A stretch of 35,333 nt of DNA from Pseudomonadota bacterium (GTDB taxonomy: Bacteria; Pseudomonadota; Alphaproteobacteria; ATCC43930; CGMCC-115725): the NCBI GenBank assembly GCA_021812165.1, contig JAKAOO010000006.1:1-35333 (forward strand). Direction: 5' to 3'. The position numbers were made by a program, and so were the translations under genes. The notes below the pieces were generated by a model. That model was not told where the DNA came from. It saw only the letters and a list, made by a program, of their open reading frames with translations, and did not search any database. Each line of letters opens with the position of its first letter. Position 1 is the first letter of the stretch. Positions 1 to 35,333 of the stretch are shown piece after piece.

Positions 1-176
1 GATCTCGTTTCTAGGTCCGGCGTAGGGTTCTCCAATACTTGTAAGCCAAGCTCCCGCGCCTCTTTGCGATTGATTGCGTGACCGTGGAAGTATAGCTTGG
101 ATGCTAGCGTCTCTACTATCTCGTCAATCTTGTGCTCATCGTTCATATGCGTCTGTAGTATCTTCCCTGCTATCAT
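1..176 (-). pseudogene. C-terminal fragment of SDH-type serine proteinase, cut off by a MITE
   Basis: Reading the minus strand from 176 to the window edge gives an uninterrupted frame with the stretches HKIDEIVETLASKLYFHGHA and INRKEARELGLQVLENP. The HGHxINRxEAxxLGL pattern is what I recall of the C-terminal part of the serine dehydrogenase proteinase family (ClpP/SppA fold). It is the continuation of the N-terminal part at 322-939. If the 177-bp insert and one copy of the target duplication are removed, codon Met-Arg-Ser (361-369) joins directly and in frame to Ile-Ala-Gly-Lys, giving at least 250 residues of one protein that runs past base 1. The fragment has no ribosome binding site of its own at the ATG (174-176), so it is probably not translated. 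Confidence 0.75.
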
Positions 177-182
177 ACGTGA

Positions 183-359
183 AGGCTTATCCCTCTGCGT
201 CAGGTGTTCCCAGATCTTGCGTCTTACGTCATGCCCGGACTTGTTCCGGGCATCCACGAAGTGATTGAGAGATATTCATATTTTTGCGCGTGGATGGCCG
301 GGTCACGCCCGGCCATGACGACTAACTGTTGATTTCACCGGAAGCAGAGGAATAAGCGT
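183..359 (-). mobile_element. 177-bp MITE, copy 1, inserted in the SDH proteinase gene
   Basis: The insert is flanked by 10-bp direct repeats TCATACGTGA at 173-182 and 360-369. Its ends are imperfect inverted repeats: AGGCTTATCCCTCTGCGTC at 183-201, against ACGCTTATTCCTCTGCTTC read on the other strand from 359. Inside are two strong hairpins, one built on CCCGGAC..GTTCCGGG (around 233-252) and one on GGCCGGG..CCCGGCC (around 296-313), themselves arranged as a larger palindrome. It is too short to encode a transposase. A second copy of identical length, about 93% identical by eye, lies at 35005-35181 in opposite orientation. Removing it restores the host reading frame. Confidence 0.85.
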
Positions 360-939
360 TCATACGTGATTGAGAGATAAATCGCTCTACATTTCCAAGA
401 GCTAGAGGATGCACTTTTTGTGCAAGTATTTCAATTGCTCTGACAAGTTCATCTTCATGCTGTATTCCGACGGTTGTTTTGATAAAGCTTACGTAAGCTT
501 TCACGTCTTCGACACTGATACCTATCAGGCGCCGAGTATCAGGATTGACGGGGTTGTATTCGTTCGTAACTGTGGGGTCGATTGGCCCCATTTCTGCAAA
601 CGGGTGCATGACGATTTCGTCCGCCCCCAAAGCAAGCAACGTAGCGGCGCTATATGCCCTATACGGAATCAAAACTCCTACGGTTTTTGCGAACTCGCGT
701 AGGAGAGAAACGAGACGCCAAGGAACTGTGCCCGAGCCCCCGTTGCTGCAGAGAAATACATCAAGCTTTTTTACCGGCTTCTCGGGTAAGAGCAACATTT
801 GGTCGAACATAACCCTCACCGCGTCGTCGCTCATTTGCGCGTTGAGGTTAGGCCGGACGGACGTGAGGTAGCAGATGACGTTGGACTGCCGCAACGCTTC
901 GATGCGTTCAATCAAGGAGATCCGTTCAGCGAATGCCAT
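322..939 (-). CDS. N-terminal part of SDH-type (ClpP/SppA-fold) serine proteinase, truncated by a MITE
   Basis: The predicted product is 205 aa, and the start at 939 follows a GAGGAGGGG ribosome binding site. The likely nucleophile serine lies in PYRAYSAATLLALGADEIVM (Ser97), followed by a GPIDP motif (119-122), both features of the serine dehydrogenase proteinase family of ClpP/SppA-fold enzymes. Family proteins are usually near 280 aa. Here the last native residue is Met193; the final 12 residues (NAYSSASGEINS) and the stop are encoded by the inserted 177-bp element, and the rest of the family sequence resumes beyond it at 1-176. The truncated protein keeps the catalytic segment but loses the C-terminal helices. 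Base composition is clearly more AT-rich than the neighbouring genes, suggesting recent acquisition. The cellular role of this family is not well defined. Confidence 0.8.
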   Translation of the reverse strand: MAFAERISLIERIEALRQSNVICYLTSVRPNLNAQMSDDAVRVMFDQMLLLPEKPVKKLDVFLCSNGGSGTVPWRLVSLLREFAKTVGVLIPYRAYSAATLLALGADEIVMHPFAEMGPIDPTVTNEYNPVNPDTRRLIGISVEDVKAYVSFIKTTVGIQHEDELVRAIEILAQKVHPLALGNVERFISQSRMNAYSSASGEINS

Positions 940-1082
940 AAACCGCCCCTCCTCGGCGTGCGGATTATACAACGATGGGGCGCCGATCGCCACCGCGCGT
1001 GAGGCTGCGTGCTGGCCTAATTCGGCCACTCGGTATTGAAGGTAGGCCACTTCCCGGCGTCGCACTTGGAACGCGAGGGGGC

Positions 1083-1829
1083 CTATTTCGCAAGCCATTC
1101 GAGATAATCCTGCGCGACGGCCTTGACCGCCAGCTCATAAAGACGCCTTCCGTCTTCGGCGTTGGCGAGCGCCGGGTTGGAGCCGATCCGTCCGTCCGGA
1201 AAATTGCGGCGGTAGTCCTCGGCGTCGGTGAATCCGCCTTTTTTGGGCGCGACCGGGGGATCGAGCGGCGCCTTTTTGATCGCATCCGGATAGGCGAAGG
1301 CGGCGAGGGCGACCTCGCTCGGGGTCGCATGGCTGCCCTCGGCCTCGCCGTAAAGTTCCTGCACTACCTCTCTCAGCTCGCGGCCCTGCCACCAGTTGCG
1401 CAAGCGGCATCGGAGCGCTTGATCCTCCCCCGAAAGCCGCAGGCTCCGTCTCGCATAGATCTCGGAAAAGGCGGCGCTGAGCGTTGCGATATTGCCGCCG
1501 TGGCCATTCACGAAATAAAAGTGCGTGAAGCCGTGCCGCGCGAGCGACAGGACGATGTCGCAGAGCACCGCAATGAGCGTCGTCGGGCGCAGCGCCACCG
1601 ACCCGGGGAAAGCGAGGTGATGCTGCGCCATCCCGAATGCGATCGTCGGCGCGACGAGAGCTCCCGTTACATCGCCCGCTCCGCGGGCGACGACCTCGGC
1701 GCAGATCGCGTCGGTGCCGATGAGCCCCGTCGGACCGTGCTGCTCGGTCGAGCCGATGGGCAGGATGATGCCGCGGCTTTTTTCGAGATACGCCGCGACT
1801 TCCGGCCAACTCGATCGTTCGAGAAGCAT
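1083..1829 (-). CDS. creatininase-family metal-dependent amidohydrolase
   Basis: The product is 248 aa. The family's metal-site motifs are present: GSTEQHGP (26-33, with Glu29 and His31), Asp40, NGHGGN (108-113) and EGSH (164-167, Glu164). Creatininase-family enzymes are dinuclear metal hydrolases opening cyclic amides or related bonds; creatinine itself need not be the substrate. I chose the ATG at 1829 over a TTG six codons upstream because AAGGG sits six bases before the ATG. The gene lies 109 bp downstream of a KDG-kinase gene on the same strand and is probably the third gene of that operon, which suggests a sugar-acid-derived lactone or amide as substrate. That last step is inference. 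Confidence 0.88.
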   Translation of the reverse strand: MLLERSSWPEVAAYLEKSRGIILPIGSTEQHGPTGLIGTDAICAEVVARGAGDVTGALVAPTIAFGMAQHHLAFPGSVALRPTTLIAVLCDIVLSLARHGFTHFYFVNGHGGNIATLSAAFSEIYARRSLRLSGEDQALRCRLRNWWQGRELREVVQELYGEAEGSHATPSEVALAAFAYPDAIKKAPLDPPVAPKKGGFTDAEDYRRNFPDGRIGSNPALANAEDGRRLYELAVKAVAQDYLEWLAK

Positions 1830-1938
1830 TCCGCACCCTTGCCGCAAGCGCCGAGAAAAGAGTGGAGAGCATAGCAGAGCGGGCTCTCGCGAGAGAACCC
1901 CGGCGCGGAGAACTTCGCCGCGATCGGCAACAAGATCC

Positions 1939-2913
1939 TTATCGTTCGAGGCCGCCCGTCAGGCCGGCATGGAAGCGGGCGAGGTCTTCGGGTCCGAGGA
2001 AATTGATGTCGCCCGGCGTCGCGAGAGCCATCGCCGCGGCGAAAGCGCCGAGGCTCAGCCCCAATTGGATGTCGCCTTCGAGAAGGCCATGGATGAGACC
2101 GGCGACGAGCGAGTCGCCGGCGCCGATGCGGTCGACGAGCTCGACCGGATAGCGCGGGGCGAAAAAGGCCGCGCCGCGCGCGAGCAGCAAGTCCGCATCG
2201 GGCGGTCGCGTGAGGGCGATGATCGGCACCCCGTAGCGCGCGGCGAGCGCCTCCGCGAGCCGTTCCCCGCTCTCGCCGAAATCGAGTACGGATCGGGCAT
2301 CGCGCTCGGCGAGAACGAGGAGATCGAGATAAGGCGCGACCGCTTCGAGCGCCGCTCGCGCCGCGGACGGGGTCGTGAGGGTCGAGCGGTAGTTGAGATC
2401 GTAGGAAACGGGCTTCTTGGCCGCGGCGGCGAGGGCTGCGAGTTTGAGGACGAGGGCGCGGCAGCTTTCGCCGAGCGCCGGCGTGATGCCGGAAAGATGC
2501 AGCCGGGCGCTCGCCGCGATCAGCCTCTCCCAAGGCGCGTCTTCAAAGGCGAGCGCGGACGCCGCAGAGGCCTTGCGGTCATAAAAAACGCGGCTCGTCC
2601 GCGGCTCCGGTCCCGGCTCGTAAAACATGAGCCCCTGCCGGGCGCCCGCAACCCATTTGACCCAGCGCGTATCGACGCCGTGACGGCGCGCTTCGCCGGC
2701 GATGATTCGTCCGAGTGGGCTTTCGGGAAGGCGCGACACCCAAGCGGTGCGGCGTCCGAGACGGGCGAGAAGCGCCGCGACATTGAGTTCCGTTCCTCCC
2801 ACTCCGATCTCGAAAGCGCGCGCCTGCTCGATCCTTTGCGCGCCCGGAGGCGACAGGCGAAGCAGCGTCTCGCCGAGCGTCAGAAGGTCGTAGCGAAAGG
2901 CCTTCTCCGTCAT
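1939..2913 (-). CDS. PfkB-family carbohydrate kinase, 2-keto-3-deoxygluconate kinase type
   Basis: The product is 324 aa, a normal length for a ribokinase/PfkB sugar kinase. Visible features are an N-terminal GETLLRLSPPG segment typical of KDG kinases, the sugar-binding GVGGTELNVA (37-46), a SYDLNYR motif (170-176) and the C-terminal signature DRIGAGDS (261-268), where Asp267 is the catalytic base. KDG kinases phosphorylate 2-keto-3-deoxygluconate to KDPG for the Entner-Doudoroff pathway; related acid sugars are possible. Its ATG overlaps the stop of the upstream dehydrogenase gene in an ATGA, indicating translational coupling. The assignment as KDG kinase rather than another PfkB enzyme rests on overall resemblance, so I leave the gene symbol empty. 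Confidence 0.87.
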   Translation of the reverse strand: MTEKAFRYDLLTLGETLLRLSPPGAQRIEQARAFEIGVGGTELNVAALLARLGRRTAWVSRLPESPLGRIIAGEARRHGVDTRWVKWVAGARQGLMFYEPGPEPRTSRVFYDRKASAASALAFEDAPWERLIAASARLHLSGITPALGESCRALVLKLAALAAAAKKPVSYDLNYRSTLTTPSAARAALEAVAPYLDLLVLAERDARSVLDFGESGERLAEALAARYGVPIIALTRPPDADLLLARGAAFFAPRYPVELVDRIGAGDSLVAGLIHGLLEGDIQLGLSLGAFAAAMALATPGDINFLGPEDLARFHAGLTGGLER

Positions 2914-3677
2914 CCGCGCGGTCCGCCGGCGACGTAGATGATCTGGCCCGAGACGAACGAGGCCTCCTCGCTCGCGAGAAAGGCGATGACGTTGGCGACG
3001 TCGCGCGGCACTCCGACCCGCCCGACCGGGATCGCCTTCGCGCGCTCGGCCTTGTACTCTTCGGGATCGCGACCGAGGCGCAATGCCGTCGCCCGCGTCA
3101 TCTCGGTGTCGATAAAGCCGGGAGCCACGGCGTTGACGGTGATGCCGAAGCGCCCCAGCTCGATCGCGAGGGTGCGCGCCATCCCCTGCAATCCCGCCTT
3201 TGCCGCCGAGTAATTGGTTTGCCCGCGATTGCCGAGGGCGGATCCCGAGGAAAGGTTGATAATCCGTCCCCAATTGCGTTTGACCATTTCGCGCTGCGCG
3301 GCGCGCGAGCACAAGAACGCGCCTTTCAGATGGACGAGAATGACGTCGTCCCAATCCGTTTCGCTCATCTTGTGGATCAGATTGTCGCGCGTGACGCCGG
3401 CATTGTTGACGAGGATGTCGAGCGAGCCGAGCCGCGCGGCGACGGTCGCGACAAGCCGTTCGACCTCCTCGGCGTTCCCCACATTCGCCTCGATTCCCAG
3501 GGTCGGGACCCCGTGCCGGCTCGCGATCGCGGCTGCCACCCTTTCGGCGCCGGCGCCGTCGAGGTCGCCGATCGCCACTGCCGCGCCATCTTCCGCCAAG
3601 CGTTCCGCGGTCGCCGCGCCGATCCCTCTCGCACCCCCGGTGATGAGCGCCACTCTCCCGGCCGAACCTTTCGTCAT
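2910..3677 (-). CDS. SDR-family (FabG-like) oxidoreductase
   Basis: The product is 255 aa with a classical short-chain dehydrogenase layout: the nucleotide-binding motif TGGARGIG (13-20), NNAG (91-94), catalytic Ser144 in NLSSGS, and Tyr156 with Lys160 in NYSAAK. The family uses NAD(H) or NADP(H) to interconvert alcohols and ketones. It resembles FabG-type 3-oxoacyl reductases, but the next gene is a KDG-kinase-type enzyme, so a sugar-acid dehydrogenase is more likely here (inference). The start at 3677 follows a GGGAGAGAGG ribosome binding site; a longer reading frame starting at 3734 adds residues foreign to the family. It is the first gene of a minus-strand operon and is divergent from rne. 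Confidence 0.88.
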   Translation of the reverse strand: MTKGSAGRVALITGGARGIGAATAERLAEDGAAVAIGDLDGAGAERVAAAIASRHGVPTLGIEANVGNAEEVERLVATVAARLGSLDILVNNAGVTRDNLIHKMSETDWDDVILVHLKGAFLCSRAAQREMVKRNWGRIINLSSGSALGNRGQTNYSAAKAGLQGMARTLAIELGRFGITVNAVAPGFIDTEMTRATALRLGRDPEEYKAERAKAIPVGRVGVPRDVANVIAFLASEEASFVSGQIIYVAGGPRG

Positions 3678-4212
3678 GACCTCTCTCCCTCTTGCTTCGG
3701 CAGAAAGCCTCGCGCAGAGAAGGCTGTTGCGCAAGCGCGCCGCGCGCGCTTACGCCTCCCTCGCGGCCTGCGCCGAAGCCGCCTGAGGCTGAGTTGTGTG
3801 GTCGGCTCGGCACAGGGGTGACAATAGTTCCAAATCGCCGGTCTTCTCTTGCTCCCCATGGCGCGTTCCGCGCGAGGAACGCGCATTTGAGCGGAGGAAA
3901 ACATGAGCGGACGAAATGATTGCCGTCAGCGCTTTCTCCCTGTAGGGTTTATATCGTTAAAAACTGCTGGCCGCCGGACGGAAGCCGGAAACGGTTTCGG
4001 CAGCTGCGAGAAATGGGCGCATCATCGGCGGGCGACCCGCCGTTGCGCCGATCGCAGCGCCGGGCGACGCGGAGACCGAGGCCTTTCTTGATGAAATCGC
4101 CTTTCGCCGATTGCCGATCGCTGGAGCGAGGAAAAGTTGAAAGGAATGCGGGATTGCCTCGCTTGACCCCAGGCTTCCGGGTTGCGGCAGCGCACCTTGG
4201 AGTTATGCCCGA
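3678..4212. other. 535-bp divergent intergenic region upstream of the SDR operon and rne
   Basis: No credible gene was found; short open frames here look like GC-rich noise. It must carry the promoter of the minus-strand SDR operon and the promoter and leader of rne on the plus strand. An AT-rich patch at about 3948-3964 (TTTATATCGTTAAAAACT) followed by a purine-rich GGACGGAAGCCGG stretch is a plausible rne promoter or leader start. Long leaders upstream of rne are known in other bacteria to take part in autoregulation, but no specific structure was resolved by reading. Confidence 0.4.
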
Positions 4213-6966
4213 ATGGCAAAGAGAATGCTCATCGACGCCAACCACCCGGAAGAGACCCGGGTGGTGGTGCTCGACGGGAACCGTCTCGACGAGTTCGACT
4301 TTGAATCGTCAACAAAAAAACAGATAAAGGGGAACATCTATCTCGCGAAGGTAACGCGAGTAGAGCCGTCGCTGCAGGCGGCATTCGTGGATTATGGCGG
4401 CAACCGTCATGGCTTTCTGCCTTTTGTCGAGATCCATCCCGATTATTACAGGATCCCGGTAGGTGATCGTGGCGCAGCCGCCGCCGGTCAGGAAGCCGCC
4501 CCCGCGGTGGAAGAGGATGGCGAGGACGCTCTGGTCCCGCTCGAGGCGGCGCTCCCCGAAGCGGTCGAGGTCGCCCCCTCGGCGCCGGCAGGCGAGGAGG
4601 AAGGGGGCGCCGGAGAGCAAGAAGCCGAGGCTTTAGTGGCGGTGCCGGCGGAGAGAGAAGGCGGCGCGCTCGCCTCGCCCGCCGAGGAAACTGCGCCTTC
4701 TTACGAAGAGAAGGAAATTTCCGCCGAGGACGCGGAGAGCGAGCCCGAGAGCGCGCTTTTTCGGAGCGAGGGGTTGGGTGCCGAAGGCGCGGGCGAAACG
4801 CTCGCTTCGAGCCCGCAAGAACACGGCAACGGCGTGGCCGAAGCGGCGGAATCCGAAAGCATCGAGACGATCGGCGGCGACGAGATCGAAGAGCTCGGAC
4901 GGCCGCGTCCTTTTCGTCAATACAAGATCCAGGAGGTGATCAAGCGGCGGCAGGTCATGCTGGTCCAGGTCACCAAGGAGGAGCGCGGCAACAAAGGTGC
5001 GGCGCTGACGAGCTATCTTTCGCTCGCCGGGCGATATTGCGTGCTGATGCCCAATACCGCCCGCGGCGGCGGCATCTCGCGCAAGATCACGAGCCTCACG
5101 GATCGCCGCCGGTTAAAGGAAATCCTCGAGGAACTCGATCTTCCTGAAGGAATGGGGGTGATTGTCCGCACCGCCGGCAACGAGCGCTCGAAGGCGGAGA
5201 TCAAGCGCGACTACGAATACCTGTTGCGTCTGTGGAACGAGATCCGCGATCTCACTCTGCACTCGACCGCGCCCGCGCTCATTTACGAAGAAGGGAATCT
5301 GATCAAGCGCTCGATCCGCGATCTCTACACCCGCGACATCGGCGAGGTTTGGGTCGAAGGCGAAGAAGGCTACAAGACGGCAAAGGCATTCATGAAAATG
5401 CTGATGCCGAGCCACGCGAAGCGGGTCCAACCGTATCGCGACCCGCAGATCGGCCTTTTCCATCGCTACCAGGTCGAAAGCCAGATCGATGCGATTCATT
5501 CTCCGGTCGTCCAGCTCCGTTCGGGCGGCACCGTCGTCATCAATCAGACCGAGGCGCTGGTCGCGATCGACGTCAACTCGGGGCGGGCGACGCGCGAGCG
5601 CAACATCGAGGAGACGGCGCTCAAGACCAACCTCGAAGCGGCGGAAGAGATCGCGCGGCAGCTTCGCCTGCGCGACCTCGCGGGGCTCATCGTCATCGAT
5701 TTTATCGACATGGAGGAGCACAAGAACCAGATTGCGGTCGAGCGCCGCCTCAAAGAGGCGCTCAAGAGCGACCGTGCGCGCATCCAGGTCGGGCGGATCA
5801 GCCCCTTTGGTCTCTTGGAATTGTCGCGTCAGAGGCTGCGGCCCTCGCTCGCCGAAACCTCGACGCAGCCCTGTCCCTATTGCGCCGGAACCGGCAACAT
5901 CCGATCCACCGAATCGGCCGCTCTCCACGTTCTGCGCTCGATCGAGGAGGAAGGCATCCGCCGGCGCTCCGCGGAGATATTGGTCTATGTTCCGACCGCG
6001 GTGGCGCTTTACGTCCTCAATCAAAAGCGCGCCTCGCTCGTGCAGATCGAGGCTCGCTACGGCATCCACGTGACCCTCGCCCGCGATGACGCTCTGATCC
6101 CGCCCAATTTCCGACTCGAGCGCATGCGTCCTGCCGGTCCAAGCGAGGCGCCTGTGCCCGCGACCCTGAGCCTCGTGCCCGAGATCGAAGAGGCGGAGGA
6201 AGCGGAACTCGCGGAAGAGGCGGTGGAGAGTGAGGCAAAGGAAGAACTCGAAGAGCGCCCGCACCGACGCCGCCGTCGCAGGCGGCGCCGCACTGAAGAG
6301 GAGGCTGCCCCGCAGCCGCCTGCGAGGGAGTTCCCCGGCGAGCCTGCCGAAGTCCGGGCGGCGGTGCCGCGCGCACGGTTCGAGGCAGGCGACGAAACCG
6401 AGGAGGAGGAGGGAGCAGCGGCCGAAAGCGTCGAGGGCGAGAGCCCGGATGACGAACGGCGGCCTCGCCGCCGTGGCCGACGCGGCGGCAGGCGCCGCAG
6501 CCGCCGGGAAGTGGCCTTGGAACAGCCCCGCCGCGCCATGCCGAAGCCCGCCCGAGAAGAGACCCGAGGACCGGCCGGACGCGGGCGGAGCCGGCACCGA
6601 GCCCGCGCCGGAGGCGGATTGGAAAGCGCGCGTCCTCTAGCCGATGGGGTGGAGATCGTGCCGAGCGAAGAAGAGCGCGAAAGCCCGCCCGAGAAGCCGC
6701 TTGTCGCTGAGAGCGGCGGCGAGACGCCATCGCCCGCGGCCGGCGACGGACGCGCCGCCGCAGAAAGCGGATCTGAGACCGCGGCGGAAGCGGCAAGTGC
6801 CGCGCCGAGGGAAGAAGCGCCGGAAGCCGCTCGCACGGAGGCCCGCGAAGAAAAACCCGAACCCCCCTATCCGGTGCTGACGGTAACGCAGAAGCCCGCT
6901 AAACCCCGCAAAGGCTGGTGGCAAAGGCTGATATCGTCTGCGGAAGAGACTTCGGGAGAAACGTGA
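4213..6966 (+). CDS. rne: ribonuclease E
   Basis: The product is 917 aa. RNase E is the essential endonuclease of mRNA decay and rRNA/tRNA processing and the scaffold of the RNA degradosome. The N-terminal S1 domain (about 35-260) is split by an acidic Ala/Glu-rich insert of about 150 residues (84-233), a known trait of alphaproteobacterial RNase E. Catalytic magnesium ligands are Asp453 (AIDVNSGR) and Asp496 (VIDFIDM). The zinc-link is CPYC (Cys554, Cys557) that joins subunits. The C-terminal third is low-complexity, with arginine-rich RNA-binding stretches near 682-694 and 750-766, and ends in KPRKGWWQR (897-905), matching the GWW motif that binds PNPase in Caulobacter. The ATG at 4213 gives the conserved family N-terminus. 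M48 protease follows 42 bp downstream. Confidence 0.97.
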   Translation: MAKRMLIDANHPEETRVVVLDGNRLDEFDFESSTKKQIKGNIYLAKVTRVEPSLQAAFVDYGGNRHGFLPFVEIHPDYYRIPVGDRGAAAAGQEAAPAVEEDGEDALVPLEAALPEAVEVAPSAPAGEEEGGAGEQEAEALVAVPAEREGGALASPAEETAPSYEEKEISAEDAESEPESALFRSEGLGAEGAGETLASSPQEHGNGVAEAAESESIETIGGDEIEELGRPRPFRQYKIQEVIKRRQVMLVQVTKEERGNKGAALTSYLSLAGRYCVLMPNTARGGGISRKITSLTDRRRLKEILEELDLPEGMGVIVRTAGNERSKAEIKRDYEYLLRLWNEIRDLTLHSTAPALIYEEGNLIKRSIRDLYTRDIGEVWVEGEEGYKTAKAFMKMLMPSHAKRVQPYRDPQIGLFHRYQVESQIDAIHSPVVQLRSGGTVVINQTEALVAIDVNSGRATRERNIEETALKTNLEAAEEIARQLRLRDLAGLIVIDFIDMEEHKNQIAVERRLKEALKSDRARIQVGRISPFGLLELSRQRLRPSLAETSTQPCPYCAGTGNIRSTESAALHVLRSIEEEGIRRRSAEILVYVPTAVALYVLNQKRASLVQIEARYGIHVTLARDDALIPPNFRLERMRPAGPSEAPVPATLSLVPEIEEAEEAELAEEAVESEAKEELEERPHRRRRRRRRRTEEEAAPQPPAREFPGEPAEVRAAVPRARFEAGDETEEEEGAAAESVEGESPDDERRPRRRGRRGGRRRSRREVALEQPRRAMPKPAREETRGPAGRGRSRHRARAGGGLESARPLADGVEIVPSEEERESPPEKPLVAESGGETPSPAAGDGRAAAESGSETAAEAASAAPREEAPEAARTEAREEKPEPPYPVLTVTQKPAKPRKGWWQRLISSAEETSGET

Positions 6967-7008
6967 GTCCGGCATAGAGTCAGTGTCACTGCGAGGCGGA
7001 GGCATTCG

Positions 7009-8391
7009 ATGCAAACAGCGTGGAGAGGAGGCATCGTTTCTCCGTGCGCTTGGGCGCGCTTCGCGCCGCCGGCGCTCGCCCTTCTTCTGTTCTTCGGATT
7101 TGCAGCGCCCGCCGGCGCGGATTCGGGAGGCCCGCAGCTAAAGATCATCCGCGACGCCGAGATCGAGACCGACATCCACACCATGATGACCCCGATCTGG
7201 AGGGCGGCGGGGCTCGATCCCGCTTCTGTCCACGTTTATCTCATCGAAGACCCGCAGATAAACGCGTTTGTCGCCGGCGGGCAGAACATCTTCATCAATA
7301 CGGGCCTCCTCCTCAAAGCCGACACTCCCAACCAACTGATCGGGGTGCTCGCGCACGAAACCGGCCACATCGCCGAAGGGCATATCATCCGCGCCGAAGG
7401 CGCGATGACGAAAGCGAGCATCGAGGGGATGATCGCGACGGCGCTCGGCGCCGCAGCGGCCGTGATGAGCCACAGCGACGAGGCCGGCGGAGCCCTCTTG
7501 CCGGGGCCGCTCGTCGCCGAACGCACCTTTGCCCATTATCGGGTTTCGCAGGAAGCCTCGGCCGACGCGGCGGCGCTCAGCTATCTCGACCAGACCCACC
7601 AGTCGGCGCGCGGGCTTTTGCAGTTTTTCGAAAAGCTGCAAAGCGACGAGATGCTGTCGGGTGACAGCGAGATCCCCTATTTGCGCGACCATCCTCTGAC
7701 CGAGACGCGCATCGAGCGGGTGCGCCAGCACGTCCTCCACTCGCCCTATTCGAACGCGCCCGACCCTCCCCGTTACATCGCCATGCTGAAGCGCATCAAG
7801 GTCAAGCTGCGGGCGTTTCTCTCCTCGCCTTCGGAAGTCCTCGGCGCTTATCCCGAAAGCGACCACTCGCTCCTCGCGCGCTATGCGAGAGCCATCGCCT
7901 ATTACCGCATCCCGAGGCTCAAGAAGGCGCTTTCGGAGATCGACTCGCTGATCCGCGACCATCCTGCGGACCCTTATTTCGAGGAATTGAAAGGCCAGAT
8001 GCTGTTTGAGAACGGGCATATCGGCGAAGCGGTCGCGCCTTACGACGCGGCGGTGCGGCTCGACCCCTCGTCGCCCCTTCTGCGCATCGAACGCGCCGAG
8101 GTCGACATCGCAACCCACAACAAGGCCCTCAACAATCGTGCCGTCGGGGACCTTACGGACGCCCTTTTGAGCGAACCCCTAAACGGCGAGGGCTGGCATT
8201 TTCTGGCGATCGCTTATGGGCGCGAGGGAAAAATCGGCATGGCGGCTCTCTCGCTCGCCGAACAGGGGCTGGCGGCCGGCAGGAAGAATGACGCTCTTCT
8301 CGAAGCCAATCGGGCGGAGCACCTCTTGCCGAAGGCCTCCACCTCATACGCCCGCGCCAAAGAGATCGAGCGCGAAGCAAAAGAGCTTTAG
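7009..8391 (+). CDS. M48-family metalloprotease with C-terminal TPR repeats (BepA-like)
   Basis: The product is 460 aa. A signal peptide is visible (hydrophobic core PPALALLLFFGFAAPAGA, cleavage near residue 43), so it acts in the periplasm. The peptidase M48 domain follows with zinc motif HETGH (His116, Glu117, His120) and third ligand Glu182 in QEASAD. The C-terminal half is helical with TPR-like repeats (about 280-450). BepA-type enzymes degrade or chaperone misassembled outer membrane proteins such as LptD. The start has a GGCGGAGG ribosome binding site. It lies just downstream of rne, an arrangement I recall from other alphaproteobacteria. The stop codon TAG directly abuts a palindromic repeat that may end transcription. 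Confidence 0.92.
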   Translation: MQTAWRGGIVSPCAWARFAPPALALLLFFGFAAPAGADSGGPQLKIIRDAEIETDIHTMMTPIWRAAGLDPASVHVYLIEDPQINAFVAGGQNIFINTGLLLKADTPNQLIGVLAHETGHIAEGHIIRAEGAMTKASIEGMIATALGAAAAVMSHSDEAGGALLPGPLVAERTFAHYRVSQEASADAAALSYLDQTHQSARGLLQFFEKLQSDEMLSGDSEIPYLRDHPLTETRIERVRQHVLHSPYSNAPDPPRYIAMLKRIKVKLRAFLSSPSEVLGAYPESDHSLLARYARAIAYYRIPRLKKALSEIDSLIRDHPADPYFEELKGQMLFENGHIGEAVAPYDAAVRLDPSSPLLRIERAEVDIATHNKALNNRAVGDLTDALLSEPLNGEGWHFLAIAYGREGKIGMAALSLAEQGLAAGRKNDALLEANRAEHLLPKASTSYARAKEIEREAKEL

Positions 8392-8564
8392 GAGGCTGCG
8401 GAAAAACTCTGCTGTCGTTCCGGGACGGCCCTTGAGGGCCGGGCCTGGAACCCATGAACATCAGCCAAGCCATTGATTTCACAGGCCTGTGTCGATGGTT
8501 TCCGGGATCACGGTCTACGACCGCGCCCCGGAATGACGACATTCCAGCATTTTCCCGCAGCCTC
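8392..8564 (+). repeat. palindromic intergenic repeat (REP/MITE-like), copy A
   Basis: The ends are inverted repeats: GAGGCTGCGGAAAAACT at the left and, on the other strand from the right, GAGGCTGCGGGAAAATGCTG. Internal parts include CCGGGACGGCCC..GGGCCGGG and GGTTTCCGGGATCACGG. A second copy in the same orientation is at 10394-10635. It immediately follows the stop codon of the M48 protease gene and may act as a terminator or mRNA-stabilising hairpin. A frame of 129 codons read across it is an artefact of the repeat. Confidence 0.8.
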
Positions 8565-8691
8565 TCAGTGCCCTTTTCGCAGCCTCGTCATTGCGTTCAC
8601 GTGCCGCTTCGTGGGGCATGAGACGGCTTCGCCGCACTTCCCATCACCGCGTCTTATTCCCGAACAGCTATTGGACGACGACGCCGCGCGC

Positions 8692-9528
8692 TCAGTGCGA
8701 CATCAGAACCGGCAGCGTCATCGTTTCGAGAACCGTCCTGCTCGCCCCGCCCAGCAAAAGCTCCCGCGCGCGCGCATGGCCGTAGACCCCCATGACGAGA
8801 AGATCGGCCCCGAGATCGGCGGCGCGCGACAAGAGAACATCGCCAACCCCGACTTCGCCCGCGACAGTGCGCTCGACTTCGGCCTTCACCCCGTGACGCG
8901 CGAGGTGGACCGAGATGTCGAAGCCCGGTTCCTCGCCGTGCTCGCCCGGGCGCGGATCGATCGCGAGCACCGTCACCTTCTTGGCGGCAGACAGAAACGG
9001 CAGAGCGTCGTTGACGGCGCGCGCCGCCTCGCGGCTCGCGTTCCAGGCGACGAGAACGCACTCTCCGATCTGCGGAAAGCTCCCGGCGTACGGGATGACG
9101 AGGATCGGGCGCCCCGACGCCAGAGCGATCACTTCGGGACGCAAGGGGGGCAATTCTTCTTCGCGGCGCTCGCGGTCGTGCTGGCCGAGGATAACCAAAT
9201 CGGCATAGCGGGCATGGACCGCGGGATCCGCGTCGGCGAACGACTGCGGCGATCGCCATTCGGCGGAAATGCCACGGCGAGAGGCGACGCGCTCGAATTC
9301 CTCGCGCAGCTTCGCCATGCTCTCAGCCAACTTTTCCTCGAGTCCGCGAAAAAGCGGGTCGAGCGCCGCCTGATCGTAGTAGCCAAAGGTCGGAAACCGC
9401 ACGCTCGGCAGCGGGTAGAGCGCGGCGAGATGCGCGCCGAATCGCGCGCCAAGCGCCGCCGCCAACTCGAGGTTCCGGCGCGAAGCCTCACTTTCGTCAA
9501 GAACGAGCAACAGATCCTTGTAACCCAT
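8692..9528 (-). CDS. universal stress protein, two tandem UspA domains
   Basis: The product is 278 aa and holds two UspA folds in tandem: domain 1 at about 1-140, starting MGYKDLLLVLDESEAS, and domain 2 at about 150-278. Domain 2 carries the ATP-binding signature G-2x-G-9x-G-S/T in GVYGHARARELLLGGASRT. Domain 1 has no clear version of this signature, so nucleotide binding is expected only in domain 2. UspA proteins help survival under starvation, hypoxia or oxidative stress. The ATG at 9528 follows GGGAGGGG. A perfect FNR/FixK palindrome lies 75 bp upstream, implying induction by low oxygen. Confidence 0.92.
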   Translation of the reverse strand: MGYKDLLLVLDESEASRRNLELAAALGARFGAHLAALYPLPSVRFPTFGYYDQAALDPLFRGLEEKLAESMAKLREEFERVASRRGISAEWRSPQSFADADPAVHARYADLVILGQHDRERREEELPPLRPEVIALASGRPILVIPYAGSFPQIGECVLVAWNASREAARAVNDALPFLSAAKKVTVLAIDPRPGEHGEEPGFDISVHLARHGVKAEVERTVAGEVGVGDVLLSRAADLGADLLVMGVYGHARARELLLGGASRTVLETMTLPVLMSH

Positions 9529-9575
9529 TCGACCCCTCCCGGGCGCGAAAAAGGCCTTGCCCAATTCGGTAACAA

Positions 9576-9616
9576 GTTATCTCAGGAGGAGGGAGATCAG
9601 CCTTGATCGAGATCAA
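9576..9616 (-). promoter_or_regulatory. FNR/FixK-type box and -10 element of the usp promoter
   Basis: The sequence TTGATCGAGATCAA at 9603-9616 matches the FNR/FixK consensus TTGAT-N4-ATCAA exactly. On the minus strand a GATAAC (9581-9576) sits 21 bp downstream of the box. With a start of transcription near 9569 the box would be centred at about -41, the usual place for an activator of a class II promoter. The usp start codon is about 40 bp further on. Spacing and promoter are read by eye. Confidence 0.8.
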
Positions 9617-9635
9617 CGAGCGCAGGTGAGGCGGG

Positions 9636-9836
9636 CTAAGCCTCGCGAAGTGCGCGTTCGCGCTCGCGCGCTTCGAACTGGAATTCCCGGCCGATCGCTT
9701 CGAGTTCTTCAGAAAGCCGCACGCCGGCAGTGCCGTGCGCCAACCGGAAACAACGCTCGGCCTCCCGCAGAAGCCATGCCGAATCCGCGCTCGCCGACGT
9801 CGCCCTCCGGGAAGTCCGCAGATCTTGCTTAATCAT
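9636..9836 (-). CDS. small hypothetical protein, 66 aa
   Basis: I do not recognise a characterised family. The product is a charged, probably helical protein with the segment WLLREAERCFRLAHG followed by EELEAIGREFQFEARERE. This resembles short unannotated proteins I recall from Hyphomicrobiales genomes with a LxREAxRCxRLA pattern, but I cannot check this. The ATG at 9836 has GGGAG nine bases upstream. It lies on the same strand as usp, upstream of the FNR/FixK box, and is probably transcribed independently of usp. Confidence 0.65.
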   Translation of the reverse strand: MIKQDLRTSRRATSASADSAWLLREAERCFRLAHGTAGVRLSEELEAIGREFQFEARERERALREA

Positions 9837-9932
9837 GGATGAACACTCCCCGAATGAGGGGAATATAGCCGCAGCGACCCGCCGCGGCGCGTGGCAAAGA
9901 TGGGGCGAGCCTTGTGCCGAACGCGCCCGAAC

Positions 9933-10193
9933 TCAGGCCGGCATCGGCAACTTTTGAAGACCATAGGCTTCCTGGGCGAGATCACGAAAGGCAAAAAGCA
10001 CCGAGGCGCCTTCGCGCGCGATCAGCATCGCCCAATGCGAAACTCCGGAGCGAAGCTCGGCGAAAAAGCTCCTCCTCCTGATGTCCCAAAGATCGATATC
10101 GAGAAAGTCGAGCGGCGAAGATTCTCCAGAAAGCGCAGCCGACCCCTCGCCTCCGAGCCACTCTGCGGCCATGAGCCGCCACAGCGAACGCAT
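9933..10193 (-). CDS. small hypothetical protein, 86 aa
   Basis: No family recognised. The ATG at 10193 has a strong GGAGGAATCACC upstream region, which favours it over an upstream in-frame start at 10295. The product has an N-terminal MRSLWRLMAAEWLGGEG segment, a middle DFLDIDLWDIRRRSFFAELR, and a hydrophobic stretch ASVLFAFRDLAQEAYGL. No signal peptide and no clear membrane segment are seen. It sits about 100 bp upstream of another small gene on the same strand, in the block bracketed by the two palindromic repeats. Confidence 0.6.
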   Translation of the reverse strand: MRSLWRLMAAEWLGGEGSAALSGESSPLDFLDIDLWDIRRRSFFAELRSGVSHWAMLIAREGASVLFAFRDLAQEAYGLQKLPMPA

Positions 10194-10393
10194 GGTGATT
10201 CCTCCGACGGAATGCGGGGAATCCATAGGAGCGGAAGCCGGCCGGAGTGCGGCATCATCGTAAGAATTTGCGGCAGCCTTTTGCATCGCGGCCAAAGAAC
10301 GGATGCAAATCCTTCTCCTCGCCGTATTTCCCGCGCATTCGGCAAGATTTGCCGCCGGCTTTGAGCCGTAGAGCGAAGCTATGGCGGCTCTAA
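10194..10393. other. intergenic stretch between small gene and repeat copy B
   Basis: No gene or convincing hairpin was found here. It must hold the promoter of the minus-strand 86-aa gene. Together with repeat copy B it forms a 441-bp gap between genes. Confidence 0.4.
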
Positions 10394-10635
10394 CAGGGTG
10401 CGGAAAAACCCCCTGTCATTCCGGGACGGCCCGTGAGGGCCGGGCCCGGAAACCATGAACACAGGCCAAACCATTGATATCTCGGGAATATATTGATGGT
10501 TTCCGGGATCACGGCCGCGGGCGACGTGCCGGGCACGGCCGTCGGAGGTTCGCCGCGAAGGCCGCGCAAGGCTGATAGCCCGCGGATCGACCGCGCCCCG
10601 GAATGACGACATTCCAGTATTTTTCCGCAGCCTCC
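10394..10635 (+). repeat. palindromic intergenic repeat, copy B, with extra 70-bp internal segment
   Basis: It has the same ends and internal blocks as copy A at 8392-8564 and the same orientation. It differs by an extra segment of about 70 bp (10515-10586) bounded by CCGCGGG and CCCGCGG, absent from copy A. The right end abuts the stop codon (10635-10637) of the alpha/beta hydrolase gene. As in copy A, the boundary reads CTTTAGGAGGCTGCGG, where TAG is the stop of the neighbouring gene. A 77-codon frame across it is a repeat artefact. Confidence 0.8.
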
Positions 10636-11384
10636 TAAAGCGCGGGGATCTCGTCGAGGGTTCGAGCGATTCGGGCGAGGCCGATTGGATCCGAGAGACG
10701 ATGATCGCCTGCCTTGAGGAGCGTCAGCGCGACATCGCGGCTTTCGAGACGCTCGCAAAGAAGAAGACTTCTCTGCCACGGGACGGCATCGTCGCGCATT
10801 CCGTGCAAGAGCCGCACCGGGACCGGGATCCCGATTGTGCGGCGCAGAAGAAGGTGATTTCTTCCTTCCTCGATGAGCTCGCGGCTGTAGGTATACCCCG
10901 CGGGATCGTATTCCGAGGGCAAAGTGACGGCGCCCTCTTTGTCGAGTGCTTGGCGTTCGGCCGGGCTGAGCCTCGAAAAGAGGAGGTCCTCCGTGAAATC
11001 CGGAGCGGCGGCGATTCCGAGGAGGGCCTCGACGCGCTCCGGCCGTTCGAGGGCGGCAAGAAGCATGATCCAACCGCCCATGCTCGATCCGACGAGGATC
11101 TGCGGACCTTCAGAGAGAGTGTCGATGACCGCCACGGCGTCCGCGGACCAGCGGCCGATCGTCCCCGCCAAGAAATCCCCGCTCGACGCGCCGTGACCGA
11201 AATAGTCGAAGCGCACGAAAGCGCGGCCGCGGGTCCGGCAATAATCTTCGAGAAAAAGGGCCTTGGTGCCGCTCATGTCGGAGCGGAAACCGCAGAAAAA
11301 GATGATCCCCGGCGCGCGGCCCGAAAGCCGGTGGTAGGCAATGGTGGCGCCGTCCTGGCGTGTTAGAATGCCCTCGGAAACCAT
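10635..11384 (-). CDS. alpha/beta hydrolase, thioesterase/esterase type
   Basis: The product is 249 aa, a single alpha/beta hydrolase domain. The oxyanion/strand region is FFCGFRSDMSGTKA, the nucleophile elbow GSSMGG (Ser101), the acid HGMRDD (Asp198 or Asp199) and the base GDH (His228). The FFCGFRSDMSGTKA opening and DYFGHGASSG segment resemble the ABHD10/palmitoyl-protein-thioesterase-like group of bacterial esterases, so a thioesterase or carboxylesterase acting in the cytoplasm is likely; the substrate is unknown. There is no signal peptide. The gene is divergent from the glycosyltransferase with about 23 bp between start codons, so promoters must overlap coding sequence or be shared. No strong ribosome binding site is seen at the start. 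Confidence 0.87.
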   Translation of the reverse strand: MVSEGILTRQDGATIAYHRLSGRAPGIIFFCGFRSDMSGTKALFLEDYCRTRGRAFVRFDYFGHGASSGDFLAGTIGRWSADAVAVIDTLSEGPQILVGSSMGGWIMLLAALERPERVEALLGIAAAPDFTEDLLFSRLSPAERQALDKEGAVTLPSEYDPAGYTYSRELIEEGRNHLLLRRTIGIPVPVRLLHGMRDDAVPWQRSLLLCERLESRDVALTLLKAGDHRLSDPIGLARIARTLDEIPAL

Positions 11385-11407
11385 TCGGGAGATCAGGGTC
11401 GCGTGTA

Positions 11408-12670
11408 ATGGGAGGCGAGACTAGCACGTCCCTCTCTGCGGCAGAAGGCCGGGCCGGCGAACGAGGTTCCCCGCGAAGCGAACCTTTGCGCGGGCTTCGC
11501 GGCGCGCCTCGGCCGCCGGCCGTATTGCAGGTTCTTCCGAGCCTTAATGCGGGCGGCGTCGAGCGGGGCACGATCGAACTCGCGCGCGCGCTCGTCGCGG
11601 CCGGCTGGATTTCCTATGTCGCCTCCGCCGGCGGCCCTTTGGAAGGCGATCTCAAGCGCGCCGGCGCGATCCACCTCAAACTGCCGCTCGCCTCAAAAAA
11701 CCCGCTTCGGATGGGCGCCAACGCGCACGCCTTGATCGCGCTCATCCGCCGCCACGGCATCGACATCGTCCACGCCCGCAGCCGCGCTCCGGCCTGGAGC
11801 GCTTGGTGGGCGGCGCGCGCGACCGGCCGTCGCTTCGTGACGACTTTTCACAACGCCTATGATCTTTCCGTGCCGTTGAAGGGCCACTACAACGCCATCA
11901 TGGCGCGCGGCGCGCGGGTCATTGCGATCTCGCATTTCCTCGCAGAGCACGCGTCTTCGACTTATGGCGTTGGTCGCGAACGCTTGCGTACCATCCCCCG
12001 CGGGGTCGATCTCGATCAATTCGCTCCAAGCCGCGTCGGGGCGGAACGCATTGTCGCCCTCGCGCGGGAGTGGCGCTTGCCCGACGGCGCGCTCATCGCG
12101 ATGCTGCCGGGGCGCCTTTCGCGCTGGAAAGGCGCGCTCGACTTTATCGCTGCAATCGCCGCGCTCGGCCGCGACGATGTCTATGGCCTTCTGATCGGCC
12201 CCGAGCAGAGCCGCGGCTTCCGCGCCGAACTCGAACGCGCGATCGAGCGTCACCGGCTCGGCACCCGGTTCCGCATTGTCGAAGGCTGCGGCGACATGCC
12301 CGCTGCCTATATGCTCGCCGATGTCGTGGTCTCGGCTTCGACCGATCCCGAGGGTTTCGGACGGGTGATCGTCGAGGCGCAGGCGATGGGACGCCCGGTC
12401 GTCGCCACCGATCACGGCGGAGCGCGCGAAACGGTTCTCCCCGGAGTGACCGGCTGGCTGGTGCCGCCCGCCGATCCGCCCTCGCTCGCGGCGGCAATCG
12501 GCAGGGCGCTCGCCCTTCGTCCGGAAGAGCGCGCGAAATTCGCCGGCGCCGGCAGAAGCCACGTTGCAAAAAATTTCCCCTCAGAGGCGACCTGCACGAA
12601 GACGATCGCGGTCTACGAAGAGCTCCTCTTCGGCGAAGAGAGCCTCGAGGCGCAGGCCGCCGCCTCCTAG
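11408..12670 (+). CDS. glycosyltransferase family 4 protein
   Basis: The product is about 420 aa with the two-Rossmann GT-B layout. The N-terminal domain begins at AVLQVLPSLNAGGVERGTIE, an opening typical of GT4 enzymes with the GGVER motif. The C-terminal domain has MLPGRLSRWKG (donor-site region) and the acidic EX7E-type motif around STDPEGFGRVIVEAQAMGRP. These enzymes transfer a sugar from a nucleotide-sugar to lipopolysaccharide, exopolysaccharide or lipid acceptors; the actual acceptor is not evident. An upstream ATG at 11360 would overlap the divergent hydrolase gene and adds non-conserved residues, so I prefer 11408, with AGGG nine bases before it. Residues 1 to about 38 are a low-complexity leader, so the start remains uncertain. 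Confidence 0.88.
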   Translation: MGGETSTSLSAAEGRAGERGSPRSEPLRGLRGAPRPPAVLQVLPSLNAGGVERGTIELARALVAAGWISYVASAGGPLEGDLKRAGAIHLKLPLASKNPLRMGANAHALIALIRRHGIDIVHARSRAPAWSAWWAARATGRRFVTTFHNAYDLSVPLKGHYNAIMARGARVIAISHFLAEHASSTYGVGRERLRTIPRGVDLDQFAPSRVGAERIVALAREWRLPDGALIAMLPGRLSRWKGALDFIAAIAALGRDDVYGLLIGPEQSRGFRAELERAIERHRLGTRFRIVEGCGDMPAAYMLADVVVSASTDPEGFGRVIVEAQAMGRPVVATDHGGARETVLPGVTGWLVPPADPPSLAAAIGRALALRPEERAKFAGAGRSHVAKNFPSEATCTKTIAVYEELLFGEESLEAQAAAS

Positions 12671-12713
12671 AAGGAGGGTGGTCGCAGACGCCCGAAAGCG
12701 GTCGTTCTCAGCC

Positions 12714-12854
12714 TCAGCGGCACCGATAGGGGTGCCAATAACACCAGCCGGGATGCCCGGGCGCCACCACGCAGCCGGAAAGCGAGGCGGCCAGCAGGGC
12801 GACGACGCCGAGCGTGCGCAAGCGACGACAGAGCGAAGGCCGAGGTCGATTCAT
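12714..12854 (-). CDS. small lipoprotein, 46 aa
   Basis: The product begins MNRPRPSLCRRLRTLGVVAL and has a textbook lipoprotein signal: basic n-region, hydrophobic LGVVALLAASLSG, and a lipobox LSGC with Cys30 as the lipidation site. The mature part is only 17 residues, CVVAPGHPGWCYWHPYRCR, rich in His, Trp, Tyr and Cys. Such tiny lipoproteins with a C-terminal WCYWHPYRC pattern are, as I recall, scattered through alphaproteobacteria without known function. The gene is convergent with the glycosyltransferase. The ribosome binding site is weak (GGGTGG). Confidence 0.65.
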   Translation of the reverse strand: MNRPRPSLCRRLRTLGVVALLAASLSGCVVAPGHPGWCYWHPYRCR

Positions 12855-12937
12855 GGGTACCACCCGTTCCGTCAAAAGCGGACGGCACTTCTACGCGGCT
12901 CGCGGCGATCCTATCCCCGCGGAACGCGCGATCCTTG

Positions 12938-13558
12938 TCACCGCCGCAGCTCCCGCACCGCATCCGCCGTCAGGTAGCGGGTTTTGGCGCCGCGCAATAT
13001 GAGATAGAGTTTCGCCGTTTCCTCGAGCTCCTCGACCGCATTGAGCGCGGCTTCCAGGCTCTCCCCTGAGACGACCGGACCGTGATTGGCGAGAAGGAGG
13101 GCGTGATGCTTCCCCGCAAATCCGCGCACCGCTTCGGCGAGAGCGGGATCGCCGGGACGGAAATAGGGGACGAGAGGGAGCCTTCCCACCCGCATCACGT
13201 AATAGGCCGTAATCGGCGGCAGGACATCCTCGGGATCGATTTCGGCAAGGCAGGAAACCGCAACCGAATGGCTCGAATGAAGGTGAACGACGGCTCGGGC
13301 CTCGGCGCGCTCTTCATACATGGCGCGATGGAGGAAGGCTTCCTTGGTCGGCGGGTCGCCGGAGGCGAGCCGGCCCTCGCGGTCGAGCCGGGAAAGCCGC
13401 GCCGGATCGAGGCGGCCGAGCGAAGACCCCGTCGGCGTCATCAGAAAGCCCTCTTCGAGCCTCACGCTCAAATTGCCGGAGGAGCCGGCCGTCAGCCCGC
13501 GCGCAAAGATCGAAGCGCCGATCTCGCAGATCGTTTCGCGCTCTTTGGCTTCGCTCAT
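12938..13558 (-). CDS. otnC: class II aldolase family protein, probable 3-oxo-tetronate 4-phosphate decarboxylase
   Basis: The product is 206 aa, a class II aldolase/adducin domain. Seen are TAGSSGNLS (23-31, phosphate-binding loop), Glu73, the zinc ligands His92 and His94 in HLHSSH, and His159 in ANHGPV. OtnC decarboxylates 3-oxo-tetronate 4-phosphate to dihydroxyacetone phosphate. Without context the family could also be L-fuculose-phosphate aldolase or L-ribulose-phosphate epimerase, but the partner gene, overlapping by ATGA at 13555-13558, is the DUF1537 kinase OtnK, and otnI and denD are nearby, which makes OtnC the best call. Confidence 0.9.
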   Translation of the reverse strand: MSEAKERETICEIGASIFARGLTAGSSGNLSVRLEEGFLMTPTGSSLGRLDPARLSRLDREGRLASGDPPTKEAFLHRAMYEERAEARAVVHLHSSHSVAVSCLAEIDPEDVLPPITAYYVMRVGRLPLVPYFRPGDPALAEAVRGFAGKHHALLLANHGPVVSGESLEAALNAVEELEETAKLYLILRGAKTRYLTADAVRELRR

Positions 13559-14835
13559 TGTTCGCCTCCTTCGAGGACGGAAAAGGCGCGCAGGAAAAAG
13601 TCGGGCTTGCCGAAATTGCCGGATTTGAGCGCAAGCGCGAGGGCGGGCTCGCCAAGGCTCAAGGTCCATGGAACGCCGGGATCGATCTCTTCGCCGATCA
13701 GAAGAGCGCTGACGCCGAGGGCCCCGACGACGGCGCCGGCGGTCTCGCCTCCGGCGACGACGAGGCGGCGCAACCCCGAGGCGACGAGACCGCGAGCGAT
13801 CCCTGCGAGGATCCCCTCGACGAGTGCGCCCGAGGCCTCGCGCCCAAGCCGCTCTTGCACCGCCGCCACCTCATCCGGCGGCGCCGTCGCCGAGAAAAGG
13901 ATAGGCCTTTCTCCAAGACGCGGCCGCGCCCAGGAAAGCGCCTCGCTCGCCACGTCGCGGCCTGCGGCGGCGGCAAGAGGGTCGACGGTGAACGCGGGCG
14001 TGTGCTCCCTCATGTAAGCGACTTGCGCCTGCGTCGCCTGCGAGCAGGAGCCCGACAAAACCGCCGCGGACCCTCTGACCGGAGGCAAGCGATCGGCTCC
14101 CTCCCTCGCGCCGAGAAGGCCCTTGCGGCGGAAATTCGCCGGCAGGCCCTGAGCGATCCCCGAGCCTCCGGTAATGAGCGGCAAATCCGCGGCCGCCGCG
14201 CCGATCGCTTCGAGATCGCGATCGAAGAGGGCGTCGACGATTGCATGGCGCTTTCCGGCCTTTCTGAGATCGGCAAAGGCGGCGGCGACCCTCTCGGCGC
14301 CGCAGGCGACCGTCGCATAAGGCACAAGCCCGACCGGATGGCGGCATTGCCTTTCGAGGACGCGAACGAGGTTCGAATCGCGCATCGGCGTCAGAGGATG
14401 GTCGCGCATCCCGGACTGCGAAAGCAGAACCTCGCCGACAAAAAGATGACCTTGGTAGATCGTGCGCTGGGCCTCGGGAAACGCCGGGCAGTAAAGCGTG
14501 AAATCGGCATCGAGAGCGGAAAGAAGCGCTTCGGCGACCGGGCCGATATTGCCTTCATCCGCCGAATCGAAGGTCGAGCAGTATTTGAAGAGAATCTGCC
14601 GCGCGCCCGCCTCTTTAAGATAAGCGAGCGCGTCGAGGCTCTTTGCGATCGCCTCCCGCGCCGGCACGGTCCGGGATTTGAGGGCGACGACGAGCGCCTC
14701 GGCATCGGGCGCGCGCGTCCCCGCCTTCGGCACGCCGATCAGCTGCACCGTTTTCATGCCGCGGCGATGAAGCGTATTGCAGAGATCGGTAGCGCCCGTG
14801 AAATCGTCGGCGATCGCGCCCAAAAGCACGCTCAT
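13555..14835 (-). CDS. otnK: four-carbon acid sugar kinase, 3-oxo-tetronate kinase (DUF1537)
   Basis: The product is 426 aa. The N-terminal signature IADDFTGATD (8-17) and the C-terminal nucleotide-binding part with VVAGGETAGAVV are diagnostic of the four-carbon acid sugar kinase family (formerly DUF1537). SGSCSQATQAQV marks the domain junction. OtnK phosphorylates 3-oxo-tetronate (the erythronate or threonate breakdown product) at the 4-position. The ATG follows GGGAGGG. Its 3' end overlaps otnC by four bases, so the two are translationally coupled. The gene lies 81 bp downstream of the vapC stop on the same strand; read-through from vapBC is possible. Confidence 0.93.
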   Translation of the reverse strand: MSVLLGAIADDFTGATDLCNTLHRRGMKTVQLIGVPKAGTRAPDAEALVVALKSRTVPAREAIAKSLDALAYLKEAGARQILFKYCSTFDSADEGNIGPVAEALLSALDADFTLYCPAFPEAQRTIYQGHLFVGEVLLSQSGMRDHPLTPMRDSNLVRVLERQCRHPVGLVPYATVACGAERVAAAFADLRKAGKRHAIVDALFDRDLEAIGAAAADLPLITGGSGIAQGLPANFRRKGLLGAREGADRLPPVRGSAAVLSGSCSQATQAQVAYMREHTPAFTVDPLAAAAGRDVASEALSWARPRLGERPILFSATAPPDEVAAVQERLGREASGALVEGILAGIARGLVASGLRRLVVAGGETAGAVVGALGVSALLIGEEIDPGVPWTLSLGEPALALALKSGNFGKPDFFLRAFSVLEGGEQ

Positions 14836-14916
14836 CGCACCCTCCCGCTCACACCTCCGAGCGGAAAGTAACGGCTCCTGGCACCTAGCGCAAAGGAACC
14901 TGCCCGGAAAGGCTAT

Positions 14917-15327
14917 TCAGACCGAGCGGGTCGCAGGGCGGATGTCAGTTTTGTCAAAATCCTCGCCCTTGAAAAGCAGCGCCTTCTCGTGGTTCTTCGC
15001 CATCGCGTAGGCAAAGCAATCACCCAAATTGAGCTGCGCCGGATGCCCCTGCCCTTTCCCGTAACGCGAGAACGCGGCGAGCGCCGTTTCCGCCTCCTTT
15101 TCGGTGATCGAGGCGACCCCGACCCCGGCGAGGCCAAGAAACTCGCGCACGTCCTCTGCGGCCTCCTCGATGCTCGCGTACCGCTTGCGGCAGATGCCGA
15201 GCGCCGCCTCGAAGATCGCGATCGGCGAGATGATGGGCGAGCGCGCGCTCTCGAGGGCGTCGACCAGAGCATCGGCTTCGGGCTCGCGCGTCAGGATCGC
15301 GACGATGGCGGAGGCGTCCACAAACAT
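14917..15327 (-). CDS. vapC: VapC-family PIN-domain toxin
   Basis: The product is 136 aa. The PIN fold acidic residues are visible: Asp4 (MFVDASAI), Glu40 (AIFEAALG), Asp103 (NLGDCFAYAMA) and Asp123 or Asp125. VapC toxins are magnesium-dependent ribonucleases, usually cutting tRNA or rRNA when freed from antitoxin. The start ATG overlaps the antitoxin stop codon in TGATG; a GTG one codon earlier is possible. It sits between the two halves of the tetronate catabolic cluster. Confidence 0.92.
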   Translation of the reverse strand: MFVDASAIVAILTREPEADALVDALESARSPIISPIAIFEAALGICRKRYASIEEAAEDVREFLGLAGVGVASITEKEAETALAAFSRYGKGQGHPAQLNLGDCFAYAMAKNHEKALLFKGEDFDKTDIRPATRSV

Positions 15328-15566
15328 CACTTCATCCCGCTGAGAGCGTCGTAAAACGCCTTGTCGGCCTCGAGACCGGTAGCCGGCCGTCTCAGCACCC
15401 GGTCCTGGAGCGGACGCAGCCGCTCGCGCAGAGGTATTGCCTCCTCAAGGCGGCGCAATTCGTTTTCGAGCGCGATCCTCACGGCTTCGGTCTTGTTCGT
15501 GTGCTTGCGGTCGGCCAGCTTCTCGGCGAGCCGATTGACGGTTTCACTGCGGATGTTGAGGGGCAA
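15327..15566 (-). CDS. vapB: VapB-type antitoxin (PSK_trans_fac family)
   Basis: The product is 79 aa: MPLNIRSETVNRLAEKLADR, then an arginine/glutamate-rich helical part and a C-terminal tail (LEADKAFYDALSGMK) that would bind the toxin. The start is the TTG at 15566, preceded by GGGAG; this gives the MPLNI opening common in this family. The very long open frame upstream (to 16505) is antisense to otnI and is not real. The N-terminal part should form the DNA-binding domain that autoregulates the operon. The product neutralises the VapC toxin encoded immediately downstream. Confidence 0.88.
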   Translation of the reverse strand: MPLNIRSETVNRLAEKLADRKHTNKTEAVRIALENELRRLEEAIPLRERLRPLQDRVLRRPATGLEADKAFYDALSGMK

Positions 15567-15710
15567 ATATCGGCTCCCGTGTAGACGTAAAGATGATAAT
15601 GCGTATTCGCAAAGACCGCAAGGATTCACCGGGAACGGCGGCGAGATGGACCCTTGCCTTGGGCGCTCGCCCGCGGAAGAGTAGGCCGCCTCATCAAGGA
15701 GGGGCGCGCC

Positions 15711-16499
15711 ATGCCGAATTTCGCTGCCAATCTGAGCTTTCTTTATCAGGACATCCCGTTTCTCGACCGCTTCGAGGCCGCAAGGCGCTCGGGCTTCAAG
15801 GCCGTCGAATACCTCTTTCCTTACGACTTTCCGGCCGAAACCATCGCCGAACGCCTCACGCGCAACGGGCTCGTCCAGGCTCTCTTCAACATGCCTCCCG
15901 GCGATTGGGGAAAAGGGGAGCGCGGGATTGCGGCCTTGCCGGGGCGAGAGAGTGAGTTCCGCGACGGCGTCGCGCGGGCGCTCCTCTATGCAGAAGTCAC
16001 CGGCTGCCGGACCCTTCATGCGATGGCCGGGATATGGCCGCAGGGTCGCGAGCGCGCCGAGGGAGAGAGAGTCTATGCCGAGAACCTCAATTTCGCCGCC
16101 GACCGGCTTGCCGCCGAGGGCATTACGCTCGTCATCGAGCCGATCAACACGCGCGATTTCCCGGACTATTTCCTCAGTACGACAAGAGAAGGGATGGCGG
16201 CGATCGAGCGCGCCGGGCACTCCAATCTGAAGCTCCAGCTCGATCTCTATCACGCGCAGGTCATGGAAGGCGATCTCGCCCACAAGATCCGCGATCTCGC
16301 CGGGCAATACGCGCACGTCCAGATCGCCGGAAATCCGGGACGCAACGAGCCCGACATCGGCGAAATTCATTATCCCTTCCTCTTCGATCTCCTCGACGAG
16401 GTCGGCTACGCCGGCTGGGTCGGCTGCGAATACCGGCCGAAAGGCGACACGGAGGGCGGTCTCGGCTGGGCGAAGCGTTACGGGATCGGGCGCAGGTAG
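15711..16499 (+). CDS. otnI: 2-oxo-tetronate isomerase (hydroxypyruvate isomerase family)
   Basis: The product is 262 aa, an AP-endonuclease-2-type TIM barrel. Metal-site residues are visible as Glu143 (VIEPIN), Asp178 (LQLDLYH), Gln204 (VQIAG) and Glu240 (VGCEYRP), the layout of hydroxypyruvate isomerase/OtnI proteins. OtnI converts 2-oxo-tetronate to 3-oxo-tetronate. The ATG follows AAGGAGGGG. The next gene, denD, begins 8 bp after the stop, so the two form an operon. The assignment as OtnI rather than hydroxypyruvate isomerase rests on the neighbouring denD, otnK and otnC. Confidence 0.9.
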   Translation: MPNFAANLSFLYQDIPFLDRFEAARRSGFKAVEYLFPYDFPAETIAERLTRNGLVQALFNMPPGDWGKGERGIAALPGRESEFRDGVARALLYAEVTGCRTLHAMAGIWPQGRERAEGERVYAENLNFAADRLAAEGITLVIEPINTRDFPDYFLSTTREGMAAIERAGHSNLKLQLDLYHAQVMEGDLAHKIRDLAGQYAHVQIAGNPGRNEPDIGEIHYPFLFDLLDEVGYAGWVGCEYRPKGDTEGGLGWAKRYGIGRR

Positions 16500-16507
16500 G
16501 CGCAACG

Positions 16508-17500
16508 ATGCGCGTCGTCATCACCGGCGGCACGGGTTTTCTCGGCCGGCGCCTTGCGCGCTCCCTCCTCGATCGCGGGCGCCTTGTCGATCACGAAGGC
16601 AAAGAGCGCGCGGTCGAAACGCTCCTCCTCTTCGACAAGGGGCCGCTCGCCGCTACGCCGCCCGATCGGAGGATCGAGACCCGCGAAGGGGACATCGCCG
16701 ACAGCGCCGCGCTCGCGCGGCTCATCACGCCCGAGACCGACGCGGTCTTTCATCTCGCCGCCGTGGTGAGCGGCGAAGCGGAAGCCGATACCGATCTCGG
16801 CTACCGGGTCAATCTCGACGGAACCCGGCTCCTGCTCGAAGCGTGCCGGGCGGCGGGAAATCGCCCGCGCGTCGTCTTTGCGAGCTCGCTTGCCGTCTAT
16901 GGCGGCGAATTGCCCGCAACCGTCGGCGAGGAGGTGCCGCTTTCGCCGCAATCCTCTTATGGAACGCAAAAGGCGATCGGCGAGCTTCTTGTAAACGATT
17001 ACAGCCGCAAAGGGTATATCGACGGCCGCGCCTTGCGCCTTCCGACCGTCGTCGTGCGCCCGGGCCGCCCCAACCGCGCCGCCTCGACCTTTGCCTCATC
17101 GATCGTGCGCGAGCCTCTTGCCGGACGGGAGGCGATTTGTCCGGTGAAGCCCGAAACGGTGATGGCGCTTTCTTCGCCCCGCCGCGTCGTCTCGGCCCTC
17201 CTTCGCGCCCACGATCTCCCGGCAAGCGCCTTTGGCGCAAACCGCTCGCTGCAACTTCCGGGGTTTTCGGTCGCGGTCGGCGAGATTGCCGAAGCGGTCC
17301 GCCGCGCAGGCGGCGAAGAAGCCTATCGCCGCATCCTCTGGCAGCCCGATCCCGCGATCGAGCGCATCGTCTCGAGCTGGCCGCAGCAGCTTTCCGCGCC
17401 GCGCGCCGCCGCCCTCGGCTTTGCCGCCGATGGCGGCATCGACGAAGCGATCGCCGCCTTTATCGAAGACGATCTCGAAGCGCAGAAGGCTCTTTCTTGA
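16508..17500 (+). CDS. denD: D-erythronate dehydrogenase
   Basis: The product is 330 aa, an extended short-chain (NAD-dependent epimerase/dehydratase) fold. Seen are the nucleotide-binding GGTGFLG (7-13), Ser126/Ser127 in ASSLAVYG, and the catalytic pair Tyr151 and Lys155 in SSYGTQK. DenD oxidises D-erythronate to 2-oxo-tetronate, the first step before OtnI. The gene lies eight bases after otnI. It converges with the importer permease gene, leaving only 12 bp between stop codons. Without context a UDP-sugar epimerase would be the alternative call. Confidence 0.92.
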   Translation: MRVVITGGTGFLGRRLARSLLDRGRLVDHEGKERAVETLLLFDKGPLAATPPDRRIETREGDIADSAALARLITPETDAVFHLAAVVSGEAEADTDLGYRVNLDGTRLLLEACRAAGNRPRVVFASSLAVYGGELPATVGEEVPLSPQSSYGTQKAIGELLVNDYSRKGYIDGRALRLPTVVVRPGRPNRAASTFASSIVREPLAGREAICPVKPETVMALSSPRRVVSALLRAHDLPASAFGANRSLQLPGFSVAVGEIAEAVRRAGGEEAYRRILWQPDPAIERIVSSWPQQLSAPRAAALGFAADGGIDEAIAAFIEDDLEAQKALS

Positions 17501-17512
17501 GCGCGCCGGCTT

Positions 17513-18565
17513 TCACGACTCGGTATTCTCGGCGACGTCGCGTTCGCGTTGCTCGCGACGCCGCACCAGAAGCGACAACGTGACGCCAATGACAAGTGCG
17601 GCGCCGTAAAAGAGATCCTGGATGAAAATCTGGATCCCCATCAGAGAAAGCCCGGTGATCCCGGTCACGAGGAAATAGACCGCGGTAAAAGACCCCCAGG
17701 CGTTGAACCGCCCCGGCCGGATCGCGGTCGAGCCGAGAAAGGCGGCGGCAAAGGCGGGGAGCATGAAACTGTCGCCCGAGCTCGGGTCGGCCGCGCCGCT
17801 CGTTCCGGCGTAAAGGATGCCGGCGAAGGCCGCCAGCGTCGAGCCCGCGACGCACGCACAAAAGCGCAGGCGCGAGACATTGATCCCGGAAAGCCGCGCT
17901 ACCCGGCGGCCGCGGCCGACAAACAGCAGCCGCAGCCCGAGCGGCGTATATTCGAGCACGTACCAGAGAGCGAATGTGAGGGCGAGGACATAGAGAAAAC
18001 CGAAAGACAGCCCATAAAGCCGCGGCACGATGACGAGGTTTACGAGCGATTGGGAAATGCCGGAAATCAGTTCGCTGTTGCTGATCCACAAGACGATCCC
18101 GCTGATGAGCGTTCCGGTGCCGAGCGTCGCGATGATCGAGTCGATGCCGATGCCGACGATGAGAGCGCCATTGAGCGCCCCGGCAGCCGCTCCGGAGAAA
18201 AGCGCGACGAGAAGCGCCGGCCAGATCGAAAGCCCATGTCTCGCATTGAGAACGGCGACGACCATGGCCGAGAGCGTCAGCACCGGCGCCGCCGACAGGT
18301 CGTATTCGCCGGCGGTCAAGGTCACGAGAAGGGAATAGGTGAGAACGACGAGGACCGCCTGCGAGCTGAACATCGAGGTGAAATTGCTCGCCTGCAAAAA
18401 GACGCGCGGTTCGAGCGCAGCGAAGAGCGCGACCGTCGCCGCCCAGGCGAGAAGGAGCGCATAGCGATCGAAGAGGCGGCGCCAAAGCGGCGCTCGCGCC
18501 GCCGCCCCGCGGTTCGGCCGGGCGGTCTCAACCGGCGATCGCTGCGGCGCTTCCGAAAGATTCAT
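17513..18565 (-). CDS. sugar ABC transporter permease (CUT2/RbsC type)
   Basis: The product is 350 aa, a membrane protein with about eight to ten hydrophobic segments between residues 36 and 330, in the BPD_transp_2 family (RbsC, XylH type). Segments such as YSLLVTLTAGEYDLSAAPV and GIDSIIATLGTGTLISGIVL follow the family pattern. The ATG at 18565 overlaps the end of the ATPase gene by 38 bp. It forms the membrane channel of the importer encoded with the ATPase and binding protein upstream. The substrate is unknown; adjacency to the tetronate genes suggests a four-carbon sugar acid or related sugar. Confidence 0.92.
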   Translation of the reverse strand: MNLSEAPQRSPVETARPNRGAAARAPLWRRLFDRYALLLAWAATVALFAALEPRVFLQASNFTSMFSSQAVLVVLTYSLLVTLTAGEYDLSAAPVLTLSAMVVAVLNARHGLSIWPALLVALFSGAAAGALNGALIVGIGIDSIIATLGTGTLISGIVLWISNSELISGISQSLVNLVIVPRLYGLSFGFLYVLALTFALWYVLEYTPLGLRLLFVGRGRRVARLSGINVSRLRFCACVAGSTLAAFAGILYAGTSGAADPSSGDSFMLPAFAAAFLGSTAIRPGRFNAWGSFTAVYFLVTGITGLSLMGIQIFIQDLFYGAALVIGVTLSLLVRRREQRERDVAENTES

Positions 18566-20111
18566 ACGCCATGCGCTCCAGGCTCACATCGCTCCCCCCG
18601 AGCTCCGCCGCGATCTTCCCTTGCCGGAAAATCAATACCCTGCCGCAGAGGCGAGCCAGCTCTCCATGATCGCTGCTCGCGCACAACACGGCGGCGCCCT
18701 CTGCGGCCCAGTGGCGGATGGCGGCAAAAATCTGCTCGCGCGATCCGACATCCACTCCTTGCGTCGGCTCTTCGAGGATCAGAAGCCGCGGCGCGAGCTG
18801 CAGCCATTTGGCGAGAACCGTCTTTTGCTGATTGCCTCCCGAGAGAGCCTCGAAGCGCAATGCCGGCTCGGCCGGGCGCACTTCGAAGCGGCGGCAGAGT
18901 GCGCCCCCATGTTCGGCGAGGACGGAAGGTTTGAGCGCCCCCATCTCGACCAGCCGGTCGAGAACCGGCAGAGCGAGGTTTTCGGCAATCGTCAGCTCGC
19001 CGACGCAGCCGGCGCGCAAACGGTCCGAAGGTACATAGGCGAGCCCGGCGGCGATGGCTTTCCGCGGGGTCATGGCGGCAAGCGCATGTGGCTCCCTATC
19101 GAGCCGCAAATCCCCCGACGAAGCGGGAAGGGCGCCGGCGATGAGCGCACCCACCTCGGCAAAACCCGAGCCCGTAAGGCCCGTGAGCCCCAAGACCTCG
19201 CCAGCCGCGACGCGAAAGCTCGCACCCCTGACCCCCGGCCCCGTAAGGGCCGTAACCCTAACCGCCTCCGAGCCCGCCGCACTCTCTCTTGGCGCGGGCG
19301 AAACGGCGGAAAGCGGCCGGCCGACGATCATCTCGATGAGCGCTTCCTTGCCGATTTCCCGAGTCGGGCCGCTGCCCGCGACGCGGCCGTCCCGCAACAC
19401 CGTCACGCGGTCGGTGATGGCGAGGACTTCGTCGAGATCGTGCGAGACGAAGAGAATGCCGAAGCCGCCGTCCTTGACCCGGCGCATGACGTCGAAAAGG
19501 CGGCCGACCCCGACATCCCCGACCCCGGAGGTCGGCTCGTCGAGGATGAGGAGACCGTGGCGGACGCCTCCTTCGCGCATGAGGCGCCTCACTTCGTCGA
19601 CCGCCCGCAGGATTGCGAGCAGAGGTCTCTGCCAGGGCCGCAAGCGCTCGACCCGCTCGAAAGGGTCGCAATCGATGCCGAATTCTTCGAGGAGGAGGGC
19701 CACATGCGCCGCCTCGCGCCGCCAATTGACCGGACCGAGGGTGCGCCCCGAAAGGGCGCCGACCCGCAAATTCTCGGTCACCGTGAGCGCCGGAAGCAAT
19801 GCCGCGTCCTGATGGACAAAAGCCATCCCGAGGGCGCGGAACTCGCCGGGCCGCAAAGGCAGACGCACCGGCCTGCCGCCGATTTCGAGCTCGCCCCCTT
19901 CTTCCGGCGCATGATAGCCGGCGAGGATGCGGATCAGGGTCGATTTGCCGGAACCGTTCTGACCGAGAAGGCCCATCACCTCGCCGGCGCGGACTTCAAG
20001 CGAGGCGTCGTCGAGCGCCGTCGTGCCGCCGAACCGCTTCGTAACATGGAAGAGGCGCAGGATCGGTTCGGCGCTCCCCGTCTCTCGCGAACCCTTCAGT
20101 GCAGGCCCCAC
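18528..20111 (-). CDS. sugar ABC transporter ATP-binding protein (CUT2/RbsA type)
   Basis: The product is 527 aa with two tandem nucleotide-binding domains. Domain 1 has an intact Walker A (GQNGSGKST, 50-58) and Walker B (LLILDEPTSG), but its signature segment reads RLRPWQRPLLAI rather than LSGGQ. Domain 2 has an intact signature ALSGGNQQKTVLAKWL and Walker B LLILEEPTQ but a degenerate Walker A (GLTGLTGSGFAEV, lacking GK-S/T), common in this family. The likely start is the GTG at 20111, overlapping the binding-protein gene by 16 bp; no in-frame ATG lies close by. It powers import through the permease encoded just downstream. Confidence 0.92.
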   Translation of the reverse strand: MGPALKGSRETGSAEPILRLFHVTKRFGGTTALDDASLEVRAGEVMGLLGQNGSGKSTLIRILAGYHAPEEGGELEIGGRPVRLPLRPGEFRALGMAFVHQDAALLPALTVTENLRVGALSGRTLGPVNWRREAAHVALLLEEFGIDCDPFERVERLRPWQRPLLAILRAVDEVRRLMREGGVRHGLLILDEPTSGVGDVGVGRLFDVMRRVKDGGFGILFVSHDLDEVLAITDRVTVLRDGRVAGSGPTREIGKEALIEMIVGRPLSAVSPAPRESAAGSEAVRVTALTGPGVRGASFRVAAGEVLGLTGLTGSGFAEVGALIAGALPASSGDLRLDREPHALAAMTPRKAIAAGLAYVPSDRLRAGCVGELTIAENLALPVLDRLVEMGALKPSVLAEHGGALCRRFEVRPAEPALRFEALSGGNQQKTVLAKWLQLAPRLLILEEPTQGVDVGSREQIFAAIRHWAAEGAAVLCASSDHGELARLCGRVLIFRQGKIAAELGGSDVSLERMAYESFGSAAAIAG

Positions 20112-21223
20112 AACTTCGCGTAACCCTGTTCCGCGCTCGCGCCGTAGCCTACGCCAAACTTCGCCGGGACGCCGGCCGCGGCGACATTCTTCTTGGTAAA
20201 GGCCCGCAGCCCCGCCTCATAGCCGGGAACGAGCTTCTTTCGCAGCAAGAGGCGCATGTCCTGGTCGATGATCGCCCCAGCGAGCCAGGTCGTGTCTTCC
20301 CCGACATCGAAGGTGACGATGTTGCCGGTGCGGATCATATCGAGGACCGCCGGGGTGGCGTTGAAGCTTGCCACCTTGACGCGGCCCGAGGCGCCGGTGG
20401 CGATGATCGCCGGCACCACGAATTGCGCCATCCCGTCATAGATCGGGAGAACATAATTGAGTTTCGGGTCGCCGATGATGGCGCTTTGCACCTGCGGGCC
20501 GATCTTGGTCGGCCAGTCGGGGGCATTGACGCCGATAAAGCGCAATTTGCAGCGGGGACAGTATTTGGCGAACTCACCCGCGATCTCTTTCTGGATGTAA
20601 GGGCTGTTGGCGGTGCTCGGCGAGGTGATGACGAGCACGTCGGCATTGCCCTTCGTATCGCTGATGATCCAATCGGCTTCGAGCTTTGCCGCGGGCAGAT
20701 AGGCGCCGTAAACGATTGCCGAAAGGTCTTTGAGCTGCGGCTGGCCCGGCGCATAGGTGTGCGCGGCGACGACCGGGACGCCCGCGGCGCGCGCCTCTCG
20801 TATCTGCGGCGCCACGGTCGCCGGGTCAAGGCCGCAAAAGACGTTGATGAGCGAGGCCTTGTGGTCGAGGCCGGCGGTGAAGCCCTGCACCCATTGCGCG
20901 AGCTGCGCATTGTTCTCCCAGATCTCGAAACGCAACCCGGCGCGCGACGCGAATTCCGCCATCTGCCGGTCGACGACGTCGCAAAACGGGATGGCGGTCG
21001 AAACCGGGATCGTGAAGATGAGTTTCCCTTTGAGAGGCGCCGGATTGAACGGCGCACCGGGCGGCATGAAACGCGGCAGCTCCATCGCCGCCGCGATCCT
21101 CTTTTTGAGGAGCGCGGCGACGCCGGGCTTGAGAGCGGCATCCGCGGAGGGCGTGCGGGCGAGGCCGCAAAGGATCACCAATAGGATCGCGGCAAGATGC
21201 GCCCATGCTTTCCAGATTTTCAT
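20096..21223 (-). CDS. sugar ABC transporter substrate-binding protein
   Basis: The product is 375 aa. A signal peptide is evident (MKIWKAWAHLAAILLVILCG, cleavage near ADA at about 28-30), so it is periplasmic. The mature part is a periplasmic-binding-protein fold of the Peripla_BP_4 type (KGKLIFTIPVSTAIPFCDVV; GVPVVAAHTY; later FDVGEDTTWLAGAIIDQDMR). The start at 21223 follows GGGGGAAAG; a longer frame upstream to 21379 has no support. It is the first gene of the importer operon and sets its specificity. Cys residues near FCDVV, VFCGLD and KYCPRCK are unusual for such a protein and may form disulfides. Confidence 0.92.
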   Translation of the reverse strand: MKIWKAWAHLAAILLVILCGLARTPSADAALKPGVAALLKKRIAAAMELPRFMPPGAPFNPAPLKGKLIFTIPVSTAIPFCDVVDRQMAEFASRAGLRFEIWENNAQLAQWVQGFTAGLDHKASLINVFCGLDPATVAPQIREARAAGVPVVAAHTYAPGQPQLKDLSAIVYGAYLPAAKLEADWIISDTKGNADVLVITSPSTANSPYIQKEIAGEFAKYCPRCKLRFIGVNAPDWPTKIGPQVQSAIIGDPKLNYVLPIYDGMAQFVVPAIIATGASGRVKVASFNATPAVLDMIRTGNIVTFDVGEDTTWLAGAIIDQDMRLLLRKKLVPGYEAGLRAFTKKNVAAAGVPAKFGVGYGASAEQGYAKLWGLH

Positions 21224-21375
21224 GATCTTTCCCCCCGTTTCCGACGTCGCCGTGACGGCGCCTCTCGCGGCGCGCATAATCCACAGTTTCCAACCGGGAG
21301 GCAAGGATACGGTCCCTCGCGAAGACAAGAGAGGTGCGTTTCCGGCCTCTGCCCGAGAGGGGCGTTTCGCGGCCG

Positions 21376-21582
21376 TCACGCCGCCGCTTGGCGGTCTTTC
21401 ATGCGTTCTCCGACGTCGAGGACGTCGATGCCGATGACCTCGATGCCGCTGACCCGGCCGCCAGCATCGAAATCACGCAGGATCCCCGGCGCCACCTCCT
21501 CCGCATGGGTGGACTTCTCGTCTTCGGGACCGAACCAAACGAAGATCGCGTCGGTCTCGCGGTCGTAACCGGTTCCGAACAT
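21376..21582 (-). CDS. DUF2283 domain-containing small protein
   Basis: The product is 68 aa. The sequence DRETDAIFVWFGPEDE, followed by HAEEVAPGILRDFDAGGRVS and GIEVIGIDV, matches the DUF2283 pattern (YDxExDAxYI, then EVxPGIxxDxDxxGxxxGIEI). The function of this family is unknown; its small size and frequent presence near toxin-antitoxin genes have led to suggestions of an antitoxin-like role, but no toxin partner is seen here. It lies between the propeller gene and the importer operon on the same strand. Confidence 0.85.
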   Translation of the reverse strand: MFGTGYDRETDAIFVWFGPEDEKSTHAEEVAPGILRDFDAGGRVSGIEVIGIDVLDVGERMKDRQAAA

Positions 21583-21654
21583 AGCCGGGCTCTTCTGTCG
21601 AAATGCGCGGTCATTCAGCTGCAGCTCAAGCGCCGAGGCCGCGGCCGCTTGCGT

Positions 21655-22878
21655 TCACGCGCGGTTGAGCCGCAGCACATAAATTCCGTGGTTCTTGTCG
21701 GAAAGGTAGATGTTGCCGCGGGCATCGACCAGCACGTCTTCGCTCTGACAGACGAGCCGTGTCCTCGGCAGCGGCCCGCGCCGCTCCCGCGGGTCGGGCG
21801 GGATGAACCAGGCGATCTCGCGCGGCAGGCGTTCGTCGGAGATGTCGAAGACGCGCAAGCCCGCATTGAAATAGGTGAGGAAGACGCGGTCCTCGTCGTG
21901 CAGCAGAGCGTCCTGGTACTGCCACTGGTGCTGGTTGTGCGGCCCGAAGCGTCCGCCCTTTTCGCAGAAATTGCGGTAGGGCGCGCCCTCCGGCGGCTGC
22001 GGCAGCGGGAAAAGCGCGACGAGACGCGGCCTCTCCTCGTTGCTGATATCAACGAGACCGGCATAGCCCAAGGGCTCGTCGCAATTCTCGGCGATCGCTT
22101 CGGAATTCACCACGACGAGTTCGCGCCCCGTCAACGGTTGCGCGGTATGGACGGCGATATGGGCTTGAAAGGGCGGGGCGAAGGGAAGCTCGCTGACGAG
22201 AGCCGGCTTCTTCTTGTCGGAAACATCAAGGATGACAAAGCCGCCGGCGCCATAGGGCAGGTAGGCGCGCTCGCCGCGAATATAGGCGCCGCCATGAAGA
22301 AGCGTGCCGGCGGACGCGCCGCTTTCGCCGCCGGCGATCCACTGTCCCTTCTTCCACCAGCGCGACACCTCTCTGGGGTGCGTCGGATCGTCGATGTCGA
22401 CGATCTCCAAGATGTGCCCCTCATAGCCTTCGGGGAGGCATGTCGCGTAGACGTAGCGGCCGCCGTCGTAATAATTGCGGTGTGTCCCGGCGCCGCCGGT
22501 GCGGAAGCGGCCGAGCGGCTTCGGGTCTTCCGGATCGGCGAGATCCCAGACGAGGAAGCCTTCCTCGAAGGGCGCGCCGGGCCTGTCGCCCCAACCGGGC
22601 GGAATGCGCTCGAAGGACGTGACCATGCGGCCTTCGGCGATCTGCACCTGGAGCGTCCAGGTGTTGGCCGGCCCGTCGATGAAGCGCACGAAACGCGGCC
22701 GTGCCGGGTCGCTCACTTCGAGAATGGTGAGGCCGGGATGCCAGAAGGTGCCGGTGTAGAGATACCAGCGGCTCCCGGCCCGATGCAGCGCCAGCTTGAA
22801 TGCCGGCCGGCCTTCGAGATCGGCATAGCCGATCGCCTCGAGGTTATGGCTGAAGCTCTCTCCGGGCGGAAAATCCAT
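21655..22878 (-). CDS. LVIVD/selenium-binding-protein-like beta-propeller protein
   Basis: The product is 407 aa. It has several LVIVD-type blades, each ending like LTILEVSDPARP, LEIVDIDDPTHP, FVILDVSDKKKP, AGLVDISNEERP and LRVFDISDERLP, so a six- or seven-bladed propeller is expected. No signal peptide is seen, so it is probably cytoplasmic. Conserved-looking histidines lie in FSHNL, TFWHPG, GTHRNYYDGG, LLHGGAY, AHIAVHTAQ and FGPHNQHQ, positions that could line a metal site as in selenium-binding protein/MtoX-type propellers. The start ATG follows GAGGAG. It precedes DUF2283 and the importer on the same strand. The catalytic role, if any, is unknown. Confidence 0.82.
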   Translation of the reverse strand: MDFPPGESFSHNLEAIGYADLEGRPAFKLALHRAGSRWYLYTGTFWHPGLTILEVSDPARPRFVRFIDGPANTWTLQVQIAEGRMVTSFERIPPGWGDRPGAPFEEGFLVWDLADPEDPKPLGRFRTGGAGTHRNYYDGGRYVYATCLPEGYEGHILEIVDIDDPTHPREVSRWWKKGQWIAGGESGASAGTLLHGGAYIRGERAYLPYGAGGFVILDVSDKKKPALVSELPFAPPFQAHIAVHTAQPLTGRELVVVNSEAIAENCDEPLGYAGLVDISNEERPRLVALFPLPQPPEGAPYRNFCEKGGRFGPHNQHQWQYQDALLHDEDRVFLTYFNAGLRVFDISDERLPREIAWFIPPDPRERRGPLPRTRLVCQSEDVLVDARGNIYLSDKNHGIYVLRLNRA

Positions 22879-23162
22879 GCGCCTCTCCTCGTTTGAGAGA
22901 GAGCGTCGTTTCCGGAACTGCGGCTGTCAATCGCTTCGCGCGCCGGGCGAAGGACGCAAGTCCAGCCCGCAGACGGCGAGCCGCTTGCCGATTTTTCCGC
23001 CCGATACCACTTCTACCCCGCAGTGGTTCACTTTTTTGTCGCATTCCTTCCCGAGATTAGCGGCTGCTGGCCAAAAAGAGGGCGGGTCCCTGCGCACGCT
23101 CGGCGCCGCGCCGGCTCGGCGGGGAGGGCTTTGGAGAGGCCACGGCTCTATGTGACGGCGAA

Positions 23163-23840
23163 ATGAAGATCCTTGTCGTCGAAGACGACCGCGAGACTGC
23201 CGCTTATCTCGCAAAGGGACTTTCCGAAAGCGGCTACACCGTCGATCGTTCGGCAGACGGGCGCGAAGGGCTCTATCTCGCGACCTCGGGCGGCTATGGC
23301 GCCCTCGTCGTCGATCGCATGCTGCCGAGCATGGACGGCCTTGCGCTCATCGGCGCTCTGCGCGCCGCCGATATTCGCACCCCGGCGCTCATTCTCTCCG
23401 CCCTCGGCAGCGTCGACGACCGGGTGAAGGGGCTGCGCGCCGGAGGCGACGACTATCTCGTCAAGCCTTTCGCCTTCAGCGAGCTGCTCGCCCGCCTCGA
23501 GGCGCTGTTGCGCCGCGGCGCCGCGGTGCCGGCAAGGACGCGGCTCAAGCTTGCCGATCTCGAGCTCGATCTTTTGACGCGAAGCGTCAAGCGCGGGAGC
23601 AAGGCGATCGAGCTGTTGCCGCGCGAGTTCCAGATCCTCGAATATCTCATGCGCAACGCGGGCCATGTGGTGACCCGCACGATGCTCTTGGAACATGTCT
23701 GGGATTATCATTTCGACCCCCAGACCAACGTCATCGACGTGCATGTGAGCCGTTTGCGCCAGAAGATCGACAAAGGCTTCGATCGGCCGCTTTTGCACAC
23801 GGTCCGGGGGGCGGGCTATTGCCTGCGCGGGCCCGAATGA
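23163..23840 (+). CDS. OmpR-family response regulator
   Basis: The product is 225 aa: a receiver domain (1-115) with acidic pocket Asp8/Asp9, phospho-acceptor Asp51 (VVDRMLP) and Lys101 (LVKPF), then a winged-helix DNA-binding domain (about 125-223) with the pattern LLPREFQILEYLMRNAGHVV and HVSRLRQKID. It is a transcription regulator partnered with the histidine kinase encoded 16 bp downstream. The resemblance is to the QseB/PmrA/CusR-type OmpR regulators. The signal and regulon cannot be told from the sequence; hpnN is downstream on the same strand but separated by another gene. Confidence 0.95.
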   Translation: MKILVVEDDRETAAYLAKGLSESGYTVDRSADGREGLYLATSGGYGALVVDRMLPSMDGLALIGALRAADIRTPALILSALGSVDDRVKGLRAGGDDYLVKPFAFSELLARLEALLRRGAAVPARTRLKLADLELDLLTRSVKRGSKAIELLPREFQILEYLMRNAGHVVTRTMLLEHVWDYHFDPQTNVIDVHVSRLRQKIDKGFDRPLLHTVRGAGYCLRGPE

Positions 23841-23856
23841 AGAGAGCGTTTTCTTG

Positions 23857-25347
23857 ATGGGCCGGGCGACGCCTTTCCTCCCCGACGCCCTCGCCAGGCG
23901 ATCCCTTTTCGCCGCGCCGCGGCGGCTGATGCGGACCCACGCCTTTCGCCTTGCCGCCCTCTACTTTCTCGTTTTTGCGGCCTCGATTCTGGGGGTTCTT
24001 TTTTTCGTCTACTGGATGAGCGCCGGCTTTGTCGAGAGAGAGATCCAGGCGACGCTCAAGGCCGAAATCACCGGGCTTGCCGAGCAATATGCGCAGCGTG
24101 GGCTTTCCGGCCTCGTCCAGATCGTCGCCGCGCGCAGCGCCGGCAATCGCGGCGACGCCAACCTTTATCTCGTAACCGCTCCCGACGGCCGGCCTTTGGC
24201 TGGGAACATCGCGGGCTGGCCCAAAGGCGTTCCCGCCCGCAAGGGGTGGTTGTCCTTTTCGATCGCGGCAAAAGTCGGGGGGCGGGTAAAGGTCCACCCG
24301 GCGCGCGGGGCGATCTTTATCATTCCCGGCGGTTACCGGCTCCTCGTCGGACGCGACATCAGCGACGCGGCGGCCTTTCGCGAACACGTCAAGCTGACGC
24401 TTCTATGGGCGGGTCTGGTGGCGCTGGTGGTCGGCCTCTTGGGAGGCGCCGCGATGAGCCGCAAGCTGTTGCGCCGCGTCGAAGAGGTCAACCGCACGAG
24501 CGAGCGGGTGATGGCCGGCAATCTCTCGGACCGCGTGCCGGAACGGGGAACCAGCGACGAGTTCGACCAGCTCGCCCAAAACCTCAACCGCATGCTCGAC
24601 CAGATCGAGCGTCTGATGACGGCGATGCGCGAGGTCACCGACAACGTCGCCCATGACCTCAAGACGCCGCTCTCGCGCCTGCGTGCGCGGCTCGAGCTGG
24701 CGCTCATCGACCCCGCCGAGGAGAGCGCCGCCGAGGCGATCCGTTCGGCGATCGAGGACGCCGACCGCCTGCTCGCCACTTTCAATGCCCTTCTCAGCAT
24801 CGCCGAAGCCGAATCCGGCGCGCGGCGGGGAGAGCGCGGTCCTCTCGATCTCGCCGAGGTGGCAAAATCCGCCGCCGAGCTTTACGAACCGGTAGCCGAG
24901 GAAAAAGGGTTCGCGCTTTCGCTCGCGGCCGAGGCGGGGAGCAGGATCCGGGGCGACCGCCATCTCTTGTCGCAAGCCCTCGCCAACCTCATCGACAACG
25001 CCATCAAATATGCGGGCGGCGGAGAGATCGCGATCCGCGTCGAAAAGCGCGGCGGGCGCGCCCTCCTCGAAGTCGCCGATCGCGGCCCCGGCATCCCCGA
25101 AAGGGATCGGGAAACCGTCTTCGATCGCTTTGTCCGTCTCGAACCGAGCCGCAGCACCCCCGGGAACGGGCTCGGCCTCAGCCTCGTGCGCGCGGTTGCC
25201 AGGCAGCACGAAGGCCGCGTCGAGCTTTGCGACAACGTGCCCGGCCTCATCGTTCGGCTCGACTTCCCGGCGCTCGATTTCATAAAGGAATTGCCCGGAC
25301 GGCCTTCTGCTGGCTTTTCCGCCATTCCGGCACGAGCAGGGGCCTAG
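23857..25347 (+). CDS. sensor histidine kinase (HAMP-containing)
   Basis: The product is 496 aa from the ATG at 23857. Transmembrane helices lie at about 32-54 and 180-199, with a periplasmic sensor of about 125 residues between. HAMP follows (about 200-250; MSRKLLRRVEEVNRTSERVM), then the HisKA dimerisation domain with the phospho-acceptor His266 in NVAHDLKTPLSRLR. The HATPase domain has N-box LIDNAIKYA, G1 DRGPGIP and GNGLGLSLV. It phosphorylates the adjacent OmpR-type regulator. A later ATG at 23929 (MRTHAF) would also keep all domains, so the exact start is uncertain. Confidence 0.94.
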   Translation: MGRATPFLPDALARRSLFAAPRRLMRTHAFRLAALYFLVFAASILGVLFFVYWMSAGFVEREIQATLKAEITGLAEQYAQRGLSGLVQIVAARSAGNRGDANLYLVTAPDGRPLAGNIAGWPKGVPARKGWLSFSIAAKVGGRVKVHPARGAIFIIPGGYRLLVGRDISDAAAFREHVKLTLLWAGLVALVVGLLGGAAMSRKLLRRVEEVNRTSERVMAGNLSDRVPERGTSDEFDQLAQNLNRMLDQIERLMTAMREVTDNVAHDLKTPLSRLRARLELALIDPAEESAAEAIRSAIEDADRLLATFNALLSIAEAESGARRGERGPLDLAEVAKSAAELYEPVAEEKGFALSLAAEAGSRIRGDRHLLSQALANLIDNAIKYAGGGEIAIRVEKRGGRALLEVADRGPGIPERDRETVFDRFVRLEPSRSTPGNGLGLSLVRAVARQHEGRVELCDNVPGLIVRLDFPALDFIKELPGRPSAGFSAIPARAGA

Positions 25348-25418
25348 CTTTGCGCGAATGCGCTCGCGTCAATATGCCGCACTCTCTGCACCGTGGGCTG
25401 ACGGCGCGCCGAGAACGA

Positions 25419-25607
25419 TCAGAAGATCGGGTTTTTGCGTTCGCTGCGGCGCTCTCGAGCATCGACGCGCCGCGCGGTTTCGGCCATCATGTCTTTGAAA
25501 GACTGCGGATCGAACCCGGCGCGCCTCAAGACAGGCGTCATCATCTCGTCCGAGAGCAGCTCGTCGAGGCTCGGCTCATAAGGGCGGCAGGCGAGGCGTC
25601 CGTCCAT
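25419..25607 (-). CDS. small hypothetical protein, 62 aa
   Basis: The product begins MDGRLACRPYEPSLDELLSD and ends with charged residues. The ATG at 25607 is preceded by a near-perfect AGGAGGGG ribosome binding site, which is the main support for the gene. The pattern EPSLDELLSDEMMTPVLRRAG resembles small Hyphomicrobiales proteins of unknown function that I recall but cannot look up. No membrane segment or signal is seen. It is convergent with the histidine kinase gene, 71 bp away. Confidence 0.7.
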   Translation of the reverse strand: MDGRLACRPYEPSLDELLSDEMMTPVLRRAGFDPQSFKDMMAETARRVDARERRSERKNPIF

Positions 25608-25945
25608 GATCCCCCTCCTCTCTTGACCCATTCTAGGAATTATGGCTGCAAAGCGTGTCCGCTTTATGACCATGGATCGGAATTTTTGCGGCATTTGCCG
25701 CAGCAAGCTCGGCGCCAGGCACGAGGTCGGGATCGGGGGGCCGCGACGCTTTGTCGCCGCAGAGCCTCGCTCGCGCAGGCGGCGCCGCGAGATAAAAGGG
25801 CGCCAACATCGTCGCGGGCAGCTTCTGTCTTGCCGGAAAGAGGCGTTGCGCCGCAACGACGGCACAGCGTCTTGACCGAGGGAGACTGGTCAAAATCGAT
25901 TTGGCCGTCGGGTAACCTTTTTCTGAAGAGAGCGTAAGAAAGCGC
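25608..25945. other. 338-bp intergenic region upstream of hpnN and the 62-aa gene
   Basis: No gene is supported. A plus-strand frame of 77 codons at 25642-25875 has no ribosome binding site and a composition like noise. It contains the perfect inverted repeat AAAGCG-TGTC-CGCTTT at 25650-25665 and a small hairpin GCGGCATTTGCCGC near 25688-25701. These may be operator or terminator structures, but nothing in the sequence decides this. Promoters for hpnN (plus) and the 62-aa gene (minus) must be here. Confidence 0.4.
25650..25665. promoter_or_regulatory. perfect 6+4+6 inverted repeat, possible operator
   Basis: AAAGCGTGTCCGCTTT has six-base arms and a four-base spacer and lies between divergent genes (the 62-aa gene and hpnN). 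It could be a regulator binding site or a repeat remnant. No second copy was noticed in the window. Confidence 0.3.
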
Positions 25946-28576
25946 GTGTTCGCCACCATCGCCTGCCGCCTCGTCGAACTCGCTCGCCGCCGTGCCGCGG
26001 CGATGGTGGTCCTGTCTCTGCTGGCGGCAGGGCTCTCTGGCTATTACGCCGCCCGGCACCTGGCGATCGACACCAACGTCGAGCACATGCTGCCGGCGAA
26101 CCTTCCCTGGCGGCGCGAAGAGCGCGCGCTCGACCGCGCGTTTCCTCAAAACAAGAACCTGCTTGTGATCGTCATCGACGGCCGAACGTCCGGACTCGCG
26201 GATGAGGCCGCCGCGGCGCTGGCGAAAAAGCTCCGAGAAGAGCCGCAGTTGTTCCGGAACGTGCGGCGCCCGGACGGCGGCAACTTTTTTGAAAGGGACG
26301 GGATCCTTTTCCGATCGCCCGCCGCGGTAAAAAACACCGCGGCCGAGCTCATCAAGGCGCAGCCTCTCTTGGGAGAGCTTGCCCATGATCCGAGCCTTAG
26401 AGGCATGTTCGATGCGATTGGGCTGTTCGCGAAGGCGGCGGGGCGAGGGAATCTCGGCGCACGCCAGATCGATCCCGCGCTCACGACTTTGGACGGCGTC
26501 ACCCGCAAGGTTCTCGCGGGGAAGAGGGCGTATCTCTCGTGGCAGCAGATGATGACCGGGAAGCCGGCCAAGAGCCGCCAACTGCGCCGCTTCATCCTCA
26601 CGAAGCCGGTTCTCGACTATGCGGCAATCGAACCCGGAGCGCGCGCCACCGCCGAGGTGCGCCGTCTCGCGAAGACGCTTCATCTCGAAGGCGTGCGCGT
26701 GCGGATGACGGGGCCGGTCGCGCTCAACGATGCGCAATTCGCCGATCTGCATCGAGGGGTGCTCACTTCGGCTCTGCTTTCGCTCGGGCTCCTGTGCGTC
26801 ATTCTCCTTCTCGCTCTGCGGTCGCCGAAGCTCGTCGCCGCGGTGCTGCTCACTCTTGCTTGCGGCCTGTCGCTGACCGCGGCCTTCGCGGCGCTCGCGA
26901 TCGGCACCTTGAACCCCGTCTCGATCGCTTTCGCCGTTCTTTTCGTCGGCCTTGCCGGCGATTTCGGCATTCAATTCGCCATCCGCTATCGGAGCGAGCG
27001 CTATCGCCTCGGTGAGCTTGGCCCCGCTCTTGCCGCGACCGGGCGGTGGGCCTGCGGCGCGCTCATGCTCGCGGCCGGCGCAACGGCGATCGGGTTCTTC
27101 TCCTTTTTGCCGACAAATTACGGCGGGGTCGCCCAGCTCGGCTTGATCGCCGGGGCCGGGATGATCATCGGCTTTGCACTCAATTTTCTGCTTCTGCCGG
27201 CGCTCATCACCTTGCTGCGTCCGCCGGGCGAACCGCAAACGCTCGGCTTTCTCTGGGCCGAACCGATCGACCGTTTTCTTTTCGTCCGCCGGCGATGGAT
27301 CCTCTTTGGCACGGTTTTGCTGACCGCTCTGGCGGCCGCTGCGCTTCCGCGCCTCAGTTTCGATTTCAATCCTCTCGGTCTCAAAAACCCGAATAGCGAG
27401 GCGGTGAAGACGCTCGTCTCCTTGATGCGCGATCCGACGACCAACCCCTATACGGCGGAGGTCCTCGCCCCTTCGATCCCGGCGGCCGAGAGCCTTGCCG
27501 CGCGGCTCTCGCGCTTGCCGGAAGTCTCGGAGTCCCGCACCGTTTCAACGTTTGTTCCCAAGCATCAGAAGGAAAAGCTCGCGGCGATGGCCGACCTCTC
27601 GCTGCTCGTCGGTCCGACGCTTTCGCCGATTTCGGTGCGCGCTGCGCCAGACGCCGCCGAGGTCATGAGCGCGATCGGCAAGAGCCGCAAGGCGCTTGCT
27701 TCTCTCGCCGCGAAAGAGGGCCCGGCAAGCCCGGCGGCGCGCTTCTCAGAGACGCTCGGGAAGGTCCTCGCGCGCGGCCCTTCGCTCCTCCCGGCGCTGC
27801 ATCGGGCGATCGTCTCCGGCCTGCCGCATGAGCTCTTTCTTTTGAGAAAGCTCCTGACCGCGAAACCGGTCACGGTCGCTTCCCTGCCGCAGGATCTCCG
27901 CCGCAGTTGGGTCGCCGCCGATGGTGAGGCGCGAGTCGAGGTTTATCCGCGGGGCGATTCCCGCGCAGAGTTGCGCCGGTTCGTTGCGGCCGTGCGAAGA
28001 GTCGCGCCGAGCGCCACCGGGCCGGCGGTTACGATCCAGGAAATCGGCGGACTGGTCACCGGCGCCTTTGTGGAGGCCGGAGCGATCGGCATCGCGGGGA
28101 TTGCCGGCCTTCTCTTCATCGTCTTGCGTCGTCTGCGCGACGTCCTCTTTGCGATTCTGCCGTTGCTGGTGGCGGGTATTCTCACGCTTGCGACCGCGGC
28201 CGCATTCGGCATGTCGCTCAATTACGCGAACATCATCGCGCTGCCTCTGCTTCTCGGCATCGGCGTCGCCTTCGACATCTATTTCGTCATGAACTGGCGC
28301 GCGGGCACCACGCTGCATTTGCAATCGAGCACTGCACGCGCCGTCGTCTTCAGCGCTCTGACGACGATGAGCGCGTTCGGGAGCCTTGCCCTCTCACAGG
28401 ATACCGGCCTTGCCGACATCGGCAAGATGCTTCTCCTCTCGCTCGGCTACACGCTCTTCTCGACGCTCGTCATCCTCCCTTCGCTGCTTGGTCCTGCGCC
28501 GCAACCGTCGGGCCACTCGCGCCCGGCCGAAGAGCGCTGGGCCGAGCATCTGCCGCTAGATCTCCATAGCCGCTGA
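25946..28576 (+). CDS. hpnN: hopanoid transporter HpnN (RND/MMPL superfamily)
   Basis: The product is 876 aa with the two-fold RND/MMPL design: a first transmembrane helix (about 18-35), a large periplasmic loop, a bundle of five helices (about 270-430), another single helix near 447-467, a second periplasmic loop and a final bundle (about 710-860). The opening LVELARRRAAAMVVLSLLA and the sequence DTNVEHMLPANLPWRREE are typical of the hopanoid biosynthesis-associated RND protein HpnN. In Rhodopseudomonas HpnN moves hopanoids from the inner to the outer membrane. The start is the GTG at 25946. Its 3' end overlaps hpnK on the other strand by 107 bp. Confidence 0.93.
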   Translation: MFATIACRLVELARRRAAAMVVLSLLAAGLSGYYAARHLAIDTNVEHMLPANLPWRREERALDRAFPQNKNLLVIVIDGRTSGLADEAAAALAKKLREEPQLFRNVRRPDGGNFFERDGILFRSPAAVKNTAAELIKAQPLLGELAHDPSLRGMFDAIGLFAKAAGRGNLGARQIDPALTTLDGVTRKVLAGKRAYLSWQQMMTGKPAKSRQLRRFILTKPVLDYAAIEPGARATAEVRRLAKTLHLEGVRVRMTGPVALNDAQFADLHRGVLTSALLSLGLLCVILLLALRSPKLVAAVLLTLACGLSLTAAFAALAIGTLNPVSIAFAVLFVGLAGDFGIQFAIRYRSERYRLGELGPALAATGRWACGALMLAAGATAIGFFSFLPTNYGGVAQLGLIAGAGMIIGFALNFLLLPALITLLRPPGEPQTLGFLWAEPIDRFLFVRRRWILFGTVLLTALAAAALPRLSFDFNPLGLKNPNSEAVKTLVSLMRDPTTNPYTAEVLAPSIPAAESLAARLSRLPEVSESRTVSTFVPKHQKEKLAAMADLSLLVGPTLSPISVRAAPDAAEVMSAIGKSRKALASLAAKEGPASPAARFSETLGKVLARGPSLLPALHRAIVSGLPHELFLLRKLLTAKPVTVASLPQDLRRSWVAADGEARVEVYPRGDSRAELRRFVAAVRRVAPSATGPAVTIQEIGGLVTGAFVEAGAIGIAGIAGLLFIVLRRLRDVLFAILPLLVAGILTLATAAAFGMSLNYANIIALPLLLGIGVAFDIYFVMNWRAGTTLHLQSSTARAVVFSALTTMSAFGSLALSQDTGLADIGKMLLLSLGYTLFSTLVILPSLLGPAPQPSGHSRPAEERWAEHLPLDLHSR

Positions 28577-29387
28577 GAGAAATGCCGAGTTCGGCGATGC
28601 GGCGCGCGACACGAGGACTGAGCAGAGCCTCGAGCTCTTCTCTCGGGCGGTAAAGCGGCATCGCGCTTTCGAAAGCGGGGCTGCGCGCGACCGCGGGGTG
28701 GAAATAGATCTCGCTCGTTCCGGGCGGCAGATGAGGAAGAAGGCGAAGAAGCCGCTCTTCCACCATCGCGCCGCTCCAGGCAAGGCCGAAGAGATGGTCG
28801 TTCGTCAAGAGACCCCCCGCGCGCGCCCGCAGCCGCGACGCCCAGAGAGCATAAAAGGGTTGCCGGTAACGCTCTTCGGGAAAGGCGCGGGAGAGAACGC
28901 TCACCGGCTCCTCGGGAATGCGGATCGCGCGCAGGCCGAATTCGCCTCCGATGGCGATGACGAGACGGGCGACGGTCGGGTGGAGATGGATGTGCTTGTG
29001 GGCGTTGACGTGGTCGAGCGCGAGGCCCGTGGCGCGGAAGGCCGCGAACTGCGCCCGGATTTCCTTGGCGAGCGCGCGGCGAACCTCCGGCAGTAAAAAG
29101 AACCGCAGGCCGGCGAGGAAGAGGTTCTTGCCGAGCGCGCCGCCGGCCCCTGCGAGCCCCGCGATCTCGGCGGCGGGGGAAAGCGCGACGCCGTCGACGA
29201 GAACGAGATGAAGGCCGACCTTGAGCCCCGGCAGGCGCCGCGCCCGGCGCACCGCATCGGCGGCGGCCGGGGCGCCGACCATGAGGCTCGCGGCGGAGAG
29301 AACGCCCTCGCGATGGGCTTGCTCGACGGCCGCGTTGACGGCTTCGTCGAGACCGAAATCGTCTGCCGTGATGATGAGGCGCTTCAA
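28470..29387 (-). CDS. hpnK: hopanoid biosynthesis-associated deacetylase HpnK (YdjC/ChbG family)
   Basis: The product is 305 aa. It has the YdjC-family metal motif ITADDFGLDEAVN (Asp9, Asp10), His60, and DHVNAHKHIHLHP (125-137). HpnK deacetylates N-acetylglucosaminyl-bacteriohopanetetrol in making glucosaminyl hopanoids. The start is taken as the TTG at 29387, the first residue of the conserved MKRLIITADDFG opening, preceded by GAAAGAGAG. The longer frame upstream adds arginine-rich noise. The last 35 codons overlap the 3' end of hpnN on the opposite strand. The usual partner genes hpnI and hpnJ are not in the window. Confidence 0.92.
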   Translation of the reverse strand: MKRLIITADDFGLDEAVNAAVEQAHREGVLSAASLMVGAPAAADAVRRARRLPGLKVGLHLVLVDGVALSPAAEIAGLAGAGGALGKNLFLAGLRFFLLPEVRRALAKEIRAQFAAFRATGLALDHVNAHKHIHLHPTVARLVIAIGGEFGLRAIRIPEEPVSVLSRAFPEERYRQPFYALWASRLRARAGGLLTNDHLFGLAWSGAMVEERLLRLLPHLPPGTSEIYFHPAVARSPAFESAMPLYRPREELEALLSPRVARRIAELGISLSGYGDLAADARPSALRPGASGPTVAAQDQAAKGG

Positions 29388-29597
29388 CCGAACTCTCTTT
29401 CCCCGGCGCTCAGCCGTCGCGTGCGCCCGCGCTCTCGAGAAACCCGATGAGGAACGGGCGCTCGCCATCGAGCGATCGAGCCCAACTGCGCCAAGGCGCC
29501 TTCGTCTCGTCAATCTTCGCCTCGAATGACAGGCGTCGGCTCTCAGCGGGAGCCGTGTGAGGCCGGGCAGCCCGATCCGCTTTCGGGTCGCCACGGC

Positions 29598-29834
29598 TCA
29601 GCGCCATAGACCGCGCCGCACCGCCCAAACAATGAGCGCCAGGGGCAGGACGACGACAGCGCCCAAAAGCATGTAAGGGACCGCCCATTCGATCATGCGA
29701 CCGGCAAGACGGCCGACAAGCAGGATCGTGGGCCCGGTGTTGTGAAGGATGCCGAGCGCCGATATGCCGAAGGAATCGAGAAGAAGCCCGACGAACAGAC
29801 AAAGCAGAAAAAGAGCCAAAAGGCGAAAGATCAT
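29598..29834 (-). CDS. DUF6460-like small membrane protein, 78 aa
   Basis: The product has two predicted transmembrane helices: LLALFLLCLFVGLLLDSFGI (about 5-24) and VPYMLLGAVVVLPLALIVWA (about 52-71). This layout, with a central polar part, a tryptophan before helix 2 and LLGAVVVLP, resembles the DUF6460 family of alphaproteobacterial membrane proteins. The ATG overlaps the queG stop codon (ATGA), so it is the last gene of the queuosine operon. Its function is unknown and its link to queuosine is by position only. Confidence 0.75.
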   Translation of the reverse strand: MIFRLLALFLLCLFVGLLLDSFGISALGILHNTGPTILLVGRLAGRMIEWAVPYMLLGAVVVLPLALIVWAVRRGLWR

Positions 29835-30967
29835 GAGACGGTCTCGAAAGAGCGCTCCCACTCCTCCCGCACGATTCTTTCCTTCTCGCGCAGAAGCCGC
29901 GCTCGCTTTTCTTCTTCCCTCTCGCGCGCGGAGGCAAGACGCAAAAAGGCCCAGGCGGCGCTCGCGCGCACCAGAGGCGAAGGGTCGTCGAGACCGCGCC
30001 TTGCGGCAGAGAGGAGAGCCGCCTCGCCCGCGGGCCCATTGCCGATCGCAATAAAGACGTTGCGCAAAAAGCGGTTGCGCCCAAGACGCTTCATGGCTGA
30101 GCCCCGAAAGCGAACACGGAACGCCCCGTCGTCGAGACCGGCAAGCTCCGCGAGCTGCGGTGCGGAAAGCCCCTCGCGCGACAGAAAATCGCTCTTTTGC
30201 GCGACTTTGGCAAATTTGTTCCATGGGCAGACCGACAAGCAATCGTCGCAGCCGAAGATGCGGTTGCCGATCGCTTCGCGCAGATCCGAGGGGATCATCC
30301 CCTGATGCTCGATCGTCAGATACGAGATGCAGCGCCGCGCATCAAGCATGTGCGGCGCCGGGAAAGCGCGCGTCGGACAGACCTCGAGGCAGCTCCGGCA
30401 AGAGCCGCAATGGTCGGTTTCGGGAGGGTCGGGCGGAAGCAAGAACGCGAGGTAGATCTCGCCGAGGAAAAGCCAAGAGCCGAAGCGCCGCGAGACGAGA
30501 TTGGTGTGCTTTCCCTGCCAGCCGATTCCGGCCTTCTCGGCCAGCGGCTTTTCCATGACCGGCGCGGTGTCGACAAAAACCTTCAACGGGCCCGGCCATC
30601 GTTCGTGGATCCAGCGCGCCAGCGCCTTGAGGCGGCTTTTCATGACCTTATGGTAGTCGCGCCCGCGCGCATATACCGAGATCGCGCCCTCTTCGGGTCG
30701 AGAGAGAGGCGCGAGCGGATCCTCCGCCGGTCCGTAATTCATCCCGGCGACGACGACCGTCTTCGCCTCTTCCCACAATTCCCGCGGGTCGCTGCGGCGC
30801 CGATGGGTCTCGGCGAGCCAGCCCATGTCGCCCTCGTAGCCACGCGCGAGAAACTCGGCGAGCCCCCGCTTCGCCGCGGCGCCGAGGCGCGCCTCGGCAA
30901 AGCCGACGCCGTCAAAACCGAGGGCGAGGGCGCGCTCGCGGATTTCTTCGCGGATCGCCTCGCTCAC
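29831..30967 (-). CDS. queG: epoxyqueuosine reductase
   Basis: The product is 378 aa. QueG reduces epoxyqueuosine to queuosine in tRNA, the last step of the pathway, using cobalamin and two 4Fe-4S clusters. The cluster ligands are Cys187, Cys190, Cys193 and Cys197 (CGSCRSCLEVCP), with Cys213 and Cys240, Cys243, Cys247 (CDDCLSVCPW) for the second cluster. The proposed general acid is Asp133 in VDTAPVMEKPLAE. A HEAT-like C-terminal part (about 290-365) would bind the tRNA. It begins 9 bp after the queF stop in the same operon. Confidence 0.96.
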   Translation of the reverse strand: MSEAIREEIRERALALGFDGVGFAEARLGAAAKRGLAEFLARGYEGDMGWLAETHRRRSDPRELWEEAKTVVVAGMNYGPAEDPLAPLSRPEEGAISVYARGRDYHKVMKSRLKALARWIHERWPGPLKVFVDTAPVMEKPLAEKAGIGWQGKHTNLVSRRFGSWLFLGEIYLAFLLPPDPPETDHCGSCRSCLEVCPTRAFPAPHMLDARRCISYLTIEHQGMIPSDLREAIGNRIFGCDDCLSVCPWNKFAKVAQKSDFLSREGLSAPQLAELAGLDDGAFRVRFRGSAMKRLGRNRFLRNVFIAIGNGPAGEAALLSAARRGLDDPSPLVRASAAWAFLRLASAREREEEKRARLLREKERIVREEWERSFETVS

Positions 30968-30976
30968 CCTCGGGTC

Positions 30977-31429
30977 TCAGCCGCGGCCGCGATAGGGCGC
31001 GACGCCGGGATCGGGGAGCCAGAGCCCCGCCGGAGGTTCTCCGGTCTGGTAAAAGACGTCGATCGGGATGCCGCCGCGCGGATGCCAATAGCTGCCGATC
31101 CTGAGCCACAGCGGCGCGAGCGCCGCGACGAGGCGGCGCGCGACCGCGAGCGTACAATCCTCGTGAAAGGCCGCGTGATTGCGGAACGAACCGAGATAGA
31201 GCTTCAGCGATTTGCTTTCGAGGATCGTTGCCTGCGGCACGTAATCGATGACGAGATGCGCGAAATCGGGCTGGCCGGTCACGGGGCAGAGCGAGGTAAA
31301 TTCGGGGCAGGTGAAGCGCACGAGATAGAGAAGCCCCGGATGCGGATTGGGAACGGTTTCGAGCCGCGCCGCCTCAGGGTTTTCCGGCAAGGCCGTTGTG
31401 CTGCCGAGAAGGCGCAATTCTTCGCTCAC
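30977..31429 (-). CDS. queF: NADPH-dependent 7-cyano-7-deazaguanine reductase
   Basis: The product is 150 aa, the short (type I, Bacillus-like) form. The nucleophile Cys48 is in [13 protein letters not shown] with Asp55, and the specificity motif is [12 protein letters not shown] with His89-Glu90 following. QueF reduces the nitrile of preQ0 to the amine preQ1 using two NADPH. The start is GTG at 31429, overlapping the tgt stop as GTGA; a longer frame to 31621 lies inside tgt and is not used. Confidence 0.95.
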
Positions 31430-32529
31430 CCCGTCTCCTCCTGCGGCACGCCGAGACTCTCGAGCGTCCCCGCCTCGATCGCCCGCCTCATCGCCGCCAT
31501 TAGCCCGGCGTAGTAGGTAAGATTGTGCGCCGTCAGCAACATGGCGGCGAGGATTTCGCCGCTCTTCGTCAGATGGTGGAGATAGGCGCGGCTGTAGCCG
31601 GCACAAGCGGGACAAGGGCATGAGGAATCGAGCGGGGCCGGGTCGTCGGCGTGGCGCGCGTTTTTGAGATTGAGAGGGCCTTCGCGCGTGAAAGCCTGGC
31701 CCGTCCGTCCCGAGCGCGTCGGCAAAACGCAGTCGAAGAGGTCGATGCCGCGCCGGACCGCCGCCAAAAGCTCCGCGGGCTTGCCGACGCCCATCAGATA
31801 GCGCGGCGCCCTCTGCGGGAGCGCCGGCACCGTCCCATCGAGGACCCGCAGCATCCGTTCCCGCCCTTCACCGACCGCAAGCCCGCCGAGCGCGTAGCCA
31901 TCGAAGCCGATCTCGACGAGACACGCGGCGGAGCGCAGGCGGAGATCTTCATAGACGCCGCCTTGGACGATCCCGAAAATGCCGTAGCCCGCGGCCTCGC
32001 GAAAGCTCTCGCGCGAGCGCAAAGCCCAGCGCATCGACAGCTCCATCGACGCCTCCGCCGCCTCGAAAGACGCGGGATAGGGCGTGCATTCGTCAAACGC
32101 CATCGCAATATCGGCGCCGAGGAGCCTTTGGATTTCGACCGAGCGCTCGGGCGAGAGGAGGTTCTCGCTGCCGTCGAGATGGGAGCGGAAGGTGACGCCC
32201 TCCTCCTCGACCTTGCGCAACGGCGCGAGCGAGAGAACCTGGAATCCGCCGGAATCGGTGAGGATCGCATGAGGCCAGTTCATCAGACGATGAAGCCCTC
32301 CGAGCGCGGCAATCCGCTCGGCGCCCGGGCGCAGCATCAGGTGATAGGTGTTGGCGAGAACCATTCGCGCGCCCGTTGCCGCCACGCCCTCGGAGGTCAT
32401 CGCCTTGACGCTGCCGCCCGTTCCGACCGGCATAAAGGCCGGAGTGTCGACCAACCCATGCGCCGTCGAGAGCCGGCCGCGGCGGGCGGCGCCGTCCTTG
32501 GCCAGCACTTCGAACGCGACGCCGCTCAT
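31426..32529 (-). CDS. tgt: tRNA-guanine transglycosylase
   Basis: The product is 367 aa. Tgt exchanges guanine-34 in GUN-anticodon tRNAs for preQ1. Seen are the base-binding [10 protein letters not shown], Asp92 in TDSGGFQ, the nucleophile Asp266 in [10 protein letters not shown], and the zinc site Cys304, Cys306, Cys309 and His335 (CPCPAC...H). The start at 32529 overlaps the queA stop codon (ATGA), so the upstream M at 32550 is rejected. It is the second gene of the operon. Confidence 0.97.
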
Positions 32530-33563
32530 CGCGGCCTCTCGATGAGGCACGCATCGCCATAGGAATAAAAACGGTAACCGGCGGCGAGGGCATGGGCGTA
32601 AGCGGCACGAATGCGGTCGATTCCGGCGAGCGCCGAAACCAGCATCAAAAGGGTCGAGCGCGGCAGGTGAAAATTGGTCAAGAGCATGTCGATGGCGCGA
32701 AAGCGGTATCCGGGAAGGATGAAAAGGCGGGTCTCGCCGGCGAACGGTTCGATCTCGCCATCTTCTGCGGCGGCGCTTTCGAGAAGCCGGAGACTCGTCG
32801 TGCCGACCGCGACGATGCGCCCGCCCGCCTGCCGCGCCCGGTTGATCCGGGAGGCCGCCGCGGCGCTTATAGAGCCTTCCTCGGCGTGCATCGGATGCTC
32901 GCGCGGATCGGCCACCCGGACCGGGAGGAATGTTCCGGGACCGACATGAAGGGTCACCGTGGCGGAAAGGATGCCGCGCGCTTCGAGCGCCGAAAGGAGC
33001 CTCGGGGTGAAGTGAAGGCCGGCGGTCGGCGCGGCCACCGCCCCTTCGGCGCGGGCGAAGATCGTCTGGTAAAGGGTCTTGTCGCGCGGGTCGCCGCCTT
33101 CGGGACGCGAAAGGTAAGGCGGCAAAGGCATCGCGCCGTGGTGGGCGAGCGCCTCGCGAAACGCCTCTCCCTCGACGCCGAAATCGAGGCTTACGTCGCC
33201 TTCGAGACGCTTTTCGAGAACGCGTGCGGAAAAATCCGGCGCGAAGGAGACGAGATCGCCCATGCGCAAGCGCTTTGCCCCTTTGACAAAGGCGCGCCAG
33301 ACCCCGCCCCCTTCGTCGCGAATGAGCGTCGCTTCCACTTTCGCCTCTCCGCGCCGCCCGTAAAGCCGCGCCGGGATCACCTTCGTATCGTTGAAGACGA
33401 GGAGGTCGCCTCGGCGCAGCAACAGCGGCAGCTCGGCGATCCGCTTATCGGCGAATAGCCCATCCGCCGGGATCAGAAGGAGCCGTGCCGCGTCGCGAGG
33501 CTCGCTGGGATACTGCGCGATCCGTTCACGCGGCAGGTCGTAATCGAAATCCTCGATGCGCAT
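32526..33563 (-). CDS. queA: S-adenosylmethionine:tRNA ribosyltransferase-isomerase
   Basis: The product is 345 aa, full length for QueA. It transfers and rearranges the ribosyl part of SAM onto preQ1-tRNA to give epoxyqueuosine. Diagnostic stretches include the N-terminal [56 protein letters not shown] and [19 protein letters not shown]. It is the first gene of the queA-tgt-queF-queG-DUF6460 operon. The promoter should lie in 33564-33721, shared with the divergent SGNH gene. Confidence 0.97.
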
Positions 33564-33721
33564 CCGCCCATCTTATCCGAGAGAGAAGCCGAGGCGGGAG
33601 CGCGCTTGCCGCCGCGTCACCGCCGCCATCTGGAATCGCCGGATGACCGTTTGAAGCGCGCCCGCTCTCCGTTAGGATCGGCGTGCAGAAAGTCCTGCCG
33701 CTCGCGAAGGGGAGAAGCGCC

Positions 33722-34888
33722 ATGCGACAAGAAGAGCACTGGGTTGGAACCTGGACGGCGGCTCCCGCTCCCGCCGAGGGGGTCGCATTCGCGAACCAGC
33801 CGGGTGTCGCCTTTGCGAACCAGACCTTGCGGATGTACGCCCGCGTCAGCATCGGCGGGGCGAGGCTGCGCGTGCGTCTCTCGAATGCGCATGGGGCGGG
33901 AAAAATTCAGATCGGCGCCGCGCGGATCGGGCTTCGCGAGAAGGGCTCCGCGATCGTTCCGGGGAGCGATCGCCGGCTCACCTTCGGCGGCAAGGAGGAG
34001 GTGACGATCGCGGCCGGCGCGCCCGCTCTGAGCGACCCCGTCGAACTCGATCTGCCGCCGCTCTCCGATCTCGCCGTCAGCCTTTATCTGCCGGTGGAGG
34101 TGCCGGCGGGCCTCGGGATCACCGGACGTTACGCGCGCCAAACCCACTATGTTTCGCCACCGGGTGACTTCACGCGGGCGGCGGAGATGCCGGTCGGCCG
34201 ATTGACCGATGACTGGTATTTCCTTTGCGGCGTCGATGTCGTCGCGCCGCGAGAAGTGGGCGGCATCGTCGCTCTCGGCGACTCCCTGACCGACGCCAAC
34301 ATCTCCACCCACGACTCTCACTCGCGTTGGCCCGACGAGCTCGCCCGCCGGCTCGTCGCCCGCGGCGGCCGCATGCTCGCAGTGATGAATGAGGGGCTCG
34401 GCGGCAACCGCATTCTTCACGACATCCGCGGCGACAGCGGGCTCAAGCGCTTCGATCGCGATGTCCTGGCACAGCCCGGCGTCACCCACGCGATCATCCT
34501 TCTCGGCACCAACGATATCCGCAACCGCTGGAGGAAGCCCGATGAAGAGGTGACGGCGGAAGAGATGATCGCGGGTTTGCAGCAGCTTGCGGTTCGCGCG
34601 CAGGCGCGCGGCGTCAAGATCTTCGGCGGCACTCTTCTCGGTTTCGAGAACGAGACTTTTCTTCCGGGCGCTTATACCCCCGAACGCGAAGCGGTTCGGC
34701 AAAAGGTCAACGCGTGGATCCGCGAAGCGGGCACCTTCGACGCCGTCATCGATTTCGAGAAGGCGCTTGCCGACCCCGAGCATCCCTCGCGCATGCTCGC
34801 CCTTTATGATTGCGGCGACCACCTCCATCCGAGCGACCTCGGCTACAAGAAAATGGGCGAGGCGATCGATTTGTCTCTGTTCGATTGA
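33722..34888 (+). CDS. SGNH/GDSL-family hydrolase
   Basis: The product is 388 aa. An N-terminal beta-rich domain (about 1-170; WVGTWTAAPAPAEG opening) precedes the SGNH domain. Block I is ALGDSLTD with Ser188 as nucleophile, block II the EGLGGNR glycine, block III GTNDIR, and block V DHLHPSDLGY with the Asp-His pair. The layout resembles the GDSL-like lipase/acylhydrolase family with the WVGTWTAA start, which includes esterases acting on acylated carbohydrates. There is no clear signal peptide. The ATG at 33722 follows GGGGAGAAG. It is divergent from queA, sharing a 158-bp intergenic region. Confidence 0.9.
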   Translation: MRQEEHWVGTWTAAPAPAEGVAFANQPGVAFANQTLRMYARVSIGGARLRVRLSNAHGAGKIQIGAARIGLREKGSAIVPGSDRRLTFGGKEEVTIAAGAPALSDPVELDLPPLSDLAVSLYLPVEVPAGLGITGRYARQTHYVSPPGDFTRAAEMPVGRLTDDWYFLCGVDVVAPREVGGIVALGDSLTDANISTHDSHSRWPDELARRLVARGGRMLAVMNEGLGGNRILHDIRGDSGLKRFDRDVLAQPGVTHAIILLGTNDIRNRWRKPDEEVTAEEMIAGLQQLAVRAQARGVKIFGGTLLGFENETFLPGAYTPEREAVRQKVNAWIREAGTFDAVIDFEKALADPEHPSRMLALYDCGDHLHPSDLGYKKMGEAIDLSLFD

Positions 34889-34902
34889 AAGGCGGGCGCG
34901 CG

Positions 34903-34934
34903 CCGGCAGATCTCCTCATAAACCCTTCTGCCGG
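34903..34934. terminator. possible bidirectional terminator hairpin
   Basis: CCGGCAGA at 34903-34910 pairs with TCTGCCGG at 34927-34934, an eight-base perfect stem with a 16-base loop, between the convergent SGNH hydrolase and the interrupted minus-strand gene. It overlaps the last codons of the latter. There is no T-tract, so this is a weak candidate. Confidence 0.3.
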
Positions 34935-35229
34935 GCCTTGAGGCGTCTCATCAGCTCCTGCTCCTTGCGAAAGGCGTCCGGAAGGCTCCCGTATTTGAGC
35001 GAAATCGCTTATTCCTCTGCTTCCGGTGAATTCAACATTTAGCCGTCATGGCCGGGCTTGACCCGGCCATCCACGTGCAAAAATATAAATATTTCTCAAC
35101 CATTTCGTGGATGCCCGGAACAAGTCCGGGCATGACGTAAGACGCAAGATCTGGGAATACCTGACACAGAGGGATAAGCTTTTGAGCGAAATCGTGCAGT
35201 TGTCGAGAGCCTTCTTCAATTCTCCCAGA
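34916..35229 (-). pseudogene. 3' end of an unidentified gene, interrupted by MITE copy 2
   Basis: Removing the 177-bp element and one 10-bp duplication gives a continuous minus-strand frame of about 42 codons ending at the TGA at 34916-34918. It reads LGELKKALDNCTISLKYGSL then PDAFRKEQELMRRLKARQKG and a final Leu. The charged helical tail looks like a real C-terminus, but I do not recognise the family. As it stands, translation entering from upstream would run into the element. At its upstream edge (35230) another element end begins, so the gene may be broken twice. Its remaining part is outside the window. Confidence 0.5.
35005..35181 (+). mobile_element. 177-bp MITE, copy 2
   Basis: It has the same length as copy 1 (183-359) and is about 93% identical to its reverse complement by eye (about a dozen differences). 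It is flanked by the 10-bp direct repeat TTGAGCGAAA (34995-35004 and 35182-35191); the match extends by chance to 14 bases. Terminal inverted repeats are TCGCTTATTCCTCTGCTTC at the left and AAGCTTATCCCTCTGTGTC read inward from the right. It lies inside the 3' end of a minus-strand gene and is inverted relative to copy 1. Confidence 0.85.
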
Positions 35230-35248
35230 AGGCTTATCCCTCTGCGTC
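35230..35248 (+). repeat. solo terminal repeat of the MITE family, possible end of a parent insertion sequence
   Basis: AGGCTTATCCCTCTGCGTC is identical over 19 bases to the left end of MITE copy 1 (183-201), but the sequence after it (CGGGGCTGCAAAATG...) is unlike the MITE interior. This is what the end of a larger element sharing the same terminal repeats would look like. It would extend rightward past 35333. The stretch 35249-35333 holds no recognised gene; a GGGAGACCGCCGTG near 35320 could be the ribosome binding site and GTG start of a transposase. Confidence 0.6.
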
Positions 35249-35333
35249 CGGGGCTGCAAAATGTTGTGGTGGGCGGGGTCGGATTGTGATAGAACGAACC
35301 ACGAACGTGAGCCGATCGGGAGACCGCCGTGAC

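Follow-up and report, generated by a model that had tools for sequence, protein, structure and literature searches.

MITEs related to the IS1595 family of insertion sequences (ISs) are already known. The ISHwa6-related MITE of the archaeon Haloquadratum walsbyi, which belongs to this family, is described as a 165-bp element present in seven copies, with 25-bp inverted repeats and 8-bp direct repeats (PMC3852290). Target duplications of 8 bp are usual for the IS1595 family (PMC8101967). An Alphaproteobacterial member, ISAcr1, is an autonomous element of about 1.1 kb with the terminal inverted repeat (TIR) CTTGCCTATCCGGTTG. Among Alphaproteobacterial MITEs, MITEPye1 of Paracoccus yeei has IS1182-related ends, is preferentially intergenic and occurs in 1–3 copies per chromosome (PMC11578231).

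Here, a window of 35,333 nucleotides, i.e., the whole of contig C16 of an Alphaproteobacterial genome (3.66 Mb in 312 contigs), was analyzed. Near the start of this window, a gene for an SDH-type ClpP-fold serine proteinase has, very probably, been split by an IS1595-type MITE that was moved by the transposase of a resident IS1595-family element.

Results

Insertion Site and Boundaries of the Element

The 10-bp sequence TCATACGTGA was found at positions 173–182 and 360–369 and at no third site in the window; two copies occurred in none of 100 shuffled sequences. The insert has inverted-repeat ends of 27 nt (180–206 versus 336–362) that are 85% complementary. Removal of the insert together with one duplication (187 bp) fused two minus-strand frames into a single open frame of 303 codons, which runs off the contig start. 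The direct repeats, the inverted-repeat ends and the interrupted frame were, thus, all present as described in the initial annotation. That annotation had also given the duplication as 10 bp and the element as 177 bp, and both lengths were revised after comparison with further copies.

A search of the genome with the insert, as had been suggested there, brought the number of copies to about ten. Nine further copies showed 87–95% identity and had identical boundaries wherever boundaries were present; one more diverged copy and fragments were found besides. Four of the nine are cut by contig ends, as repeats in fragmented assemblies are expected to be. The complete copies, six in number, all measure exactly 179 bp and have the same termini (AAGGCTTATCCCTCTG...CAGAGGAATAAGCGTT); each stands between the two halves of a perfect 8-bp target-site duplication (TSD), which differs from site to site (CATACGTG, GCCGTGCA, TTCGCTCA, AGTTGATA, TCTCGCGA and TAGCATAT). 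In the proteinase gene, the MITE occupies positions 182–360 on the plus strand, between the left (174–181) and right (361–368) copies of CATACGTG, which are identical at 8/8 positions.

The base preceding the target is T in five of the six complete copies, the base following it is A in all six, and the MITE itself has A as its first base and usually T as its last. Because of these flanking and terminal bases, an 8-bp duplication looks like one of 10 bp at the proteinase site. On sequence alone, a TSD of 9 or 10 bp could be read here, but the ends of the element are symmetric with 8 bp, two copies break the 10-bp reading, and 8 bp is both the TSD length of ISAcr1 and the norm of the IS1595 family (PMC8101967). 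A TSD of 8 bp with a target-site preference of T-N8-A is the most likely reading, and the element boundaries are best taken as 182–360 (179 bp) rather than 183–359 (177 bp).

Copies of the MITE in the Genome

The MITE contains no complete ORF of at least 60 aa within its 179 bp and has no transposase gene of its own. Its multi-copy occurrence, constant length and perfect, site-specific 8-bp TSDs identify the element as a MITE. A second complete copy, with the TSD TTCGCTCA (minus strand), was identified by genome search and TSD comparison at 35004–35182 on the minus strand; at this other contig end, 46 bp separate it from the left end of an IS1595-family element (35004–35333 for the two together). 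Another copy (contig C275, 20401–20579; 1499–1677 of L002) interrupts a 384-codon open frame, which has distant uninterrupted homologues on Rhizobium plasmids that are annotated as hypothetical proteins.

Neither of the observations named beforehand as contradicting the reading was made: the full-length element was present in none of the 40 relatives searched, and the other copies share the same boundaries. The end pattern of the MITE was absent from 384 other genomes of the class and from viral contigs. When genome contigs were scanned for the TIR pattern common to the copies and the IS, the matches were all single ones that looked like chance, one per contig and from unrelated phyla. An Rfam search returned no match.

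Relation to a Resident IS1595-Family Element

The left terminal repeat of the MITE (182–204, plus strand) is identical at 22/23 positions to the left end of a resident IS1595-family element, and its right end (327–360, minus strand) at 29/34 positions to the right end of the same element; neither score was ever reached in 2000 shuffles. The left end of this IS lies at 35229–35333 on the plus strand, where it is cut by the contig end. Its right end is present, 100% identical, at four contig ends. As the contigs end inside the IS and no complete IS with these ends is present in the assembly, its assignment to the IS1595 family rests on its two ends together with two short pieces of coding sequence. 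The first piece belongs to a degraded copy on contig C207, where the ORF behind the left end starts with MTDFPRSLIEFQKRFPDEAACVEYLF and matches annotated IS1595-family transposases; its first codons are 70% identical to the transposase of Rhodococcus sp. DMU1, a protein that passes NCBIfam transpos_IS1595, and 62% to that of ISAcr1. The second is a C-terminal coding piece at the right end, which reads VFRFNRRRTRHAAFQSLLGIAAAHP and resembles ISAcr1 and the Rhodococcus element.

The sole PF12762 transposase in the assembly is encoded on contig C284 in another element; since the ends of that element do not match, it was rejected as the parent. The 105-bp left end of the IS gave no match on plasmids, nor in 38 relatives from the family. 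It is likely that the IS at 35229–35333 supplies the transposase that moves the MITE. With its multiple copies, fixed ends, TIRs and site-specific TSDs, the lack of a transposase gene and the ends in common with a resident IS, the initial classification of the insert as a MITE was upheld.

A REP Pair inside the MITE

The interior of the MITE contains two palindromic (REP) repeats on the plus strand, CGTCATGCCCGGACTTGTTCCGGGCATCCACG at 227–258 and a second one facing it at 289–320, both of which also occur outside the MITE. On contig C14, and likewise in several related genera of the family, the same REP pair occurs by itself with another spacer, in each case without IS-like ends. Since the central 95 bp of the element consist of this pair, the insert might be read not as an IS-derived MITE but as a plain REP/BIME-type palindrome that spread through a REP-associated (RAYT-like) mechanism. 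This is highly improbable, because the unit that moves in this genome comprises all 179 bp, has IS-like termini and is bordered by a TSD at each of the complete copies, the TSDs abut the IS-like ends and not the REP pair, and these ends match the resident IS1595-family element, whereas the stand-alone REP pairs have no such ends. The MITE is, thus, composite, with a REP pair enclosed between IS ends. A broader proposal, that IS1595 ends captured the REP pair, with the transposase as the vehicle dispersing REP pairs as a chimeric MITE-REP and, thus, as one route of their spread in the family, is a speculative one to which we give little weight.

In a diverged MITE copy on contig C299 (L010, 11–186), about 30 bp of additional palindromic sequence are inserted beside the second REP, which suggests that the REP part turns over within the MITE.

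The Interrupted Proteinase Gene

The 5' part of the gene, of 193 codons, lies at 361–939 on the minus strand and was assigned by PF01972 and homologue alignment; the 3' part lies at 3–181 on the same strand and runs off the contig start, with residues 190–253 of the homologue matching 6–185. PF01972 scored 38.4 bits for the interrupted frame, 51.8 bits for the joined frame and 60.6 bits for the closest homologue (G037, from the same class), against a Pfam gathering score of 31.3. For the equivalog NCBIfam NF047768 (Clp_like_SDH), the scores of the window (43.6 bits) and the homologue (64.9 bits) were below the curated cut-off of 250, and the proteinase is a divergent branch outside this equivalog.

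The G037 protein is 70% identical over 253 residues and uninterrupted across the junction. Against the genome, it aligned in two pieces (355–936 and 6–185), one on either side of the insert, and, relative to it, the flanks contained no stops or frameshifts besides the insert. Together with the PF01972 match, this bears out the original call of a split ClpP-fold proteinase gene. Further uninterrupted homologues, 25–38% identical, are present on plasmids. The search for an uninterrupted relative or an empty site, which had been proposed as a check, succeeded in part: the uninterrupted homologues amount to an empty site at the protein level, but no orthologous DNA site was obtained, as the eight sampled genus-mates lack the proteinase gene. 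It is also missing from most of the class.

These absences speak for the alternative that the insertion is real, but that the gene was already non-functional or a horizontally acquired remnant, so that the cell was not affected. The contig end, moreover, hides the 3' part, where other damage is possible. As both flanks are open, the identity to an intact homologue extends over 253 residues and the damage seen is confined to the insert, we consider this alternative possible but unlikely.

The open frame of the proteinase reaches upstream to 1098; as the homologues begin at 939, the gene start is probably 939 and not 1098. A creatininase-family gene (PF02633; 1083–1847, minus strand) upstream of the broken gene has a complete frame. 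Frame reading across the junction gave 12 foreign residues encoded by the MITE (NAYSSASGEINS; 322–360, minus strand), followed by a stop codon. The broken gene, if started at 939, would yield 193 native residues plus these 12 and then stop. Such an N-terminal product might still be used and keep proteinase activity, as the conserved segments YSA(A/G)T (here YSAAT) and GPID precede the break. This seems improbable given that about 60 conserved residues, including positions invariant in three homologues, and the unseen C-terminus lie past the break and would be lost. A PDB sequence search with the proteinase homologue gave no match, and the AlphaFold model of the homologue, with a mean pLDDT of 46.7, was too poor for use.

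Age of the Insertion

Compared with the family consensus, the MITE copy in the proteinase gene has 7 differences over 179 positions (4%). The copies on C275, C68, C70 and C88 and the right-hand copy of C16 show 0–3 differences among themselves and form the youngest cluster, outside of which the proteinase copy falls. Either the proteinase insertion would predate the youngest cluster or its source copy would have been a diverged one. That the TSD is intact and the gene shows no other damage argues against a very old insertion. The description of the insertion as recent is plausible but unsupported as it stood, since the divergence from the consensus and the position outside the youngest cluster have to be set against the intact TSD and the open half-genes.

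A 14-bp exact direct repeat, GTGATTGAGAGATA, was observed at 261–274 inside the MITE and at 366–379 in the flanking gene. The exact 14-mer is absent from the other complete copies; a change private to the proteinase copy completes the match. Its role as an alternative recombination site was dismissed: most other copies differ there, and the repeat is probably a chance convergence.

Discussion

In the proposed course of events, the IS1595-family transposase of the same genome would act on the 23–34-bp ends of the MITE and insert it, as IS ends with a captured REP pair, into a T-N8-A site within the proteinase coding sequence; gap repair would then yield the 8-bp duplication CATACGTG. We infer that the movement occurred in trans by the resident IS and that proteinase function was lost.

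The locus contributes a MITE family with clear boundaries and a likely parent, and a small example of a gene-breaking chimeric element in which IS ends enclose a REP pair. Its main use lies in annotating the genome: the proteinase is to be called a pseudogene, and the MITE explains several contig ends.

The ISHwa6-related MITE is, by its description, alike in size class, copy number, TSD length and IS family; it differs in its archaeal host, and the portion of the description considered mentions no REP pair. With ISAcr1 and other Alphaproteobacterial IS1595-family elements (NC_009468.1), the TIR form ..GCYTATCC.. and the 8-bp TSD are shared. ISAcr1 has the same architecture as the resident IS, with a related TIR, and in both the C-terminal coding end (FRFNRR...LLGIA) reaches close to the right TIR; unlike the autonomous ISAcr1, the MITE lacks a transposase gene. 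MITEPye1 likewise comes from an Alphaproteobacterial host and combines a long stem-loop with IS-like ends (PMC11578231), but it differs from the present MITE in the IS family to which its ends are related, in its intergenic preference and in its copy number. The kind of element is, thus, known, as IS1595-related MITEs of similar size are on record, and the family is new; the insertion into the proteinase gene is an ordinary, well-preserved case of a known kind of event.

Follow-up and report, generated by a model that had tools for sequence, protein, structure and literature searches.

The question raised by this locus is whether a palindrome of the FNR/FixK type, located directly before a universal stress protein gene (usp), is a working control site, and which regulator would read it. 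The window (the whole stretch of DNA that was analyzed, 35,333 nucleotides) was found to contain one perfect TTGAT-N4-ATCAA match, TTGATCGAGATCAA on the plus strand; an earlier sequence-only reading had called it exact, and it has 0 mismatches. With up to two mismatches, nine matches were found in the window against 5.48 expected. On the minus strand the region reads TTGATCTCGATCAA-ggctgatctccctcctcctga-GATAAC, followed by the usp ATG at 9528 (Table 1). The gap between the palindrome and the ATG was 74 nt, in line with the distance of about 75 bp given earlier, and the usp start was backed by alignment with 13 homologues. The protein is a universal stress protein of the tandem type, and the label "two-domain" in the earlier reading is right because PF00582 matches twice. 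Our main reading, to which we give a probability of about 0.86, is that the palindrome works as a class II activator site, through which a Crp/Fnr regulator of the FixK type switches on usp.

The surroundings of the gene were found to contain a 66-aa open frame (MIKQDLRTSRR..., read by eye) directly upstream of usp; 19 nt separate the end of this frame from the palindrome. Copies of a dispersed repeat, about 180 bp long, were present on either side of the usp region; genome-wide, the repeat gave at least 44 matches (40 of 130 candidates scored), the long ones with 83–100% identity. The idea that the palindrome serves a divergent gene on the plus strand was also considered and rejected, as the 91-aa plus-strand frame had no Pfam match.

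Table 1. Positions of the observed and predicted features in the window.
Feature	Positions	Strand	Basis
Two-domain universal stress protein, 278 aa	8692–9528	minus	Pfam PF00582 twice; alignment
Usp domain	about 9163–9522		Pfam Usp (PF00582)
Usp domain	about 8701–9057		Pfam Usp (PF00582)
Transcription start, predicted	9568	minus	geometry, site centred at −41.5
Putative −10 element GATAAC	9576–9581	minus	weak, 4/6 TATAAT matches
FixK/FNR-type binding palindrome, predicted	9603–9616	minus	TTGATCTCGATCAA on minus, TTGATCGAGATCAA on plus, then GGC; enrichment and conservation
91-aa frame	9557–9832	plus	
66-aa open frame	9636–9836	minus	read by eye
Dispersed repeat, about 180 bp	8385–8570		
Dispersed repeat, about 180 bp	10404–10634		
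HisKA histidine kinase domain	24625–24819		

The genome (3.66 Mb in 312 contigs, 95.89% complete) was searched for other TTGAT-N4-ATCAA sites, a check that the sequence-only reading had proposed. Perfect sites were found at 24 places versus one for the reversed control pattern, and the looser form TTGAY-N4-RTCAA at 52 places versus three. A crude gene call placed 13 of these 24 sites clearly between genes and seven at most 100 bp from the start of a called frame; the other four were inside a called frame, at a depth of more than 190 bp. The 40 proteins beside 23 of these sites were scanned, the 24th being the site in the window. The neighbors that fit a low-oxygen regulon were hemN (TIGR00538, above cut-off), a molybdopterin oxidoreductase gene preceded by one for a TtrB-like Fe-S protein (which scored below the curated cut-off), a piece of another molybdopterin oxidoreductase, an FAD/NAD-binding protein of the sulfide/dihydroorotate-dehydrogenase-like kind and one of the Crp/Fnr regulators itself (on contig C93). 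A P-type ATPase for proton efflux, three binding proteins of the ABC type, an amidohydrolase with an FMN oxidoreductase and others did not obviously belong to such a regulon, the ABC-type proteins and the amidohydrolase being untypical of one, and many frames beside perfect sites had no match in the protein scan. At L211 3900–9177 (G000, contig C146), where a perfect site precedes the TtrB-like Fe-S gene and the large molybdopterin oxidoreductase gene, the pair is possibly a tetrathionate-reductase-like operon. The other usp genes of the genome (on C89 and C2) contained no TTGAY-N4-RTCAA in the stretches read, and only weaker matches were present at the C89 gene.

Upstream stretches of 300 bp were compared for 28 usp homologues (the usp of the window and 27 from related genomes). 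Five of them contained a perfect site, and 13 contained one with no more than one mismatch. In 200 rounds of dinucleotide shuffling of the same regions, the mean was 0.15 and the maximum three at one mismatch, and each of the 19 remaining orderings of the half-site gave 0 or 1. The block TTGAT/C-N4-A/GTCAAGGC was kept in most of the nearest relatives that have the site. In a second set from named records, the best 80 of 584 loci, 33 of the 80 had the site with at most one mismatch versus one for the reversed pattern; the two counts are not independent because the sets overlap in several genomes (e.g., L067, L068, L069, L070, L116, L126, and L133), and related rows were counted many times in these upstream counts. 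Within 300 bp, 15 of the 28 and 47 of the 80 homologues had no site at one mismatch. Two loci (L061 and L062) were dropped from 30 because their hits start only at query residues 77 and 75, the starts of L047, L055, L063, and L064 were estimated from the alignment and do not coincide with start codons, and the site counts were restricted to hits that had a locus. A scan of the named genomes with the single usp sequence gave no relative; the scan with an alignment found relatives.

That the palindrome arose by chance and has no function is very improbable. It is true that the usp upstream regions of G002 and G004, from the same genus, contained no site at one mismatch. However, the genome-wide excess of perfect sites together with their conservation before usp homologues shows that the match is not a chance one, and chance was ruled out on these grounds. 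Against shuffles, the reversed pattern and permuted half-sites, the placement was non-random and conserved in relatives, as is asked of an FNR/FixK binding site, and the palindrome before usp is confirmed as a real, conserved control element.

In the class II geometry, the site of an FNR/FixK-type activator is centred near −41.5 from the start of transcription. With its centre at −41.5, as in a class II FNR/FixK promoter, the palindrome would have transcription begin at the position predicted in Table 1. The hexamer GATAAC had been described as a −10 element spaced 21 bp from the palindrome. Its position and its spacing (21 nt past the palindrome, on the minus strand) were right; its promoter character is weakly supported, as only four of six positions match TATAAT and a sigma-70 scan of 9400–9900 gave no promoter-like site. 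Visual comparison showed a −10 of similar sequence and spacing in G005, the nearest relative (GATAAT, 22 nt), and in no other. The start point is likewise weakly supported. The weak −10 and the predicted start, along with a site-to-ATG distance that in most relatives ranges between about 55 and 110 nt, leave some room for a bound site that represses usp or that works from a different start (class I or roadblock). Such an arrangement is nevertheless improbable, since the spacing fits class II and the published usp targets of this site, in the portions of the reports cited here, were activated (PMC4263372; PMC7713065). Activation from a class II position is the reading that we retain.

The sequence-only reading would have failed if the genome had no FNR/FixK-type regulator, and such genes were present. 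Three clear Crp/Fnr genes were found with PF13545 (on C285, C93, and C188); a fourth match was sub-threshold and partial, in a frame unlike Crp/Fnr. Recognition helices of the ETVSR type read TTGAT. The C285 protein contained the helix ETVCR and the C93 protein AAVSR, and the closest solved relative of both was FixK2 (4i2o, 2.5e-33 and 2.4e-23, respectively). The C188 protein contained a different helix, SRESVNR. Among NCBIfam models, the closest to the C93 protein were FixK and FnrL, where FixK was best but below its cut-off (125.1 of 300). The N-terminal CxxCx7C pattern was absent from the C285 and C93 proteins and present in FNR-like homologues from the family and order (in G010, G012, G014, and G038); no cluster cysteines were seen by eye in the C188 protein either. 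Direct control by FNR was rejected, as no protein with the four cluster cysteines was found among the Crp/Fnr proteins of the genome. FixK is therefore the better name for the regulator, and it is likelier than FNR: two of these proteins are nearest to FixK2 and devoid of the FNR cysteines.

A FixL-like kinase was found on C15 (FixL heme-PAS structure 1dp6 at 3.3e-46, and also FixL kinase chimeras) and a FixJ-like regulator on C96 (FixJ 5xso at 3.7e-56), so that the heme-PAS kinase and the response regulator of a FixLJ-FixK cascade are both present as judged from sequence. The two genes are on separate contigs, and no histidine-kinase motif that could mark a fixL beside fixJ was found in 13 kb of C96. 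A HisKA domain is encoded in the window itself (Table 1). The oxidases comprised one CydA and two genes of the COX1 type, whose closest match was subunit I of aa3-type enzymes; no cbb3 oxidase candidate was recognized in the genome with PF00115, an absence that is tentative.

The same kind of site could also be read by the C93 paralogue, apparently self-regulated, on another signal (nitric oxide or general redox), in which case usp would not be an oxygen gene. The perfect site before the C93 gene recurs at its 76% identical relative in G002. In the part of PMC2908626 cited here, the sites of FNR, FixK, and DNR are almost identical, and a Usp is among the DNR targets too. We consider this reading unlikely. 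The usp sites were also found in G003, G005, and G006, which are genomes without the C93 type, and this type was strongly matched in only one of the eight other genomes of the genus (G002; list at E ≤ 1e-25). The closeness of the C93 protein to FixK and FnrL models and to the FixK2 structure and the presence of FixL- and FixJ-like proteins likewise speak against it. The C93 gene (L207 5245–6009, G000) adjoins two heavy-metal P-type ATPase genes.

The genes for usp and for a FixK/FNR-type regulator were neighbors in several relatives. Both were present in the hit lists of 26 of the 41 genomes, and in 10 of these 26 they were within 10 kb of each other (nine within 5 kb), compared with about 0.5 for random placement; the count drew on hit lists only (regulator lists at E ≤ 1e-25), and fragmented assemblies can hide neighbors. 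In G013, usp and a fixK-like gene point away from each other across a gap of 380 bp that contains TTGACCTGGATCAA, and in G010 a site is also located between usp and a FixK/FNR-type gene. The usp of the window is on a different contig from both FixK-like regulators of its genome.

Taken as sequence comparisons, these results give good support to low-oxygen control of usp by FixK/FNR. Against it count the weak −10, the homologues that show no site, the separation of usp from the regulator genes in this genome, and the perfect sites that are inside called frames or beside genes untypical of low-oxygen regulons. The control would proceed in the following way. When oxygen falls, FixL and FixJ would raise the activity of FixK. 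A FixK dimer, formed by one or the other of the FixK-like proteins, would bind the palindrome and touch RNA polymerase at the promoter predicted to start near 9568. The two-domain Usp would then be switched on and may help survival through low-energy, low-oxygen periods; a role of Usp in low-energy survival comes from the Pseudomonas literature as cited in a part of PMC2908626. We infer that the organism meets micro-oxic conditions. A more far-reaching proposal is that the low-oxygen circuit of this lineage gave up both its cbb3 oxidase and its Fe-S FNR and now works through FixL-FixJ and two FixK-like proteins, one of them self-regulated and with AAVSR for ETVSR (the usual helix glutamate being lost), controlling Usp, ABC-type solute-binding proteins, a proton-pumping P-type ATPase and a tetrathionate-reductase-like operon. 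This would be an unusual set, and we regard the proposal as doubtful. The 24 sites are a testable list for the regulon.

The sequence-only reading had also stated that FixK/FNR regulators activate usp genes under low oxygen in alphaproteobacteria, and the literature, in the portions cited here, agrees. Dufour et al. (2010; PMC2908626) count uspA (RSP0697) among the core members of the FNR regulon in alphaproteobacteria, backed by ChIP in Rhodobacter sphaeroides, and also note it (ID 129) in the FixK regulons known from B. japonicum and R. palustris. The RSP_0697 promoter-lacZ was activated by FnrL and CrpK (PMC4263372). In Sphingopyxis granuli TFA, uspA (SGRAN_3353) is monocistronic and anaerobically induced, with an Fnr box centred at −41.5 (PMC7713065), and in Bradyrhizobium diazoefficiens several Usp proteins were induced under micro-oxia (PMC6515984). 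As usp is already in the established FNR/FixK regulon of alphaproteobacteria, the site described here is an ordinary and well-supported example, and its only mildly unusual points are the C93 paralogue and a FixK standing in for FNR.

As far as the cited portions of these reports go, R. sphaeroides uspA resembles the present gene in having an FNR-type palindrome directly before it. Its usp and fnrL have consecutive locus numbers (RSP0697 and RSP0698), comparable to the usp and FixK/FNR neighbors in several relatives here, whereas usp of the present genome is apart from the regulator genes. In R. sphaeroides the regulator is an FNR, whereas the present genome gave only FixK-like proteins, which lack the cluster cysteines. 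The uspA of S. granuli likewise has a box at −41.5, a position that is predicted in our case; S. granuli, according to the same portions, is a nitrate-respiring sphingomonad with two FNR proteins, unlike the present organism. With the FixLJ-FixK2 cascade of B. diazoefficiens, our genome differs in having FixL and FixJ on separate contigs and no recognized cbb3 oxidase gene, and agrees in that FixK2 is the nearest solved relative of both the C285 and C93 proteins. The low-oxygen control of Usp of Rhodobacter, Sphingopyxis, and Bradyrhizobium thus extends to an uncultured alphaproteobacterial lineage, which appears to use FixK-type proteins in the place of FNR.
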